Shown here in pieces: positions 1 through 64,000 of a DNA stretch of 64,000 nucleotides. Source of the DNA: Bacteroidota bacterium (GTDB lineage: Bacteria > Bacteroidota > Bacteroidia > B-17B0 > Aurantibacillaceae); NCBI GenBank assembly GCA_030692515.1, contig JAUXZS010000015.1, positions 124,001 through 188,000 on the forward strand, in the 5' to 3' direction. The stretch's first letter is position 1; the number at the start of each line of letters is the position of its first letter. The position numbers and the translations under genes are program-made. The notes under the pieces were generated by a model that saw only the letters and a program-made list of their open reading frames with translations, searched no databases and was not told where the DNA came from.

Positions 1-916
1 TATTCTCATGAACGATTAATCTACGTGTAGATGTACAACGTTGCCCGGCAGTTCCAACTGCTCCAAAAACCGCACCAACTAAAGTTGTGTTAAGATCTGC
101 ATTTTCAGTAATGATAATAGAATTATTACCACCTAATTCTAAAATGCTTTTCCCAAAACGTTCTGCTACTTTTGAGCCAACAATTCTTCCCATTCTGGTA
201 GAGCCAGTAGCAGAAATTAGAGGAACGTGTGTGTCTTCAGTTAATAATTCTCCAATAGTATAATCACCATTAACAACATTTGAAATTCCTTCTGGTAAAT
301 TATTTTCTTTAGCTACTTCATTCCAAATATTCTGACAAGCAATTGAACATAAAGGCACTTTTTCAGAAGGTTTCCAAACGCATACGTCGCCGCATACCCA
401 TGCCAATGTTGTGTTCCATGCCCAAACAGCAACCGGAAAATTAAACGCGCTAATAATTCCAACAATACCTAATGGATGCCATTGCTCCATCATTCTATGA
501 TTTGGACGCTCGCTGTGTAATTGTAATCCATATAATTGGCGAGATAATCCAACTGCGAAATCGCAAATATCAATCATCTCTTGTACTTCACCTAAGCCTT
601 CCTGAAATGATTTTCCCATTTCGTAAGAAACTAGTTTTCCTAATTCTGTTTTTTTAGCGCGTAGTTTATTTCCAAACTGACGAACATATTCTCCACGCTG
701 CGGTGCAGGGATTCCGCGCCAGTAATGAAATGCTTGATTTGCAGCAGTAATTACTTTTTGATAATCTGATTTAGTAGCTGTTTTTACTTTGCCAATTAAT
801 TTTCCATCAACAGGACTGTAAGACTCAATGGTTTGTCCAGATGAAAACCAATTTTTTCCTGTAGAACATCCTTCGTTAACTTCCTTTAATCCTAAAGCTT
901 TTAATGTGTTTTGCAT
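1..916 (-). CDS. Aldehyde dehydrogenase, ALDH7 (aminoadipate-semialdehyde dehydrogenase-like), 3' end cut by window
   Basis: The first 305 residues of an NAD(P)-dependent aldehyde dehydrogenase are visible; the C-terminus lies beyond base 1. The protein starts with ATG at 916 (MQNTLKALGL). It shows the Rossmann-region motif ISAFNFPVAVWAW, the catalytic ELGGNN segment and, near the edge, GQRCTSTRR, with the nucleophilic Cys at about residue 294. GTAGQRCT with TxRRL following is typical of ALDH7 enzymes (antiquitin, bacterial piperideine-6-carboxylate dehydrogenase), which oxidise alpha-aminoadipic semialdehyde in lysine catabolism. Family assignment is from sequence memory; the substrate is inferred. 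It is cytosolic, transcribed away from the secreted protein gene at 1131, and the 214 bases between them hold no other gene. Confidence 0.88.
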   Translation of the reverse strand, partial: MQNTLKALGLKEVNEGCSTGKNWFSSGQTIESYSPVDGKLIGKVKTATKSDYQKVITAANQAFHYWRGIPAPQRGEYVRQFGNKLRAKKTELGKLVSYEMGKSFQEGLGEVQEMIDICDFAVGLSRQLYGLQLHSERPNHRMMEQWHPLGIVGIISAFNFPVAVWAWNTTLAWVCGDVCVWKPSEKVPLCSIACQNIWNEVAKENNLPEGISNVVNGDYTIGELLTEDTHVPLISATGSTRMGRIVGSKVAERFGKSILELGGNNSIIITENADLNTTLVGAVFGAVGTAGQRCTSTRRLIVHEN

Positions 917-1130
917 AATTTAATTTTAGAAGGCATAAAGATAATTATTATTTGTTGAGCGAAGGCAATAGTTTTTTAATTATAGATACAATTGTAAATA
1001 AATTGTGAACAGATTCGTATTTCACATAACTCTCAGTTAATTTTTCACTAAATATGTTTACTAATGAATAATCTTAAAGGTGTTTATACTTAAACTAAGG
1101 GAGAGTTCTTTGTTAAAAAATATAACGAAG

Positions 1131-4100
1131 ATGAAAAAGAATTTATTTATTACGCTTATTGCGTTTTTTGTGATAAGATTGAGTGCTCAAAATCCGGGTT
1201 TAGCTATTAGCGAATTTTTTCCTAATCCAACTGGTACAGACTCTTGTCAAGAATTTGTTGAATTAATTGCTACCAAACCTATAAATTTTGGATTAACACC
1301 TTATACTGTTATTGTTAATAATAACGGTACAGCAAATACTCAAGGTTGGATTGCAGGTGGCGCACTTTCTTATGCATTTGCAATTACTGCTGGCACAGTT
1401 GCTGCGGGTAATGTTGTTTATGTTGGCGGTAGTTGTATGGCTCCAGCTGGCCAAAAACTAAGAATAATAAATGTTAAATATAATGGCGGCGATGGCGGAA
1501 TAGGAAATGCAAATGCCGCAGGAGTTTTTGGAAATGGAGGGGCTAACGCTGATGGCGTTGCAGTTTTTGATCTTCCTATTTCTGCAATTACAAACTCTTC
1601 CGTTCCAAAAGATGTATTGTTTTTTGGCACAGGCTTAGGCGCTGCAATTGTAAATGCTGGTCTCGATGGTTATCAATTACCCGTTAATGATCTTTATTCT
1701 GGCGGAAAATTAAGCGCAACAAGTTTTTTTACAGGAGATCCTGGTGCAGATGTGATTACATCAACCGGAATTTTTAATACAACTAATAATGTGTGGACAT
1801 TGCCTAGAACATTTTCAATTACACCGTTCGCTTCTCAAACAAACGCATCAAGCTCCGTCTCACTTACAACCAGTGCAGCGCCTGCTACAATTTCATTTTT
1901 AAGTAATGATACTTCTGTCGTTGAAACAAATTCTAGCGCTACAATTTATTTAAAGCAAACAGTATCGAGCACTTCTGTAAGTGTGGTAAGTGTTGTTGCT
2001 TCTGCATGGTCAAATGCAACTAGTACCGATTATACAATTGCTACAACGAGTGTCACTTTTGCAGCAAACTCACCTGTAAATACTACAGCTTCTGTTTCAA
2101 TTAATTTAGCAAATGATGCTACTCTTGAAAGTGCAGAGTATATAATTTTAAAACTAGTACCGCAAATGAATGCAACAATTGGTTCAACAAATCAATGCAC
2201 GTTTTATATTTTAGATGATGATAAAGTTGCGCCAGCCGCTGCAAATACAATTAGTTTAAATTTAATTGGTAGTTATCAAAATTTTGTTTCAGGCAGTAAT
2301 TCTGCCGAAATTGTTGTGCATGACCCAACTACTCAACGTTTATACATTGCAAATAGTATTGCTGCAAAATTAGATATTATCGATTTTATTAATCCGGCTA
2401 CTCCAACGCTTATTGCAAGCATAAACATTTCTTCGTATGGTAACATTAACTCTGTTGCAGTTAAAAACGGTACTGTTGCTTGTGCTATCGAAAATAGTTC
2501 GGTTGCAATTGGAGGAACAAATCCTCAAGATAGTGGTAAGGTTGTTTTCCTTGATAAAAACGGAGTTTTTCTTAAAAAGGTAAATGTTGGTATGATGCCC
2601 GATATGATAACATTTAATAACGCAGGAACCAAAGTGTTTACTGCTAATGAGGGAGAGCCAAATGATTCATATACTATAGATCCCGATGGATCGGTAAGTA
2701 TTATAGATATCTCGGGAGGTATTGCCGCTTTATCTCAAACAAATGTTGCCCATGTTACTTTTACGGTTTATAACGGGCAAGAGACTGCCCTTAAGGCTCA
2801 GGGAATAAGAATCTACGGCCTTGGCGCTTCTGCATCAAAAGATTTTGAACCAGAGTATGTTTCAATTGCAAAAGATGATTCTAAAGCCTGGGTTTGCTTA
2901 CAAGAAAATAATGCTATCGTAGAAATAAATTTAACGAATAATTCAATTAATTATATTAAATCTTTAGGCTCAAAAAATTATAATAATTTAAATAATGGAT
3001 TTGATGCCTCAAACCTAACTAAGGGAATAAATATTGCTAATTTTCCAGTAAGGGGATTGTATTTACCAGATGCTATTGCAAGTTATACCGTTAGCGGAAT
3101 AAATTATTTAGTTACTGCTAACGAAGGAGATTCCAGATCGTATACAGGTTTTTCTGAGGAGAAAAGAATTAGCGCTTTATTACTTGATCCAACAAAATTT
3201 CCTAATGCATCTGATTTGCAAAATAATTATGTGTTGGGTCGTTTAAATGCAACCGATAAATTAGGCGATACAGATAATGATGGTGATATCGATTCTATAT
3301 ATGTTTATGGAGGACGTTCGTTTTCAATTTGGAATGCAAATACTGGGAATTTAGTTTATGATAGTGGTGATCAAATGGAATTAATTACTTCAACAAATTC
3401 TTTTTCAGTTATGTTTAATGCAAGTAATACAAGTATTGTAAAAAAGGACAGAAGCGATGATAAGGGGCCAGAACCTGAAGGTATTGCTATTGGAGCTATT
3501 GGAACAAATACATTTGCTTTTATTGCTGTTGAACGTATAGGCGGCATAATGGTATATGATATTACAAATCCTGCCGCACCAGTTTATGTTACTTATGTAA
3601 ATAATAGGTCTTTTCCAGGCAATTCGCCAGATAGAGGCGCAGAAGGAATTATTTTTATTCCTCAATCTCAGAGTCCTAACGGACAGCACCTTGTTATAGC
3701 TGCCAACGAAACAAGCAGTTCTCTTTCAATTTATGGAATTCCTGGTTGCTCTACACCAGTTGTTAGTTCATTAAGTGTTTCTGGAAATACTAATGGATTA
3801 TGTTCATCTAACGGTCCAATTATAAGTGTGCCGTTCACCTCTGGATTAAATTATCAATGGAGTAACAATGGATTGCCAATTGTTGGGGCTACATCAAATA
3901 CAGTAATGGCAAATGCGACCGGAAATTATTCTGTTGCAATTACTGGCGGAACAAATTGTTCGGTTAGTTCATTATCTCAAAGCATAAGTGTAAATCCTTC
4001 ACCATCAATTACTGTTGCTACATCTGGAAGTGTTATTTGTGTTGGTCAAACTGCAACTTTAACTGCGAGCGGCGCTTCAACTTATAGCTGGACAAACGGG

Positions 4101-4478
4101 CCTAATGCAGCCACATACACTGTTAATCCAATAACAAACACTACATATACGATTGCTGCTTCAGGTGCAAACTCTTGTACAAACACTACCACTTTTGTTC
4201 AAAATGTTTCTTTGTGTACTCAACTTAATGAAGAACTTCAGTTATCTGAATTTGATCTTTATCCAAATCCAACTAGTGGAGAGGTGAATTTAAAATTTGT
4301 TGATGACAGCAAAAAAACGATTGAAATTTGGGATTTATTAGGTAAGAAAATTTATTCAAATACAACTTTCGAGAATAAAATTTTAAAAATAGATGTAACT
4401 TCATTAAATAAGGGGATTTACATGGTAGTAATTAAAGGAGATAATTTTACAGCAACAAAGAAATTAATTTTAGAATAA
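1131..4478 (+). CDS. Secreted choice-of-anchor I protein with Calx-beta domain and T9SS type A signal
   Basis: This 1115-residue exported protein begins with a signal peptide (MKKNLFITLIAFFVIRLSAQ). A GTG codon at 1080 lies in the same frame, but the ATG at 1131 puts the signal peptide at the N-terminus and is preferred. The mature N-terminus (ISEFFPNPTG) resembles a lamin-tail-like domain. A Calx-beta domain ending in a YILDDD motif follows at about 255-370. A choice-of-anchor I beta-propeller then covers about 375-865, with the ANEGEPNDSYTIDPDGSVSI signature and a second ANEGDSR motif. Two Ig/PKD-like segments precede the sorting domain, which starts at DLYPNPTSGEV and ends KKLILE. The protein should cross the outer membrane by type IX secretion and stay on the cell surface or be released. 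Substrate or ligand is unknown. It looks monocistronic, with a terminator 30 bases after the stop. Confidence 0.85.
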   Translation: MKKNLFITLIAFFVIRLSAQNPGLAISEFFPNPTGTDSCQEFVELIATKPINFGLTPYTVIVNNNGTANTQGWIAGGALSYAFAITAGTVAAGNVVYVGGSCMAPAGQKLRIINVKYNGGDGGIGNANAAGVFGNGGANADGVAVFDLPISAITNSSVPKDVLFFGTGLGAAIVNAGLDGYQLPVNDLYSGGKLSATSFFTGDPGADVITSTGIFNTTNNVWTLPRTFSITPFASQTNASSSVSLTTSAAPATISFLSNDTSVVETNSSATIYLKQTVSSTSVSVVSVVASAWSNATSTDYTIATTSVTFAANSPVNTTASVSINLANDATLESAEYIILKLVPQMNATIGSTNQCTFYILDDDKVAPAAANTISLNLIGSYQNFVSGSNSAEIVVHDPTTQRLYIANSIAAKLDIIDFINPATPTLIASINISSYGNINSVAVKNGTVACAIENSSVAIGGTNPQDSGKVVFLDKNGVFLKKVNVGMMPDMITFNNAGTKVFTANEGEPNDSYTIDPDGSVSIIDISGGIAALSQTNVAHVTFTVYNGQETALKAQGIRIYGLGASASKDFEPEYVSIAKDDSKAWVCLQENNAIVEINLTNNSINYIKSLGSKNYNNLNNGFDASNLTKGINIANFPVRGLYLPDAIASYTVSGINYLVTANEGDSRSYTGFSEEKRISALLLDPTKFPNASDLQNNYVLGRLNATDKLGDTDNDGDIDSIYVYGGRSFSIWNANTGNLVYDSGDQMELITSTNSFSVMFNASNTSIVKKDRSDDKGPEPEGIAIGAIGTNTFAFIAVERIGGIMVYDITNPAAPVYVTYVNNRSFPGNSPDRGAEGIIFIPQSQSPNGQHLVIAANETSSSLSIYGIPGCSTPVVSSLSVSGNTNGLCSSNGPIISVPFTSGLNYQWSNNGLPIVGATSNTVMANATGNYSVAITGGTNCSVSSLSQSISVNPSPSITVATSGSVICVGQTATLTASGASTYSWTNGPNAATYTVNPITNTTYTIAASGANSCTNTTTFVQNVSLCTQLNEELQLSEFDLYPNPTSGEVNLKFVDDSKKTIEIWDLLGKKIYSNTTFENKILKIDVTSLNKGIYMVVIKGDNFTATKKLILE

Positions 4479-4508
4479 TATTCTAACACTAACAATACAT
4501 TTATTTAA

Positions 4509-4540
4509 CCTGCTCTATATAAATAGAGCAGGTTTTTAAT
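4509..4540 (+). terminator. Rho-independent terminator
   Basis: An 11-bp perfect stem (4509-4519 with 4524-4534) closes a four-base loop and runs into a T-rich tail. It sits directly after the secreted protein gene that stops at 4478. Confidence 0.85.
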
Positions 4541-4604
4541 TTTTTAATAATCTATACGCAATACTCAAGTAATGTAGGATAATCAAATTTGTAAAACTCT
4601 TTTA

Positions 4605-5435
4605 ATGAAGACATTTTACAAAACCATTGTTCTATCAGATATTCATTTAGGTATCAAAGCCAGTAAAGCTAAAGAAGTAGTCCATTTTTTAAAACACCAC
4701 AACTGCGAAACGCTTATCTTAAATGGTGACATTGTTGATGGCTGGCAGCTTCGTAAGTCTGGTAAATGGACAAAACAACATAGCAATTTTTTCAAACACA
4801 TTATTAGTTTAACAGGTAGAAAAAAATGTAAAATAATATATATCCGTGGTAATCACGATGATTTTTTAGAGCAGATGATGCCACTTAAAATCGGAAATTT
4901 TTCTATCAGAAAATATTATATCCATTATGGAGTTGAAAAAAAATATTTTGTTACACATGGCGATTTGTTTGACAACATCACTACTAAATTAAAGTGGATT
5001 GCAAAATTAGGAGATGTTGGTTATACGTTTCTGTTATGGCTAAACCGCCATTATAACACTTACAGAGAAAAGAAAGGTTTGCCTTATTATTCACTATCAC
5101 AAGTTGTAAAAGCAAAAGTAAAATCAGCAGTTTCGTTTATTTCAGATTTTGAAAACGAATTAGCCAAAGTTGCTAAGGCGCGAAATTGTCATGGTATTAT
5201 TTGTGGACACATTCATCAGCCTGCCATAAAAATGATTGATGGCGTTGAATATTTAAATTCTGGCGACTGGGTTGAAAGTTTAACTGCCTTAGTTGAAGAT
5301 ACTGAAGGTAATTGGAGAATAATTTATTATAAAGATTGGTTAGACCAACTTACGCCAAAAGCAAAAAAAAGCAATGCGCAAGATGCAATTAATGAAATTT
5401 TACCTTATGGTGTAACAATCAATTACAATGGATAA
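4605..5435 (+). CDS. LpxH-like metallophosphoesterase (UDP-2,3-diacylglucosamine diphosphatase family)
   Basis: This 276-residue calcineurin-like phosphoesterase has the full set of metal motifs: SDIHLG near residue 12, NGDIVDGW near 41, RGNHDD near 85, VTHGDLFD near 120 and CGHIHQ near 203. In the family these residues bind two metal ions. The closest family I recognise is the UDP-2,3-diacylglucosamine diphosphatase-like group, which includes LpxH, the lipid A enzyme, but also several paralogues of uncertain substrate. No signal peptide is visible, so it is probably a peripheral cytosolic enzyme at the inner membrane. The 3' end overlaps the glycosyltransferase gene by 8 bases, and a lipid kinase follows, so the three probably act on one glycolipid. 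The exact substrate is inferred. Confidence 0.8.
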   Translation: MKTFYKTIVLSDIHLGIKASKAKEVVHFLKHHNCETLILNGDIVDGWQLRKSGKWTKQHSNFFKHIISLTGRKKCKIIYIRGNHDDFLEQMMPLKIGNFSIRKYYIHYGVEKKYFVTHGDLFDNITTKLKWIAKLGDVGYTFLLWLNRHYNTYREKKGLPYYSLSQVVKAKVKSAVSFISDFENELAKVAKARNCHGIICGHIHQPAIKMIDGVEYLNSGDWVESLTALVEDTEGNWRIIYYKDWLDQLTPKAKKSNAQDAINEILPYGVTINYNG

Positions 5436-6528
5436 TTCAGTAAAAAAGAAATACATTTTAGCTGTTCAGGGTGAAGGGCGCGGTCATATGACTCAGGCAA
5501 TGACGGTATATGATATGCTTGTAGAGCAAGGGCATACTGTTTGCGCTGTATTATTAGGCTCTAGCGGTTCAAGAGATATTCCTGATTTTTTCTTTAAAAA
5601 AGTGAATGCTCCAATTATTCAGGTTCAAAGTCCGAATTTTGTAACTGATAAAAAAAATAAAAGCATAAATATTACTAAATCGGTAATTCATAATTTTAGA
5701 AAAATAAAAACATTTAAAAAAAGTTTACAAACAATTGATGCTTTAATGAAAGAGCATGAGCCTGATGTAGTCATTAATTTTTTTGATCTTTTAATTGGTT
5801 TGTATTATCGATTTTATAAACCAAAAGCAAAAATGATTTGCGTTGCGCATCAATACATTTATTTTCATCCAGATTTTGAATTTCCTGCCGGACGATGGCT
5901 TGATAAGGCATCTATAAAATATTTCACAAAACTAACAGCAACTGGTTCTTCAAAAAATTTAGCTTTATCTTTTTATAAAATTCATACAAATAACGAAGAG
6001 GTTATTGTAGTCCCACCTTTATTAAGGAAAGAAATATTTGAGTTAGAAACTAAGCACAATGATTTTTATTTAGTGTATTTAGTAAACAATGGTTATTTCG
6101 AAGAATTGTTAGAGTGGCACAAAGCAAATTTGGAAATAGAAATACATTGTTTCACAGATCAACCCGAAAAAATTTATTCCAGTTATACTTTTGATAAAGA
6201 AAAATTATTTGTTCATGCAATAAATGACACTTTGTTTTTAGAAATGATGAGCAAGGCTAAAGGGTTGGCTAGTAGTGCAGGTTTTGAAAGTGTTTGCGAA
6301 GCCATGTATTTGGGTAAGCCAGTATTAATGGTGCCAATTCATGGGCACTACGAACAATTTTGCAATTCGAGAGATGCTTATAAAGCCGGCGCAGGAATTT
6401 TTTCAGATAAATTTGATTTGACTAAACTTGCCAATTTTTCTTCTACATTTGATAGTTCAAATATTTGGTTTAAAAATTGGATAGCAAATGCAAAACTTAG
6501 AATCTACAACGAAATTATCAGCCTCTAA
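5428..6528 (+). CDS. Glycosyltransferase, GT-B fold, MurG/UGT-like
   Basis: This 366-residue protein opens with a glycosyltransferase-like N-terminal motif (VQGEGRGHMTQA; the GxGHxxxA pattern is seen in GT-B enzymes such as MurG) and has a C-terminal donor-binding segment with ASSAGFESVCEAMYLGKPVLMVPIHGHYEQ spread over residues 270-310. That segment resembles the nucleotide-sugar site of UDP-glycosyltransferases. No signal peptide or clear transmembrane helix is seen. It starts inside the last codons of the LpxH-like gene (8-base overlap) and ends two bases before the lipid kinase gene, so translation of all three is probably coupled. I infer transfer of a sugar to a lipid acceptor; donor and acceptor cannot be read from the sequence. 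Confidence 0.78.
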   Translation: MDNSVKKKYILAVQGEGRGHMTQAMTVYDMLVEQGHTVCAVLLGSSGSRDIPDFFFKKVNAPIIQVQSPNFVTDKKNKSINITKSVIHNFRKIKTFKKSLQTIDALMKEHEPDVVINFFDLLIGLYYRFYKPKAKMICVAHQYIYFHPDFEFPAGRWLDKASIKYFTKLTATGSSKNLALSFYKIHTNNEEVIVVPPLLRKEIFELETKHNDFYLVYLVNNGYFEELLEWHKANLEIEIHCFTDQPEKIYSSYTFDKEKLFVHAINDTLFLEMMSKAKGLASSAGFESVCEAMYLGKPVLMVPIHGHYEQFCNSRDAYKAGAGIFSDKFDLTKLANFSSTFDSSNIWFKNWIANAKLRIYNEIISL

Positions 6529-6529
6529 A

Positions 6530-7420
6530 ATGCCGAGAAAATTATTATTCATAGTTAATCCAAATGCTGGAAAAAAAATATCTGGCCAATTAATTGATAC
6601 GATTAAAAAAGAATTTCCTCCAAACATATATTATCAAATTGTTATTTGGAAAGATAAAGACCATTTTAAAGAGGTGTTGGATATTTTACACTCACAAGAT
6701 TATACAGATGCTATTGCTGTGGGTGGCGACGGAACCGTTAATGCTGTTGCAAAAAGCATAATAGGTACTTCTATTGCTTTGGGAATTGTACCCGCAGGAT
6801 CTGGGAATGGATTAGCGCGGACATTGGGAATTTCAATGGAGGTAGAAGAGGCAATAAAACAAATTGCCCAAGGTAATAAAACAATAATTGATCACGGTGT
6901 TGTAAATGGCATTCCGTTTTTTTGCACAAGTGGAATTGGATTTGATGCGCACATAGGAAACTTATTTGCAACATCTGCTAAACGTGGTTTACAGAGTTAT
7001 GTAAAAATAACTATTGCAGAGCTTTTTAAATATAGAGCAAAGCAATACACTTTAAAATTTAACGATCAAATTATTCAGCGCAAAGCATTTTTAATAACAA
7101 TTGCTAATGCAGGGCAATATGGGAATGATTTTTATATCGCGCCTCAGGCAAGCATGCAAGACGGATTATTTCACGTGGTTGTTTTAAAACCTTTTAATGT
7201 TTTGCATCTTCCTGGTTTATTAATAAAAATGTTAAATAAAAAGGCACATCTTAGCAGTAGAATTGAAACGTATACAACTAATAAAATTACAATTATTAGA
7301 GAAGGTAAAGACACTATTCATTTTGATGGAGAGCCAGCTATTGAAGAGAAAGAAGTGGTTTTTGAGAATAAACCAAATTCTCTCAATGTTATTATCGGAG
7401 ATAAGTTTAAAGTTGCTTAA
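6530..7420 (+). CDS. YegS/diacylglycerol kinase-like lipid kinase
   Basis: This 296-residue kinase has the DAGK catalytic domain signatures: VNPNAGKK near the start, GGDGTVNAVAK near residue 68 (the nucleotide-binding GGDGT motif) and PAGSGNGLAR near 90. The C-terminal beta-sandwich ends with the typical DGEP motif. Such enzymes phosphorylate diacylglycerol, sphingoid bases or related lipids at the inner membrane. An in-frame ATG at 6488 would overlap the glycosyltransferase by 41 bases; the ATG at 6530 places MPRKLLFIVNPNAG at the N-terminus as in the family, so I chose it. It ends convergently with mqnA, overlapping it by 14 bases. Context suggests a glycolipid or phospholipid role; the lipid is unknown. 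Confidence 0.85.
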   Translation: MPRKLLFIVNPNAGKKISGQLIDTIKKEFPPNIYYQIVIWKDKDHFKEVLDILHSQDYTDAIAVGGDGTVNAVAKSIIGTSIALGIVPAGSGNGLARTLGISMEVEEAIKQIAQGNKTIIDHGVVNGIPFFCTSGIGFDAHIGNLFATSAKRGLQSYVKITIAELFKYRAKQYTLKFNDQIIQRKAFLITIANAGQYGNDFYIAPQASMQDGLFHVVVLKPFNVLHLPGLLIKMLNKKAHLSSRIETYTTNKITIIREGKDTIHFDGEPAIEEKEVVFENKPNSLNVIIGDKFKVA

Positions 7421-8153
7421 TATAATTTAAAAATAAATTTAGCGCTTTTGTTTTATCGGAGTTTAAATTATAATCAATACGTTTAGTTAAATATTCTATT
7501 GTTTTTTCTTTTGATAGAGTGGTATCATTATAATCTTCATCTATCGCTTTATTAATATTTTCTATTCCAAATTTTAAAACAGAATTAAATTCTTCTATAA
7601 ATTCTCGAGATAGTTTTTCGGTACTTACCCAAGCTGCAAAAACAAATGGCAAACCGGTAAATTTTTTCCATTCTTCGGCCAAATCATATTCGTATTTATA
7701 TTTTCCGTTTAACGAAAATGTTCTATCACCAATTATCACAGCGGCATTAGAATCTTTAATTTCACTTTCAAATCCCGGTTTAGCATCTAAATAGGCTACT
7801 TGTAATTTCCAGAAGAATTTTAAAAGCACCTTTGTTAAAGTAATTGATGATTTGGATTGATAGTCGAGCGTTATTGTTTTTATTTCATTAAGCGGCACTT
7901 GGCTGTATAATTTAACGCTATCTACTTTACCATTGGCACCAATACAAAAATCTGTTTCAATAAAATAAGTGTCTAATTCAGGCAACAGGGCTACTGGTAC
8001 TAAGGCTAGGTCAACCTGTTTAAATTTTAATTTTTGAGCGCAAATACTTGGAATATCTTCCTGTAAATCTATCGCTTGTATAATGCTACTGCGCTTTAGA
8101 GCCCACTTAAAGGGTAAAGTATTGGTGTAGTTTACAATAGAAATTTTTATCAT
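7407..8153 (-). CDS. mqnA: Chorismate dehydratase MqnA (futalosine menaquinone pathway)
   Basis: This 248-residue protein belongs to the MqnA/MqnD family, which has a periplasmic-binding-protein-like fold. The N-terminal VNYTNTLPF motif and the segment VDLALVPVALLPEL fit MqnA, which converts chorismate to 3-enolpyruvyl-benzoate, the first step of the futalosine route to menaquinone. MqnD is the main alternative; the VNYxNTLPF start favours MqnA. It is cytosolic. It is transcribed divergently from purM with 70 bases between the starts, and its 3' end overlaps the lipid kinase gene on the other strand. It implies that this organism uses menaquinone made by the futalosine pathway rather than the classical Men pathway, though other pathway genes are not in the window. 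Confidence 0.82.
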   Translation of the reverse strand: MIKISIVNYTNTLPFKWALKRSSIIQAIDLQEDIPSICAQKLKFKQVDLALVPVALLPELDTYFIETDFCIGANGKVDSVKLYSQVPLNEIKTITLDYQSKSSITLTKVLLKFFWKLQVAYLDAKPGFESEIKDSNAAVIIGDRTFSLNGKYKYEYDLAEEWKKFTGLPFVFAAWVSTEKLSREFIEEFNSVLKFGIENINKAIDEDYNDTTLSKEKTIEYLTKRIDYNLNSDKTKALNLFLNYIKQL

Positions 8154-8205
8154 GCTGGCTTTAAAAACTGTGTAAAAATAAACATTATATATAAATTCAA
8201 TTTTT

Positions 8206-8213
8206 TATCTTTG
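8206..8213 (+). promoter_or_regulatory. -7 box of the purM promoter
   Basis: TATCTTTG matches the Bacteroidota -7 consensus TAnnTTTG exactly. It ends 10 bases before the purM ATG, so transcription would begin within a few bases of the start codon and the mRNA would have almost no leader. No good -33 TTG was found at the usual spacing. Confidence 0.55.
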
Positions 8214-8223
8214 AAAACGAATT

Positions 8224-9426
8224 ATGAGCGATAATAAATACCAATTAAGAGGGGTTTCAGCGGGCAAAGAAGATGTTCATGCTGCCATTGCAAATATAGA
8301 TAAGGGATTATTTCCAAAAGCTTTTTGTAAAATTGTTCCTGATACTTTGGGAGGAAGCGATGAACATTGTTTGATTATGCATGCTGATGGAGCGGGCACA
8401 AAATCCGCCTTAGCTTACATGTATTGGAAGGAAACCGGAGATTTAAGCGTTTGGAAAGGTATTGCGCAAGATGCAGTAATTATGAATGTGGATGATCTTA
8501 TTTGTGTTGGCGCAACTGATAATATTCTATTGTCATCAACCATTGGAAGAAATAAAAATTTAATTCCGGGCGAAGTTATTTCTGCATTGATAAATGGTAC
8601 TGAAGAAGTTTTAAAAAATTTACGTGATAATGGAATTAATATTTCATCTACTGGCGGAGAAACGGCTGATGTAGGCGACATTGTGCGTACTTTAATAGTT
8701 GACAGCACAGTTATTTGTAGAATGGAACGTAAGAACGTTATTTCTAACGATACAATTAAAGCAGGAAATGTAATTGTTGGTTTGTGCAGTTATGGAAAAG
8801 CTACTTATGAAACTGAATATAATGGCGGGATGGGTAGTAACGGATTAACGAGTGCAAGGCATGATGTTTTTAATAAAGAATTAGGAAAAAAATTTCCTGA
8901 AAGTTTTGATGCAGCATTGCCCGAAAGCGTAGTTTATACAGGAGGATTAAATTTAAAAGATAAAATATCTGTTTCGTATGTAGATGATAAATCTAAAAAC
9001 ATTACTGAGCAGATTGATGCTGGAAAGCTAGTCTTGTCGCCAACTAGAACATACGCGCCCATTATAAAAAAAATAATTTCGGAGCTTGGTAAAAACATCA
9101 ATGGTATTGTTCATTGCAGTGGTGGCGCTCAAACAAAAGTATTGCATTTTTTAAATGATGGCTTGCATGTAATTAAAGATAATTTATTTGATGTGCCGCC
9201 TTTATTTAAAACCATTCAAGAACAAAGCAAAACAGATTATAAAGAAATGTATAAGGTGTTTAACATGGGGCATAGAATGGAAATTTATGCTGATGAGCAA
9301 TTTGCCGAAAAATTAATTGCAATAAGCAAAAGCTTTAATGTTGATGCTAAAATTATTGGAAGAGTAGAGGAAGGTAAAGGCAAAAAGGTAACTATTAGCT
9401 CCGAGTTTGGAACGTTTGAATATTAA
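8224..9426 (+). CDS. purM: Phosphoribosylformylglycinamidine cyclo-ligase (AIR synthase)
   Basis: This 400-residue enzyme closes the imidazole ring of FGAM with ATP to give AIR in purine synthesis. The AIRS fold is shown by HADGAGTKS near residue 57, the AQDAVIMNVDDL segment near 87, STGGETADVGD near 140, and IVHCSGGAQTK near 300. It is longer than the E. coli enzyme (about 345 residues), as is usual in the Bacteroidota branch. It is cytosolic. It stands alone, with mqnA divergent upstream and the propeller protein gene converging and overlapping its last four bases. Confidence 0.9.
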   Translation: MSDNKYQLRGVSAGKEDVHAAIANIDKGLFPKAFCKIVPDTLGGSDEHCLIMHADGAGTKSALAYMYWKETGDLSVWKGIAQDAVIMNVDDLICVGATDNILLSSTIGRNKNLIPGEVISALINGTEEVLKNLRDNGINISSTGGETADVGDIVRTLIVDSTVICRMERKNVISNDTIKAGNVIVGLCSYGKATYETEYNGGMGSNGLTSARHDVFNKELGKKFPESFDAALPESVVYTGGLNLKDKISVSYVDDKSKNITEQIDAGKLVLSPTRTYAPIIKKIISELGKNINGIVHCSGGAQTKVLHFLNDGLHVIKDNLFDVPPLFKTIQEQSKTDYKEMYKVFNMGHRMEIYADEQFAEKLIAISKSFNVDAKIIGRVEEGKGKKVTISSEFGTFEY

Positions 9427-12032
9427 AACGCCACGCAACTTAGTTGATTACCGTCTGTTACAATTAAATATTTTTTATTATTGTTAAACAAATCATAAAT
9501 TAAAGGTAGGGCAGTTGCCTTTATTATTTTTGTTTTTTGTTTTAGTCTGTCGAATAAAATTAACTCATTTTTAGCATCACTAAACGTTAAGAATAAAGAA
9601 CGGCTATCATCGGAATAATAAGTTGTTTCGCTTAGGTTGTCGCCAATTGTTTTTTCGAAAATTTGATTCCCATTTAAGTTATACGCCAAAATGGAATTTG
9701 CTTTTGTAATAATAATATCCATTGTTTTTTTACTATCTACCTGCGCAAATTTTATTGCAGAAGAATCAATGTCTGCGTTTAATTTTTCTATAGTTTTTTT
9801 ATCAGAGAAAGAAATTTTATTTATCAAATTATCCTTGTCATCAATATAAATTAAATATGTTGAATTAATATTGTTTGTGGCGTCCACATAAAAAGCCTTG
9901 CAACTTTCTATTGTTCTATTTCTTAAACCAATTCTACCCTCGCCCTTACGACTGAAGGTATATATTTTACCTTCTTTATCAACAGCAACCAAATAATCGC
10001 TTAATCCTACCTTTACATATTGAATTGGTAGATTAACTTGAGATTCTGTTTTAACGGGTGTAAATTTTTCTTGTTTTATGCCGTAGATGGAATAATTATA
10101 GATGGTATTGTTTTTACAGGCAATAAATAAACGGTAGTCTTTATCATTATCATAATCAATCAAACTTAATTCTGATGTTGAGGCATCTGGTAATTTTACA
10201 GGATAGCCTTGTACATAGTTCCCGTTCCTGTCTATTAAATGCAAATAATTTTCTGTATTAAATAATAGTTGGTATTTGTTGTTTTTAAAAATATCTACTA
10301 TAAATATTTTAGAACTTATTTTTTCTGTTAGGTGCTTTTTCCATAAAACAGTTCCTTTTGCATTAATTAAGTAAAGGTTTTTATTTTCGTCTTGCAATAC
10401 AATTTCATTTTCTTTCGTAATGTGATTTTTAAAAATACTCGCACTGTTGCTTGAAGGATAATCTAAATTTAGAGTCCATAAAACATTCCTTTCTTTATTT
10501 ACTGTTTCTGTTTCGTTTGTTAATTGACATCGGTATTTAAAATTAGTGCGGTTATTACTTATTAAAAGCGAAAAATGTTTAAAGTTTTCGAAAGGATTTA
10601 TTTTTTCGTTTGTTTCAAAATTGAAAAATGTTTTTATGTCTTCTTTATTTTTATTTGGCGAATTATAAACCATATAATTAAAACTCTCTGATAAATTTTG
10701 GTTTTTATAATTACTAAAACTTTCGTTCTTTGTAATAGATGCTCCTGTTTTTAACTCATTAATGAGTTGTAGTAACTCGTTATTGGTTTCAGCAAAAATT
10801 AAATTCGAATTGTGAATAATGACGTATGAGGTTTGTAAATTAAAAAAAGAATTAAATAATTTTAGTTTCGTTTTTAAATTTTTGTTTTTTAGTTTGTAAA
10901 TAAAAAGAGAGTCGCTATAAAACGTTGAGTCACTCATGAATCCTAAATGTTCCTTTGCTTTCTCAGTATCAATCACTTTTTGTAGAATAAATTTTCCATT
11001 CGGTAGTTTTGTTTCAAAATTCACAAGATAATTTTCTGTGTTGGAGAAAAAGTCTTTTTCAACATTAAATAGAGCGGTGTCTGTTACCTGTTTCCAAAAA
11101 GCGCTATTAATATTGGGCGCAAATTTATTTACTTGATTTTTTAATTTTTCGAAAGAGCTAAACCCGTAGGCTTTTAACGAAGTTGTTGAATTTGGGAGGA
11201 GGTTGAAAAAATCTGGCGTTTGTGGTTCCTGTTCATATAGGGAAGATAAAATATCTGTTGTGTCTGGCAATAAAAAACCGTTTAAGGTTAACTGAGAGGG
11301 TTCAAGGGAAATATTTCCAGCCGAAAATCCATTTTTACAAAGTAATGAAAGATTTAATTTGGATGTGGTTTTATTTTTTAAATAAAGCTGGTGATTTATG
11401 TAAATTGATAACAGAGCATTTTCTTCTAATGTATTTTTAAATTTAATAAAGTGTTGATTGTTTTGAATTTTTGGAATTGATTTATTGAGAGCTAAATTTA
11501 TGTTTTCTTTTGCATTTGAAATTATTACTACACCTGCATTTAGAGTAAAATAAAATTGTTGCGAATTATTTAAGGTAAACGAATAAATATTATTTTCTGT
11601 TTCTTTTACTTTTAAAACGGCAGTTAATTCCTTAATAATTAATTCTTGATTCCCCAAGCGTTTTATGTTGAATGTTGTTAGCCAACCTAAATCTTTTTCG
11701 TAAAGCCCAAAATGAATAGGTGTCTTATTTAGCATTTCTTCCAATACTAAATTTGAAGTAAAAACAGAATCGAATAAATTAAGTGTATTACAAAATGTGT
11801 TTATGTCGTCAAATAATTTTAATTTATCGGCAATTAAACTTTGAGAATTAATTTTTTTATTTAACTCAAAAAAATTGTTGGTGTTAAAATATACCAAACA
11901 ATTATCGGGTAAAACAGATAAAGCATCCAGCTGTGGTTTTTTACTATTTTTTAAATTAAAATAGGCCCAAAAAGCAAAAGCAATAGATGAAATTAGAAAT
12001 AGACTAAAAATTATTTTTTTTATAAGCGACAT
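9423..12032 (-). CDS. Membrane-anchored protein with DUF3352-like region and C-terminal beta-propeller
   Basis: This 869-residue protein has one N-terminal hydrophobic segment (residues 5-25) and is otherwise soluble, so it probably faces the periplasm from the inner membrane. Residues about 30-500 resemble DUF3352-type proteins, with the characteristic opening LDALSVLPDNCLVYFNTNN. Residues about 520-869 read as a PQQ/FG-GAP-like propeller with repeated LYLINAKGTVLWKK, YLHLIDRNGNYVQG and LIDYDNDKDYRLFIA elements. No catalytic residues were identified and the function is unknown. It overlaps purM convergently by four bases; rnhB and two peroxiredoxin genes lie upstream on the same side. The base composition is like that of its neighbours. 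Confidence 0.65.
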   Translation of the reverse strand: MSLIKKIIFSLFLISSIAFAFWAYFNLKNSKKPQLDALSVLPDNCLVYFNTNNFFELNKKINSQSLIADKLKLFDDINTFCNTLNLFDSVFTSNLVLEEMLNKTPIHFGLYEKDLGWLTTFNIKRLGNQELIIKELTAVLKVKETENNIYSFTLNNSQQFYFTLNAGVVIISNAKENINLALNKSIPKIQNNQHFIKFKNTLEENALLSIYINHQLYLKNKTTSKLNLSLLCKNGFSAGNISLEPSQLTLNGFLLPDTTDILSSLYEQEPQTPDFFNLLPNSTTSLKAYGFSSFEKLKNQVNKFAPNINSAFWKQVTDTALFNVEKDFFSNTENYLVNFETKLPNGKFILQKVIDTEKAKEHLGFMSDSTFYSDSLFIYKLKNKNLKTKLKLFNSFFNLQTSYVIIHNSNLIFAETNNELLQLINELKTGASITKNESFSNYKNQNLSESFNYMVYNSPNKNKEDIKTFFNFETNEKINPFENFKHFSLLISNNRTNFKYRCQLTNETETVNKERNVLWTLNLDYPSSNSASIFKNHITKENEIVLQDENKNLYLINAKGTVLWKKHLTEKISSKIFIVDIFKNNKYQLLFNTENYLHLIDRNGNYVQGYPVKLPDASTSELSLIDYDNDKDYRLFIACKNNTIYNYSIYGIKQEKFTPVKTESQVNLPIQYVKVGLSDYLVAVDKEGKIYTFSRKGEGRIGLRNRTIESCKAFYVDATNNINSTYLIYIDDKDNLINKISFSDKKTIEKLNADIDSSAIKFAQVDSKKTMDIIITKANSILAYNLNGNQIFEKTIGDNLSETTYYSDDSRSLFLTFSDAKNELILFDRLKQKTKIIKATALPLIYDLFNNNKKYLIVTDGNQLSCVAF

Positions 12033-12109
12033 TGTTTAACTAAGCTACTATAATCAAAGATTTATAAATTGTATAAACTAAAGAGTTTTGCATAAAGCAA
12101 TGTGTATTA

Positions 12110-12709
12110 CTATAGACTTAATTCTAATTGTTTTGGCAATAATTGAAATGTTAAGCGGTGAATAGGAGTAACGCCGTGGGTTTTAATTGCTTCCCTGTGT
12201 TTTTTCGTTGGGTAACCCATATTATTATCCCAATTATATTCTGGATGTTTTATAGCCATTTTTTTCATAAAATCATCTCTGTATGTTTTTGCAAGAATAC
12301 TCGCCGCAGCAATGCTTAAATATTTGCCATCACCTTTTATAATGCAATTATGTGGTATGTTTTTATAGGTTTTAAAACGGTTGCCATCAATTAATAAGGA
12401 TTCTGGCACTGACATTAATTGGTCAATGGCTCTGTGCATTGCCAAAAAAGAAGCGTTTAAAATATTTATTTTATCAATTTCTTTGTGATCTACTACACCA
12501 ATTGCCCATGATATGGCATTTTGTTCAATTTCAGGACGAAGCTCATATCTATCCTTATCACTTAACTTTTTACTATCGTTAAGCCATTTGTTTTTATAAT
12601 TTATAGGTAATATAACAGCGCTTGCATATACAGGTCCGGCCAAGCACCCTCTACCAGCCTCATCGCAGCCGGCTTCTATTAATTTTTTATTGAAATAAGA
12701 TTTTAACAA
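12110..12709 (-). CDS. rnhB: Ribonuclease HII
   Basis: RNase HII (199 residues) removes RNA from RNA-DNA hybrids and misincorporated ribonucleotides. The family motif [16 protein letters not shown] near residues 12-27 includes the DEAGRG acidic pair, and the LNDSKKLS and [14 protein letters not shown] segments are also conserved. No ATG lies upstream of the catalytic motif in this frame, so the TTG at 12709 (giving LKSYFNKKL) must be the start. It begins 9 bases after the stop of the AhpE-type peroxiredoxin gene and probably shares its mRNA. Cytosolic. Confidence 0.93.
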
Positions 12710-12718
12710 AGCAATAAA

Positions 12719-13189
12719 TTACGTTAGTTTTTCCAAGCAAGATTTGATTGCTTCAAAATTTGGCAAATCACTTGCTTTTTCAAGAATTTCAGAATATTTT
12801 AATAATCCATCCTTATCAATTACAAAGGCCGAACGTTTACTTACGCCCTTCATTCCAAAAATAAACTCATCATATAAACAACCATAAGCCGATGATACAT
12901 TTTTATTAAAATCGCTTAATAAATCAAAATTTAACTTTTGTTCTTCTTTATATTTACCTAAGGTAAATAAAGTATCTACCGAAATGCCAAAAACAACAGC
13001 ATTTAAATCATTATAAATTGCATAATTATCACGAATACTGCAAAGCTCAGCTGTACATGTACTTGTAAAGGCTAAAGGAAAAAATAAAAGCACTACATTT
13101 TTACCTTTCTGCTCGCTTAAAGTAGTTTCTTTTTTTTCGGTATTAAATAATTTAAAATCAGGGGCTTTATGATTTAATTCTGGACTCAT
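12719..13189 (-). CDS. Peroxiredoxin, AhpE-like
   Basis: This 156-residue thioredoxin-fold peroxidase reduces peroxides. The peroxidatic Cys is in PLAFTSTCTAELC near residue 45; this PLAFT context is typical of AhpE-type peroxiredoxins rather than of AhpC. The second Cys in that motif (TCTAELC) could act as a resolving residue. The family arginine probably lies in the later SKRSAFVID segment. It is cytosolic. It is divergent from a second, AhpC-type peroxiredoxin gene with 107 bases between the two starts, so the two may be controlled from one intergenic region. rnhB follows in the same direction. Confidence 0.85.
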   Translation of the reverse strand: MSPELNHKAPDFKLFNTEKKETTLSEQKGKNVVLLFFPLAFTSTCTAELCSIRDNYAIYNDLNAVVFGISVDTLFTLGKYKEEQKLNFDLLSDFNKNVSSAYGCLYDEFIFGMKGVSKRSAFVIDKDGLLKYSEILEKASDLPNFEAIKSCLEKLT

Positions 13190-13296
13190 ACTAATTATTG
13201 TTAATAGATATAATATTAAACAAAATAAGTTTAAATCTGTTTAAAAAGTAATTTATACTTTTACACAAAATATTTAATCACTAAAAAAATAAAAAT

Positions 13297-13929
13297 ATGT
13301 CAAGTTTAGTAAGTAAAAAAGCGCCATCATTTAAAGCCGGGGCTATTGTTAATGGAGGAGAGATGGTAGAGAACTTCTCTTTAGATCAGTACATTGGAAA
13401 AAAACATGTTGTATTTTTCTTTTATCCAAAAGATTTTACATTTGTTTGCCCTACAGAATTACATGCTTTTCAGGAAAAATTAAAAGAGTTTGAAAGTCGT
13501 AATTGCGCTGTGGTTGGTTGTAGTACCGACACTGAAGAAAGTCATTGGGGTTGGTTACAAATGGAAAAGAAAGCCGGCGGAATAAAAGGGGTTACCTATC
13601 CACTAGTAGCAGATACAACTAAAATGATTTCGTTAAACTACGGCACTTTGTTTGGTGATTATGATGTAACAGATGATGGAGATTTAGTAGCAACCGGACC
13701 AATGATTGCGTTTAGAGGTTTGTATTTGATTGATAAAAAAGGGATTGTTCGTCATCAATTAATTAACGATTTGCCGTTAGGTAGAAATGTTGATGAGACA
13801 TTACGCATGGTTGATGCTTTACAATTTTTTGAAGAGAATGGTGAAGTTTGCCCTGCAAATTGGACAAAAGGTAGCGAAGGCTTAAAAGACACGCACGCAG
13901 GTGTTGCTGATTATTTAAGTAAACACTAA
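13297..13929 (+). CDS. Typical 2-Cys peroxiredoxin (AhpC/Prx1 type)
   Basis: This 210-residue peroxiredoxin has the peroxidatic Cys in FYPKDFTFVCPTE near residue 50 and a resolving Cys in GEVCPANW near residue 186, the arrangement of typical 2-Cys enzymes that work as dimers and decamers. It should detoxify hydrogen peroxide and organic hydroperoxides in the cytosol, with a thioredoxin or AhpF-type reductant not found here. It is single-gene: an AhpE-type gene is divergent upstream and a strong terminator follows 18 bases after the stop. The upstream region has a TATACTTTTAC stretch that loosely fits a -7 box. Confidence 0.92.
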   Translation: MSSLVSKKAPSFKAGAIVNGGEMVENFSLDQYIGKKHVVFFFYPKDFTFVCPTELHAFQEKLKEFESRNCAVVGCSTDTEESHWGWLQMEKKAGGIKGVTYPLVADTTKMISLNYGTLFGDYDVTDDGDLVATGPMIAFRGLYLIDKKGIVRHQLINDLPLGRNVDETLRMVDALQFFEENGEVCPANWTKGSEGLKDTHAGVADYLSKH

Positions 13930-13947
13930 TAATAATTAAATTGCATT

Positions 13948-13979
13948 AAAAAAGCCAAGCAGAAATGTTTGGCTTTTTT
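13948..13979 (+). terminator. Rho-independent terminator after the AhpC-type gene
   Basis: The hairpin pairs 13948-13958 with 13969-13979 (A6GCCAA with TTGGCT6) and can extend into the loop by two pairs. With A and T runs on both sides it could also stop transcription from the right. Confidence 0.85.
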
Positions 13980-14030
13980 GTTTAGTCGTCCCTAAAAAAA
14001 CCAAATAATAAAATAGTTTTTTTAGACCCG

Positions 14031-14350
14031 CAGTTTTTCTACGCAATGTTATTTTGATTTTTTGCAGAGATAGTTGCTGTCTAAACTCTGCGGTTAGTTG
14101 ATTAGGCGTATAGACAAGAGTTTAGACAGACAACGGTTTTATTTTGGCTGCCTCTAAATCACCAAAATAAAAATTTCCTACTAAAAATCAAAAGCTCCCG
14201 ATAGCTATCGGGATTGGTTACTTTTGCGCATCAAAAGTGACAAAGAAAAGCCGAAAATTTAAGGTGTTATAAATAGTCTCAGTGGATATTTATCTCCTAA
14301 TCTATAATTTAAATCAAAATAACATGCATTATTGAGAATTTGATGTTCTA
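14031..14350. repeat. 320-bp dispersed repeat, copy A
   Basis: This block recurs at 50723-51041 in the same orientation, nearly the same length, and with roughly six of seven bases identical by eye. It contains a 13-bp perfect inverted repeat (14077-14089 with 14117-14129), an 18-bp perfect palindrome (14196-14213, core CGATAGCTATCG) and a third small inverted repeat (acttttg/caaaagt). There is no open reading frame worth calling. Palindromes of the CCCGATAGCTATCGGG kind are common dispersed sequences in Bacteroidota genomes. It may be a non-autonomous mobile or structured element; the boundaries are those of the alignment. Confidence 0.8.
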
Positions 14351-14419
14351 CTATTTATTCATTAATCCATTTTGTATGCGAATACTTTCTTTGTTTAAAT
14401 ACTGCAAGCCCTTTTCTAA
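14351..14419 (-). pseudogene. Remnant of a DAHP synthase-chorismate mutase 3' end
   Basis: Read on the minus strand, these bases encode LEKGLQYLNKESIRIQNGLMNK and a stop. The true gene at 18001-19077 ends with EKICQLLHEESIRIQNSLMNK. The nucleotide match is strong over about 45 bases at the 3' end. A stop codon closes the frame just upstream, so it is a dead fragment. It begins exactly where the dispersed repeat ends, which points to a rearrangement junction. Confidence 0.7.
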
Positions 14420-14729
14420 TTAATTAAAATTATCAAAATTCATTAGGTAGTAACTAAGCACTCTTTTCACCATATTAGTTTGTTGAGCTTTGTTGTTTTT
14501 GAATATCTTTAAGTAACCTTTCTTAAAAAGAGTTAAAATACTCTAAACTTAAGCCTCCTACACAATATAACTTCTTTTTTTTATTTATTCACGATACAAG
14601 TGAACTTTTGGTTTTTATGTGTGTACAGATTAGTAGATTGCATAAAGAATGAAAAAACTGTTACTTAATTTTAAATGAGTAAATAATCAGTGAACTATAT
14701 GAAGCTTCAATTAAAAATTGTAACGGTAT
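14420..14729. other. Non-coding spacer before the sigma factor gene
   Basis: No gene, RNA or convincing terminator was recognised. The stretch is AT-rich and contains the unmapped promoter of the sigma factor gene. Confidence 0.5.
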
Positions 14730-15323
14730 ATGCCTCACAAAGCAAGTAATTTTTCGCTTCTTAGCGATGAAGAATTAATGTTCTGTCTGCGCAATGGAGA
14801 AGTGCTGGCTTTTGATGAGTTATATTTTAGGTATAATAAACGCTTGTTAGGGTACTTTGTTCGCATGTTGAATTTTGATAAAGCTTTGGCCGAAGATGCA
14901 CTTCAAGATCTTTTTTTGAAAATTGCCGAAGCACCTGAAAAGTTTGATACAAGCCGTTCTTTTAAAACCTGGATTTTTTCGGTTGCCTCAAATAGTTGTA
15001 AAAACTTTTACCGACATAAAAAAATAGTTTTGGAGTGTAATGAAGAAATAAAATATATCAACGGAAACGTAAGTGATTCTGTTTTTTTAAATACTGCGAG
15101 TAAAATGGATGCGACAATCTTTAGAAAAATGTTGGAAGAAGTTTTAAATGAAATGTCTGCGGAAAAAAAAGAAGCCTTTATTTTGAAGTATCAGGAGGAA
15201 AAAACAATTTCGGAAATAGCCTTAATACAAGGTTGTCCGGAGGGGAGTGTAAAATCAAGGTTACATTATACTATAAAAGTTTTAGAAGAAAAATTAAAAA
15301 TATTTAAACCTGTAAATTACTGA
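14730..15323 (+). CDS. ECF-type RNA polymerase sigma factor
   Basis: This 197-residue sigma-70 family factor has region 2 at about 30-95 (FDELYFRYNKRLLGYF, DALQDLFLKI, FKTWIFSVASNSCKNFYR) and region 4 at about 130-190 (EKKEAFILKYQEEKTISEIA followed by CPEGSVKSRLHY, the -35 recognition helix). That two-region layout marks an extracytoplasmic-function factor. The start ATG at 14730 follows a 310-base spacer. The next gene begins 2 bases after its stop and encodes a small membrane protein in the usual place of an anti-sigma factor, though no known anti-sigma domain is visible. The target promoters and signal are unknown. Confidence 0.88.
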   Translation: MPHKASNFSLLSDEELMFCLRNGEVLAFDELYFRYNKRLLGYFVRMLNFDKALAEDALQDLFLKIAEAPEKFDTSRSFKTWIFSVASNSCKNFYRHKKIVLECNEEIKYINGNVSDSVFLNTASKMDATIFRKMLEEVLNEMSAEKKEAFILKYQEEKTISEIALIQGCPEGSVKSRLHYTIKVLEEKLKIFKPVNY

Positions 15324-15325
15324 TC

Positions 15326-15709
15326 ATGGAAAACAATAAGGATTTAGATGAATTTCTCATCAATAAAATGTCGCTTAACGAATTAGATTTAAGGGAGCCT
15401 ATTTTATCTGAAGAAGCAAGACGAAAAATTATTGCCAGAAAAAAACCCGCAAATGAAAGAGAAGATTTTTTCTTTTTAGTAGCAGCTTTTTTAAATTTTA
15501 AAATAAAATTATACCACGCAGTAATTGCAACTATTGTTATTTCTGGTTTTATTTTATTTCTTACTAGAGAGGATAAAGGAAATAAAAACGAGGCGCATTC
15601 ATCCGAATACGTTTCAAATATTGCTTCAGTAAGAAGCTCAACTGTTTTATCAAGTATATGCACATTTGGATTAAATAAAAAACAAATTTATGATAACGGA
15701 ACAAATTAA
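15326..15709 (+). CDS. Single-pass membrane protein next to ECF sigma, possible anti-sigma factor
   Basis: I do not recognise this 127-residue protein. Its first 55 residues are charged and hydrophilic (ILSEEARRKIIARKKPANER), residues about 60-82 form one hydrophobic helix (AVIATIVISGFILFL), and the rest is a short Ser/Asn-rich tail. This is the topology expected of an inner-membrane anti-sigma factor with a cytosolic N-terminus and a periplasmic tail. It starts two bases after the sigma gene stop and its last 20 bases overlap the next gene, so all three are probably co-translated. The anti-sigma role is an inference from position and topology only. Confidence 0.5.
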   Translation: MENNKDLDEFLINKMSLNELDLREPILSEEARRKIIARKKPANEREDFFFLVAAFLNFKIKLYHAVIATIVISGFILFLTREDKGNKNEAHSSEYVSNIASVRSSTVLSSICTFGLNKKQIYDNGTN

Positions 15710-17957
15710 TAACGAAGAACAATTGCCAGTTGAGCAACCTCAAAATAAGTTCAAGTATTTTCCCTTCTTCAATAGAAAGCAACCACTGTTTGTTTTAGTG
15801 CTTGTAGGGGTTATTTTTTATTGCACATCTTTATATAACGAATATGCTTTAGATGATGGCATTATCATTCATCAAAACAATTATGTATTAAAAGGTATAT
15901 CAGGCATAAAAGATATTATGAGCCACGATGCATATCATAGTTTTTATAAACGAATGAACGCCACAGACCAACTGCAAGGTGGAAGATACAGACCTCTTGC
16001 TGTTATTAGTTTTGCACTGGAGCAGGAAATAATTGGCACTTATCGCACAGGTAACTATATGTTTGTTGAGGATCTTAATCATAATGGCAAGTTGGATAAT
16101 GAAAAAATCGAACACGCTTCTCCTGCTTCAAAAATTAAAGCAGGTGGCAAAAGCAATGATCAATATATAGTCGACTATGAATACAATACATTTATTGATC
16201 TTAATAAAGATGGTATTGCAACACCCAACGAGTGTAACACATGCTGGGACCTTAACAAAAATTTTAAGAACGATCCTTCCGAGGATCTTAATCGTGATGG
16301 TGTTTTTAACGAAGTGGATTGCCAGACCAAAGGAGCCTTTTTAAGGCATTTTAATAATTTGTGGACTTATATTTTAGCCTGTGTTTTGCTTTACCTGTTA
16401 TTTGCAAGTTATATATTTAAAAATAATCAGGACATGGCTTTTTTAGCTGCCCTCATTTTTTTAATTCACCCTGTTCATACCGAAATTGTTGCTAATGTAA
16501 AAGGTCGAGAAGATATTTTTTCGGTGATATTTATTGCGCTAACATTTTTGTTTGCATTCAAATATAACGACGCTAAAAAAAATATTTCGTTGATATTTGC
16601 AGGTCTCGCTTTTTTCTTAGCTATGTTGTCTAAAGAATATGCCATTGTGCTTTTGGGCCTTGTTCCGTTGGCACTATATATTTTTGATAAGGAAAAAATT
16701 AAATCAGCTAATTTAGGTTTGTTAAGTTTAAGTCTGTTTGTTTTTGGAGCAGTATATATGGTTATGCGTTTATGCTCAGTTAGAATTGCACCGGGAGTGC
16801 CCGACACTGAACTTTTGAACAACCCATTTTTATTAGCTACAGGAGAGCAAAAGTTTGCATCCGAAGTTTTTGTATTACTAAAATATCTTGTGCTTTCTTT
16901 TTTTCCGGTAAAATTAACCTGCGATTATTCTTACGCACAAATTCCGTATAGCAATTTTACCGATGTTGGTTTCATAATGTCCTTACTATTAAATATCACA
17001 CTTTTAATTTTAGGAATTAGATTGGCTATTAAGCGTCATGTTTTGGGCTTTGCTATTATCACTTATTTCTCATTTTTAATTTTGGTTACCAATTTTATTT
17101 TTCCAGTTGGAGCTGTTATGCGCGAAGGCTTTTTATTTCATGCTTCTATTGGTGTTGCTATTGCAATAGCCTGGCTGGCAGTAACAGGTTTAGAAAAATT
17201 ACAGTCTATTTCGTTTAATGCAAAGCGAACTGTAATGATGAGTTCGTTAATTGTAATTATAATTTTATGTGGTTGCAAAACATGGGAGCGTAATTGGGAT
17301 TGGAAAAATGATGTAACCTTATTTTTAAAAGACGTAAAAACTTCGCCCCACTCTGTTTTGGTTTTAGGTAATGCAGGTGCGCGCTGGGTAGACCTTGCTG
17401 ATACAAAAGAGATCACAGGTAAAGCCTTGCCGGGCGAAGATTCTACTTTTTTTAATGACTACAATGGCGCACTAAATATAACAGACGAAGAAATGAAAGA
17501 AGGCGGTTATAAGGATAAAAGGGAGGCAGCGCTTAATAAAGGAATTGGTTATTTAAAACATGCCGTTGAATTACATCCGCGTTATGTTAATGGCTATTTA
17601 AATTTAGGATTGGCAAGTTTTAAATTGGGTAGAGATAGAGATGCGATTTTTTATTGGAAACAAGCTGAAAATCTTTACCCAAACAATCCCTACTTAAGGA
17701 ATTACTACGTCGTGTATTATAGTATTTTAAATAATAGAGGGGCAGATGCTTTAAAAGAAGGGAAGTTTTATGATGCAGCAGTTAATTATAAAATGGCTAC
17801 AATTGTTGATGCTTATAATCCCGAAGGCTGGAATAATTTAAGCGCGGCTTTTGTGAAATTAGGCAGACCCGATAAAGCAAAAGAATGCTTAGAAAAAGTT
17901 CTGAAATTAAAAGATGAATCTGAACCAGTAAAAAAGACCTCAAAAAAAGGATGCTGA
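15690..17957 (+). CDS. Polytopic TMTC-like glycosyltransferase with TPR tail and EF-hand-like insert
   Basis: This 755-residue protein has about ten transmembrane segments and a C-terminal soluble part with TPR-like repeats (residues about 620-745, YVNGYLNLGLASFKLGRDRDA, then GWNNLSAAFVKLGRPDKAKE). The first loop has a DDG motif after TM1 and GGRYRPLAVISFALE, a pattern seen in TMTC-type and bacterial PMT-related protein O-mannosyltransferases. Unusually, that loop contains four consecutive calcium-loop-like sequences at residues 128-210 (DLNHNGKLDNEK, DLNKDGIATPNE, DLNKNFKNDPSE, DLNRDGVFNEVD). It should sit in the inner membrane with this loop outside. Sugar-transfer activity is inferred from topology and motif. 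It overlaps the preceding small membrane protein gene by 20 bases. Confidence 0.7.
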   Translation: MITEQINNEEQLPVEQPQNKFKYFPFFNRKQPLFVLVLVGVIFYCTSLYNEYALDDGIIIHQNNYVLKGISGIKDIMSHDAYHSFYKRMNATDQLQGGRYRPLAVISFALEQEIIGTYRTGNYMFVEDLNHNGKLDNEKIEHASPASKIKAGGKSNDQYIVDYEYNTFIDLNKDGIATPNECNTCWDLNKNFKNDPSEDLNRDGVFNEVDCQTKGAFLRHFNNLWTYILACVLLYLLFASYIFKNNQDMAFLAALIFLIHPVHTEIVANVKGREDIFSVIFIALTFLFAFKYNDAKKNISLIFAGLAFFLAMLSKEYAIVLLGLVPLALYIFDKEKIKSANLGLLSLSLFVFGAVYMVMRLCSVRIAPGVPDTELLNNPFLLATGEQKFASEVFVLLKYLVLSFFPVKLTCDYSYAQIPYSNFTDVGFIMSLLLNITLLILGIRLAIKRHVLGFAIITYFSFLILVTNFIFPVGAVMREGFLFHASIGVAIAIAWLAVTGLEKLQSISFNAKRTVMMSSLIVIIILCGCKTWERNWDWKNDVTLFLKDVKTSPHSVLVLGNAGARWVDLADTKEITGKALPGEDSTFFNDYNGALNITDEEMKEGGYKDKREAALNKGIGYLKHAVELHPRYVNGYLNLGLASFKLGRDRDAIFYWKQAENLYPNNPYLRNYYVVYYSILNNRGADALKEGKFYDAAVNYKMATIVDAYNPEGWNNLSAAFVKLGRPDKAKECLEKVLKLKDESEPVKKTSKKGC

Positions 17958-18000
17958 TAAAATGATATTTATTTTATTTAAAACCTGGTAGGTTTGTAGA

Positions 18001-19077
18001 CTATTTATTCATTAAGCTATTTTGGATTCGAATACTTTCTTCATGTAAAAGCTGACAAATTTTTTCTACATGATTAGGCGAAACACCCAATTTTTGTGCT
18101 AGTTGTGCGCGGGTGCGTAAAATTTCTTGCCAACGCTCTAGTTGAAAAATAGTAATGTTATGTTCTTTTTTATAGGCTCCAATCTCTTCAATAATATGAG
18201 TGCGTTTTTTTAAAACATTTATTAATTCTTCATCCACTTCATCAATACTATTTCTTAACTCAGCCAGTTTATCAATAACAGAATCGTCAATAGAAATTGG
18301 TTTTCGTAAAATTAATTTCGAAATTAATTCTCCTAAATTTTTCGGTGTTAATTGTTGTTCAGCATCGCTCAAAGCTATTGAAGGATTATGATGAGATTCA
18401 ATCATTAAGCCATTCATGCCAAGGTCTAATGCCTTTTGTGCAACAGAAGAAATTAATTCTTTGTTACCACTAATATGACTTGGGTCGCAAATAATTGGTA
18501 AACCCGGAAATAATGTACGAAGTTCTATTGGTATTTGCCACATAGGCTCATTACGGTATTTTGTTTTACCATACACATGAAAGCCTCTATGTATAGCTGC
18601 CAATTTTTTAATACCGCTATTATTTATTCTTTCCAGCGCTCCAATCCACAATTGTAAATCTGCGTGAATAGGATTTTTTACCATTACCGGAATATCAACT
18701 CCTTTTAAAACATCTGCAATTTCTTGAACGCTAAATGGGTTAACAGTTGTGCGTGCGCCTATCCATAACACATCAATACCATATTTTAATGCTAGTTCGG
18801 TGTGCTGGGCATTGGCAACTTCAACAGTAATTTTAAAGCCAAACTCTTTTTTTATTTCATTTAACCACTTTAAGGCTTCTTCCCCCTTGCCTTCAAAGGC
18901 ATTAGGGCGAGTGCGAGGTTTCCATACCCCAGCTCTAAATAAACTTACTTTGTTAAGTTCTTTCAAGTCTTTTGCTGTGGCAACAAGCTGTTCTAAGGAT
19001 TCTGCACCGCAGGGACCGGCAATAAGCAGGGGTTCTGCTGTTAAAGGTAACCAAGTATTTAAAGAAGCAATTTTCAT
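18001..19077 (-). CDS. Bifunctional DAHP synthase (type I-beta) / chorismate mutase
   Basis: This 358-residue enzyme joins two shikimate-pathway activities. Residues about 10-260 are a DAHP synthase of the KDO8P-like type I-beta group, with IAGPCGAES, FRAGVWKPRTRP, WIGARTTVNP, MVKNP, HRGF and CDPSHISG motifs. Residues about 265-355 are an AroQ-type chorismate mutase (LRNSIDEVDEELINVLKKRTHIIEEIGAYKK). The fusion usually serves feedback control of aromatic amino acid synthesis by prephenate or its products. It is cytosolic. The ATG at 19077 starts the protein just ahead of the conserved core. Forty-three bases separate its stop from the convergent TMTC-like gene. A broken copy of its last codons lies at 14351-14419. 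Confidence 0.93.
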   Translation of the reverse strand: MKIASLNTWLPLTAEPLLIAGPCGAESLEQLVATAKDLKELNKVSLFRAGVWKPRTRPNAFEGKGEEALKWLNEIKKEFGFKITVEVANAQHTELALKYGIDVLWIGARTTVNPFSVQEIADVLKGVDIPVMVKNPIHADLQLWIGALERINNSGIKKLAAIHRGFHVYGKTKYRNEPMWQIPIELRTLFPGLPIICDPSHISGNKELISSVAQKALDLGMNGLMIESHHNPSIALSDAEQQLTPKNLGELISKLILRKPISIDDSVIDKLAELRNSIDEVDEELINVLKKRTHIIEEIGAYKKEHNITIFQLERWQEILRTRAQLAQKLGVSPNHVEKICQLLHEESIRIQNSLMNK

Positions 19078-19194
19078 TTAAAGAGTAACAAATAAATAAT
19101 CATAAGGTTTCAAGTAAACTATTATAAAAATTATATTTAACCACATAGTAATCATAGTTTTGCTAAGCTTTTATTTCAAAATTAAGTAACACTT

Positions 19195-19219
19195 AATAAT
19201 CCGCCAAAGGCGGATTATT
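19195..19219. repeat. Perfect 11-bp palindromic hairpin in a 297-base spacer
   Basis: AATAATCCGCC (19195-19205) pairs with 19209-19219 around an AAA loop; an outer inverted pair (aatcatag at about 19150, ctatgatt at about 19221) surrounds it. Similar CCGCC-loop-GGCGG palindromes are dispersed in many Bacteroidota genomes. There is no T run, so it is not an ordinary terminator. Nothing else was recognised between 19078 and 19374. Confidence 0.55.
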
Positions 19220-19374
19220 GCTATGATTAACTATTTATTCAAAGTGCATTAATTTCTAAAAACTATGTATCTATGTGTTTTTTTAATAAAAATGTATATT
19301 AGTTTGGTTTCAAACATGAAAATTACCCTTTTTACGGTATTTAAAAAACTAAATAAATGAATTAGTTTTACTGT

Positions 19375-19521
19375 ATGAACATCGAAAAGCCAAAAGCGCT
19401 TATATTTTTTCAGAATAATTGCCCAACTACTGTTTTTGCAGAATGCTGCAAGAAGAAAAATGACTGTTGCAAAAAATTTAAAAAAGGCGATCGTTGCAAA
19501 AAATGTCCAGGTAGAAAATAG
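19375..19521 (+). CDS. Tiny Cys- and Lys-rich protein
   Basis: This 48-residue reading frame encodes a basic protein with eight cysteines, arranged as one single Cys, CC, CC and three further Cys after residue 19 (ECCKKK, DCCKKFKKGDRCKKCPGRK). I do not know a function. The CCKKxxxxGxxCKxCP pattern recalls small, lysine-rich Cys proteins that I have seen in many Bacteroidota genomes, which suggests a conserved metal-binding or redox role. No signal peptide is visible. It is convergent with mlaD, whose stop lies 15 bases away, and has a 297-base spacer upstream with room for its own promoter. Its shortness makes the call less certain, but the Cys spacing is unlikely by chance. Confidence 0.6.
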   Translation: MNIEKPKALIFFQNNCPTTVFAECCKKKNDCCKKFKKGDRCKKCPGRK

Positions 19522-19536
19522 ATATTAATTACTCTG

Positions 19537-20223
19537 CTATTTTTCTGATTTTTTATTCTTTTCTTTATTTTTGAAATATCCTTTTAATAAAAAGTTATGG
19601 CTTGCCGCAGTCATGTTTTGTTTAAAGCCTCCAGCGCCTTGTTTTATATTTATAAGTGCTTGATCTACATTTTCGCCCATTGTGCTGTCCATAAATAATT
19701 TGCCAATTGTTCCTTTTCCTTCTCTAATGTTTTGTGTAATAGCAGAAATGTTTTCTGTAATATTTGCGGCATTATCGCTAGCAATTTTAATTTTTATTAA
19801 AATGTCGTCCATGCTTACCGGCTGAGTTGTTTCGATAAAATCATTATCGGCCAGTTCTGCTTTACCGTAGGCTCCCGGTATAATTAAAATCAATTTATTT
19901 CCCATCAATCCATCAGACCCTATTATGGCTTTTGCATTTTTTTTCATAAACTTTCTTGCATTTTCGTCAATAAGCATATCTACTTGCACGGTTGTGTCTG
20001 TAATTTGTTTAATGTTATCAATTATTCCAACATTAATTCCCGAGAAGCGAACATTGTTACCGACCTGAAGCCCGCTGATATCTTTAAAAATACCACTTAT
20101 TTGAAAGGTGCTACTAAATAATTGTTGTCGTTGACCAATTAAATATATTCCCAAAATAAATAAGGATATAGATAATGTTACAAATATTCCAAGTTTCATT
20201 TTATTGCCAGTTGTTTTTTGCAT
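19537..20223 (-). CDS. mlaD: MlaD-type MCE-domain lipid-transport protein
   Basis: This 228-residue protein has one N-terminal membrane helix (KLGIFVTLSISLFILGIYLIG) and an MCE domain at about 38-115 (FKDISGLQVGNNVRFSGINVGIIDNI). The rest is a helical stretch that ends in a Lys-rich tail. It should be the periplasmic substrate-binding ring of an Mla-like ABC importer that moves phospholipids across the cell envelope. It is the last gene of a run that starts with DUF2383 and Dps, then mlaE and mlaF. The spacing to mlaF is 10 bases. The operon carries regulatory element 1, so this transporter is a predicted stress-regulon member. Confidence 0.87.
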   Translation of the reverse strand: MQKTTGNKMKLGIFVTLSISLFILGIYLIGQRQQLFSSTFQISGIFKDISGLQVGNNVRFSGINVGIIDNIKQITDTTVQVDMLIDENARKFMKKNAKAIIGSDGLMGNKLILIIPGAYGKAELADNDFIETTQPVSMDDILIKIKIASDNAANITENISAITQNIREGKGTIGKLFMDSTMGENVDQALINIKQGAGGFKQNMTAASHNFLLKGYFKNKEKNKKSEK

Positions 20224-20233
20224 GATTTTAATT

Positions 20234-20962
20234 TTATTTAAAAAATGAATGAATCCATTCGTCTTTTGATTCAGATAATTCTTTAAAAGTTCCTTCGGTA
20301 ATTAGAGTTCCGTTTTTAAGAATCACCATTCTATTTGCTGTTATTCTTGCGCACTCCATATCATGCGTAATTATGATAGAAGCAGTATTATATTTTTTTT
20401 GTATATCTAAAATCAAATTACTTATTTCTTTTGAAGTAATGGGGTCGAGACCTGTTGTTGGCTCATCGTATAAAATAATTTCCGGTTTCAATATTAGTGT
20501 GCGAGCTAAGCCAACACGCTTTCTCATTCCACCGGAAAGTTCAGAAGGCATTTTATCAATTACATCTTCTAGCCCAACATTTCTTAAAGCCTCTTCAACC
20601 AATTGGTCAATTTCTTTTTTTGGTTTTGATTTTAAATCACGAAGCGGAAATTCTAAATTTTCTCTCACGGTCATAGAATCGTACAATGCAGCACTTTGAA
20701 AAAGAAATCCTACTTTTTTTCTTAGCAGATTTAATTTTTCAATTTTTAATTCAGGAATATTTTCTCCTAACAAAACAACTTTTCCCTCATCTGGTTCAAT
20801 TAAACCAACTAAGCATTTAATTAAAACTGATTTCCCGCTTCCGGACTTACCCAACACAACAAGGTTTTCGCCCTTTTTAATTTTTAAGCTTATATCTTTT
20901 AGTACATCATTATTACCAAACGATTTTTTTAAATTATTTATTTCTGCTACAATCGTTTCCAT
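20234..20962 (-). CDS. mlaF: MlaF-type ABC transporter ATPase
   Basis: This 242-residue ATPase drives the lipid-transport complex. It has the Walker A motif VLGKSGSGKSVLIK near residue 37, the Q-loop GFLFQSAALYD near 85, the ABC signature ELSGGMRKRVGLAR near 142, Walker B EIILYDEPTTGLD near 162 and the switch His in IIITHDM near 198. The SGGMRKR signature with LSGG context is typical of MlaF. It is cytosolic and bound to the permease. Its start lies two bases after the mlaE stop, and mlaD follows after 10 bases, so the three are one operon under element 1. Confidence 0.9.
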   Translation of the reverse strand: METIVAEINNLKKSFGNNDVLKDISLKIKKGENLVVLGKSGSGKSVLIKCLVGLIEPDEGKVVLLGENIPELKIEKLNLLRKKVGFLFQSAALYDSMTVRENLEFPLRDLKSKPKKEIDQLVEEALRNVGLEDVIDKMPSELSGGMRKRVGLARTLILKPEIILYDEPTTGLDPITSKEISNLILDIQKKYNTASIIITHDMECARITANRMVILKNGTLITEGTFKELSESKDEWIHSFFK

Positions 20963-20964
20963 TT

Positions 20965-21795
20965 TTATTTGCTAAATAAACTAGTTAGTTGAACTGCGAC
21001 CATATCCAAAATAAAAATTAGTAGTGAGCTAAACACTACCGCCGAGTTTGCTGCTTTTCCAACTCCTTCTGTGCCCTTGTTTGAATTATAGCCCTTATAA
21101 CAACTAATTAATGCAACAGCAAAACCAAAGAAAAAAGTTTTTATAATAGCCGGAAACACATCTGTAAAAGAAAGTTTTTCAAACACTTGAGAGAAGAATA
21201 AAAGGAAACTTACATTGCCTTCTATATTTACACCAATATAAGCACCATAAAGTGAGATGGCATTTGCTGCAACAACTAAAATCGGCAACATAAACGTTGC
21301 AGATATAATACGAGTAACTACAAGATATTTAAACGGGTTTATTCCGGAAACCTCCATAGCATCAATTTGCTCAGTTACTTTCATGGATGCCAATTCTGCG
21401 CCAATACCTGAGCCAACTTTTCCCGCAAAAATAAGTGCCGTAATAACCGGACCAATTTCACGAACAATAGAAACCGCCACCATTGCTGGCAACCAGGATT
21501 CAGCGCCAAATTGAGCAAGTGTTGGTCGGGATTGAATAGTTAAAACAAGTCCCATAATTAAACCGGTGATTGCAACTAAAGGAAATGATTTATAGCCTAT
21601 TAAATAGGATTGCTTAACAAATTCGTTAAACTCGTACGGAGGCTTAACAACCTCTTTAAAAAAACGAAAAGCAAATTTAGTGAGAAGTGTCATCTCTTCA
21701 AAAAAGTCCTTTAGTGGTTTTACAAAAGAATTTTCTGAAAAATTATTTTCTGCTTCTTTATTTACTTTATCCTTTACTTTTATTTCGATTGACAT
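20965..21795 (-). CDS. mlaE: MlaE-type ABC transporter permease
   Basis: This 276-residue integral membrane protein is the permease of the Mla lipid-transport system. Residues 70-276 form the MlaE domain with the conserved segments SFPLVAITGLIMGLVLTIQS, REIGPVITALIFAGKVGSGIGAELASMKVTEQIDAMEV and SAVVFSSLLIFILDMVA. The N-terminal 45 residues are charged and hydrophilic. The gene starts only 15 bases after the dps stop and is followed after two bases by mlaF, so it is in the DUF2383-dps-mlaEFD transcription unit. The family is known to maintain outer-membrane lipid asymmetry in Proteobacteria; direction of transport in this phylum is not established. Confidence 0.9.
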   Translation of the reverse strand: MSIEIKVKDKVNKEAENNFSENSFVKPLKDFFEEMTLLTKFAFRFFKEVVKPPYEFNEFVKQSYLIGYKSFPLVAITGLIMGLVLTIQSRPTLAQFGAESWLPAMVAVSIVREIGPVITALIFAGKVGSGIGAELASMKVTEQIDAMEVSGINPFKYLVVTRIISATFMLPILVVAANAISLYGAYIGVNIEGNVSFLLFFSQVFEKLSFTDVFPAIIKTFFFGFAVALISCYKGYNSNKGTEGVGKAANSAVVFSSLLIFILDMVAVQLTSLFSK

Positions 21796-21810
21796 GTTGT
21801 GTAAAGAAAA

Positions 21811-22284
21811 TTAGTTTAAATACCTTCGTAAAACCCAAGCAATTGTTTCATGCTGTTCCATTAAGCCAGTTAAATAATCTGCCGTTCCAGCATCATTATT
21901 TTTGTCACTGCAATTGGTTATGTCGGTGCGCAATTCTACTATTATTGTTTCGTGGTCTTTGAGTAATTCTTTTAAGATTTCTTTAGATGATGAATATTTT
22001 CCCGGATGTTCTTTTATCATGGTTAGTTTTGAAAATTCAGCCATGGTGCCAATTGTTTTATGACCTAATTTTCCGATTCGTTCTGCAACTTCATCAATAG
22101 ATTCTTCTAATTGTTGGTAGTGATCTTGAAATAATTTGTGAAGTTCCATAAAACTTTCGCCAGCTACATTCCAATGCGCTTTTCTTGTTTTAACATAAAG
22201 TGTCATTTCATTAGCTAAAACAGTAGATAAAATTGATGACGTGTTTTTTAAGTGCTTCTCCGAAATTCCAATATTTAGTTTCAT
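21811..22284 (-). CDS. dps: Dps-family ferritin-like DNA-protection protein
   Basis: This 157-residue four-helix protein has the Dps ferroxidase residues in KTRKAHWNVAGESFMELHKLFQDHYQQLEESIDEVAERI: His in AHWN, His in FQDHY, and Asp/Glu in the DEVAER segment. Dps forms 12-subunit shells that oxidise and store iron and bind DNA during starvation and oxidative stress. It is cytosolic. It lies 46 bases after the DUF2383 gene and 15 bases before mlaE, so it shares their predicted promoter and element 1. This links iron and DNA protection with the envelope genes of the same operon. Confidence 0.92.
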   Translation of the reverse strand: MKLNIGISEKHLKNTSSILSTVLANEMTLYVKTRKAHWNVAGESFMELHKLFQDHYQQLEESIDEVAERIGKLGHKTIGTMAEFSKLTMIKEHPGKYSSSKEILKELLKDHETIIVELRTDITNCSDKNNDAGTADYLTGLMEQHETIAWVLRRYLN

Positions 22285-22330
22285 TTTTTTATAATTTAGT
22301 GTTAATTATTTTTTTTGAATTAGTTATTAT

Positions 22331-22792
22331 TTATGCTGACACTAATATTTTTTCGCGCAAATCCCTTAAATTACTGTGATCCTTGTTAATTAAAATTAAT
22401 TGAAGTGCTATTATTTTTTGTTGATCTTCGTTCAATTCATTAGCGTTGTTAAGTATAACTTTATTATAAGTTTGAATTGCCTTCTTCTCTCCATACTCAC
22501 AAGATAAAAGAATTGAATTTTGATTATTAGAAGTAAGCGCTGCTTTTACTTCCATCCACACTCTAAAAAATTTGCCACTTATTTTGGTTTTTTCTTCTGG
22601 TTTACCTCCCATTTGCAAAACTTCGCTAATAAGTTCAACATTGCATTTTTTACTTGTTTGTATAAATTGAAAAAATAGGTTGGTTAGTTCTTTGTTGCTC
22701 GTTTCTTTAGACGCAGTTTCATAGCCTTCAATTCTGTCGTTGTTAATTCTTACAAGAGTGTTTATTACAGCAATTAATTTTTTATTTTTCAT
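22331..22792 (-). CDS. DUF2383 four-helix-bundle stress protein (PA2169-like)
   Basis: This 153-residue helical protein matches the DUF2383 family, with INTLVRINNDRIEGYETASKE near the N-terminus and the KFFRVWMEVKAALT segment in the middle. The family is ferritin-like and often found with stress genes; the molecular role is unknown. I start at the ATG at 22792 (MKNKKLIAVI), which matches the family N-terminus and gives a leader of about 30 bases from the predicted transcription start; an in-frame ATG at 22810 would add six residues. It is the first gene of the operon with dps and mlaEFD, and element 1 sits directly upstream. Confidence 0.82.
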   Translation of the reverse strand: MKNKKLIAVINTLVRINNDRIEGYETASKETSNKELTNLFFQFIQTSKKCNVELISEVLQMGGKPEEKTKISGKFFRVWMEVKAALTSNNQNSILLSCEYGEKKAIQTYNKVILNNANELNEDQQKIIALQLILINKDHSNLRDLREKILVSA

Positions 22793-22828
22793 TTTTTGGC
22801 TATTAATCATTTTTAAAATATACTCCTA

Positions 22829-22897
22829 CAAAATTCAGGCTATTTATTGAATGAAGTTTTACATAATCTTTTTATTTAATTGCAACATTCACACATA
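22829..22897 (-). promoter_or_regulatory. Composite regulatory element 1 (DUF2383-dps-mlaEFD promoter)
   Basis: On the minus strand: cap box TATGTGTGAAT (22887-22897), distal half-site TTGCAAT (22879-22885), proximal half-site ATGTAAA (22858-22864), and -7 box GAATTTTG (22829-22836). The half-sites are 21 bp apart and the proximal one is 21 bases from the -7 box. See the finding on the ten-copy element. Confidence 0.8.
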
Positions 22898-22910
22898 GGT
22901 TCTTTTAAAG

Positions 22911-22946
22911 AAAAACCCCCTATCCAAATTTATCTGGATAAGGGGC
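22911..22946 (-). terminator. Rho-independent terminator of the first ice-binding protein gene
   Basis: On the minus strand GCCCCTTATCCA pairs with TGGATAGGGG, followed by a TTTTT tail. It lies 20 bases after the stop of the ice-binding protein gene and just upstream of element 1. Confidence 0.85.
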
Positions 22947-22965
22947 ATCTTTGTTTTTGAAAAAA

Positions 22966-24588
22966 TTATTGTTGAGAAATCAATCTTCCTGATTGAATCG
23001 TTTTGTTGTTTTCTAAAATTTTATAGAAATACATTCCTGAAGAAAGGTTGCTTGTGTTAATTGTAGAAATTTGTTTTGTAACACTTTCGTTCATTACTAA
23101 TTCGCCAAGTACATTATAAATCATAACTTCAACATTGTTACCCGTTAAAGAATTATTTAAATCAATTTTCAGAGAAGAAGTAAATGGATTTGGATAAATA
23201 CTAATTGCATTAGATGAAGAACTATTTTTTAATTCATTAATCCCTGTTGGACCCGCGCAACCTGCCGGCATAACTACATTTATAGCCGTAGTATTTAAAG
23301 CGCCATTAGTAGTAAGAGCTCTTCCGTCAAGTAAAACACCGGTGTTGATTGCACCTACAGCGCCATTGTTACAAATAATAGTTCCTCTAAAAACAGAGTA
23401 GTTATTAATGTTTACAGCACCTTCAATTTTCCAATATACATTTTTTGATTGTGCACCATTAATTAGTTTTACTTTAGAATATGTGCTTGTTGTAAGCGCA
23501 CCATTTATTTTAATAACAAATACCGCGTTTGCATTACCTAAGGCGTTCAAATAAAGAGAGTCGGTAAAAACGGTTGCTGCGTTTAATAAATACGTGTGTG
23601 GCGTAAGTACTAAATTGTTTCCAAATTGGGCAGGATATAATAATTCAATATCATGAGACAATGTGTTTACATAATTGTATGCGCTTAATAAATCTGTAGC
23701 ACATTGTGCTGTAGACCCATCAGGTATTGGATGAATTGTTCCTGTAACAAATAATGGGTTAAAGCCTGTTGTAGAACCACTATTGCTTCCAACATCACCT
23801 GTTACATAAGTAATACCAGAGTTTGTAACCGCTCCATTGGTTGAGAATAAAGCGTAGCAAGCGGCGCTTCCTAATACAGGAGCAGCTGGACCATTTAATA
23901 TTGGGCTACCGCATCCAATTGGTGTGTATCCTAAAATTCCATCAACAGTAATTGCACCGCTAATTGCAAACGCTCTTCCTTCAAGTGTATCACCAGTATT
24001 TAAATTAATTGCTGCATTATTGGCAATAAAATTTCCTCTTAATGTAGTTCCAGAAGCGCAACTAATTAAACCTTCAATTTTCCAATGCACATTACATGCT
24101 TTAGCGCCATTTACCAATTTAATTTTTGCCGAGGCGTTGGTAGAAAAAGAGCCTTGTACTTTAAAAATAAATACAGCGTTTGGATTTCCCTGTCCGTCTA
24201 AAGTAAGATCTAAATTTAAAGTAGCAGCGCTTGAAATAGAATAAACACCTGCATTTAAAGTTTGACCATTACCTAAAAGTGGGGCTGGAAAGAAAGTAGG
24301 TACAACTGCGTTTAATTGGTTATACGCAGTTAATAAGTCTGCAGAAGCCGACGCGCTTGCGCCATCCATATCATGCATTACGCCATCAACGTTACCAAAC
24401 GCTGTACTTGAGCCGTTATTCGTTCCTACATTACCTGTAAGGTGTGAAAAACCGATGTTACTAACTGCTCCGTTAGAAGAGAATAATACAAAGTTTGCGG
24501 CTGTGCCTAAATTTATTACTTGTCCAAAATTTACCTTAGGAAAAGATAACGTGGAAGCTATTGTGAGAATAAATAAAATTTTTTTCAT
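22966..24588 (-). CDS. Secreted ice-binding protein, tandem DUF3494, T9SS type A
   Basis: This 540-residue protein has a signal peptide (FILTIASTLSFPKVNFGQ), two DUF3494 ice-binding domains at about 25-228 and 238-440, and a T9SS type A sorting domain from SIYPNPFTSSLKI to GRLISQQ. Each DUF3494 domain opens with NxGxxxxFxLFSxxGAVxN and later shows the DGQGNPNAVFIF or NALGNANAVFVI and KLVNGAKACNVHWKIEG signatures. Family members bind ice crystal planes, inhibit recrystallisation or hold cells at ice. Two fused domains could raise affinity. The type A domain predicts surface attachment or release. It is monocistronic with element 2 upstream and a terminator downstream. It is clearly paralogous to the second protein at 27732-30698. 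Confidence 0.9.
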   Translation of the reverse strand: MKKILFILTIASTLSFPKVNFGQVINLGTAANFVLFSSNGAVSNIGFSHLTGNVGTNNGSSTAFGNVDGVMHDMDGASASASADLLTAYNQLNAVVPTFFPAPLLGNGQTLNAGVYSISSAATLNLDLTLDGQGNPNAVFIFKVQGSFSTNASAKIKLVNGAKACNVHWKIEGLISCASGTTLRGNFIANNAAINLNTGDTLEGRAFAISGAITVDGILGYTPIGCGSPILNGPAAPVLGSAACYALFSTNGAVTNSGITYVTGDVGSNSGSTTGFNPLFVTGTIHPIPDGSTAQCATDLLSAYNYVNTLSHDIELLYPAQFGNNLVLTPHTYLLNAATVFTDSLYLNALGNANAVFVIKINGALTTSTYSKVKLINGAQSKNVYWKIEGAVNINNYSVFRGTIICNNGAVGAINTGVLLDGRALTTNGALNTTAINVVMPAGCAGPTGINELKNSSSSNAISIYPNPFTSSLKIDLNNSLTGNNVEVMIYNVLGELVMNESVTKQISTINTSNLSSGMYFYKILENNKTIQSGRLISQQ

Positions 24589-24626
24589 TTTGGTTATTTT
24601 TTAATTGTGAATGAATTTTCACTAGT

Positions 24627-24695
24627 CAAAGGTGGGGTAAATAAAAAGTGATTGTGTTACACAACTTTATACAATAGTTGTATTATTCACACATT
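24627..24695 (-). promoter_or_regulatory. Composite regulatory element 2 (first ice-binding protein)
   Basis: Minus strand: cap AATGTGTGAAT (24685-24695), distal half-site ATACAAC (24677-24683), proximal half-site GTGTAAC (24656-24662), -7 box CACCTTTG (24627-24634). Spacings are 21 bp between half-sites and 21 bases to the -7 box. Confidence 0.83.
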
Positions 24696-24716
24696 TTTGT
24701 TGATTACAAAAACAAA

Positions 24717-24744
24717 AAGAGGACTGCCAACAAGCAATCCTCTT
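24717..24744 (-). terminator. Rho-independent terminator of the OmpA gene
   Basis: On the minus strand AAGAGGA and TCCTCTT form the base of a stem that extends by four more pairs (one wobble), followed by TTTTTG. It lies 24 bases after the stop of the OmpA-PD40 gene at 24768. Confidence 0.75.
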
Positions 24745-24767
24745 GGGTAAGAATTTATTAAAATGAC

Positions 24768-26732
24768 TTAGTCGTTAGTTAATAATACTATATTGGGCGT
24801 ATTATCTTTTTTAATGATAATAAACTCAGTACGTCTGTCTTTTTGAAATTCTTCTTCCGAACAGATTGATAAGCCAGTTCCTTCACATGAGCATACTGTA
24901 GTTGATTTTGTTTCTCCAAAGCCTTTACCAGTGATTCGTTCAGGATGTGTAATTCTCGTTTTTATATACCAAGCTGGAGTTTTAGCTCTTTTGTCGGATA
25001 ATATTTGGTTATACTCGTTAGAAGCCCTACAATCTGTGTAAGCATGTAACTCAACAACCATGTCAGGATATTCATTCATTATCTTAACAATTTTAGCTAG
25101 TTCAATTTCCGCATCTGGTCTGATATTATATTTATCTAAATCATAATAAATGGTATTAAGTTCTAATACTTTTCCTAAATCGGCGCCTACAATTATTTTT
25201 TTAGCAATTAACTCTTCTTTTTTAAGAAGTGTAACATCAGCTTTTACGATAAATTCTTTTACAGAGGTATTAGCAAGTGTGCTTCCTTCTACATAATTAG
25301 GTTTATTGCCTGTTAATTTAAAGTCCTTATCAGCATCAACTAGAAATGAATAAGATCCGTTATCTTTTGTTGTGATCGTATCAAGTACTATTCCTTTTTC
25401 ATCAAACAAAGTCACAAATGTATTTGGCAATATGTTTTTAGTATTGTCTATTGCAAGACCTTCAATTTTTTTGCCTATGTCTAATTTTAAGTAATCTACA
25501 GAATAGATGTCATCTTCTCCATTACCACCGGCTCTATTAGATGAAAAATATCCCTTGCTTAAATTAGAATTTGAGATCGCAGCAAAATCATCGTAGCGAC
25601 TATTTAAAGGAACACCTGCATTACGCACTTTTCCAAATTTTGAACCATCTGTTGCACAAATAAAAATATCCAAACCACCTAATCCTGAACGTCCATCAGA
25701 CGTAAAGAACATAACACCATTCGCTTCTTCATAAAAAGGATATAATTCGTCTCCTTCAGTGTTTATTTTGTCTCCAAGATTTTCTGATTTTCCCCAAGTG
25801 CCTTTTTCATCCTTTTTAATTCTGTAAATATCAGTTCCTCCAAAACCACCCGGCATATCGCTAGAAAAATACATAGTGTTTCCATCTTGAGTTAAACAAG
25901 GATGTCCAACAGAGTATTCTTTATTGTTTAGGCTAAAAGACTCTGGTGATGACCATTTTCCGTCTTTGTAATTGCTAAAACAAATTTGAACCCTCACTAC
26001 ACGTTCTCTTTTTTTAAGATCATAATTGTTTTTGGTGTATGCCATTAAAGTACCGCCTTTGCTAAAACTAGCCGGACCATCATGCATTTTTCCGTTAAAA
26101 CTTTTATCAAAAACCTGTGCAGTTTTTAACTGACCGCCTTCTACATCAGAAACGTAAAGGTCTAAAAATGGCTTTCCGTTCCAATTGTATGTTTTTTCAG
26201 TTGCTTTTGGGTTTGCTCCGCTTGATGCAAAAACAATTTTATCCTTATAATAACTAGCGCCAAATTCATCAGCATCTGTATTAAAACTTAAATAACCGAC
26301 ATTATACTTACCATCGTCTTTTAATAAGTTTGATAACTCACCTTTATTTTGGTTGTAATCTTTTGCGCGTAAATCATTTGGTTTTAATTCGTAAAATTTA
26401 TCCATATATTTATTTGCATCTTCATACTTTCCGTTGGTTTTTAAAACCATTGCATAGTTATAATAATCTTCCGGTAAATTCCCGTCAGGCATATTAATTA
26501 AAGTTGAATATGCTAATTCAGATTTATCAGATTGACCAATGTTGCTATAACTCTTAGCTAAACTTCGTTGACCTTCAACTGATAAATTTTTGGCTTGAGT
26601 GTAAGAGTCAATTGCTTTGTCAAATGAATATACAAAAGCATATTTGTCGCCTTGTTTTTCTTTGTTTGATTTTTTTTGTGCAATTCCATTAAAACTTATT
26701 AAAACAATAATGGGAATAAGTAATTTTTTCAT
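24768..26732 (-). CDS. OmpA-family protein with TPR and PD40 repeats (PorE/T9SS-associated type)
   Basis: This 654-residue exported protein starts with a signal peptide (KLLIPIIVLISFNGIAQ). It has TPR-like repeats at about 20-125, WD40-like PD40 propeller blades at about 150-410 (DGNTMYFSSDMPGGFGGTDIY, GVMFFTSDGRSGLGGLDIF), a carboxypeptidase-like regulatory segment at about 425-500 and a C-terminal OmpA domain at about 525-640 (NTIYYDLDKYNIRPDAEIELAKIV) that binds peptidoglycan. The layout matches the proteins found beside PorP/SprF in gliding and type IX secretion loci, where they tether the outer membrane complex. It is the last gene of the ice-binding protein-porP-OmpA unit under element 3. 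A paralogue lies at 35914-37935. Confidence 0.88.
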   Translation of the reverse strand: MKKLLIPIIVLISFNGIAQKKSNKEKQGDKYAFVYSFDKAIDSYTQAKNLSVEGQRSLAKSYSNIGQSDKSELAYSTLINMPDGNLPEDYYNYAMVLKTNGKYEDANKYMDKFYELKPNDLRAKDYNQNKGELSNLLKDDGKYNVGYLSFNTDADEFGASYYKDKIVFASSGANPKATEKTYNWNGKPFLDLYVSDVEGGQLKTAQVFDKSFNGKMHDGPASFSKGGTLMAYTKNNYDLKKRERVVRVQICFSNYKDGKWSSPESFSLNNKEYSVGHPCLTQDGNTMYFSSDMPGGFGGTDIYRIKKDEKGTWGKSENLGDKINTEGDELYPFYEEANGVMFFTSDGRSGLGGLDIFICATDGSKFGKVRNAGVPLNSRYDDFAAISNSNLSKGYFSSNRAGGNGEDDIYSVDYLKLDIGKKIEGLAIDNTKNILPNTFVTLFDEKGIVLDTITTKDNGSYSFLVDADKDFKLTGNKPNYVEGSTLANTSVKEFIVKADVTLLKKEELIAKKIIVGADLGKVLELNTIYYDLDKYNIRPDAEIELAKIVKIMNEYPDMVVELHAYTDCRASNEYNQILSDKRAKTPAWYIKTRITHPERITGKGFGETKSTTVCSCEGTGLSICSEEEFQKDRRTEFIIIKKDNTPNIVLLTND

Positions 26733-26752
26733 GATTTTATTTTTTTAAAAAT

Positions 26753-27694
26753 TTAAAAATGTCTTGGAGAATGAATTTGTTTTTTATCGTAAGACATAAA
26801 GTCGTATCTTAAAACTACTTCATGACTTCCTTGATTGTATTTTGCTGTTTGTAAACCGTAAGACCAATCGAATGAATAGCCTATGTGAAGTTGTTCTGTA
26901 ATATTAAATCCAACTAATCCACCAAACGCATCACCTGTACGAAACATTGCGCCAAGCAATAATTTTTTCATAAAAATAAACGATGCTGTAACATCTGCTT
27001 GTACCGGAGCTGCAGAGGTTACTTTTACAAAAGTTGTAGGTTTAAAGGCAACATTTTCAGATAAATTTATAACAGCACCAGCGATAAAAAAATAATGTCT
27101 TTGTTCGCTTCCTGTTAAAGTGTTTCCGTTTGCTAAATCAATTTTCGAATAATTATTCTGTATTAAATTTGGAACAGAAACACCGGCGTAAAAACGTTCT
27201 CTCGAATAATACGCACCGAAACCAAAGTTTGGCGTAACGTGATTATTAATATTGTTTTGAAATACCGGATCTGCTTGATCGCCAATTTGAAGGGAACTTA
27301 AATTTGCCTGAAAAATATTTGCTCCCGCACTTATACCCAAAGCCAATTTAGATTTTTTTGTTAAGGCCATGCGATAAGCAAAATCTCCGAATACAGATGT
27401 TTTATTGGTTGTTCCAATTTTATCATTTAATACAGATAAGCCTAAACCAAAATGATCGTTTTTTAAAGGTGCATGTAATGTTATCGATTGTACAACTGGC
27501 GCTCCTTTAAAATCAACCCACTGTGAGCGATGAAGTGCAGTTACAGTTAAGGCATCTCTGCTTCCCGCATATCCAGGATTAACCATTAATGTATTATACA
27601 TATAGTGAGTATACATTGGGTCTTGCTGTGCATGAATGGTTAAACCACTTAGTGCCGAAGCTAATACAAATGTTATTTTTTTTAGTGTTTTCAT
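26753..27694 (-). CDS. PorP/SprF-family outer membrane protein
   Basis: This 313-residue outer membrane beta-barrel protein has a signal peptide (ITFVLASALSGLTIHAQ) followed by the family hallmark QQDPMYTHYMYNTLMVNPGYAGSRD, and a long series of amphipathic strands to the C-terminus. PorP/SprF proteins support secretion and surface anchoring of partner T9SS substrates with type B sorting domains. Its gene lies directly between the type B ice-binding protein (36 bases away) and the OmpA-PD40 protein (20 bases), the classical arrangement of such a partner set. I therefore infer that it handles the second ice-binding protein. Element 3 controls the unit. Confidence 0.92.
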   Translation of the reverse strand: MKTLKKITFVLASALSGLTIHAQQDPMYTHYMYNTLMVNPGYAGSRDALTVTALHRSQWVDFKGAPVVQSITLHAPLKNDHFGLGLSVLNDKIGTTNKTSVFGDFAYRMALTKKSKLALGISAGANIFQANLSSLQIGDQADPVFQNNINNHVTPNFGFGAYYSRERFYAGVSVPNLIQNNYSKIDLANGNTLTGSEQRHYFFIAGAVINLSENVAFKPTTFVKVTSAAPVQADVTASFIFMKKLLLGAMFRTGDAFGGLVGFNITEQLHIGYSFDWSYGLQTAKYNQGSHEVVLRYDFMSYDKKQIHSPRHF

Positions 27695-27731
27695 TTTATT
27701 TTTAATTATTACGTTATTGTTGATTAGTATT

Positions 27732-30698
27732 TTATCTGTTTAGATAAATAGTTCCTTTTAAAGTCTTCGAATTATCACCCAAATCAAGAACATAGAAATA
27801 AATTCCAACTGGTAATTCATCTCCACCAACTCTTAAGCCTTTTTGAGCTTTTCCACTCCAAGTATTTTGATAAGGACTTGCTTCAAAAACTTTATCTCCC
27901 CAACGATTAAATATTTGAAAATTATTGTTTGGATAAATATCAATACCTCTTATAAAAAACACGTCATTTATTCCATCACCATTAGGAGAAAATCCTTCGG
28001 GAATAAAGAAATCAATAATAGGGCATGGGCTTACATTAACTAGAATTGTTGCTGTTGATGAAGCACAACCATTATTTGAAACTATTAGTGTATACATTCC
28101 GGCATCGGAAGTTGTTGAATTAAATATTGTTGAATTTTGTGCTGTTGAGGAATATCCGTTTGGACCTGTCCAGCTATAAGTTGCTCCTGCAACAGTTTGC
28201 GCAGTTAAAACTATTGGACTGTTTGTGCAAACCGAAGCGATACTGTTTATACTTGCAACTGGAGTTTGATTTACAGTAAGTGATACAAATATTGAAGTAT
28301 CGTTTGGCGCGCAGGTAGAAGTTATAACAACATTATAATTAGAAGCAACATCTGCCATGGATATCGGATTTATAGTAAGTGTTGCAGTAGTTACACCAGA
28401 AATATTTCCTGCATTAATTAAGTTTGTTGTACCTTTTTTCCATTGGTATGTTAAACCTGTTCCGGTTGCAGCTGATGAAAAACTTATTGAATTTCCTTCG
28501 CATGCCGTTTGGTTTGTTGGTTGTGTGGTAATGTTTGTATTATTAAGCGATAAAGAAACATTTATAGAAGTATCGTTAGGTGCACAAGCTCCAATAATAA
28601 CAACATTATAATTTGTAGCGGCATCAGAAACGTTTACAGGATTAATTGTAAGTGTAGCAGAAGTTGCACCAGAAATATTTCCTCCATTAATTAAATTTAC
28701 TGTTCCTTTTCTCCATTGATAAGTTAAACCACTTCCGGTTGCAACAGCAGAAAAACTTGCAGAATTACCTGGGCACGCTGCCTGATTTGTTGGTTGTGAT
28801 GTAATATTTGGGTTATTAAGAATTAAAGAAACATTTATTGATGTATTACTTGGCGCACATCCTCCAGTAATAACAACATTATAATTGTTGGCAACATCTG
28901 CAAGGCCTACGGGATTAATTGTAAGTGTAGCAGAAGTTGCTCCCGAAATATTTCCCGCATTAATTAAATTTACGGTTCCTTTTCTCCATTGATAAGTTAA
29001 ACCACTTCCGGTTGCGGCCGCAGAAAAACTTATTGTGTTTCCAGGGCAAGCAATTTGATTAGTTGGTTGAGTTGTAATACTGGATGGAGCTGTGATAACT
29101 AAAGAAATGTTTGTTGTTGTGAAATTTGACCCGCAGCCACCACTTATAACTAAAGCATAATTTGATGAAGCATCAGAAATACTTACTGGGTTAATTGTAA
29201 GTGTTGCAGAATTTGCTCCTGAAATATTTCCTCCATTGATTAAATTTGTAGATCCGTTCATCCACTGATAAGTAAGGCCACTACCACTTGCTGCCGCTGA
29301 AAAACTTACCGAGCTTCCAACGCAAACAGTTTGACTAACAGGAGCGGTGCTTAGATTAACAGAAGACGGTATAGTTACTGTCATCGCTAAAGTACTTAAA
29401 GCGCCTGTTGTTGTTAAGGCTCTTCCGTCTAATAAAACACCGTTGTTTAAAATCATTGCGGCGTTATTACAAACAATTGTTCCTCTAAAAATTGAATTTG
29501 AATTTAGGTCTACTGCTCCATCAACTTTCCAATACACATTTTTTGATTGCGCCCCGTTTATTAAAATAATTTTTGAATTAACGCTTGTAGAAAGCGCACC
29601 ATTTATTTGAATAACAAACACTGCATTCGCATTTCCTTGTGCGTTTAAATAAAGTGAGTCAGTAAGTGTAACGGCTCCGTTTAATAAATAAGTATGTGGT
29701 GTAAGTACAAGGTTGTTTCCCATTTGAGCAGGATATAATAATAAAATATCATTCGGTAGCGTATTAAGATAATTGTATGCAATTAATAGATCGGTTGCAC
29801 ATTGGTTTGTAGAAATATCCGGAATTGGGTGAATTGTGCCAGTCACAAATAACGGGTTGTAGCCTGTTGCTGATCCATTATTACTTCCAATATCACCAGT
29901 TACAGTTGTTACACCAACGTTTGTTACTGCTCCATTAGAAGAAAATATTCCGTAACAAGCAGCAGAAGCTAACGATGGAGCAATTGGTCCAGTTAATACA
30001 GGACTTCCACATCCGATTGGTGTATATCCTAAAATTTGCGTAACGCTTACTGCGCCATTAATAGAAAGTGCTCTACCTTCTAAAGTATCTCCTGCATTCA
30101 TATTTATGGCTGCATTATTTGCGATAACAGTTCCTCTCATTTTTGTTCCGGCCGACATACTTACTAATCCTTCTACTTTCCAAAAAACATTACATGCTTT
30201 TGCGCCATTAACTAATTTAACTTTTGAATTAACATTAGTTGATAAAGCCCCCTGAATTTGAAAAATAAAAACGGCGTTAGGGTTTCCTTGTCCGTCTAAT
30301 ATGAGGTCTAAATTTAAAACTGTAGGTGCTGCTATAGAATATACACCAGCGTTAAGAATTTGTCCGTTTCCTAATAAAGGAGCTGGAAAAAAAGTAGGAA
30401 CTGTTGCATTTAATTGATTGTAAGCAATTAATAAATCTGTAGCGCATTGAGCACTTTGTGGACCGCCTGCATACATATTACCATCAACGTTACCGAAACC
30501 ACTAATTGCCCCGCTATTTGCGCCAACATGACCGGTAAGATGTGTAAGATAGGTTATTCCAGAGTTGGTTACTGCGCCAACAGAAGAAAAAAGAACAAAA
30601 TCTGCGGTTGTTCCTAAGTTAGGTGCCTGCGCATAAGTTACAGTTGGCGCCAAAAACAGAAACAATCCTGTTAGTGTATTTAGTAGTTTAATTTTCAT
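27732..30698 (-). CDS. Ice-binding adhesin, tandem DUF3494, Ig-like repeats, T9SS type B
   Basis: This 988-residue protein has a signal peptide (KLLNTLTGLFLFLAPTVTYAQ), two DUF3494 ice-binding domains (about 22-230 and 240-445), four near-identical Ig-like repeats of 80-85 residues with a CxGxxxxFxAxAxGxGLTYQW core (about 455-795), a PKD-like domain (about 800-880) and a C-terminal gliding-type domain starting PEGFSPNGDGINDVFF, the type B sorting signal. The repeats should hold the ice-binding head away from the cell. Its start is the ATG at 30698, because the predicted transcription start from element 3 falls inside the alternative ATG at 30731. PorP and OmpA-PD40 genes follow as its likely secretion partners. 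Confidence 0.88.
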   Translation of the reverse strand: MKIKLLNTLTGLFLFLAPTVTYAQAPNLGTTADFVLFSSVGAVTNSGITYLTHLTGHVGANSGAISGFGNVDGNMYAGGPQSAQCATDLLIAYNQLNATVPTFFPAPLLGNGQILNAGVYSIAAPTVLNLDLILDGQGNPNAVFIFQIQGALSTNVNSKVKLVNGAKACNVFWKVEGLVSMSAGTKMRGTVIANNAAINMNAGDTLEGRALSINGAVSVTQILGYTPIGCGSPVLTGPIAPSLASAACYGIFSSNGAVTNVGVTTVTGDIGSNNGSATGYNPLFVTGTIHPIPDISTNQCATDLLIAYNYLNTLPNDILLLYPAQMGNNLVLTPHTYLLNGAVTLTDSLYLNAQGNANAVFVIQINGALSTSVNSKIILINGAQSKNVYWKVDGAVDLNSNSIFRGTIVCNNAAMILNNGVLLDGRALTTTGALSTLAMTVTIPSSVNLSTAPVSQTVCVGSSVSFSAAASGSGLTYQWMNGSTNLINGGNISGANSATLTINPVSISDASSNYALVISGGCGSNFTTTNISLVITAPSSITTQPTNQIACPGNTISFSAAATGSGLTYQWRKGTVNLINAGNISGATSATLTINPVGLADVANNYNVVITGGCAPSNTSINVSLILNNPNITSQPTNQAACPGNSASFSAVATGSGLTYQWRKGTVNLINGGNISGATSATLTINPVNVSDAATNYNVVIIGACAPNDTSINVSLSLNNTNITTQPTNQTACEGNSISFSSAATGTGLTYQWKKGTTNLINAGNISGVTTATLTINPISMADVASNYNVVITSTCAPNDTSIFVSLTVNQTPVASINSIASVCTNSPIVLTAQTVAGATYSWTGPNGYSSTAQNSTIFNSTTSDAGMYTLIVSNNGCASSTATILVNVSPCPIIDFFIPEGFSPNGDGINDVFFIRGIDIYPNNNFQIFNRWGDKVFEASPYQNTWSGKAQKGLRVGGDELPVGIYFYVLDLGDNSKTLKGTIYLNR

Positions 30699-30735
30699 TT
30701 TTGTAAGATTTAATATTGAATTAATTTTCATGACA

Positions 30736-30804
30736 CAAATGTGATAACTAAATCATAGGATTGACTTACACAACTTTTTAATTAAGTTGCATGATTCACA
30801 CATT
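30736..30804 (-). promoter_or_regulatory. Composite regulatory element 3 (ice-binding adhesin-porP-OmpA unit)
   Basis: Minus strand: cap AATGTGTGAAT (30794-30804), distal half-site ATGCAAC (30786-30792), proximal half-site GTGTAAG (30765-30771), -7 box CACATTTG (30736-30743). Half-sites are 21 bp apart, with 21 bases to the -7 box. Confidence 0.83.
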
Positions 30805-30863
30805 AAGGAATTTATTTGATTTTGTTAGAGAAAAATTAAAAGAAAAAAATTGAATTGTTTTTT

Positions 30864-33200
30864 CTACAAGGTATTTTTGTTTCCCTTGCGTTCATTTTTA
30901 TATTTTTTTCGAGGTGCTTCGTTATTTAGTTCCTTTATCTTTTCGTAGGCATTAAGTAAAGATTCCGGCAGCTGACCTTTGTATTCTATTTTATAGAATG
31001 AAAAGCCATTGTATGGAATAACAGATTGATTAGCATCAATTTTTATTTGTTTTTCGATATCTTTATCTTTAAAATAAGCCAAAAAAGATTTTTCTCTTTC
31101 ATAGATAAGTGAATTGTATTTTTCATTTAAAATATCTTTTCCAATAAACCTTTCGCATTTTTCTTGAACCGTAAAAACAAGTGTACCCGTTATATGTTTG
31201 TTTAAATAATGAATGAACAAAGAATCTTTCACAGACATTCTCTCAATATTTTCTAAATCATTTTCTGATAAAGAACTTGGATTTTTATTATTCAATGAGA
31301 TGTAATATTTTTTCTTTGCTTCAAAAAACAAAATACTTTCCTTTTCTTTTGTTTCGTAAGTGTTTGGGTGGACGATAATATTCGCTTCTGGATTTTTTGA
31401 TAAAAATGTTGCTATATCTTTAATAATTTTTGCCTCGTTAGGCTGGATGGAATTTTTGCCCGGCTGCCACGTAAGCATTAATGAATTTTCTATTTCACGT
31501 TCAATATTTTTTATTTTTAATCTATATTGGGTTGTTGGTGGCTTTATAAATATATTTTCTATGGCGTCAAAAATCACATCGCGTAATTGAAATTTTGGAT
31601 TCTTTAAATTGCCTGAAATCGGAATTTCATAATCTATAACATTTCCTTGTTCTCTAACAATAAACATTATCGCGGGTAAAGGAAGCCATTTCATGTTTTT
31701 ACTTCTAACCCTATTTTTTACCCTTGGATCAATAATAACTATGTGATTATTACTGTTAATAATGCCATTCCTAACTTTCCATTTACCGTTTAATTCAATG
31801 GTTCCTCTATCAACCGAAAATGATGTTAATGGAATAATATAAGGGTTGAAAAGAGTTAGAGGTATGTTTTGCAGATTATAAGTAATATCAAAATCTTTTT
31901 CTTCTTTTGGGTTTATACTTACTTTAATTTTTGTGCTGCCATATGGCTCTATACCCGATTTAAGTGAAAAATTTACTAATGGATTATTTTTATTAATAGA
32001 ATCGGCAATTAAATACAGTGGACTTAAATCAACCGAAAACTTTTCTCTAGTGGAATAGTCATTGAACTTAAGGCTAGCATTGTAAATCCCAAGACGATTA
32101 ATTTTGTAAGGGCTTTTAAAAAAATTCTCTGATATAATTTTTATATAATTAGCAAGTTCAATTAAAAGGTTAAATTTAGTTTTATCTGCTTTAGCCTTGT
32201 CATAGTTTGCGCCTTTTTCGCCAAACATGGTCTGAATATTATCTAAATTATCATATTTTTCATATTTTAAATAGGGTTTATTAAGAGATACGGAATCGTA
32301 AGTGTAAATATATTTATTCGGAGTGATTTCTTTTATTGCTAAAGATAATTTATTAAAGGAGGCATAGTCTTCTTTAGGATTTTTTCCAAAGTGAAAATCA
32401 CTAATCGATAATGCTCCGGAAATGCTAATTTTATCAGTGTTTTTAAAATTTCCTTTTGTGTTCATGTCTGCATTTAGAATAGCAGCGAAGCTCCCATAAT
32501 TAGTTAAATCTTTTAGGTACTGTTCAACAATGTTCAGGTTAAAATTTTGAACTATACTAGCCAACCTGTAATCCAAGGTTTTTATATTTATGGTGCAATT
32601 TGCCTTTATATCACCGGTTCCCATACCTGATAAAAATGAAAATTTTGTTACAATTGTATCTACATTCCAACGCAGGCCGGAACTTTCGATATTTACGTTT
32701 TTAATAGAATAATTTATGGGGATTATTTTTTCAGAATAATAAAATTCTCCATCATTTATTTTTATGTTTAAAATATTAAAATGTATGGGCTCTTTACTTT
32801 TGGTTGAATTATTTTTAGGAGAAAATTTTTCAATTAGATCTGTAAAATTCAGTTCTTTTTTGTTTTGAATTATTATTCCACGAGGTTGGTCTAATTGTAT
32901 TTCGCTGATTTCATAAGTTTTCGAAAGCAGTTTGAGCATTTCAATATTAATACTTACCCCTTTTATTGAAATAAAAACACTGTCACTTTTTAACTCATAT
33001 ATTTTTAGATTTTTAAAATAGATATAGCCGGTATATGGGTTAACATACGCACGGTCCATAGTAATTTTTCTACCCGTATATTTCTCATCATATTTTTCTA
33101 CAAGATATTTTGTTAATGGTGAAATAAATAAAATAACTGTAATGGCAATTGCAATTATTATGCCTACTGAAATAATTAATGATTTTTTAATTTTTTGCAT
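30864..33200 (-). CDS. DUF748/AsmA-like envelope protein
   Basis: This 778-residue protein has one N-terminal membrane helix (SLIISVGIIIAIAITVILFISP) and a large periplasmic part. The DUF748 character shows in the early DRAYVNPYTGYIYFKNLKIYE segment, the LDQPRG motif and a conserved IDPRVKNR-like region near 475. DUF748 proteins are AsmA-like, elongated, beta-rich proteins related to lipid transport between the membranes; this is known of the AsmA superfamily and inferred here. It is the last gene of the DUF4239-lipoprotein-DUF748 run (80 bases after the lipoprotein stop), predicted to be under element 4. Confidence 0.72.
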   Translation of the reverse strand: MQKIKKSLIISVGIIIAIAITVILFISPLTKYLVEKYDEKYTGRKITMDRAYVNPYTGYIYFKNLKIYELKSDSVFISIKGVSINIEMLKLLSKTYEISEIQLDQPRGIIIQNKKELNFTDLIEKFSPKNNSTKSKEPIHFNILNIKINDGEFYYSEKIIPINYSIKNVNIESSGLRWNVDTIVTKFSFLSGMGTGDIKANCTINIKTLDYRLASIVQNFNLNIVEQYLKDLTNYGSFAAILNADMNTKGNFKNTDKISISGALSISDFHFGKNPKEDYASFNKLSLAIKEITPNKYIYTYDSVSLNKPYLKYEKYDNLDNIQTMFGEKGANYDKAKADKTKFNLLIELANYIKIISENFFKSPYKINRLGIYNASLKFNDYSTREKFSVDLSPLYLIADSINKNNPLVNFSLKSGIEPYGSTKIKVSINPKEEKDFDITYNLQNIPLTLFNPYIIPLTSFSVDRGTIELNGKWKVRNGIINSNNHIVIIDPRVKNRVRSKNMKWLPLPAIMFIVREQGNVIDYEIPISGNLKNPKFQLRDVIFDAIENIFIKPPTTQYRLKIKNIEREIENSLMLTWQPGKNSIQPNEAKIIKDIATFLSKNPEANIIVHPNTYETKEKESILFFEAKKKYYISLNNKNPSSLSENDLENIERMSVKDSLFIHYLNKHITGTLVFTVQEKCERFIGKDILNEKYNSLIYEREKSFLAYFKDKDIEKQIKIDANQSVIPYNGFSFYKIEYKGQLPESLLNAYEKIKELNNEAPRKKYKNERKGNKNTL

Positions 33201-33279
33201 CCGATTATTTGGGATATATGTTCTGAGTGATTTTCAAGGTTTTTTTATTTCTTTTAAAATGGTTTTGTTTGCTCTGTAA

Positions 33280-33753
33280 TTATTTTTTATTTGAAATCAC
33301 AACAACTTTTAATTCAGCTTCAAGGTCCTGAGTATCTTGAATAATTTTTGTTTTAAATTGCTCTAGTTTGAGTTTCATACTAATAATGTATTCATCTAGT
33401 TGTTTTTTTAGTTTGTTATTTTCATCTTCCAAATAAGTTAGTTTTTTAAGAGTTTTAGAGTCGGTGGCGCCATCGCTTTTAATGCGTGAGATTGAATTTT
33501 CAATGGTTTGAGTTCTTTTATCTATTTCATTTTTTAATTTTGTCCAGTCATCAGTCTTGTCGACTTTTTTTACGGTTATTTCTTTTTTTTCGGCTGGTAT
33601 TATTTCATTGGTTAGAATTTCACTATCGTGCAATATTTTTTTTTCTTCCTTAAACTGATCAAAGGCATCATCGGCTTTTTTTTCATGAGATTCACATGAA
33701 AATATTAATAGTATTATAAAGCTGCCCGTTATTAGTTTCAACATTAAATTCAT
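33280..33753 (-). CDS. Coiled-coil lipoprotein
   Basis: This 157-residue protein has a lipoprotein signal (LITGSFIILLIFSC, lipid-modified Cys near residue 20) and then a charged helix with heptad character (KTLKKLTYLEDENNKLKKQLDEY). No known domain is seen. It is predicted to be anchored in the outer or inner membrane leaflet facing the periplasm. It starts two bases after the DUF4239 gene stop and lies upstream of the DUF748 gene, suggesting co-translation and a shared envelope function. Its function is unknown. Confidence 0.68.
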   Translation of the reverse strand: MNLMLKLITGSFIILLIFSCESHEKKADDAFDQFKEEKKILHDSEILTNEIIPAEKKEITVKKVDKTDDWTKLKNEIDKRTQTIENSISRIKSDGATDSKTLKKLTYLEDENNKLKKQLDEYIISMKLKLEQFKTKIIQDTQDLEAELKVVVISNKK

Positions 33754-33755
33754 AA

Positions 33756-34586
33756 TTATTTATTTGATTTATTATTATTTAGTAAAGTTTTGTCTGTGTC
33801 CCATCGTTCTAATGTGAAAATCTCTTTATATGATTTTGGTTTAATTGCATGGCTGCCAGTATATGGATGATCAAGAACTATTAATATGAATAAAAACATT
33901 CCAATTACTGCACCTAACATACCTGTAATTATCAAGTGAATTCGCGTATGCTCAATATCAAGAAGCATTGCGCACATTAGGGTAATAAAAGCGCCAAAAA
34001 TTATTGGTAACCACATTGGTGATGGTATTTCAGTGTCGATTGAAGCAATACGAAGTCCTCTGTATGTTGATAGCTCATTTAAGTGATTGAACATTTGTGT
34101 AACTAATTGAATCTGAAACTGACTTTTTGGATTTAGATGTTCCATTTCATAAAACACCTTACTAAAAGATTCAGGAGTTTTTCTGCTTAATTTCAACATT
34201 TGCATATTTGGCAATTCTTCATCTATTACATTGTAAACAAAATCAATGTAAGCTGTCATTAATTTTTTTGATTCTGTGGTGTCGGGGTAAAATTTTATGT
34301 CGTGATATAAGGATAAGGCAGAACTACCTTCTTTACTGAGATTGCTGTGCGTTTCATTTAATTGTTCCCAAACCACCAATACTACAAAACTCAACAATAA
34401 AGCATAGAAGCTTGCAATTGCTAAAAATAAAAAACCTGTTACTTCGTTATGTGAGCGAAGAATTTTTAATTTTATATGTCTACGAAATAAGTATGTCCCC
34501 AATCCACCAGCCAGGGCACCTGATAAAATTAATAACGAAAAGAGCAGTACGGAAGGAATTTGAAGTAGGTAGTAAGAAATTGCCAT
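33756..34586 (-). CDS. DUF4239 (bestrophin-like) membrane protein
   Basis: This 276-residue inner membrane protein has two N-terminal helices (residues about 8-30 and 48-70, GFLFLAIASFYALLLSFVVLVVW) and two C-terminal helices (about 195-240), with a helical domain between. The pattern FLFLAIASFYALLLSFVVLVVWE and the closing PYTGSH motif match DUF4239, a family related in fold to bestrophin-like channels; channel activity is an inference. It is the first gene of a unit with a lipoprotein and DUF748 gene, and its own upstream region carries element 4, the most divergent copy. The leader from the predicted transcription start would be about 17 bases. Confidence 0.78.
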   Translation of the reverse strand: MAISYYLLQIPSVLLFSLLILSGALAGGLGTYLFRRHIKLKILRSHNEVTGFLFLAIASFYALLLSFVVLVVWEQLNETHSNLSKEGSSALSLYHDIKFYPDTTESKKLMTAYIDFVYNVIDEELPNMQMLKLSRKTPESFSKVFYEMEHLNPKSQFQIQLVTQMFNHLNELSTYRGLRIASIDTEIPSPMWLPIIFGAFITLMCAMLLDIEHTRIHLIITGMLGAVIGMFLFILIVLDHPYTGSHAIKPKSYKEIFTLERWDTDKTLLNNNKSNK

Positions 34587-34609
34587 TTTTAAATGAAATT
34601 AATTTTTAA

Positions 34610-34678
34610 CAAAGGTGCCTTGCTTTGCACAGGAATTTGTTACATAAATTCATGCTATTGTTATATAATTCCCACTTT
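34610..34678 (-). promoter_or_regulatory. Composite regulatory element 4 (DUF4239 unit), divergent copy
   Basis: Minus strand: cap AAAGTGGGAAT (34668-34678), distal half-site ATATAAC (34660-34666), proximal half-site ATGTAAC (34639-34645), -7 box CACCTTTG (34610-34617). The spacings (21 bp, then 21 bases) are kept although the cap differs at two positions. Confidence 0.72.
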
Positions 34679-34703
34679 TTAAAGATAAAATATATGAGTT
34701 GCC

Positions 34704-35843
34704 TTATATACTTGCAATATTTTTTACGATTTTCATTTTAAACCAATTTTTAATTTTTTTAATAATTGTAGATTCTTTTTTAGCCGTTCTAATTTCGCCA
34801 ATTAAAAATCCATAAGGTTTTAATGAATCTATATTATCACATACGATTTTAAACATTGCAATTAAGGGAATTGCTAAAAAAATTCCTGGTATGCCCCAAA
34901 TTAATTGCCCAATTACTAAAGAAATGATAGTAAATAATGGATTGATCTTAACCTGTGAGCCTAAGATGAGTGGCTCTAACACCCATCCTTGAAATAATTG
35001 TACAAATCCGTAGGTGCCGAGGATGCCAAAAATCATAGGAGGACTTGCTCCTTGGACAGCCGCTACTAATACAGTAATTAGAGTGCCAGTGATATTTCCG
35101 ATATATGGAACAATTTCTAATAAGCCGCATAAAATTGCGAAAAATAAAGCGTTTTCAATTCCGATAATAGAAAATCCAATCCCGTACATTATCCATAAAA
35201 TAAATATCATCTTAGAGAGACCAACCAAATATTGTTGAGATACTTTCGTAACGCTATTAATTACAATCTTCATTTCGTTTATTTTGTTTGGCGGAGATAA
35301 CTTAAATAAGAAACTTTTTATATGATCACGATAATAAAGTAGTCCGAATATATAAATGATCGTTAATGAGAAATTTGTTACTAATGAAGCAAAAGATCCA
35401 GCCATTATTGGTATTATTCCTGAAACTGATGGTTGGTGGGTTTTTATTAATTGCGATTGTTTTTCAATTGTAATTCCAAAATGACTGAAAATATATTCTT
35501 GAATTTTCACGCTTGCCTGAATAGCTCTTTCTTTAATTATTGATATATCATTTGCTAATTCAGAAATTTGCCAACCAAGCAAGGCTCCAATACCAGTAAT
35601 AAAAAGTAATAATACAAACACACATATGAAAACAGCAGCTCCTCTGAATATTCTTTTCTCTTCCATCCATTTACAAAACGGCAAAAAAAGTGTTGCTACA
35701 ACTCCACCTATTGCTAAGGGCATTAAAAATTCTTTTGCAAAATATAAACAAGCAATAACCAAAAATAGTAAAAACAAATTTTTTATAAATACAAAACCTG
35801 TTGCTTTAATCTGTTCACTTTTTTTTTCTATAAAATCTGTCAT
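34704..35843 (-). CDS. AI-2E family transporter (PerM-like permease)
   Basis: This 379-residue integral membrane protein has seven or eight helices and the AI-2E/PerM family hallmarks, including the N-terminal LVIACLYFAKEFLMPLAIGG and the C-terminal GSQVKINPLFTIISLVIGQLIWGIPGIFLAIPL. Family members have been linked to autoinducer-2 export, sodium/proton antiport and general envelope stress; the substrate cannot be told here. It lies 70 bases after the stop of the OmpA-PD40 gene at 35914, with no element of its own, so it is probably in that unit under element 5. The start ATG is at 35843. Confidence 0.85.
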   Translation of the reverse strand: MTDFIEKKSEQIKATGFVFIKNLFLLFLVIACLYFAKEFLMPLAIGGVVATLFLPFCKWMEEKRIFRGAAVFICVFVLLLFITGIGALLGWQISELANDISIIKERAIQASVKIQEYIFSHFGITIEKQSQLIKTHQPSVSGIIPIMAGSFASLVTNFSLTIIYIFGLLYYRDHIKSFLFKLSPPNKINEMKIVINSVTKVSQQYLVGLSKMIFILWIMYGIGFSIIGIENALFFAILCGLLEIVPYIGNITGTLITVLVAAVQGASPPMIFGILGTYGFVQLFQGWVLEPLILGSQVKINPLFTIISLVIGQLIWGIPGIFLAIPLIAMFKIVCDNIDSLKPYGFLIGEIRTAKKESTIIKKIKNWFKMKIVKNIASI

Positions 35844-35913
35844 ATACTTTTTGTAAATGGATAATAGGACTATTTTTATTTTGCTATATTTTTTTAGGAG
35901 TTAAACTTAAAAA

Positions 35914-37935
35914 TTAATTTATTCCAATAATTTTAAATTCAACTCTTCTGTTCATTTGTCTTCCTGATTCATTATCGCTTCCGTCTGCATTTGTATTTGG
36001 TTGAGATGGCATTGTTTCTCCATAACCCTTGGCTTTCATTCTTTTAGCACTAATGCCATTTTCTGATAAACGTTTTACAACTGCTTGTGCTCGCTCTTGT
36101 GAAAGTTTTCGGTTGTATTCGTCATCACCTTTGCTGTCTGTATGTCCCGATATTTCAACTTTTACATTCGGATTGTTTTTCATAAACGCTACAAGATTTT
36201 TTATTTCAACTTTAGAAATATCACGTAAGGTTGCCTTATCAAAATCAAAGAAAATATTTTTTAGTGTAATTTTTGAACCCACAATAATTGGGTCTAATAT
36301 TATAGGCTTGTAAATTTCATAGTAATTAGTTTCTAAAGATATTTCCATATTTTCGGAATAGAAAAGGCGATCTTGGGCTTTGTATGTAATGTTGTAGTTT
36401 CTGCCGGGGGTTAAAATAAAAATGTATCTACCAGTCAGACTATTTGGGTGATATATTCCAACAATTTCTTCAGTTAAATTATCTGTAACAACTATTTCTA
36501 CATCCTTTACTGGTTTCCCTAAATTGTCATTTACTATTCCAATCATTAAGGTAAGCGGAGTTTCTTTGCGTTCAAGAAACGTTGCCAAGAAATTATCTTT
36601 TTCGCCTAATCCACCGGAGCGAAAAGATGAAAAATAAGCGTTAAGACCATCTGGACTAATTACAAAATAGATGTCATCATCAGTGGTGTTAATTGGATAG
36701 CCAACATTTTCGGCTTCAGTCCAATCATTAACTCCGCTAAGTGTACTTGAAAAAATATCGAAGCCCCCCATGGTTTTGTGGCCGTTTGAACTGAAATATA
36801 AAGTAACACCATCGTGATGAATGAAAGCCGCATCTTCATCATATTCTGTGTTTATTGTCGGACCTAAATTTTTTGGATTTCCCCATTCTCCATTTGGTAC
36901 TTTTTTAATTGAATAGATATCTCTTCCTCCAAATCCACCAGGTCTGTTACTTGTAAAGTATATCGTGTTTCCATCGGCAGAAAAGCAAGCGCTCGGCTCC
37001 CAATATTTTGAATTAATTTGACTATTTAATTTAATTGGAGCGGTCCATTTGTCGCCATCTAAAGAAGTACTGTATATGTTGCCATCTCCTAAATCATCTT
37101 TATAAATTAATATTGTCTGCCCATCAGGCGAAATGCTAACAGTTGCCTCGTGTTCGTCTGTATTGATGGGGCTTCCAATGCTTTCTGCATATGACCAAGT
37201 ATTTTTTATTTTTTTTGCCATATAAATATCTTCCATATAGTTTCCTTCTTCATCTTGCATCGCCTCACGAAAAACAGGTCGACGAGACGTGAAATAAATT
37301 GAATTTTGGTCTGCGGATAATACCGGGGAATAATCAGCGTAAGTAGAATTTAGTTTATCCCCTAAATTTTCTATTTTAATATTTACTGGATGGGCAACTA
37401 ATTTTTTTGCGGTTTTACACATTTCAATTTTTTGGTTCGCTTCATTAATCAAAACAATATCATTACGATCATTTTTTGCCATAGTTGTTATAAATAAATT
37501 TAAAGTCTCTATAGCTTCGTCGAATTGATAATTAAAATGATAAGCGTCACCCAAAAATTTTAGCGCAATTATTGGAGCATTTTTTTCCTTGTAAGAACTT
37601 TCTTTATAGTCGGCAGTTGCTGATGTAGAAGCCTTAATAAAATAGGGGAGCGCCTTAGATTTGTATCGTCTAGTATTTTGATAGCACACGCCAATTTTGA
37701 ATGCTAAGTTCATGTTAGTAGTATCTTGTTTATATAAATCAAGAAAAATAGTTAGTGCTTCGGCATACCCACCTTTCGCATAGTTTGAAGATTCTGTTTT
37801 TACGCCTTTATAAACCTTATTAAATATTTTTTCAGCGCTATTAAAATCCTCTTCAAAGCTTTCCTTTTTAATTTGAGCAGCTAAATGAGTAATGTTTATA
37901 ATACAAATTAATGTTATTGTAATTATTTTTTTCAT
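35914..37935 (-). CDS. OmpA-family protein with TPR and PD40 repeats, second paralogue
   Basis: This 673-residue protein has a signal peptide (ITLICIINITHLAAQ), TPR-like repeats at about 25-180, PD40 propeller blades at about 205-445 (DQNSIYFTSRRP, DGNTIYFTSNRPGGFGGRDIY, DGVTLYFSSNGHKTMGGFDIF, DGLNAYFSSFRSGGLGEKDNF), a regulatory-like segment, and an OmpA domain at about 555-665 (NIFFDFDKATLRDISKVEIKNL ... ISGHTDSKGDDEYNRKLSQERA) that binds peptidoglycan. It lacks an adjacent porP gene. It begins a unit with the AI-2E permease, and element 5 is upstream. It is a paralogue of 24768-26732. Confidence 0.88.
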   Translation of the reverse strand: MKKIITITLICIINITHLAAQIKKESFEEDFNSAEKIFNKVYKGVKTESSNYAKGGYAEALTIFLDLYKQDTTNMNLAFKIGVCYQNTRRYKSKALPYFIKASTSATADYKESSYKEKNAPIIALKFLGDAYHFNYQFDEAIETLNLFITTMAKNDRNDIVLINEANQKIEMCKTAKKLVAHPVNIKIENLGDKLNSTYADYSPVLSADQNSIYFTSRRPVFREAMQDEEGNYMEDIYMAKKIKNTWSYAESIGSPINTDEHEATVSISPDGQTILIYKDDLGDGNIYSTSLDGDKWTAPIKLNSQINSKYWEPSACFSADGNTIYFTSNRPGGFGGRDIYSIKKVPNGEWGNPKNLGPTINTEYDEDAAFIHHDGVTLYFSSNGHKTMGGFDIFSSTLSGVNDWTEAENVGYPINTTDDDIYFVISPDGLNAYFSSFRSGGLGEKDNFLATFLERKETPLTLMIGIVNDNLGKPVKDVEIVVTDNLTEEIVGIYHPNSLTGRYIFILTPGRNYNITYKAQDRLFYSENMEISLETNYYEIYKPIILDPIIVGSKITLKNIFFDFDKATLRDISKVEIKNLVAFMKNNPNVKVEISGHTDSKGDDEYNRKLSQERAQAVVKRLSENGISAKRMKAKGYGETMPSQPNTNADGSDNESGRQMNRRVEFKIIGIN

Positions 37936-37985
37936 GAGTTTTATTATTGTAATTTATAATTTTAGCGAATTAAGTATTCGTCGTG

Positions 37986-38053
37986 TAAAGATGCTTAGTG
38001 TTATAGCCTTTTGATTACATAACTTATAAAATAAGTTACATCATTCACACATT
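37986..38053 (-). promoter_or_regulatory. Composite regulatory element 5 (OmpA-PD40 and AI-2E permease)
   Basis: Minus strand: cap AATGTGTGAAT (38043-38053), distal half-site ATGTAAC (38035-38041), proximal half-site ATGTAAT (38014-38020), -7 box CATCTTTA (37986-37993). Half-sites are 21 bp apart, with 20 bases to the -7 box. Here the direct repeat is nearly perfect. Confidence 0.83.
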
Positions 38054-38111
38054 TTTTTGGCTGTGAAAAAATGTGTTAATTTAACAGAGATGTTATTTTG
38101 GATGTTTAGAG

Positions 38112-38258
38112 TTAACCCCAACTAACTATTTTTTGATCAGGTTTATTTTTTGAATTCTCAGATGAATTTTTTGAGATGCGATACCCAATGACAAATTTTT
38201 TTGAAACGCCAGAGAATCTTCCGGTAATAATTAAAGCTATATTTTTAAGTTTTTTCAT
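38112..38258 (-). CDS. Small basic protein downstream of csbD
   Basis: A 48-residue frame starts with ATG at 38258 (MKKLKNIALIITGRFSG) and runs to TAA at 38112. I recognise no family. The composition is basic, with a weakly hydrophobic N-terminus. It lies 34 bases after the stop of the first CsbD gene on the same strand, so it could be the second gene of that unit under element 6. The coding call rests on position and an intact frame only. Confidence 0.35.
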   Translation of the reverse strand: MKKLKNIALIITGRFSGVSKKFVIGYRISKNSSENSKNKPDQKIVSWG

Positions 38259-38292
38259 TTTTTTATAATTTTTATTGAATTATAAACCCAAC

Positions 38293-38493
38293 TTATAGCG
38301 CCCCAATTATGTCCGTGAGTTCTTCTTTTGTTTTACCAAGTTTAATTTGAATTTTGTTTAACATTTCTTCTTTTTTACCGTTTAAATAAAATAAATCATC
38401 ATCTGTTAAATCTGAAAATTTCTGCTTTATCTTTTCTTTTGTTTCGTTCCAATTCGGTTTGTGAGGAGAGGATGTGGCCGCTAAATTTGTCAT
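38293..38493 (-). CDS. CsbD-family stress protein (copy 1)
   Basis: This 66-residue protein matches CsbD, with the family core NWNETKEKIKQKFSDLTDDDL and then GKKEEMLNKIQIKLGKTKEELTDII. CsbD-like proteins are abundant general-stress proteins in many bacteria with a helical fold and unknown molecular role; they are known to be sigma-B dependent in Bacillus. This copy has an extra 12 N-terminal residues compared with copy 2 at 43511-43699. It is cytosolic and has its own element 6 about 40 bases upstream, giving a leader of about 31 bases. The only possible co-transcribed gene is the 48-residue frame downstream. Confidence 0.9.
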   Translation of the reverse strand: MTNLAATSSPHKPNWNETKEKIKQKFSDLTDDDLFYLNGKKEEMLNKIQIKLGKTKEELTDIIGAL

Positions 38494-38530
38494 TTAAAAT
38501 TAATTTAATTGTAATAGTATTATTACATAG

Positions 38531-38598
38531 CAAAGATCATTGATATCATGAAGGAAAGTATTATGTAATTATTTAAAAGACTTACAACATTCACATAT
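38531..38598 (-). promoter_or_regulatory. Composite regulatory element 6 (csbD copy 1)
   Basis: Minus strand: cap ATATGTGAAT (38589-38598), distal half-site TTGTAAG (38581-38587), proximal half-site ACATAAT (38560-38566), -7 box GATCTTTG (38531-38538). Spacings are 21 bp and 21 bases; the half-sites are weaker than in most copies. Confidence 0.72.
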
Positions 38599-38755
38599 AA
38601 AAAAATTAATAGTAAAACCTGTTGTTGAATAATAAGAAAGTAATAGAAGTAAATGTGTTTGTGATTAAAATATAGCTGAATGGTTAAAAAAGAATTGATG
38701 TTCTGTTTTATGCTTGCACAAATATTTTTTTGTTGAGTTGAATAGTGGAATTAAT

Positions 38756-39151
38756 TTACACGCCTTTGTTGTGAATTTTTTTATTTAGAAGTGTATTTAG
38801 CAAAGTATGAGCTCCGGATTTTATTCCACTAGCATTTTTTGAAACAATATTTGTAACTCCAAATTGTAATAGAGCACCTAAGGCTTGTTTTAGTGGATTA
38901 TGGCTCGAGCCTATTGTTATTTTTTTAGAGAGGTATCCGGTGGCAATTCCTATAGTTGTATTAACTAAGTTGTTTTTTAAATCGGGTGCAGTTATTAATT
39001 CCTTAATTGTGTTTTTGATTATATTCACTGGCTTCATACTTTCATAGGTTGCCTTAAACTGTTCAATTAATATTCGTTTTTCGTTGGCCTGTTTAATTTC
39101 GAGAAAAATAATTGCGGCTTTTAAGTCATTTGTATTTTGTATTTTTTCCAT
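38756..39151 (-). CDS. Conserved-type hypothetical, last gene of the small-protein run
   Basis: I do not recognise a named family for this 131-residue protein. The first half is a charged helix (KAAIIFLEIKQANEKRILIEQFKATYESMKPVNIIKNTIKELI); the second half has small-residue-rich, mildly hydrophobic segments (TTIGIATGYLSKK, GALLQFGVTNIVSKN). That arrangement recalls small phage-holin- or YtxH-associated envelope proteins often clustered with them. It starts six bases after the stop of the holin-like gene, so translation is probably coupled. It is the last gene of the 12-gene unit under element 7. Its function is unknown. Confidence 0.65.
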   Translation of the reverse strand: MEKIQNTNDLKAAIIFLEIKQANEKRILIEQFKATYESMKPVNIIKNTIKELITAPDLKNNLVNTTIGIATGYLSKKITIGSSHNPLKQALGALLQFGVTNIVSKNASGIKSGAHTLLNTLLNKKIHNKGV

Positions 39152-39157
39152 TTTACT

Positions 39158-39499
39158 TTATTTAAGAAGTTGTAAAATGATTGAATTATTAATTTGTTTT
39201 TTAATCCAGTTGTTCAATATAAAAAACAAAGCACCCAAGACAAATGCATAAAATCCTGCAACACATAAAAACCCAAAATAGATTTTGCCTAAAAGATCGC
39301 CTAACCAAAGAGCTAATCCAATATTTGCAAAAACCAAAAATATGCCGAAAACAAAAAGCCCTATACCACGGTATAAAAACGTGGATGAAATTTTAGCGCT
39401 TTTATCTATTACTTTGAGTTTTATTAACTCAAAACTTGTTTTCCCATATTCTTCGACCCTTTCAATGAGAGGTTCTAAAAAAGATGTTTTGTTTTCCAT
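39158..39499 (-). CDS. Phage holin-like (PF07332-type) membrane protein
   Basis: This 113-residue protein begins with a charged helix (LIERVEEYGKTSFELIKLKVIDKSAKI) followed by two close transmembrane helices at about 42-65 and 70-97. This layout is that of the Actinobacteria holin-X/YqjE-type families, annotated as holin-like but chromosomally found beside YtxH and CsbD in many genomes, where a role in envelope stress is more likely than lysis. No endolysin or phage gene is nearby. The gene lies 40 bases after the YtxH stop and six before the next start. Assignment to the family is from topology and the FELIKLKVID motif. Confidence 0.68.
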   Translation of the reverse strand: MENKTSFLEPLIERVEEYGKTSFELIKLKVIDKSAKISSTFLYRGIGLFVFGIFLVFANIGLALWLGDLLGKIYFGFLCVAGFYAFVLGALFFILNNWIKKQINNSIILQLLK

Positions 39500-39539
39500 A
39501 ACTACGTTTTGTCTTAAAGGGTGCTTTGAAATTTCCGAT

Positions 39540-39818
39540 TTAGCTCAAGTGCGATTTCAATTCTTTTTTATATTCTTCGGCGCTATGTTTTCCTTTTTCG
39601 TATAGTTCACTAGCTTCTTCTTTAGCCGCTTCAAATTTTTCAGAGAGACTACATAATAAATCTTCAAATTTTTCTTTCAAATCATCTACAGTATCTTCAC
39701 CTTTTCGTGAAAGTTTTTTTCTTGTTTCTGATCCTTTGTCTGGTGCAAATAATATGCCCATTAATGCACCTACGGCTACGCCTGCTAATACACCTATTAC
39801 TACATTTGTTTTACTCAT
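39540..39818 (-). CDS. YtxH-domain protein
   Basis: This 92-residue protein has the YtxH pattern: a short N-terminal hydrophobic stretch rich in Gly and Ala (VVIGVLAGVAVGALMGILFAPDKGSETRKK) followed by a charged coiled-coil tail with LKEKFEDLL and SEKFEAAKEE. The GxLFAPxxGxxTR signature is the family hallmark. YtxH proteins are general-stress proteins of unknown function that are attached to the membrane. The gene lies 37 bases after the lmo0937-like gene and 40 before the holin-like gene in the 12-gene unit under element 7. Confidence 0.88.
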   Translation of the reverse strand: MSKTNVVIGVLAGVAVGALMGILFAPDKGSETRKKLSRKGEDTVDDLKEKFEDLLCSLSEKFEAAKEEASELYEKGKHSAEEYKKELKSHLS

Positions 39819-39855
39819 GATTGTTGTTTTAGATTTGTTTATGTTTTTTTTAAAT

Positions 39856-40011
39856 TTATACTACTTTTTTTCCTTGAATGACTCTTAGAATTACCGATAT
39901 AAGAGCAATTATTAAAAGAATGTGAATAATGCCACCCACATTATATCCTATAAATCCGATAGCCCAAGCAATTATTAATATTACTGCGATTAAATAAAGT
40001 AAGTTTCCCAT
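39856..40011 (-). CDS. lmo0937-family small membrane protein
   Basis: This 51-residue frame was found by eye. It encodes two short hydrophobic helices (LLYLIAVILIIAWAIGFIGY and GGIIHILLIIALISVILRV) joined by a Gly-rich turn, which is the signature of the lmo0937-family small membrane proteins of unknown function, often found among stress genes. The ATG at 40011 and TAA at 39856 frame it cleanly. It lies 22 bases after the acidic protein and 37 before YtxH. Its hydrophobic pattern recurs at the C-terminus of the lipoprotein at 40306-40881. Confidence 0.85.
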   Translation of the reverse strand: MGNLLYLIAVILIIAWAIGFIGYNVGGIIHILLIIALISVILRVIQGKKVV

Positions 40012-40033
40012 GTTTTTGTTTTTTTAATTATTA

Positions 40034-40279
40034 TTATTGTTTAGTTGGATTTTGTTCTGGACTAGTTTTATCAGCGTCTGTATCAATTCCTGTTCTGTCT
40101 GGATCAACTTCTCTTTTAGGTTTATCAAACTTGTTTTTTTCATCAGACTTGTCGGTTTGATTTTGTGTTGCATCTGCATTTTCATCCGATCCAGTTTTAT
40201 CTGCATCTATGTCTATTCCGGTGGTGTCAATTTTCTTTTCTGATTTTTCAGTATTTGTTTTTTTTCTTTTTGCTGTCAT
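40034..40279 (-). CDS. Small low-complexity charged protein
   Basis: This 81-residue protein is almost entirely charged or polar, with an N-terminal basic stretch (TAKRKKTNTEKSEKK) and two similar repeats around TTGIDIDADKTGSDE and DRTGIDTDADKTSPEQ. It has no hydrophobic segment and is probably disordered and cytosolic. I recognise no domain. The duplicated IDxDADKT unit is the only clear internal structure and could bind a metal or act as a flexible spacer. It lies 26 bases after the lipoprotein stop and 22 before the lmo0937-like gene, within the unit under element 7. Confidence 0.6.
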   Translation of the reverse strand: MTAKRKKTNTEKSEKKIDTTGIDIDADKTGSDENADATQNQTDKSDEKNKFDKPKREVDPDRTGIDTDADKTSPEQNPTKQ

Positions 40280-40305
40280 AATATTTTTTTATAATTGTAA
40301 TTATT

Positions 40306-40881
40306 TTATACTATATGTAGTAACCATAGAATTAAAAATATTAAAGCTACTACTAATAAAATGTGAATTAATCCACCTAATGAACCTAAAGAAAATCCTA
40401 ATGCCCATAATATTAAAAGCACTAATATTATTATCCAAAATAAGCTTAGTCCGTCTCCATCATGATCATGATCAGCGTTAAAATATAGAAACGGCTGTTT
40501 TAGTTGCTTAAGCGGTTTGTTAATTGTTAATGGTTTGTAGTTTGTTGATTGATTAATTCTTGTTTCTGAATTGTTTTTACCTTGAACTTTAGCGCCATTT
40601 GCAGTGATTGCATTAGTGGTAGCAATTGTTGATGGATTATTACTTTCTTTCAGTAGCGTTTGTTCAGTCTCTGTTTTTAAAGAATAAAACGGCGGCTCTA
40701 TTTTTACTAAATTTTCTGCCGGAGTTGCATCGGCTTTAGGTTTTAGTTGTTTTGATTTGCTGTGCGACACATAATAACCTTTGTTATAGTGACGTTTAAT
40801 TATTGAGCTATTTGATTTGCAAGAGCTAAACAAAATGCTTGCCATGATGCAGATGATACTGAATGTAATTATTTTTTTCAT
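40306..40881 (-). CDS. Lipoprotein fused to an lmo0937-like membrane hairpin
   Basis: This 191-residue protein combines a lipoprotein signal (FSIICIMASILFSSC, Cys near 21), a basic, polar middle of about 100 residues, and a C-terminal hydrophobic hairpin (residues about 143-190; SLFWIIILVLLILWALGFSLGSLGGLIHILLVV in two parts) that closely resembles the stand-alone lmo0937-like protein encoded at 39856. A DHDHDGDG stretch precedes the hairpin and could bind metal. Both a lipid anchor and membrane helices in one short protein are unusual. The gene is in the 12-gene unit under element 7, 16 bases after the release-factor-like gene. Confidence 0.7.
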   Translation of the reverse strand: MKKIITFSIICIMASILFSSCKSNSSIIKRHYNKGYYVSHSKSKQLKPKADATPAENLVKIEPPFYSLKTETEQTLLKESNNPSTIATTNAITANGAKVQGKNNSETRINQSTNYKPLTINKPLKQLKQPFLYFNADHDHDGDGLSLFWIIILVLLILWALGFSLGSLGGLIHILLVVALIFLILWLLHIV

Positions 40882-40897
40882 GTTATTTTTTTTTGGT

Positions 40898-41278
40898 TTA
40901 TGTTTTATTAAAGTATTCTTTTACAAATAGGAGCTGTTGATTCTCAGTCATTTTATCAGCCTGTTTTAATTCTATTTTTGAGTCCTTAAAACGAAGGTCG
41001 TCTTTAATTAAATTCCACAATTCGCTTTTTGCAGTTGTTGGGCCAAAAAGTAAAATGTTTTTAAAATCAAGAGCTTGTTCAATTATTTGTTTGTAGTATT
41101 TTGCTTGAAGATGTTGTTCCTTATTATGCATCAAGTTTTCATTTTTTCTGATGCTTAATTCTTTTTCTTCATGGGTAAACTCTGACTTAATATTTTTTGC
41201 AGTTATTTCCTCATTTTCTACTTCAAGAATATGTGCAACGGCATGATCCAAGTATATCCCTATATTTTCAGCTTTCAT
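40898..41278 (-). CDS. Small protein resembling the C-terminal part of bacterial release-factor-like proteins
   Basis: This 126-residue cytosolic protein opens with NIGIYLDHAVAHILEVENEEI, has a middle charged region (THEEKELSIRKNENLMHNKEQH), and ends with ILLFGPTTAKSELWNLIKDDLRF and KQADKMTENQQLLFVKEYF. The LDHxxAxLxE opening followed by the xFGPTxAKxEL motif looks like a conserved Bacteroidota family; it recalls the eRF1/Pelota domain 3-like core of baeRF and host-attachment proteins, but the resemblance is from motif memory and not proven. The role is therefore unknown, possibly RNA or ribosome binding under stress. It is in the unit under element 7, 11 bases after the outer-membrane-like gene. 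Confidence 0.55.
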   Translation of the reverse strand: MKAENIGIYLDHAVAHILEVENEEITAKNIKSEFTHEEKELSIRKNENLMHNKEQHLQAKYYKQIIEQALDFKNILLFGPTTAKSELWNLIKDDLRFKDSKIELKQADKMTENQQLLFVKEYFNKT

Positions 41279-41289
41279 ATTTTTGTTAT

Positions 41290-41859
41290 TTATAAGTGTA
41301 CTGCTAAACCTAAAGTTGAAAATCCCGAAGAGAGGTCAAGAAACATTCCAAGTTTATTATTAAAATGGTACTCTGCTCCAATATGACCGTCTAAATATAA
41401 TCCACTTGTTCCGTGCGACACTGTTGTCTCACCATAGTATCCATTTTCCCAGGTTGTTTTACGTATTGCAAATCCTATTGAACCCGCTAAATAAAAATCC
41501 CATTTGGAATTTGCTTTTAGAATTTCATCAAAGTAATAGGTAGCTTTTACGCCTATAGGCATTACTGTAGTACGGTGATAATAATTTCTATATGGATAAT
41601 TTTTGTTACCCCAATAATAATTATTTTGATAGCTATAATAAGTGATGAAGGGAGCTAAAGTTAAATTTTTAACCACATCAAATTCGAAATTGGCGTGAAA
41701 TACGGGCACATTATTGTGTATGTAGCCATAATAACCAATTCCAATGCCGGCATTTAGGGTGTTGCCGTGTTTTTCTGTGGTTGATGTTGCTTCTTGAGCA
41801 GATATTTTAGTTAATGCTGTTGCAGTAATTAAAATTAATAATAGAGTTATTTTTTTCAT
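41290..41859 (-). CDS. Small outer membrane beta-barrel protein
   Basis: This 189-residue protein has a signal peptide (LLLILITATALTKISAQ) and alternating aromatic/hydrophobic residues (GNTLNAGIGIGYYGYIHNN, FHANFEFDVVKNLTLAPFITYYSY) that mark an eight-stranded barrel in the outer membrane. Tyr- and Asn-rich strands lie in the middle (YYWGNKNYPYRNYYHR). I recognise no precise family. The last residues (LGLAVHL) form a hydrophobic end suited to barrel assembly. It is in the unit under element 7, 22 bases after the lipocalin-like lipoprotein and 11 before the release-factor-like gene. Its role is probably structural or small-solute transport. Confidence 0.7.
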   Translation of the reverse strand: MKKITLLLILITATALTKISAQEATSTTEKHGNTLNAGIGIGYYGYIHNNVPVFHANFEFDVVKNLTLAPFITYYSYQNNYYWGNKNYPYRNYYHRTTVMPIGVKATYYFDEILKANSKWDFYLAGSIGFAIRKTTWENGYYGETTVSHGTSGLYLDGHIGAEYHFNNKLGMFLDLSSGFSTLGLAVHL

Positions 41860-41881
41860 GTTTATTTTATTTATTTTATTT

Positions 41882-42295
41882 TTAATTCCCGATTAAGTGT
41901 AGTTCATGTTTATCATTCCCCTCGATGTAAGAATACCAAAACGATTTTTCTTCTAATTTTAAAATTGTTAGTTTTCTTGAGGCTTGACCATCTGATCCAT
42001 TAAGTTTTATCTCGGTATCTTTATTTTGAAAAGACCAAGTACCAGTTCCATCTAAGATGCCCCACGAATATGAGTAAGCACCTTGTTTGGTGTAAGTTTC
42101 AGTGTAACTAGAAACTAGGGATGTATAATCATTACCGTTAATTTTATAATTTTCAACTTTCCAAGTATTGGCAACTCTTTCGGCTCTTGATCTTAAACTG
42201 ATTGTAGGGCCATCCGGGTATTTTTTACAACTTTGAATGGTTGGTATAAGTAATGCAGAAAGGATTATGGTTACTGCGATAAATTTTAATTTCAT
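41882..42295 (-). CDS. Lipocalin-like lipoprotein
   Basis: This 137-residue protein has a lipoprotein signal (AVTIILSALLIPTIQSC, Cys near 23). The mature part starts with KKYPDGPTISLRSRAERVANTWKVENY and contains a small beta-rich region (GTGTWSFQNKDTEIKLNGSDGQASRKLTILKLEEKSFWY), a layout often annotated as lipocalin-like in Bacteroidota. The W-K-V segment after the signal and the LxLxxxSFW motif fit that group. The ligand is unknown. It is anchored in a membrane leaflet facing the periplasm or exposed on the surface. The gene lies 47 bases after the porin-family gene in the unit under element 7. Confidence 0.68.
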   Translation of the reverse strand: MKLKFIAVTIILSALLIPTIQSCKKYPDGPTISLRSRAERVANTWKVENYKINGNDYTSLVSSYTETYTKQGAYSYSWGILDGTGTWSFQNKDTEIKLNGSDGQASRKLTILKLEEKSFWYSYIEGNDKHELHLIGN

Positions 42296-42342
42296 TTGAT
42301 TTTTATTTTAATGTTTATGTTTTTAATTTTCTTTTAATTTTA

Positions 42343-43014
42343 TTAGTTATGGTATAATCTATAACCAATAGTAGCTTGGTACCATACATTTTTGTAACGT
42401 GGTGTTGCGCTAGTTCCATCTCCATTATTGTTTTGGAGATCCCAGCCTGCTCTAACACCTATAACTAAATGCTTCATTGTAATATCTGCCCCGCCTAAAA
42501 AGCAAAGTGTGTTTTTACGTACATTATCATTAACAAATTCTTGTTCCTGAGCAATACTTGTGGTTGCGTTTGCAAATACATCCTTTTGTTTTAGCAAATA
42601 AGAGTATTGCGGTCCTGCTAATAGAGTAATAAATTCACTTGGTTTAAAAGCAAACAATAAGGGCACATCTAAATAACTGGTTGTACGTGTGAAGTCATAA
42701 GTGTTTCCTAGTATTTTGCCTGTAGCCTGAAATCCTTTTTGAGAATATAATAATTCGGGTTGTATACCGATATATTTCCCAATAGGGATAGCTAAAAAAG
42801 CACCGGCAGCTAATCCAAGCTTTGGGTTTGCACGAAACTCTTCTCCTTGAGCATCGTATACATTAGAATAGTTGGCGCCAGCTTTTAAACCAAACAAAAG
42901 TTCTTCACGAAAATCAGTTTCGTTATCGCTTCTGTCATCACGAGTACTCTCTTGCGCGATCGTTGTATGCGATAAAGCGGCAGTTGCGGCTATTAATAAA
43001 ATTATTTTTTTCAT
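42343..43014 (-). CDS. Porin-family outer membrane beta-barrel protein
   Basis: This 223-residue protein has a signal peptide (ILLIAATAALSHTTIAQ) and matches the PF13568-type outer membrane barrel: LFGLKAGANYSNVYDAQGEEF, then KLGLAAGAFLAIPIGKYIGIQPELLYSQKGFQA and repeated aromatic strands ending YQATIGYRLYHN. The final aromatic-rich strand is the usual assembly signal. Family members are passive barrels of varied function. It is in the unit under element 7, 24 bases after the coiled-coil lipoprotein and 47 before the lipocalin-like gene. Its promoter is probably the shared one. Confidence 0.82.
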   Translation of the reverse strand: MKKIILLIAATAALSHTTIAQESTRDDRSDNETDFREELLFGLKAGANYSNVYDAQGEEFRANPKLGLAAGAFLAIPIGKYIGIQPELLYSQKGFQATGKILGNTYDFTRTTSYLDVPLLFAFKPSEFITLLAGPQYSYLLKQKDVFANATTSIAQEQEFVNDNVRKNTLCFLGGADITMKHLVIGVRAGWDLQNNNGDGTSATPRYKNVWYQATIGYRLYHN

Positions 43015-43038
43015 AATTATAATTTTTATTTTTATAGA

Positions 43039-43482
43039 TTATTTTTTTGGATTTTTGTCCATTAAATTATTGATAGAAGCACCTAACTCTTCAATTTCTC
43101 TGCTGAATTCAGATTTAAATGTTTCCCATTTTTCTTTTCCTTCTAATTTATAGTCATCCATTTTCTTTTTCATATCAGTATTTTTTTGCTCTAATTCAGT
43201 AATTTTCTTTTTGTAATCTGCTTTTGCATCTTTTTTTTCATTTTCAATTCTCACATCGAATTCTGAAATGCTTTTTTCGTTTGCAGCAATTTTTGCATTT
43301 GTTTCCTTTCTGTAATTTTCAACATCTATGATGTACTCTTCTTGCGCCTTGTTTAAATCTTTGTTTGCTTCAGTAACATTTTGTTGTGCATTTTCCATTT
43401 TTTCTGTCGGTGTAGAACAGCTAGTTAATATTGTTCCTGTAATAAATGTTGAGGCTACGATTGCTAATATTGTTTTTTTCAT
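43039..43482 (-). CDS. Coiled-coil lipoprotein, sll1863-family-like stress protein
   Basis: This 147-residue protein has a lipoprotein signal (AIVASTFITGTILTSC, Cys near 22) and a long, highly charged coiled coil to the end (MENAQQNVTEANKDLNKAQEEY, KKKITELEQKNTDMKKKMDDY). The pattern recalls proteins annotated as sll1863-family stress response proteins, but this is motif memory. It would lie at the periplasmic face as a rod. It is the second gene of the 12-gene unit, 28 bases after csbD copy 2 and 24 before the porin-family gene, under element 7. Confidence 0.68.
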   Translation of the reverse strand: MKKTILAIVASTFITGTILTSCSTPTEKMENAQQNVTEANKDLNKAQEEYIIDVENYRKETNAKIAANEKSISEFDVRIENEKKDAKADYKKKITELEQKNTDMKKKMDDYKLEGKEKWETFKSEFSREIEELGASINNLMDKNPKK

Positions 43483-43510
43483 TTTATTTATTTTTAAGTG
43501 ATTTTGTTAT

Positions 43511-43699
43511 TTATAGTTCTGATATTATTTTGTGAATTTCTTCTTTGGTTTTGCCGAGTTTAATTTGGAGTCTACCAAGCATTTCGTCCTGCTTACCTTC
43601 AATTAGCAACATGTCACTGTCAGTTAACAATGCAAATTTTTGTTTTAGTTTTCCTTTAGTTTCGTTCCAGTTTCCTTTTAGTTCTGTTAAGTTTTTCAT
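43511..43699 (-). CDS. CsbD-family stress protein (copy 2)
   Basis: This 62-residue protein matches CsbD, with KGNWNETKGKLKQKFALLTDSDML near the start and EGKQDEMLGRLQIKLGKTKEEIHKII at the end. It aligns to copy 1 across its full length (NWNETK..KQKF..LTD.D and QIKLGKTKEE shared). Cytosolic general-stress protein of unknown molecular function. It is the first gene of the long stress unit that runs to 38756 and carries element 7 just upstream, with a leader of about 31 bases. Having two CsbD genes, each under its own copy of the same element, strengthens the regulon interpretation. Confidence 0.9.
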   Translation of the reverse strand: MKNLTELKGNWNETKGKLKQKFALLTDSDMLLIEGKQDEMLGRLQIKLGKTKEEIHKIISEL

Positions 43700-43736
43700 G
43701 TTCCTTTTTGTTTAGTGTAAAATAGTTTTCACATAG

Positions 43737-43805
43737 CAAAGGTGGTTGAATATTCGCCCGGAAGTGTTACAGAACTTTTCTGATTAGTTACATCATTCAC
43801 ACATT
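43737..43805 (-). promoter_or_regulatory. Composite regulatory element 7 (csbD copy 2 and the 12-gene unit)
   Basis: Minus strand: cap AATGTGTGAAT (43795-43805), distal half-site ATGTAAC (43787-43793), proximal half-site CTGTAAC (43766-43772), -7 box CACCTTTG (43737-43744). Spacings are 21 bp and 21 bases. Confidence 0.85.
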
Positions 43806-44301
43806 GGTTTTTTAATTCACAACAAAAACTTTATGCCAATTGAGTTCCTATAGTTAATACTTTCACTTGCTAGACATATTAAAAGTATTCAATGGCTATC
43901 TCAGATTAAACAACTATCGTCATGGGGGAGGAAGATTTTTGTCACATAATTTAAATAGGTATTCTGAAATTTAATAGTGTATAAATACAAAAGCTAATAG
44001 GCCAAAAGTTTAACAAGTTGCTTTCGCAAAAAGTTATACTTTGGTTATTGCTGATTACAGAAAGGTAATTGGCATCAGAAATAATGGGGCTCGAATAATT
44101 TGATTAGCTTTTTATTTTTGGATTTTAAACAAAGAAATGCTTCTAAAGAGGTAAAATAGTTGTAAGTTTTAACCATTTTAATTAGTTCTGTTTGGAAATA
44201 ATGGCCTGTGAAATAGAAACAAGTGTTTAAATTGAAGGATAGTGTAGACAAAAAAAATCTGATTAAAATGGTAATAAAATATATTTAGATAAAAATTCTT
44301 A
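43806..44301. other. Non-coding spacer of about 500 bases
   Basis: No gene, RNA or terminator was recognised between element 7 and the stop of the receiver gene at 44302. It is AT-rich, and reading frames there are short. Both neighbours are on the minus strand. Confidence 0.5.
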
Positions 44302-44736
44302 CTACATTCTATTCATATACCAGTTAAGTTCTTTCTCTATTTTTTTGTAATGAAAAGCAGTAGTAATGATTTTTTGTAAACGAACAAACGCTGTTTCGCT
44401 TTTAACTACATAATCGAATGCTTTGTGATGCATGCAGTTAATCGCCACATCAATCTTATCCTGTGATGAAAGCATCACAACAGGAATGTCAGAATTATAT
44501 TCTTTTATCTTGTCTAGTGTTTCCATTCCATTCATTGCATTTTTATCAATTCCATCTAATTGATAATCTAGAATGATTAAATCAGGGGAATGAGATAAAT
44601 TGCTAATACATTTCTCGCCGGTCGAAAAAGTTTCAATGCTAAAATCGGCATGACTTAAAAATTCAATTTCAAGTGATTTTAAAAACACTGCATCATCGTC
44701 AACCAGAAATAGTTTTATTTTTTTTTCGTTATTCAT
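44302..44736 (-). CDS. Stand-alone response regulator receiver
   Basis: This 144-residue protein is a single CheY-like receiver: LFLVDDDAVFL near the N-terminus (acidic pocket), LIILDYQLDG near residue 55 (phospho-Asp), VVMLSSQD near 91 (conserved Ser) and FDYVVKSE near 113 (conserved Lys). There is no output domain, only a short C-terminal helix (YKKIEKELNWYMNRM). Its ATG overlaps the stop of the hybrid kinase gene (TAATG), so the two are co-translated and it is the likely terminal or shuttle receiver of that phosphorelay. It is the third gene of the AraC-kinase-receiver unit under element 8. Cytosolic. Confidence 0.9.
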   Translation of the reverse strand: MNNEKKIKLFLVDDDAVFLKSLEIEFLSHADFSIETFSTGEKCISNLSHSPDLIILDYQLDGIDKNAMNGMETLDKIKEYNSDIPVVMLSSQDKIDVAINCMHHKAFDYVVKSETAFVRLQKIITTAFHYKKIEKELNWYMNRM

Positions 44737-47570
44737 TATTTGGTATTTTTAATATTGTTAAACTCTTCTTCTAATTCACTACAGGCATGAAAACACACCT
44801 TCTCGAGTTGTAAAACCAGATCGTGTATTTCTTCATTTATTTCTTGTGCGCTGGCATATTCTTGAATTTTTCTTGCCATATTTTCAAAATCAGCGCTAAT
44901 ACCCATGATTGAGAATGATGGAATCATTTTATGTACAGCAGATTGTAGCGAAACCCAATCTTTTTGAGTTAAGCTTTCTTTCATCGCACCAATTAAAGGT
45001 GGCGTTTGTTCTAAGTAAAGTGTAATCATTTCCATCATCAATAAAGGATTTGATTTTGTTCGTTTATTTAAATAATCCAGATCAACATATTTTATTTTTA
45101 TATTTTCGACGGGTTGGTTTTTCATTTGCGAAACGACTTTATTTGATTTATTAACTAATCCTATTATTTTATTATACAATAACTCTTCATTAACTGGTTT
45201 TGCAACGTAATCGTTCATCCCTACAGATCTGCATCTTGCTAAATCAACGGTAGTAACATCGGCAGTTAAAGCTATAATTGGTGTTTTTAAATTCAAAGTT
45301 TTTCGGGCGTATTCTGTTGCTTCAAAGCCATTCATTATGGGCATTTGTAAATCCATTAGAATTATATCGTACGATTTAAGTTTTAATTTTTCGACGGCTA
45401 TTTTTCCATTTGCAGCAATTTCAAATTCAAATCCAAAATCGTCGAGTAAAGTTTTCATTAGCAATTGATTTAGAGCAATGTCTTCAACTACTAATACTTT
45501 TATGTCTTTTATATTCTTATCTATTTCCAAAATTTCTTCACGTGATTCCGCTTCTATAGTTGTTTTTTTAAATTTTAATGCGAAGCTAAAAGTAGAGCCT
45601 TCATTAATTTTACTAGTGACCTTTATAGTTCCACCTTGAGGTTCCACTAAATTTTTAGAAATTGCTAATCCTAATCCTGTACCACCATATAATCTAGAGG
45701 TGCCGCTACTAGCTTGCTGAAAGTCGTCGAAAATACTTATTAATTTATTTTCCGCTATTCCAATTCCTGTATCGGAAACAGAAAATTCAACGATTGCATT
45801 TTCATCATCACTTTCAAGTAATTTAACTTTAACGGTTATTTTTCCGGAGGATGTAAACTTAACAGCATTACTTACCAAGTTTAATATTATTTGGTTTAAT
45901 CTTACAGGGTCTCCGAGAAGGGTTTCTGGTATTGTATTATCGTAGTCTGCTATTAGTTTCAAGTTTTTCTCTTGAATCTTTGTTTCAAACAAATGTAGCA
46001 TTGCCGAAATTGAAGTTGCCATTTTAAATGGAACCTCCTCGAACGACATTTTTCCGGCGTCCACCTTAGCTAAATCCAGAATATCATTTATTAGAACGAT
46101 TAATGCATCGCCACTAATTTTTATAGCACTTAAGTATTCTTTTTGTTTTGCAGTTAAATTTGTTTTTAAGATAACTTTTGTAAATCCTATAATTGCATTC
46201 ATAGGAGTACGAATTTCGTGGCTCATGTTTGATAGAAATTGTTGCTTTGCTTTTACAGCATTCTCAGCGATTTGTGTTGCGGATTCGGCTTTTGCTTTTG
46301 CTAACTCTGCAATCTCAGTTGCCAGTTCGGCAAATATTTTAGCTTCAATTAGTTCTTTTTCATTTCTTTTTTGTTCTGTAATATCTCTTGCTACAATTAC
46401 CGCGCCTACAACATTTCCTTCGTCATCTTTATAAACCGAACCATTAAATAATACTTCGGTTAATTTACTATCTCTAATAGTTAAGGGATAATCCGCCACA
46501 AAACCTTTTTGAAATACTTCTTGATAAACCTCTGATGCTTTTTGTGGATTTGTAAAATAATTTTTAAAGTCGGTGCCTTCTAAAGTTTCACGCGATAAGC
46601 CTGTTATTTTTACTGTAGCCTCGTTCATATCCGTTATTTTGCCTTCAGGACTAATTGCAACTAGCGGGTCGTGACTCGCCTCAATTAAACTTCGAGCATA
46701 TTGCGAAGCCAAGGTCAAAGAATAATTATAAGCTTCTAACTCTTTTTTATCGATTTCTCTCTTTTCTTTTTCATCATTTTGAAAGGCTAATTCTTTATTT
46801 ACATTTAGTAATTCATTAGCTCTCTTTTCTTTTTCATTATTCTGGAACGCTAATTCTTTGTTTGCGATAAACAATTCGGCTGCTCTTTTTTCTTTTTCAT
46901 CATTTTGAAAAGCTAATTCTTTGTTTGCAATTAGTAGTTCATTGGCTCGTTTTTCTTTTTCATTATTCTGGAAAGCTAATTCTTTGTTTGCTATAAATAA
47001 TTCGGCCGCTCGTTTTTCCTTTTCATTATTTTGGAAAGCTAATTCTTTATTTGCAATATTTAACTCAATTGCTCTTTTTTCCTTCTCATTATTTTGAAAA
47101 GCAAGTTCAATGTTAGCAAGATATAATTCGTCGGCCCGTTTTTGTTTTTCACCATTTTGAAAGGCAAGTTCTTTATTAGCCAACCTTAAATCAATAGACC
47201 ATTTTTGTTCGGTTACATCTCGTGCCGCTGCAAAAACACCTAGTATGTTACCTTTTGTATCCTTATATACTGATGCATTGTATAATACATCGGTTAAATT
47301 TCCGTTTTGATGTTTAATTGTTAGTGGGTAATCTATTACAGACCCTTTTTCAAAAGCCTGTTGATACCCTTTTTGTGCTTTTACTGAATCAGTAAAATAA
47401 TTTGAGAATTCGGTTCCAATAAGTTTTTCTCGCGATACTCCTGTAACTTTTATAGAGGCTTCGTTCACGTCTGTTATTTTGCCTTTGGCATTTATGGTAA
47501 CAAGAGGATCTAAGCTCGCTTCTATCAAACTTCTAACGTATTGAGGTTCGTGAGTTTTTTTTGTTTCCAT
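44736..47570 (-). CDS. Hybrid sensor histidine kinase, PAS-coiled coil-PAS-HK-REC-HPt
   Basis: This 944-residue kinase has no transmembrane segment, so it senses a cytosolic signal. In order: PAS domain (about 10-122), seven 21-residue repeats with KELAFQNNEKEKRAxEL (133-279) that form a three-heptad coiled coil per unit, a second PAS (about 298-410), HisKA with the phospho-His in MSHEIRTPMN (about 450), HATPase with NLVSNAVKF, DTGIGI and GGTGLGLAIS, a receiver with VVEDIALNQ and ILMDLQMPIMNG, and an HPt domain with HKMIPSFSIMG (near 875). The two PAS domains are alike. It is the second gene after the AraC regulator, 43 bases away, and its stop overlaps the receiver gene start, giving a full phosphorelay under element 8. 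Confidence 0.92.
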   Translation of the reverse strand: METKKTHEPQYVRSLIEASLDPLVTINAKGKITDVNEASIKVTGVSREKLIGTEFSNYFTDSVKAQKGYQQAFEKGSVIDYPLTIKHQNGNLTDVLYNASVYKDTKGNILGVFAAARDVTEQKWSIDLRLANKELAFQNGEKQKRADELYLANIELAFQNNEKEKRAIELNIANKELAFQNNEKEKRAAELFIANKELAFQNNEKEKRANELLIANKELAFQNDEKEKRAAELFIANKELAFQNNEKEKRANELLNVNKELAFQNDEKEKREIDKKELEAYNYSLTLASQYARSLIEASHDPLVAISPEGKITDMNEATVKITGLSRETLEGTDFKNYFTNPQKASEVYQEVFQKGFVADYPLTIRDSKLTEVLFNGSVYKDDEGNVVGAVIVARDITEQKRNEKELIEAKIFAELATEIAELAKAKAESATQIAENAVKAKQQFLSNMSHEIRTPMNAIIGFTKVILKTNLTAKQKEYLSAIKISGDALIVLINDILDLAKVDAGKMSFEEVPFKMATSISAMLHLFETKIQEKNLKLIADYDNTIPETLLGDPVRLNQIILNLVSNAVKFTSSGKITVKVKLLESDDENAIVEFSVSDTGIGIAENKLISIFDDFQQASSGTSRLYGGTGLGLAISKNLVEPQGGTIKVTSKINEGSTFSFALKFKKTTIEAESREEILEIDKNIKDIKVLVVEDIALNQLLMKTLLDDFGFEFEIAANGKIAVEKLKLKSYDIILMDLQMPIMNGFEATEYARKTLNLKTPIIALTADVTTVDLARCRSVGMNDYVAKPVNEELLYNKIIGLVNKSNKVVSQMKNQPVENIKIKYVDLDYLNKRTKSNPLLMMEMITLYLEQTPPLIGAMKESLTQKDWVSLQSAVHKMIPSFSIMGISADFENMARKIQEYASAQEINEEIHDLVLQLEKVCFHACSELEEEFNNIKNTK
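46734..47174 (-). repeat. Seven 63-bp tandem repeats inside the kinase gene
   Basis: Seven units of exactly 63 bases encode 21 residues each (residues 133-279), around the core KELAFQN. Since 21 residues are three heptads, unit number can change without breaking the coiled-coil register. The units differ by scattered bases, so they are not a very recent expansion. Confidence 0.85.
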
Positions 47571-47613
47571 TTTAATATTTTGTCCTAACTAAGTGAGTAT
47601 GATTTGTTGTTAT

Positions 47614-48189
47614 TTAAGTATTTGAATTTCCAATATCTTCAATCGGACTACGTCTTTTATCTTTTAATTGTTTAAAGTGCGAAGGCGAAAGGCCGGTGAC
47701 TTTTTTGAATTGATTAGACAAATGCGCGACGCTGCTGTAATTCATTTTCCAAGCAATTTCGGTTATGTTTAATTCGCCATAAATAATTAATTCTTTTATT
47801 CTTTCAATTTTGTGAGAAATTAAAAATTGTTCAATTGTAGTGCCTTGTACTTCTGAAAATAAGTTTGCTAAATAAGTGTAATCGTGGTTTAATTTTTCGC
47901 TTAAATAATTCGAAAAATTTATTTTAATGATTTCATCAGAATGATGAACCATTTCAATAATTACATTTTTTATTCTCTCAATCAAAACCGCTCTTTTGTC
48001 ATCCATTAATTCTAAACCAGATGAGTGCAGCGCTGATTTTAATTGTTCTCTTTGAGCAATAGAAATAGTTTCCATAACTTCAACCTCTCCCAAATCAACC
48101 ATCATAAAATGTAAGCCAAGCTTTTTTAGCTCCTCCTTTACCACCATTTTGCAGCGGGTACTTACCATATATTTAATGTATAACTTCAA
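47614..48189 (-). CDS. AraC-family transcription regulator, candidate master of the island
   Basis: This 191-residue regulator has an AraC-type double helix-turn-helix at about 85-180 (YTYLANLFSEVQGTTIEQFLISHKIERIKELI, then ITEIAWKMNYSSVAHLSNQFKKVTGLSPSHFKQ). The first 80 residues are not a cupin; the alternating strands and helices (MKLYIKYMVSTRCKMVVKEEL, FMMVDLGEVEVMETISIAQREQLKSAL) suggest a small ferredoxin-like sensor domain with one Cys at residue 13. The frame opens with TTG at 48189, giving the MKLYIKYMVS start that I recall from relatives; an ATG at residue 8 is the alternative. It is the first gene of the unit with kinase and receiver, and element 8 lies upstream, so it probably controls its own synthesis. 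Confidence 0.85.
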   Translation of the reverse strand: MKLYIKYMVSTRCKMVVKEELKKLGLHFMMVDLGEVEVMETISIAQREQLKSALHSSGLELMDDKRAVLIERIKNVIIEMVHHSDEIIKINFSNYLSEKLNHDYTYLANLFSEVQGTTIEQFLISHKIERIKELIIYGELNITEIAWKMNYSSVAHLSNQFKKVTGLSPSHFKQLKDKRRSPIEDIGNSNT

Positions 48190-48213
48190 TTATTGAGTAT
48201 TAATAGATTATTA

Positions 48214-48280
48214 CAAAGTTGCAATGCTTTGTGTTTAGTGTGTTATATAACTATTTTAATTTGTTACATAATTCACACTT
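48214..48280 (-). promoter_or_regulatory. Composite regulatory element 8 (AraC-kinase-receiver unit)
   Basis: Minus strand: cap AAGTGTGAAT (48271-48280), distal half-site ATGTAAC (48263-48269), proximal half-site ATATAAC (48242-48248), -7 box CAACTTTG (48214-48221). Spacings are 21 bp and 20 bases. Its place before the regulator gene implies autoregulation. Confidence 0.83.
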
Positions 48281-48463
48281 TTTCCTTTAGTTAAGAGCGT
48301 TAAAATATAGCCTGAATTGACTTTTTTTAAAGAGATTTTGATTGACTAATCAAAGTTTTACACTTTAGTTAAATGTAACTAATTAATCTGGATTATTTAA
48401 GGTGTAGTTGGATTTTTGGTGCAAATTGTAATAAAAGCATTATTTCTACCGACTTTAAGTAAA

Positions 48464-49147
48464 TTAAGAGTTGCTTTTTATTGAAAAATAGATAGGTTTA
48501 GTTATGATAACAGAATCGTTATTAGCTAGAATATAATAAATCATACTGCTTATTATTGCCGAAAAAAAGCACCAAACCGAAAGAACAGTATCATTAAAAA
48601 CCAAAATTGAAATTAAATAGGATGCTAAAACTAAGCCGCCCATGATGTTTATTTTTTTATTACTAGATACAAAGTGTGCTATAACAGTTGGGATAAGATA
48701 TAGTATTCCGAAAATTGTTTTAGTTTTTTCGGGAATGGCTAAATCGTAATGTATATGATACGGTGTAATTCTTGAACTGGAATTATAAACCAGAAAGAAG
48801 TAAATGGAAAGCGCTGAAAATACAATTCCAAATAATGAAACTACGCCCAGAATTAATTTTCTTTTACGTTTTTCTTCTATCAAAAAAACGGATAAGGGAA
48901 TCCATGTAGGCCAAATTAATAGTGCTACTATCAGGAAAAAATTAGTGGAGGCTTGTTGTAATTGAAAATTTCCTGAATTCAATAATGAAATCCAAACAAA
49001 ACCCTCTGAAAACTGCTGAATTGCAAAAACTAGAGGGATGCAGGCAAACATATATTGAGACGGCGCGTGTGCTTTTTTAATGGATGCCACGCCAATAGCT
49101 GTTAGCAATGAACCGGCAACAAAACTAGCTGTTGTTGAAAAACACAT
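48464..49147 (-). CDS. DUF6629-like integral membrane protein
   Basis: This 227-residue protein has six or seven transmembrane segments and a short hydrophilic C-terminus. The N-terminal MCFSTTASFVAGSLLTAIGVASI and the LVFAIQQFSEGFVWISL segment match what I recall of the DUF6629 family, which is of unknown function. It is the only gene of the island without a visible copy of the regulatory element upstream, and its promoter is not obvious. It is separated by 70 bases from the terminator of the receiver gene at 49254 and by about 180 bases of non-coding DNA from the AraC gene's element 8. Confidence 0.68.
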   Translation of the reverse strand: MCFSTTASFVAGSLLTAIGVASIKKAHAPSQYMFACIPLVFAIQQFSEGFVWISLLNSGNFQLQQASTNFFLIVALLIWPTWIPLSVFLIEEKRKRKLILGVVSLFGIVFSALSIYFFLVYNSSSRITPYHIHYDLAIPEKTKTIFGILYLIPTVIAHFVSSNKKINIMGGLVLASYLISILVFNDTVLSVWCFFSAIISSMIYYILANNDSVIITKPIYFSIKSNS

Positions 49148-49208
49148 ATAATAAATTTATCACTAATTTTTTGCCCTTATTGTATCTACTTTAATCTCGC
49201 GCTTATTT

Positions 49209-49245
49209 AAAAAAATAAAAAGTAGTTAATTTGGAACTACTTTTT
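49209..49245 (-). terminator. Rho-independent terminator of the membrane-tethered receiver gene
   Basis: On the minus strand AAAAAGTAGTT pairs with AACTACTTTTT around a seven-base loop, followed by ATTTTTTT. It begins nine bases after the stop of the receiver gene at 49254. Confidence 0.85.
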
Positions 49246-49253
49246 AAGTTTAA

Positions 49254-49748
49254 TTATCTCTTCATCATGTTTAGTGCGAAAGCCACTACTAATCCCATCC
49301 CAATAAAGGTTAATAAGAAAGCGGCCATGTATTTTGAAACACCAAATTCTTTAACAAGAATTCTAAGCGGCTCATTTATTATAACGCGTACTAATTTGCC
49401 AATTTTATTTAAAGAACCATATCCTTTAATCACATAGTCTTTTGCGCCTGCCCTGAAAGTTTCAACAGCAAGAGCTATGTCTTCATTTCCAGACAACATA
49501 ATAACTTCAATCTTGGGGTTTTTTGCTTTAATTAATCTTAAAATTTCCAATCCATTCTTACCTTCCATTTTGTAATCTAAAATTACGATATGAGTTTCAG
49601 TGTTAACTTTATCTAAACAACTTTCTCCATCATTAAATGTTGATATTTGTAGACTAATTCCAAACTTGTTAGTTAAGTAGTTTTTAAGATTTGCCACTAG
49701 TAGTTTGTTATCATCTACTATAAATAAATTTATTCCTTGAGTTTCCAT
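49254..49748 (-). CDS. Receiver-domain protein with a C-terminal membrane anchor
   Basis: This 164-residue protein is a CheY-like receiver with LFIVDDNKLL near the start (acidic residues), VILDYKMEGKNG near 55 (phospho-Asp), VIMLSGNED near 85 and KDYVIKGYG near 107. It continues past the receiver with NEPLRILVKEFGVS and one hydrophobic helix (residues about 139-160, MAAFLLTFIGMGLVVAFAL), closing with MMKR. A receiver tethered to the inner membrane with no output domain is unusual. It has its own element 9 and a terminator. It is paralogous to 49861-50274, which lacks the helix. Confidence 0.85.
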   Translation of the reverse strand: METQGINLFIVDDNKLLVANLKNYLTNKFGISLQISTFNDGESCLDKVNTETHIVILDYKMEGKNGLEILRLIKAKNPKIEVIMLSGNEDIALAVETFRAGAKDYVIKGYGSLNKIGKLVRVIINEPLRILVKEFGVSKYMAAFLLTFIGMGLVVAFALNMMKR

Positions 49749-49776
49749 AATGGTTTTTTTAGTGTTAATGTTTTTA

Positions 49777-49844
49777 CAAAATTGATTTTTTTAAAACTTT
49801 AAGCATTACACATTTATTGTAAAAGTTTGCATAGTTCACACATT
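49777..49844 (-). promoter_or_regulatory. Composite regulatory element 9 (membrane-tethered receiver)
   Basis: Minus strand: cap AATGTGTGAAC (49834-49844), distal half-site ATGCAAA (49826-49832), proximal half-site GTGTAAT (49805-49811), -7 box CAATTTTG (49777-49784). Spacings are 21 bp and 20 bases. Confidence 0.8.
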
Positions 49845-49860
49845 TAATAATTTTATTCCA

Positions 49861-50274
49861 TTATCTAAAGAAGCCTTTTACTGTAATCCTAAAAGGCTTA
49901 GTAATCATAACATTTACAAGTTTGATTATTTTTTTGTAATAATTATCACCTTTAATAACATAGTCTTTAGCTCCAAACCTAAACGTTTCAATAGCTATGG
50001 CTACATCTTCATTATTCGAAAGCATAATCACTTCTGTTTTTTTATTAATGTCTTTAATTGCCTTTAAAACTTCTAAACCATTTTTGCCATCAAGAAAATA
50101 ATCAAGAATTACGATATGAGTGGTATGATCAATTTTTTTTAAACAACTTTCTCCATCATAAAAGGTTGATATTTCTAAACTAGTTCCAAACCTTGTTTGC
50201 AAATAGTTTTTGAGATCGATAACAAGTAATTTATTATCGTCAACAATAAATAAATTTGTTCCTTTAGTTTCCAT
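49861..50274 (-). CDS. Receiver-domain protein, shorter paralogue
   Basis: This 137-residue receiver is a close paralogue of the membrane-tethered protein at 49254-49748 (LFIVDDNKLLVIDLKNYL, HIVILDYFLDGKNGLEVL, KDYVIKGDNYY shared in part). It holds the acidic pocket, the phospho-Asp near 56, the switch Ser in IMLSNNED and the conserved Lys. It ends at KPFRITVKGFFR, where its paralogue continues into a membrane helix. The downstream bases do not restore the helix in another frame, so this is a truncation or an ancestral short form. It carries its own element 10. It is cytosolic; its phosphodonor is presumably the hybrid kinase. Confidence 0.85.
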   Translation of the reverse strand: METKGTNLFIVDDNKLLVIDLKNYLQTRFGTSLEISTFYDGESCLKKIDHTTHIVILDYFLDGKNGLEVLKAIKDINKKTEVIMLSNNEDVAIAIETFRFGAKDYVIKGDNYYKKIIKLVNVMITKPFRITVKGFFR

Positions 50275-50303
50275 TTATGAATTTTTTAGTGAATACCACA
50301 CTG

Positions 50304-50372
50304 TAAAGTTGATAAAACAAAGTGCAGTTGCTATTACACAGTTATATAAATAACTTGCATAGTTCACACGTT
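50304..50372 (-). promoter_or_regulatory. Composite regulatory element 10 (short receiver)
   Basis: Minus strand: cap AACGTGTGAAC (50362-50372), distal half-site ATGCAAG (50354-50360), proximal half-site GTGTAAT (50333-50339), -7 box CAACTTTA (50304-50311). Spacings are 21 bp and 21 bases. Confidence 0.8.
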
Positions 50373-50420
50373 TGTAAATGATTGCAAAGTAATATTACTC
50401 TGATTTTAACCAGTAAAGCC

Positions 50421-50694
50421 TCAAAAAGTCGAATTTTTTTAGTCTTACTTTTCTTCCTTGATGAGGATAATGCGTTTTGCATTAGGCCGGCTTGTGCGAA
50501 GTGTAACAAAAGAAATCAAGGCGATTTGCCAACCTGAATTTTTCGCATTGTTTGCTAAATTCAATACCCATCTAACGAAAAATTGCTTTACACATGCTGG
50601 CTACTTGCTTCGCAAGTTCCTGCACCAAATCGCCTTTCGCAGCCGCACTCTCCAAGACGCAACTGCGGGCTAAGAAGTCAACTATCAAAAAGTC
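50421..50694. other. GC-richer structured element between 10-bp direct repeats
   Basis: The stretch is richer in G and C than its AT-rich surroundings. TCAAAAAGTC occurs at both ends (50421-50430 and 50685-50694). Inside are an 11-bp perfect inverted repeat (AAGGCGATTTG at 50518-50528 and its complement at 50626-50636) and a CTTGC/GCAAG hairpin near 50605. An open frame at 50458-50673 exists but looks non-coding. The pattern suggests an inserted element or decayed mobile DNA. Confidence 0.5.
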
Positions 50695-50722
50695 AATTTA
50701 GAAAATAAATTTTATAGGCGCA

Positions 50723-51041
50723 CAGTTTTTCAACGTAATGTTATTTTGATTTTTTGCAGAGATAGTTGCTGTCTAAACTCTGCGGTTAGTTGAGTCAGCA
50801 TACCGACAAGAGGTTAGACAGACAATGGTTTTATTTTGGCTGCCTCTACATCGCCAAAATAAAAATCTCCTACAAAAAATCGAAAGCTCCCGATAGCTAT
50901 CGGGATTGGTTACTTTTGAGCGTCAAAAGTGACAAAAAATACCGAAAATTTAAGACGTTGTAAATATTTCCGGCAGATATTTATCCCGCAATTTAAAATT
51001 TAAATCAATAAAGATATGCGTTACGGAGAATTTGATGTTCG
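50723..51041. repeat. 320-bp dispersed repeat, copy B
   Basis: This is the second copy of the block at 14031-14350, in the same orientation. The 18-bp palindrome is intact at 50888-50905, while the 13-bp inverted repeat carries one mismatch. It lies between the short receiver gene and the sirtuin gene, directly after the GC-richer element. No coding frame is evident. Confidence 0.8.
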
Positions 51042-51150
51042 ACTAACTAAAGAAGATAGAAATAACTGTTGCGGTTTTTGTTTTCTGAAGAACGATTTCT
51101 TTTCAGTCTACAGTCTGAGTTGATTATATAAATACTAATTATTTATTGTA

Positions 51151-51846
51151 TTATAAATTTCTAAATAACTCTTCTCTTAATAAATTTACTCCGTTAACGG
51201 CAGTTTGTTTTATGTGTTTCAGTTGTTTTATGTAATCAAGATTAAAGTCGTTTGGGTCGATTAACCATTTTGGTGCAGTTTCTTTTACAAAATTAATGAT
51301 ACCGGCAGCGGGATAGACATTTAGGGATGTTCCAATTACAACAAATAAATCAGCTTTTTCCGCTAATCCGTTTGCTTTTTCCATATTTGGTACATCCTCT
51401 CCAAACCAGACTATATCAGGACGAAGCTGCGAACCTTTTATGCAATTATCGCCAACCAATAATTCCGCTTTTTTTAATTGATAAGTTAGCGTTGGGTCTA
51501 CTGTACTTCTTGCTTTCATTAACTCTCCATGCAGGTGCATTACTTTTTTACTTCCGGCACGCTCATGCAAATCATCAACGTTTTGTGTAATTACTTGTAC
51601 ATCAAATTTGGTTTGTAATTCGGCAACAAAGTGGTGCGCTGCATTTGGATTTGCCTCTAATAATTGTTTGCGACGCTGGTTATAAAAGCCTAATACTAAT
51701 TCACGATTGTTTTCCCAGGCTTCAAGAGTTGCAACATCTTCAATTCTGAATTCTTCCCATAATCCTCCAGAGTCACGAAATGTTTTAATTCCGCTTTCTG
51801 CACTAATTCCTGCACCAGTAAAAACTATTAAGCTTTTTTTAGCCAA
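51151..51846 (-). CDS. cobB: NAD-dependent protein deacylase, sirtuin (CobB/SIRT5-like)
   Basis: This 231-residue sirtuin removes acyl groups from lysines using NAD. It has GAGISAESGIKTFR near residue 10, TQNVDDLHERAG near 98, the catalytic His in VMHLHGEL near 115, and GTSLNVYPAAG near 185. FYNQRRKQL near 53 places Tyr and Arg as in class III sirtuins such as E. coli CobB, which remove succinyl and malonyl groups. The segment between HGEL and RPDIVWFGE holds only one Cys instead of the usual four zinc ligands. No ATG lies upstream of the motif, so the TTG at 51846 must be the start; it directly follows the TAG of the dipeptidyl peptidase gene, implying coupled translation. Confidence 0.9.
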   Translation of the reverse strand: MAKKSLIVFTGAGISAESGIKTFRDSGGLWEEFRIEDVATLEAWENNRELVLGFYNQRRKQLLEANPNAAHHFVAELQTKFDVQVITQNVDDLHERAGSKKVMHLHGELMKARSTVDPTLTYQLKKAELLVGDNCIKGSQLRPDIVWFGEDVPNMEKANGLAEKADLFVVIGTSLNVYPAAGIINFVKETAPKWLIDPNDFNLDYIKQLKHIKQTAVNGVNLLREELFRNL

Positions 51847-54015
51847 CTATAAATTTTCTTTTACGAATTTAAATATTTTCGAATAGATATGTAGTCTTGT
51901 TAGGCCACCACCAATACCATGATTTTTATTTGGGTAAATCATAAAATCGAAAGGAATATTTTTTGCTACCATAGCGCCCGCAAGTTCCATACTGTTTTGT
52001 AAATGCACATTATCATCTGCACTGCCATGAATTAATAAAAATTTACCTTTTATATCTTTTACAAAATTTGTTGGTGAATTATCTTCATAACCACTTTTAT
52101 TGTCTTGTGGCTTACGCAAAAAACGTTCGGTATAAATGTTGTCGTAATATTTCCAATTAGTTACTGGCGCAACTGCAATGGTAGATTTAAATGTATCGCC
52201 ACCTTTAGAAATAAGTAACGAAGCCATGTAACCACCAAAACTCCAACCTTGAAAACCAATGCGTGTTTTATCAACAAAAGATAAGCCACCTAAATATTTT
52301 GCGGTTTCTATTTGATCAAGTGTTTCTAATTTTCCCAATTGCAAATAAGTGCTGTGTTTAAATTCTCTGCCTCTGCCTTGCGTGCCTCTGTTATCAACAC
52401 AAACAACCATATACCCTTCTTGATTTAATAAACTATGCCAAAAATAATCTGCTCCATCCCAAGAATTATTTACTTCGTTTGCACCTGGCCCCCCGTATGC
52501 ATACATATAAACCGGATATTTTTTTGTTGAATCAAAATTTTGAGGCTTTAATATCCAGCCATTTAATTCAACACCTTCTGAAGTTTTAAATTTAAAAAAT
52601 TGTTTTGTAGACAAACTGTACTCTTTAATTTTTGTTTTTAAATCGGTATTATCTTCTAACACTTTAATTGTTTTTCCGTTAATACTATTTAATTCATAAA
52701 CTGGAGGTGTGTTGGCATCACTATAAGAAGAAACGTAATATTTAAATCCAGGAGTAAATTCAAAACTAGAAAATCCTTCTTTTGTAGACAAACGTTTTTT
52801 ATCTTTTCCGTTTAATTTAATGCTGTAAACATCGCGGTTAATTGCTCCATTTTCAGTAGACGAATAATAAAGTGTTTTTGTTTCTTCATCAATACCACTA
52901 AATTCCATTATGTCCCATGGGCCTTTTGTAATTTGATTTATTAATTTACCTGTAATATCATAATAATATAAATGATTGAATTCATCACGCTCGCTCGAAA
53001 TTATAAATCCTTTATCTCCAATAAATCTTAAATCGTCAGTCACATCTACATAAGTTTTACTTTCGTCTGTATAAACAACAGTTCCTTTTCCGCCAATAGC
53101 ATCAGTAAAAATTAATTCTAGTTTATTTTGTAAGCGGTTAAGACGAGTAATAGAAAGCACTAAAGGATTATTTGTAAATTGTATGCGTGGGATATAAATA
53201 TCTTTTTCTGTTCCAATATCTGCAGTCACAGTTTTTTTTGTGTTGCAATCAAAAATATGAACAGATACAATTGAATTATCTTCGCCCGCTTTTGGATACT
53301 TAAAAGTATATTTTTGCGGATATAAATCTCCTTTAAAATAATCCATCGTATACTCTTTTACTTTCGTTTCATCAAATTTTACATAAGCTAAATACTGACT
53401 ATTAAGACTCCAGTCAAAATAATCGGCTCTAGAAAATTCTTCTTCGTAAACCCAATCTGCCCAACCGTTTTTAATTTTATTTAATTCGCCATCGCGTGTA
53501 ACTATTGTTTCAACTCCGTTTTCTAAGTTTGCTATAAATAAATTATTGTCTCTAACAAAGGCAACTTTTTTACCGTCAGGCGAAAATGACGGGAACATTT
53601 GTTTTGCTTTATCGCTTAGTTGAACGGTGTTTTTTGTAGCAAGATCATATATATAATAATTTGCTTTAGGGGAACGACGATAAACATATTCCATGTTTTC
53701 ATAAAGCAATAATTTATCTTCGTTCGGACTAAACTGATAAGTATATAAGTCGAGTTGTTTACCATTAAACTTAATGTCTTCTCCTTTTACAAGTTCCTTT
53801 ATTTTTTTTCCGGTTTTTAAATCAAATTGACTTAAAGTTAACTGAGAGCCATTTTCTTCAACATCTACATAATTTACGCCATCGTTCATAACGTTAAAAC
53901 CTTGAGCGTATTTAGCCGAGAATGTGCCTTTTGCCCAAATATCTTCTAAAGTAATTTTTTTCTGAGAAAAAAAGATAAAAGGTAGAAGTAATAAAGAAAA
54001 AATTATTTTTTTCAT
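51847..54015 (-). CDS. Dipeptidyl peptidase IV (S9B family)
   Basis: This 722-residue exported serine peptidase has a signal peptide (IIFSLLLLPFIFFSQ), an eight-bladed propeller up to about residue 460 and an alpha/beta hydrolase domain after it. The catalytic Ser is in GWSFGGYMAS (about 595), the Asp in HGSADDNVH (about 670) and the His in NKNHGIGG (about 703). WVYEEEF in the propeller supplies the double Glu that holds the substrate N-terminus in DPP4. It releases Xaa-Pro dipeptides from peptides in the periplasm, as in asaccharolytic peptide users. The sirtuin gene follows immediately at its stop. Confidence 0.93.
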   Translation of the reverse strand: MKKIIFSLLLLPFIFFSQKKITLEDIWAKGTFSAKYAQGFNVMNDGVNYVDVEENGSQLTLSQFDLKTGKKIKELVKGEDIKFNGKQLDLYTYQFSPNEDKLLLYENMEYVYRRSPKANYYIYDLATKNTVQLSDKAKQMFPSFSPDGKKVAFVRDNNLFIANLENGVETIVTRDGELNKIKNGWADWVYEEEFSRADYFDWSLNSQYLAYVKFDETKVKEYTMDYFKGDLYPQKYTFKYPKAGEDNSIVSVHIFDCNTKKTVTADIGTEKDIYIPRIQFTNNPLVLSITRLNRLQNKLELIFTDAIGGKGTVVYTDESKTYVDVTDDLRFIGDKGFIISSERDEFNHLYYYDITGKLINQITKGPWDIMEFSGIDEETKTLYYSSTENGAINRDVYSIKLNGKDKKRLSTKEGFSSFEFTPGFKYYVSSYSDANTPPVYELNSINGKTIKVLEDNTDLKTKIKEYSLSTKQFFKFKTSEGVELNGWILKPQNFDSTKKYPVYMYAYGGPGANEVNNSWDGADYFWHSLLNQEGYMVVCVDNRGTQGRGREFKHSTYLQLGKLETLDQIETAKYLGGLSFVDKTRIGFQGWSFGGYMASLLISKGGDTFKSTIAVAPVTNWKYYDNIYTERFLRKPQDNKSGYEDNSPTNFVKDIKGKFLLIHGSADDNVHLQNSMELAGAMVAKNIPFDFMIYPNKNHGIGGGLTRLHIYSKIFKFVKENL

Positions 54016-54097
54016 ATGATATAATAAAATTTTGTTGCCTGTGAATTTAGTAAAATTATCTTAAATATATTAAGTATTAACCATCAAAACAGATGAA

Positions 54098-54460
54098 CTA
54101 GCCGTGGTATACCCTGGAAAAAACTATTAAACCGTTTTTTATTAGTAAAATTTCACCAACTCTTAGCTCTTCCTCATTATCTACACGTCTTAAATACTCC
54201 ATAAAAACTTGTTCCTTATCTGCAGTAAGTTTTAATACTTCATAATTTAAAGACGGTAATCGATCAAAGGCATCTTGCCACCATTCTCTTAAAGCTGGCT
54301 TACCTTTAATTAAACCTTGCGTTTCTGGCTTACGAACTTTTAATTTCGGACTATAATGTTCAGCGTTTTCACTATATAGTGCTAATAGTTTTTCTAAATC
54401 ATGCTCATTAAAGGCGGTAAACCATTTTTGGGCAATTATTTTATTTTCTTCGGGCGACAT
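54098..54460 (-). CDS. SnoaL/NTF2-like protein
   Basis: This 120-residue protein has the cone-shaped NTF2-like fold, shown by EENKIIAQKWFTAFNEHDLEKLLALYSENAEHYSPKL in two parts, then the GKPALREWWQDAFDRLPSLNYEVLKL segment and a strand-rich end. SnoaL-like proteins bind or isomerise small molecules; no catalytic Asp/His pair can be assigned, so the function is unknown. Cytosolic. It is divergent from the amidohydrolase gene with 29 bases between the starts and follows the DPP4 gene on the minus strand. Confidence 0.8.
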   Translation of the reverse strand: MSPEENKIIAQKWFTAFNEHDLEKLLALYSENAEHYSPKLKVRKPETQGLIKGKPALREWWQDAFDRLPSLNYEVLKLTADKEQVFMEYLRRVDNEEELRVGEILLIKNGLIVFSRVYHG

Positions 54461-54489
54461 AAAATTTTAGTTTAACTTTATATTCAATT

Positions 54490-56160
54490 ATGCTAAAAAA
54501 CGTATTTATTTTATTAGTTGCAATTTCTTTTTTGAATTCTTGTACAACCGAAAAATCAAAGGTTGATTTAATAATTCATAATGCAGTTATTTATTCTGTA
54601 GATTCTTCTTTTTCAATTCATCAAGCAATGGCAATAAGAGATGGAAAGATAGTTGAATTAAATTCGAATGAAGTTATTTTCAAAAAATTTGATTGTAAAG
54701 AAAAAAGGGATTTAAAGGGCAAAGCAGTTTTTCCGGGTTTTATAGATGCACATTGTCATTTTTTAGGATATGGAATGGGTTTACAACAAGTTAATTTGGT
54801 GGGTACAAAATCTTTTAACCATGTGGTTGAACGCGTTGTGAATTTTACAAAAAACAAACCTGCAGATAATACCAATTTACCGTCACCATCCAATAAAAAA
54901 AATTGGATAATTGGAAGAGGTTGGGATCAAAACGATTGGGAAAATAAGCAGTATCCGAATAAAAAAATATTGGATTCAATTTTTCCAGATACACCTGTAA
55001 TGCTTACTAGAATTGACGGACATGCTGCATTGGTAAATTCTGAGGCCCTTAAGCGTGCAAATATTACTATTAAAACGCTTAATGTTATTGGTGGAGAAAT
55101 TGAAATGAGTAATGGAAAATTAACTGGTATTTTAATTGATAATGCAGTTGACCTAGTAAAAAGTTTTATTCCTGAAAACACAAAAGAAAAAATTGTAAGC
55201 GCCTTATTAAATGCGCAAAATAATTGTTTAGCAATGGGTTTAACTACAGTTGATGATGCCGGATTAATGAAATCTGACATTGATGTAATTGATGAAATTC
55301 AACAATCTGGCAAATTAAAAATGCGGATGTATGTGATGTTAAGCGATAGCTTACCTAACTATGATTACTATTTAAAACATGGTCCTTATAAAACAGAACG
55401 ACTTAATGTGTGTTCCTTTAAATTTTATGCAGACGGAGCTTTAGGCTCAAGAGGAGCTTGTTTGTTGCAAGAATATGAAGACAAACAAAAATGGAAAGGG
55501 TTTTTATTAAGTGAAAGAGAGCATTTTGGAAAATACGCTAAAATAATGTTCGAAAAAGGATTTCAAATGAATACACATTGTATTGGAGATTCGGCTTACA
55601 AAATAATTTTAAATGCTTATTTGAAAGCTGGGGCTAAAAAAAATAATCGTTGGCGGATTGAACATGCGCAAGTTGTCAACCCAAACGAAATGAAAATATC
55701 TGACGGTATTATTCCTTCGGTGCAACCTACACACGCCACAAGCGATATGTATTGGGCTAAAGAAAGGCTAGGGGAGAAGAGAGTAAAACATGCCTATGCT
55801 TATAAAGAATTACTAACGGTTTGTGGATTGGTAGCTTTAGGAACTGATTTTCCAGTAGAAGATATTTCGCCATTTAAAACTTTTTTTTCTGCTGTGGCAA
55901 GACAAGACGCTAAAGGTTTTCCAAAAGATGGCTTTCAAACAGAGAATGCTTTATCGCGAGAGGAAACTTTAAAAGGAATGACTATTTGGGCGGCTTATTC
56001 TAACTTTGAAGAAAAAGAAAAAGGCAGTTTAGAAAAAGGAAAATTTGCCGATTTTATTGTTTTAGATACAGATATTATGAAATGTAAAATTAACGATGTT
56101 TTAAAAACAAAAGTGTTGTCAACGTATATTGATGGGGAGAAGGTTTTTGAAAGTAAATGA
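54490..56160 (+). CDS. YtcJ-like amidohydrolase, exported lipoprotein
   Basis: This 556-residue protein has a lipoprotein signal (FILLVAISFLNSC, Cys near 18) and an amidohydrolase (YtcJ-like) domain. Metal-site motifs are FPGFIDAHCHFLGYG near residue 80, the NTHCIGDSAY segment near 360, RIEHAQVV near 390 and LGTDFPVEDISPF near 455. Family members hydrolyse amide or ester bonds in varied small molecules. Its lipid anchor would place it in the periplasm or at the cell surface. The downstream nucleotidase gene converges with a 20-base gap. Substrate not determined. Confidence 0.87.
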   Translation: MLKNVFILLVAISFLNSCTTEKSKVDLIIHNAVIYSVDSSFSIHQAMAIRDGKIVELNSNEVIFKKFDCKEKRDLKGKAVFPGFIDAHCHFLGYGMGLQQVNLVGTKSFNHVVERVVNFTKNKPADNTNLPSPSNKKNWIIGRGWDQNDWENKQYPNKKILDSIFPDTPVMLTRIDGHAALVNSEALKRANITIKTLNVIGGEIEMSNGKLTGILIDNAVDLVKSFIPENTKEKIVSALLNAQNNCLAMGLTTVDDAGLMKSDIDVIDEIQQSGKLKMRMYVMLSDSLPNYDYYLKHGPYKTERLNVCSFKFYADGALGSRGACLLQEYEDKQKWKGFLLSEREHFGKYAKIMFEKGFQMNTHCIGDSAYKIILNAYLKAGAKKNNRWRIEHAQVVNPNEMKISDGIIPSVQPTHATSDMYWAKERLGEKRVKHAYAYKELLTVCGLVALGTDFPVEDISPFKTFFSAVARQDAKGFPKDGFQTENALSREETLKGMTIWAAYSNFEEKEKGSLEKGKFADFIVLDTDIMKCKINDVLKTKVLSTYIDGEKVFESK

Positions 56161-56180
56161 CTTAAATCCTAATAGAGAAT

Positions 56181-56870
56181 TTAAAAAAGTAATTTTAACT
56201 CTGACAAATTTTTAATATGACTTCCTTTATTTATTATAGAATTTTCAGGGGCAAAATAAATTGCTTTCCACCCTGCATTTAAAGCACCCTCAACATCACT
56301 TTCAAAATTATCGCCAATCATCACGCATTCTTCTTTTTTTGCAAAAGCAAAATCCTCTGCTAGCCTAAATATTTTTTCTTCAGGTTTAGATAGTTGATGC
56401 TCCTCGCTAATAATAATATTTTTAAAATAATCTTTTAACCCGCAGCTTTCAATTTTTATACCTTGTATTTCTTTAAAGCCATTTGTAATAATATGTAAAT
56501 GGTAATTTTGTTTTAAGTAATTTAACGTTTCAATACAGCCTTCTTTTAAGTGTTTGCCTTTTGGTGCGCGGTTAAGGTAGTGTTCTGTAATAATAATATT
56601 TTCGTCGTAATTGTCATAATTAAACTGATTAAAAACAAGATTAAAACGGCGGTTGCGTAAATAGTCTTTAGTAATTTCTTTTTTAGAATATTGTTGCCAA
56701 AGTTGAAGGTTTACTGTTTTATAAATGCCAGCAAAATTTTCAAAATCGGTTTTTAATTTATGTTTTAAATCAAACTCTAAAAACAATTGTTGTAAGATGT
56801 AGATTGAATTTTTCTCAAAATCCCAAAGTGTATCATCTAAATCAAAAAATATGTGTTTAATGTTTTTCAA
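56181..56870 (-). CDS. YjjG-family nucleotidase, HAD superfamily
   Basis: This 229-residue HAD phosphatase has motif I FFDLDDTLWDFEKNS near residue 9, a helical cap, motif II ITNGF near 120, motif III with Lys in QLSKPEEKIF near 155, and motif IV MIGDNFESDVEGALNAGWKAIYF near 175. This matches YjjG-type noncanonical pyrimidine nucleotidases, which dephosphorylate damaged pyrimidine nucleotides. The frame starts with TTG at 56870, since the upstream codon is a stop and there is no ATG before motif I. Cytosolic. It lies 43 bases after the small membrane protein gene on the same strand. Confidence 0.88.
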   Translation of the reverse strand: MKNIKHIFFDLDDTLWDFEKNSIYILQQLFLEFDLKHKLKTDFENFAGIYKTVNLQLWQQYSKKEITKDYLRNRRFNLVFNQFNYDNYDENIIITEHYLNRAPKGKHLKEGCIETLNYLKQNYHLHIITNGFKEIQGIKIESCGLKDYFKNIIISEEHQLSKPEEKIFRLAEDFAFAKKEECVMIGDNFESDVEGALNAGWKAIYFAPENSIINKGSHIKNLSELKLLF

Positions 56871-56913
56871 TTATTAAAGAAGAATTTTTTTAAATAAATT
56901 AAAACAGTAGGTT

Positions 56914-57378
56914 CTATATAATTCCCCAGATTTTTAATTGATCATGAAATATATATAAGATAAAATATAAACCCATTGCCCAAATTATTACTGAAATACT
57001 TAGGTAAAAAATTATTTTTTTCTTGTCTTTAAAAAATTTTTCTGCAAAAAAAGCGCCAATGGGTTGCGAAATAAGAGGTGTTATTGCAGCAATTCCGGCT
57101 AAACCAAAACGATGTTTAATACGAATCATTCTACGCGTAGTTTTTGTAAATATTTTCTTTTTAATATTTCTTTTTTCTCTATAAATGTGCATCCACTTTA
57201 GAATAAATGCACTTAAATTGGTAAATATGATGTTCCCAGTTATTCCACCGCTGCAGGCAACTAACATTACTTTAAAAAAGTTGTATTTAAATACTATAAC
57301 TGCAGTTGGCATTCCTAACTTAACAAAGAAGAAAGTGCACATAAAGAAAACGGAAAATATTTTTAAAAATTCGGCCAA
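56914..57378 (-). CDS. Small membrane protein, possibly small multidrug export-like
   Basis: This 154-residue protein has four membrane segments (FLKIFSVFFMCTFFFVKLG, VMLVACSGGITGNIIF, FGLAGIAAITPLISQPIGAFFA and IIFYLSISVIIWAMGLYFIL) and a basic cytosolic loop (REKRNIKKKIFTKTTRRMIRIKHR). The segment GLAGIAAITPLISQPIGA recalls the small multidrug export/DedA-like type, but the family is not certain. The frame opens with TTG at 57378; the upstream codons give no ATG after the previous stop. It lies upstream of the YjjG-type gene on the same strand and may share its mRNA. Function unknown. Confidence 0.6.
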   Translation of the reverse strand: MAEFLKIFSVFFMCTFFFVKLGMPTAVIVFKYNFFKVMLVACSGGITGNIIFTNLSAFILKWMHIYREKRNIKKKIFTKTTRRMIRIKHRFGLAGIAAITPLISQPIGAFFAEKFFKDKKKIIFYLSISVIIWAMGLYFILYIFHDQLKIWGII

Positions 57379-57532
57379 TTTTCGTCAAATTAACGCATAG
57401 CAAGGTTGTAAAGCAAATTTTTTCTTACCAATAAATGTTATATAAAAAGACTCAAAGTAATTGGGATAACGTTGGGTTTATTGAATTAAATCATTAATTT
57501 TATCCCCCAGCTAACAACACTAAAATTTACTT

Positions 57533-58810
57533 ATGTCAACAAACACAGTAAATGCAACACAAGTACATACGGTAAGTATGTTTGATGCTGTATTGGCTCG
57601 CTTAGATGTGGCCGCCAAATTAATGAACTTAAGCAATGAAGTTCTTCAAGTATTAAGAAATCCTAGCAAACAAGTAAAAGTAAGCCTTCCCATCATGATG
57701 GATAATGGCAAAACGCAAGTTTTTGAAGGATACCGTACTATACACAGTACCCATCTTGGCCCAAGTAAAGGAGGAATCCGTTATGCGATGGATGTTAATG
57801 CAGATGAGGTTATGGCCTTAGCTGCCTGGATGAGTTTTAAATGCGCTGTTGCAAATTTGCCTTACGGTGGTGCAAAAGGCGGTATAAAATGCGATCCGCG
57901 ATCTATGAGTGTAGGTGAGTTAGAGCGTTTAAGCCGTGCTTATGCAAGCTCTATGAAAGATGTATTTGGTGTAAATAGAGATATTCCAGCGCCAGATATG
58001 GGAACAAGTGGAAGAGAAATGGCATGGATATTAGATGAGTTTAATAAAATGCATGGAGAAGATAGCCCTGGTGTTATTACAGGAAAGCCAATTGCACTTG
58101 GAGGTTCTTTAGGTCGTGATGCCGCTACTGGTAGAGGGGTTATGGTAAATACTTTGGCAGCGCTTAAGAAAATGGGCTTAAAGCCAACTGAAGTAACTGC
58201 AATTGTTCAAGGATTTGGAAATGTTGGTTCACACGCAGCACGTTTACTTTCAGAAAAAGGAATTAAAATTGTTGGTATTGGAGATCATACAGCTTCTTTT
58301 TATAACGAAAAAGGTATTGATGTTAAAGCTGCATTAGATTTTGCGGCTAGTAATAATCGTGTTTTAAAGGGTTTTACAGGAGCCACTGAAATCAAATCAG
58401 AAGATTTACTAATAAGTAAGTGTGATGTGCTAGTGCCTGCGGCATTACAAAATGTTATTACTGAAGAAAATGCAGCAAAAATTCAAGCAAAACTAATAGT
58501 TGAAGGCGCAAATGGACCAACGGTTCCAGAAGCTGATGCAATTTTAGCTGATAAAAAAATAATTTGTGTGCCAGATATTTTAGCGAATAGCGGTGGCGTT
58601 ACTGTAAGTTATTTTGAGTGGGTTCAGAATAAAGCGGGTTACTATTGGACGGAAGATGAAGTTAATAGTAAACATGATCATAAAATGGAAATAGCTTTTG
58701 AAGCTGTTTGGAATAATAAAGACAAATATAAAATAGGAATGCGAATTGCTGCATATATTACCGCTTTAGAAAAAATAGAGCAAGGTGTAATGCTAAAAGG
58801 AGCTTATTAA
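57533..58810 (+). CDS. gdhA: Glutamate dehydrogenase
   Basis: This 425-residue enzyme interconverts glutamate and 2-oxoglutarate with ammonia. It has the substrate motif GGIRYAMDVNADEVMALAAWM near residue 80, the catalytic Lys in PYGGAKGG near 107, and the Rossmann motif VQGFGNVGSHAARLL near 223. The C-terminal domain with NSGGVTVSYFEWVQN is typical. The length fits the hexameric NAD(P)-dependent class of about 420 residues. Cytosolic, monocistronic, with a terminator 21 bases after the stop. Cofactor preference cannot be read with confidence. Confidence 0.94.
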   Translation: MSTNTVNATQVHTVSMFDAVLARLDVAAKLMNLSNEVLQVLRNPSKQVKVSLPIMMDNGKTQVFEGYRTIHSTHLGPSKGGIRYAMDVNADEVMALAAWMSFKCAVANLPYGGAKGGIKCDPRSMSVGELERLSRAYASSMKDVFGVNRDIPAPDMGTSGREMAWILDEFNKMHGEDSPGVITGKPIALGGSLGRDAATGRGVMVNTLAALKKMGLKPTEVTAIVQGFGNVGSHAARLLSEKGIKIVGIGDHTASFYNEKGIDVKAALDFAASNNRVLKGFTGATEIKSEDLLISKCDVLVPAALQNVITEENAAKIQAKLIVEGANGPTVPEADAILADKKIICVPDILANSGGVTVSYFEWVQNKAGYYWTEDEVNSKHDHKMEIAFEAVWNNKDKYKIGMRIAAYITALEKIEQGVMLKGAY

Positions 58811-58830
58811 TTGTTAATTAATTGATTTTT

Positions 58831-58872
58831 AAACACTTAAGCTTTGATAAAAAAAGTTTAAGTGTTTTTTTT
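58831..58872 (+). terminator. Rho-independent terminator after gdhA
   Basis: AAACACTTAA (58831-58840) pairs with TTAAGTGTTT (58858-58867) and runs into an eight-T tail. The loop is 17 bases. Confidence 0.82.
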
Positions 58873-58887
58873 GTGTAATTTTTTTAT

Positions 58888-58895
58888 TAGATTTG
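58888..58895 (+). promoter_or_regulatory. -7 box of the plsY promoter
   Basis: TAGATTTG matches TAnnTTTG exactly. Transcription would start near 58902, leaving about 22 bases before the TTG start codon. A TTG about 14 bases upstream could be a short-spaced -33 element but overlaps the gdhA terminator tail. Confidence 0.5.
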
Positions 58896-58923
58896 TTATA
58901 ATAGATTTAACAATTTCAGAACC

Positions 58924-59550
58924 TTGGTAGCAGTTTTTATAATATTGGCTTATTTAATTGGATCGATTCCTACGGCGGTTTGGATTGGTAAGACTTTTTA
59001 CAACATTGATGTGCGAGAATTTGGTAGTGGAAATGCCGGAGCCACGAATACATTTAGAGTTTTAGGTCAAAAAGCCGGTATTCCTGTCTTAATTATTGAT
59101 ATTCTAAAAGGAGCGACGGCAGTTTCCTTAGCGTTTCTGAGTTCTTATATATTTGAGAGCGATGAATTTGTAAATCTTCAATTGGCACTAGGCATTGCCG
59201 CTTTAGTTGGACATATTTTCCCTGTTTTTGCTGGTTTTAGAGGTGGAAAAGGAGTTGCCACTATTTTAGGAATTGTTATGTGCATTTTGCCATTGTCTTG
59301 TTGTGTTTCTTTAATAGTATTTTTAATTGTATTATTTACTTCAAGGATGGTTTCTTTATCATCAATGATTGGCGGATTTGCATTTCCGTTTATTTTACAT
59401 TTTGTTTTTGGAAATACTAATCCTATTCTTACCAGTTTTTCAATAGTGGTTGCCTTATTATTAATAATTACTCATCGTAAAAATATTATTCGAATTGTAA
59501 ATAAACAAGAATCAAAAATTAAATTCTTAAGCAAAAAAATTTCACTGTAA
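58924..59550 (+). CDS. plsY: Glycerol-3-phosphate acyltransferase PlsY
   Basis: This 208-residue inner membrane enzyme transfers the acyl chain from acyl-phosphate to glycerol-3-phosphate, the first step of phospholipid synthesis. It has five or six membrane helices and the three PlsY motifs: YLIGSIPTAVWIGK near 10, EFGSGNAGATNTFRVLG near 32 and FAGFRGGKGVATILG near 100. No in-frame ATG lies between the upstream TAG at 58888 and the conserved motif, so the TTG at 58924 is the start. It is monocistronic; a terminator follows 76 bases later. Confidence 0.93.
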   Translation: MVAVFIILAYLIGSIPTAVWIGKTFYNIDVREFGSGNAGATNTFRVLGQKAGIPVLIIDILKGATAVSLAFLSSYIFESDEFVNLQLALGIAALVGHIFPVFAGFRGGKGVATILGIVMCILPLSCCVSLIVFLIVLFTSRMVSLSSMIGGFAFPFILHFVFGNTNPILTSFSIVVALLLIITHRKNIIRIVNKQESKIKFLSKKISL

Positions 59551-59626
59551 TGTTATCCACTTCTAAATATTATTACAAATTACTCTACAAATAGGGCTGT
59601 AATTTATTTACATATAATTTTATTAT

Positions 59627-59652
59627 AAACCGGCCCTTAAGCCGGTTTTTTT
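59627..59652 (+). terminator. Rho-independent terminator after plsY
   Basis: AAACCGGC (59627-59634) pairs with GCCGGTTT (59641-59648) around CCTTAA and continues into a T run. Confidence 0.85.
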
Positions 59653-59688
59653 TATTTTCATAAACAACAAAAACAACAATCAAAAAAA

Positions 59689-60420
59689 ATGAGACCAACA
59701 AAACAAATTTACGCCAACTACACACCAGAAGATTTTTTGGTTTGGAAAACCTTATTCAGCAGGCAACTTAAAAATTTAGAAAACAAAGTGTCAAACGAAT
59801 TTATTTATTCTTTAGAAAAAGTGGGTTTTAATGCCGATTCAATTCCGGATTTTATAAAGGTAAATGAAAAGTTAAATAATTATACAGGCTGGCAATTGGT
59901 AACAGTACCAAACATAAGCGAGGTAAATGAGTTTTTTATTTATTTATCCCAAAAAAAATTTACTTCTACTTGTTGGTTGCGCACACTAAAACAATTGGAT
60001 TACCTAGAAGAGCCCGATATGTTTCATGATGTGTTTGGGCACACTCCTTTATTAAGTAATAAGAATTACTCCCTGTTTTTTGAAGCAATGGGTAAATTAG
60101 CAGTAAAACACATTCACCAAAAAGAAATTATTCTAAAACTTCAACGGCTTTACTGGTTTACAATTGAGTTTGGGTTAATTAACGAGAATAACAAAATAAA
60201 AGTTTTTGGTGCCGGAATTATTTCTTCAAAAGAAGAAGCAGAACATGCTGTAGGAAACAAATCAAAAAAAACAGAGTTTAATTTAATTAAAATAATGAAA
60301 CATGATTTTAGAACAGATATACTGCAAAATGAATATTACGTAATTGATTCGTTTGAACAATTAAGTTATAGCTTAAAACAATTTGAAACCGAATTAGAGG
60401 AGGGTTGTTTAATAAAATAG
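59689..60420 (+). CDS. phhA: Aromatic amino acid hydroxylase (phenylalanine 4-hydroxylase-like)
   Basis: This 243-residue iron enzyme hydroxylates phenylalanine to tyrosine (or another aromatic amino acid) with tetrahydropterin and oxygen. Iron ligands are the two His of EPDMFHDVFGHTPLL near 107-117 and the Glu in YWFTIEFGLI near 155. It lacks the regulatory N-terminal domain of the eukaryotic forms. The length is slightly short but the catalytic core is complete. Cytosolic. It stands alone between two terminators. Substrate choice between Phe and Tyr/Trp cannot be settled by eye. Confidence 0.9.
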   Translation: MRPTKQIYANYTPEDFLVWKTLFSRQLKNLENKVSNEFIYSLEKVGFNADSIPDFIKVNEKLNNYTGWQLVTVPNISEVNEFFIYLSQKKFTSTCWLRTLKQLDYLEEPDMFHDVFGHTPLLSNKNYSLFFEAMGKLAVKHIHQKEIILKLQRLYWFTIEFGLINENNKIKVFGAGIISSKEEAEHAVGNKSKKTEFNLIKIMKHDFRTDILQNEYYVIDSFEQLSYSLKQFETELEEGCLIK

Positions 60421-60434
60421 CAGGAAGTAAACAC

Positions 60435-60466
60435 AAAAAAAGCTAGATTTTCATCTAGCTTTTTTT
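60435..60466. terminator. Bidirectional terminator between phhA and the YHYH gene
   Basis: A 13-bp perfect stem (A7GCTAGA with TCTAGCT7) at 60435-60447 and 60454-60466 has runs of A and T at its two ends. It can serve both convergent genes. Confidence 0.85.
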
Positions 60467-60498
60467 ATAAAGGATTTTTTTTAGTTATTTAAATAAAT

Positions 60499-61860
60499 TT
60501 ATTTTGTTACAATTATTTTCTTTGTTACAGTTCCGTTTTCTCCAGAAAACTTAATTAAATATTGTCCGGCATAAACAGTTTTAGTATCTAAGTAAGCCAT
60601 TGTACTTCCTTGTAGTACTGAGGTTTTTTGTATCAATTTTCCTTGTAAATCAAACATCTCTACTAAAACATTTTCTCTATTAAGTATATTTAATTGTACA
60701 ACAATAAAATCACTAGCCGGGTTTGGATAAATCACAACTGATAAATCATTTATACCATTTTTTGATAAGCCAGTTGATGTTGGAACATAAGTGGTTACTG
60801 GTTCTGTAATAGAGGTAACTTTGGCAGCAACTTTAGTACCATAAAATGTAGGTCCAACAACATAAGGGTAAGCCGAATTCCAATTTGATTTTACAGTTGC
60901 AAAATAACAATAAGTACCAGCAGGATACTCAGGAGTAACACAAAATCTTCCGTTATGATCATCTAAATAATCTGGTGTTAAAGTCGAGGTGGCATTATAT
61001 TGATAGTCTTCCTTGAAATAACCTAAAGGATAAGTTGTATTAACAGCAGGGCCAGGAGTAACGGCTACTGTACTTCCAGCATAAGTTGTTCTTACTGTAA
61101 TGTTTCTTAAACTATAACTCGATTTCATGCGAACAATTCCGCCAGTACCGTTTGCATTTTTATAACCATAAGCTCCATAAATTGGAAAGCCATCGTAAGC
61201 AAATCCAATTAATGGAGAATGCTGCGTACTATCGATCGCGTATAAACCATCTGCATTATAAATAACACAAACTGTAGAAATCACAGCTAAATCTAATTTA
61301 AAAGCGCTTGGGTTTTGATGATGATGATAATTTCCCATTGCTGGATGTCCTTTTGAACAATCAAAACCATTCAATTCTCCAACAACTGCATCTCTATTCC
61401 ATACATTATCACCCATTCCACCTAAAGGACCACCTTTTAAAGAGTTTGTAGAATTTTGCCACGAAACACCATCTCTATAATCAAATAAAGCCACGCCATT
61501 AATAAATACCCCAATGTTCCCAGCTGTTGTATTTATTGCTGTGCCTGTATTTTGAACAGGTGCTAAAGGAAATTTAAAAATTGCATTTTGGCTGGTTGCC
61601 AAAGATGGATTCCCATCTAAAAATGGACCAGTAATATAAGTAGGAATACCTTTTGTAGAAGCATAAACCCAATTTGTTGAATATTGAACTGCTTGTACGT
61701 TGGCAAGGTCGGCATCTACTATTGGTGTTGGATTGCCATTAACATAATGCTTCCCTGTTAAAGTTGTGTTTTGCAACCAAGAAGATATGGCGGGATTAAT
61801 TTGAGCTATACTTAAACTAGTAATTCCTATTAAAAGGGCGGTTATTAATTTTTTTTTCAT
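60499..61860 (-). CDS. Secreted YHYH-domain protein with T9SS type A signal
   Basis: This 453-residue protein has a signal peptide (LITALLIGITSLSIAQ), a YHYH domain at about 120-330 and a sorting domain at about 375-453 (VVIYPNPASDFIVVQLN to TKKIIVTK). The YHYH core includes MGNYHHHQNP, GFAYDGFPIYGAYGY and PDYLDDHNGRFCVTPEYPAGTYCYFAT. The clustered His residues suggest a metal site. It is the last gene of the Spy-like/MbnP/MbnH-like run, 42 bases after the di-haem protein gene, so it is probably part of the same metal-handling system. Its precise activity is unknown. Confidence 0.85.
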   Translation of the reverse strand: MKKKLITALLIGITSLSIAQINPAISSWLQNTTLTGKHYVNGNPTPIVDADLANVQAVQYSTNWVYASTKGIPTYITGPFLDGNPSLATSQNAIFKFPLAPVQNTGTAINTTAGNIGVFINGVALFDYRDGVSWQNSTNSLKGGPLGGMGDNVWNRDAVVGELNGFDCSKGHPAMGNYHHHQNPSAFKLDLAVISTVCVIYNADGLYAIDSTQHSPLIGFAYDGFPIYGAYGYKNANGTGGIVRMKSSYSLRNITVRTTYAGSTVAVTPGPAVNTTYPLGYFKEDYQYNATSTLTPDYLDDHNGRFCVTPEYPAGTYCYFATVKSNWNSAYPYVVGPTFYGTKVAAKVTSITEPVTTYVPTSTGLSKNGINDLSVVIYPNPASDFIVVQLNILNRENVLVEMFDLQGKLIQKTSVLQGSTMAYLDTKTVYAGQYLIKFSGENGTVTKKIIVTK

Positions 61861-61902
61861 AATTATTGTTTTGGTTATATAAGTTTAGATGTCGTTAATT
61901 TT

Positions 61903-62937
61903 TTATTCTTGCGGTTTGGGTAAAAAAATATTTTTCGGGTATGAAAATTTTGGATTAAAAATAAACTCTTTATCGGTAAGGGTTAGTAAAAAGGCAATTA
62001 AGTCTACTTTTTCATTAGAGGATAAAATAATTGGCTTCTGTAATTGTTTAGCTAATGTAGGGCTTGTTTGAATTTTCTCGGTATAATGTTTAAGCACATC
62101 GGATAATCTTTTGTAACGCCCATCGTGCATATAAGGGTATGAAAACTCAACGTTTCTAAGTGTTGGAACTTTAAATTTTAATGAATCTGAATTTTTTTTA
62201 GTCACTTTCATCCTACCAAAATCATTTAGACTTTTATCTAAAGCTAAACCATTATTTTCGAATTCAAGATTTGTAAATAATGGCTCTTTATGGCAAGAGG
62301 AACAGTTTTTCTTAAATAAATTGTATCCGTTTTTTTCTTGCGCTGTAAATGTGCTTTGTTTTCGCATAACACTATCGTATTTAGAATTTGCCGAAACTAG
62401 TGTTAGCATATATTGAGAAATAGCTTTTAGTGTATATTCTCCAGTTATCACAGTGTCTCCAAATGCTTTTTTAAATAAGCCTGGATAAATTTTAGATTTT
62501 TGCAATTTAGTAACTACACTTTCAATTTTTTCATCCATTTCATCGGGATGATTAATTGGCGCAAGGGATTGAACATCTAAATGATTAATGGCGCCATCCC
62601 ACATAAATAATTTATGCCAGGCTAAATTCATTAATGCTGGCGAATTGCGCGTACCAATTCTATCATCAATGCCATGACTCAAATCATGGTCTACATGTGT
62701 AAAAGCTGTATATTGTGAATGGCAACTTGCACAAGAAATTGTATTGTTACGCGAAAGCATAGGTTCATAAAACAAAGCTCTTCCTAATTCAATTTTTTGG
62801 GCAGACAAAGGGTTTTTTGAAAAATCATAATTGGCTTTCGGCCAATTTATAGGCTCAGTAAAAAAAATAGTTTCCTGTAATTTAAAAGCAACTAAGCAAA
62901 AGCCACAAAAAATAAAAATGAGCAATTTTTTTTTCAT
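61903..62937 (-). CDS. Di-haem peroxidase, MbnH/cytochrome c peroxidase-like
   Basis: This 344-residue periplasmic protein has a signal peptide (LLIFIFCGFCLVAFKLQ) and two c-type haem sites, CASCHSQ near residue 52 and CSSCHKEP near 212. The pattern of a short linker, MFMWDGAINHLDVQS, and a HYTEKIQTSP tail is that of MbnH and related MauG/CcpA-like di-haem proteins. In the characterised methanotroph system MbnH oxidises a Trp of MbnP to kynurenine. Here its gene begins two bases after the MbnP-family gene stop, which supports that partnership. A classical cytochrome c peroxidase is the alternative. Confidence 0.85.
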   Translation of the reverse strand: MKKKLLIFIFCGFCLVAFKLQETIFFTEPINWPKANYDFSKNPLSAQKIELGRALFYEPMLSRNNTISCASCHSQYTAFTHVDHDLSHGIDDRIGTRNSPALMNLAWHKLFMWDGAINHLDVQSLAPINHPDEMDEKIESVVTKLQKSKIYPGLFKKAFGDTVITGEYTLKAISQYMLTLVSANSKYDSVMRKQSTFTAQEKNGYNLFKKNCSSCHKEPLFTNLEFENNGLALDKSLNDFGRMKVTKKNSDSLKFKVPTLRNVEFSYPYMHDGRYKRLSDVLKHYTEKIQTSPTLAKQLQKPIILSSNEKVDLIAFLLTLTDKEFIFNPKFSYPKNIFLPKPQE

Positions 62938-62939
62938 GG

Positions 62940-63635
62940 TTATTTTATACTAAATAGTTGACTAATTTTTTTTGATAAAAAAACCGCTTCACTGCTAGGC
63001 GACATTATTTTATTTTGTTTAGAAAGATCAATTTCATTCATCAACTTTTGTAAGTCTATAACTACGCTAATTTTTTCAGGATTATTGATGTTTAGGGTTA
63101 TTGATTGCAAGGCAGAGTAGGGTGTTTGATAGCCCCCTAAATGAAAATGAAATTCATTATTCCGTGTTTTACATTTTTTGCTTTTACCTTCTAGTTTAAA
63201 ATTTATATAACCACTTTGCCAGGTCCAATACATTCCTTTTGTAGGGTCTAAATCTCCGCCAAGCACACCCGAAACATTTACTAAACTATCTATGCCTAAA
63301 TTAAATCTAATTTTATTACAAGTAATATTGGGTGGAATAACTAATTTTATTTTCATTGAAGTTGCAGAAGAAGCATCAACCAAATGAAAACTGTTTTTTT
63401 CTTGCCAAATAACTTTATCGTTATTCAAGAATTCAATATTAGAAATATAAAACTTTAAAGATTCGATTTTAATACTGTCTCCATTGTTTTTTGGATAAGT
63501 AGAATCGTTTAAAATTAAAGCAGCGTTTCCAAATTTTGGAATAAAATTAAGGGTTGTGACAATTTCACTTTGAGCAAGTGTATTTTGGATAAATAAAAAA
63601 TAAAGATTCAGAAGTATAAAAAACTTAAATTTCAT
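62940..63635 (-). CDS. MbnP-family protein
   Basis: This 231-residue exported protein has a signal peptide (FFILLNLYFLFIQNTLAQ) and the MbnP pattern: LKFYISNIEFLNN near 60, GMYWTWQSGYINFKLEG near 140 and FHFHLGGYQTPYSALQSI near 170. In the methanotroph homologue, copper binding involves His residues and a Trp-derived kynurenine made by MbnH; the two Trp and the FHFHLGG His pair are conserved here. It should act in the periplasm as a copper-binding partner of the di-haem protein encoded next. No methanobactin precursor gene is seen. Confidence 0.82.
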   Translation of the reverse strand: MKFKFFILLNLYFLFIQNTLAQSEIVTTLNFIPKFGNAALILNDSTYPKNNGDSIKIESLKFYISNIEFLNNDKVIWQEKNSFHLVDASSATSMKIKLVIPPNITCNKIRFNLGIDSLVNVSGVLGGDLDPTKGMYWTWQSGYINFKLEGKSKKCKTRNNEFHFHLGGYQTPYSALQSITLNINNPEKISVVIDLQKLMNEIDLSKQNKIMSPSSEAVFLSKKISQLFSIK

Positions 63636-63651
63636 TTTTTCTCATTGTAAA

Positions 63652-64000
63652 TTAATTTAGTGGCCCATTTTTAGGCTCATTTGGTGGCCCAAAAAGATGT
63701 GTAAGTTCCAATACAAAGTTGTTGTACCTTTCTATTTGTTCGTTCTTGCAAATCGCCTTTATTTTTTGAAAGTGTTCAAAATTCAAATTATCTATTGCCT
63801 TTTGGTTGTTGGCTATTGTTTGGATGAGTGAATCTGAAATAGTTTTATCAATTGTGTTATTAATTAAAAGTGAGAAGAGATCATCGTGCAATTCCCTTGA
63901 TTTTTTATTGAGTTCTTTTGTCTTAGTTTTATGCTCTGTAATTATTACTTCATATTGTTTTTGTTGTTCGGCATCAAATTTTAATCTTTCAATTATTATT
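63652..64000 (-). CDS. Spy/CpxP-like periplasmic heavy-metal-sensor-type protein, 5' end cut by window
   Basis: The last 115 residues of a helical protein are visible; the start lies beyond 64000. The frame continues upstream of the apparent internal start through LKFDAEQQKQYEVIITEHKT and LNKKSRELHDDLFSLL, the pattern (EQQKxxxxxxxxHxxxxxxL) of Spy/CpxP-like proteins often annotated as periplasmic heavy-metal sensors. The C-terminus is HLFGPPNEPKNGPLN. It precedes the MbnP-family gene by 16 bases on the same strand and so heads, or is early in, the copper-related operon. In relatives the protein works with a sigma factor or two-component system; that is inference here. Confidence 0.7.
   Translation of the reverse strand, partial: IIIERLKFDAEQQKQYEVIITEHKTKTKELNKKSRELHDDLFSLLINNTIDKTISDSLIQTIANNQKAIDNLNFEHFQKIKAICKNEQIERYNNFVLELTHLFGPPNEPKNGPLN

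Follow-up and report, generated by a model that had tools for sequence, protein, structure and literature searches.

An AraC-family regulator with an HMA-like N-terminal domain is the candidate autoregulated master of a stress-type regulon in Bacteroidota

The AraC-type regulator encoded in the 64-kb window analysed here (contig JAUXZS010000015.1 of assembly GCA_030692515.1; all coordinates are positions in this stretch of DNA) is predicted, with good confidence, to bind a 35-bp element and to activate the promoters that carry it. It would be an AraC-family activator whose sensor, of the HMA or copper-chaperone type, has been reduced from MxCxxC to MxSxxC. As a dimer it would occupy two direct half-sites 21 bp apart, probably overlapping the -33 region, and would activate promoters whose -7 box lies at a fixed distance of 59-60 nt from the start of the element. 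Since its own operon, comprising the regulator, a hybrid kinase and a receiver, carries such an element, the regulator appears to be autoregulated, and the remainder of its regulon would consist of stress and envelope genes (CsbD-like, OmpA-type, ice-binding-like, Dps-like and receiver genes). The identity of the regulator, its autoregulation and the operon are all strongly indicated, and the signal might arrive, as a guess, either by a phosphorelay through the receiver or by chemistry at Cys13. The original prediction had placed this protein, autoregulated, at the head of the regulon, and it is supported by the footprint, the promoter spacing, the co-occurrence and the operon structure, with at least four element-bearing genomes without an orthologue as exceptions. 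The stress-type regulon is widespread in Bacteroidota, and the protein is a concrete candidate for its master that comes with a well-defined predicted site, promoters of constant geometry and a signalling operon that is itself conserved.

The regulator gene (47614..48189, minus strand) encodes 191 amino acids from a TTG start, which is very likely real because conservation extends to the first coding positions (KLYIKYM), with an in-frame stop just 5' of them. Its C-terminus had been read as an AraC double helix-turn-helix, and the Pfam profile HTH_18 confirms this, matching residues 96-174 at E 2.6e-16 over its entire length (1-79/80) with 60.1 bits, above the curated cut-off of 33.6, which assigns the protein to the AraC/XylS family. 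This is the sole domain matched by Pfam, and Pfam, model and structure match together delimit it to residues 92-179 (47653..47916, minus strand). In the AlphaFold model, with a mean pLDDT of 90, a helix connects an N-terminal domain of beta-alpha-beta-beta-alpha-beta topology to the double helix-turn-helix, and in structure comparison the C-terminal domain resembles AraC-type DNA-binding domains with Z up to 14.7. The translated open reading frame holds a single Cys in all 191 residues, at position 13, as had been claimed. The TTG start codon (48187-48189) is shared by 82 of the araC homologues that were examined, with ATG ranking second (23).

The N-terminal domain, delimited by profiles and model to residues 1-64 (47998..48189, minus strand), has a ferredoxin-like fold and is homologous to HMA domains. 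Residues 1-62 are modelled at a pLDDT of about 94, with strands at 2-6, 28-32, 35-38 and 60-62 and helices at 11-23 and 44-56, so the ferredoxin-like alternation of strands and helices suspected from the sequence is indeed found in the model. A family profile built from the N-terminal domains of 13 remoter relatives, most of them with CxxC, matched the HMA domains of copper ATPases among PDB chains at E 1.9e-13, and a profile rich in the window regulator's own clade matched HMA domains among PDB chains at E 2.8e-8, aligning their second metal Cys with the Cys13 column. The Pfam family PF00403 gave no hit with the window domain and weakly matched 9 of 51 family members (best E 0.0011); the HMA domain of this protein is therefore missed by Pfam alone and found by profile search. 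Structural comparison of the N-terminus by Foldseek and VIA-align, a check the original prediction had proposed for residues 1-80, placed the domain near the HMA proteins TTHA1718, Atx1 and GolB (Z about 7), with HMA proteins among the top matches and ACT domains scoring alike. An ACT identity was rejected: its structure scores resemble those of HMA, but the sequence profiles indicate HMA only.

Profiles, model and structure matches thus bear out an HMA-type fold that has lost one of its two metal Cys. Cys13 (codon 48151..48153, minus strand) is, in the alignment of homologues, the second Cys of MxCxxC, the first being replaced by Ser10, so that the close members read MxSxxC and depart from the MxCxxC motif of HMA domains. 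In the set of distinct homologues whose upstream sequence is long enough, Ser10 and Cys13 occur together in 87/87 above 79% identity and in 30/30 at 66-79%; Cys13, whose conservation had been left to be checked, is therefore kept in 117/117 above 66% identity, and the refuting outcome named in advance, which required Cys13 not to be conserved, did not occur. Below 55% identity, Cys occupies position 10 in 12 of 18 homologues and position 13 in 17 of 18. This pattern indicates that the loss of one metal Cys from an HMA domain had been guessed correctly. The residues Y7, K14, H27, M39 and E40 of the same domain are also specific to the clade.

The relatives that keep the CxxC motif (C10), exemplified by the loci L244, L246, L248 and L250, are likely a copper regulator of Bacteroidota. 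In 8 of 12 cases, some with short flanks, a gene for a P-type copper ATPase, a multicopper oxidase or an RND pump lies beside them, and a hybrid kinase lies downstream in 0 of 13; the searchable literature yielded no description of such a regulator. A quickly built tree gathers the SxxC members, save a few long rows, into a single group with full support, and a formal test did not reject a tree that keeps the C10 rows together (p 0.70), long branches limiting the test. The SxxC clade most likely arose from these copper-locus regulators, trading metal sensing for a role linked to the kinase phosphorelay, and the two-domain protein, with CxxC in copper loci and with SxxC and a kinase in stress loci, offers a likely path for the reuse of a metal sensor. 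A broader scenario, which we put forward only tentatively, is that a copper-sensing regulator became an autoregulated master of general-stress type across many Bacteroidota orders by losing a metal Cys, capturing a kinase operon and receiving a phosphorelay signal through its former metal domain. In the four loci named above the CxxC relative precedes a copper ATPase gene, and in several of them a small HMA-like protein and a multicopper oxidase come next.

The second gene of the regulator's operon (44736..47570, minus strand) encodes a hybrid histidine kinase with the arrangement PAS - repeats - PAS - HisKA - HATPase - REC - Hpt-like, and the third (44302..44736, minus strand; Pfam) a single-domain receiver. 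The partnership with the kinase that had been proposed is strengthened: araC and the hybrid kinase stand together in 80/80 loci of the largest collection (genome_contigs), the receiver being present in 62 of these 80, some of which are cut short, and the kinase lies downstream in 100 of 107 close SxxC (S10) members with 1 kb of downstream sequence. The receivers of the window hold Response_reg domains only in Pfam, which confirms that they have no DNA-binding domain. Between the two PAS domains of the kinase, tandem 63-nt units (46694-47209) encode 21-residue coiled-coil-like repeats, and the length of the kinase differs among relatives.

Two readings of the N-terminal domain bear on the signal and not on the binder, and both are compatible with the main explanation. 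The HMA-like domain may sense nothing itself and serve as a module through which the receiver of the adjacent phosphorelay docks or dimerises, a reading to which we give a real, if less than even, chance: it is consistent with the conserved regulator-kinase-receiver unit and with the clade-wide loss of Cys10 alongside the extra clade-specific residues, but an interaction between regulator and receiver is conjecture, and docking alone would leave an invariant Cys13 unneeded. That Cys13 is itself a working sensor, holding a soft metal such as Cu(I) between the two Cys13 of a dimer or forming a disulfide or mixed thiol that signals to the DNA-binding domain, seems slightly more doubtful. Its conservation throughout the close homologues, its place as the second Cys of the metal motif and the CopA, multicopper oxidase and RND genes beside the C10 relatives speak for it; against it, the other metal Cys is replaced by Ser in all close members, the regulon genes seen in the window belong to the stress and envelope kinds and include none for copper, and Cys13, at the start of helix 1, could be structural.

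Element 8 (48243..48277, minus strand; TGTGAATTATGTAACAAATTAAAATAGTTATATAA) consists of two half-sites in direct repeat at a distance of 21 bp. It is located 88 nt 5' of the TTG, directly upstream of araC as originally described. It scores 35 on a matrix built without it, against 13.5 for the best non-element score in the window, where the pattern occurs 11 times against 0.63 expected and nine element copies are found, all on the minus strand. The fixed 21-bp geometry of the half-sites also holds, giving the strongest autocorrelation among shifts 5 to 39 and matching the direct repeats of about 21 bp to which AraC/XylS dimers bind. Patterns with a spacer of 14 or 15 bases matched nothing real; 16 bases are needed. 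Most orthologues, drawn from several orders, have the element in a matching position. Of the 82 orthologue genes whose upstream sequence is long enough, 54 carry it, and in 48 of these it stands 83-95 nt ahead of the start, at a cut-off reached by 0.09% of shuffled sequences. About a third of the closest orthologues, several Flavobacterium among them, have no clear upstream element. A -7-type promoter box, CTTTG (48214..48218, minus strand), lies 59 nt from the start of element 8, and in 192 of the 205 distinct copies a box of the form NTTTR, which was no part of the element search pattern, stands 59 or 60 nt from where the element starts. Given this fixed distance, activation from a promoter-proximal position is the most likely role of the element.

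The candidate regulon within the window, located by the pattern and with all its elements on the minus strand, includes two receiver proteins recognised by Pfam, both encoded on that strand and each with its own element (49254..49748, element at 49806..49840; 49861..50274, element at 50334..50368). Further elements lie upstream of a CsbD-like gene (43767..43801), a second CsbD-like gene (38561..38595), an OmpA-type gene (38015..38049), an ice-binding-like gene of the DUF3494 type (30766..30800), a second ice-binding-like gene (24657..24691), and the gene at 22331-22810 with the Dps-like gene that follows it (22859..22893). In the window and elsewhere, the genes behind elements comprise araC, ice-binding-like, CsbD-like, receiver, OmpA-type and other genes, the regulon beyond the window coming from pattern searches; some of these family names are our presumption from recognising the sequence.

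The system combines features of several known ones. The double helix-turn-helix C-terminal domain is shared with the AraC/XylS activators (AraC, ToxT and Rns, and the DNA-binding domain of MarA, SoxS and Rob), and AraC at araI1-I2 binds direct-repeat half-sites 21 bp apart, like those of the window element. The window regulator differs in that its N-terminus is an HMA domain and not a cupin, with no sugar pocket. With HMA domains and copper chaperones (PF00403; CopZ, Atx1, the ATP7B repeats) it shares the fold, the Met and the second Cys of MxCxxC, but its clade has Ser for the first Cys and a fused AraC domain. The copper-locus regulators have the same two-domain architecture at 47-55% identity and, unlike the window clade, keep CxxC, with neither a downstream hybrid kinase nor an element. 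The general stress regulons of SigB in Bacillus and RpoS in Enterobacteria have similar targets (CsbD-like, YtxH-like, Dps-like). Those regulons use an alternative sigma factor, whereas the window system would use an AraC-type activator and a hybrid kinase. No description of the SxxC regulator or of its gene set was found in the searchable literature, which is mostly that outside subscription journals.

Co-occurrence connects the regulator to the element across genomes. Among 395 genomes of the class, 31 have an orthologue (E up to 1e-82) and 25 of these carry the strict element, as do 54 of the 364 without one (counted by hand; Fisher p 3e-14, a statistic that ignores relatedness), with 148 sites in the genomes with an orthologue and about 135 in the others. 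Among 60 relatives the element is found in 13/16 with an orthologue and 3/44 without, relatedness again being ignored, and the association between element and regulator depends in part on phylogeny. Element-bearing araC genes are confined to one 76-row part of the tree, and no araC gene with an element occurs in the 19-row paralogue part. Four genomes at least, G303, G201, G127 and G190 (e.g. L224, L226, L228, L230), carry the element although neither an araC orthologue nor a kinase of the araC-operon type can be recognised in them; the promoter spacing is unchanged in those of their copies that were read, which come from G303, G127 and G190. The G127 assembly is 100% complete, in 40 contigs. 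In a further genome, G252, the kinase genes run off contig ends, so that its araC may lie in the gap. That some other regulator, unlinked to araC, binds the element and has araC as merely one target is improbable: the four genomes above and the orthologues with no upstream element favour it, but element and orthologue co-occur, the element keeps to a single araC clade, in which its position is fixed, a 21-bp direct repeat suits an AraC-type dimer, the operon partners have no DNA-binding domain, and the araC gene is likely missing from the G252 assembly. Other AraC-type genes of G303, G201, G127 and G190 were considered as alternative regulators, and none of those examined has an upstream element. 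A second araC copy, 64-71% identical and without a clear element, lies just upstream of the main one in L085, L091, L093, L094, L116, L122, L129, L135 and L147.
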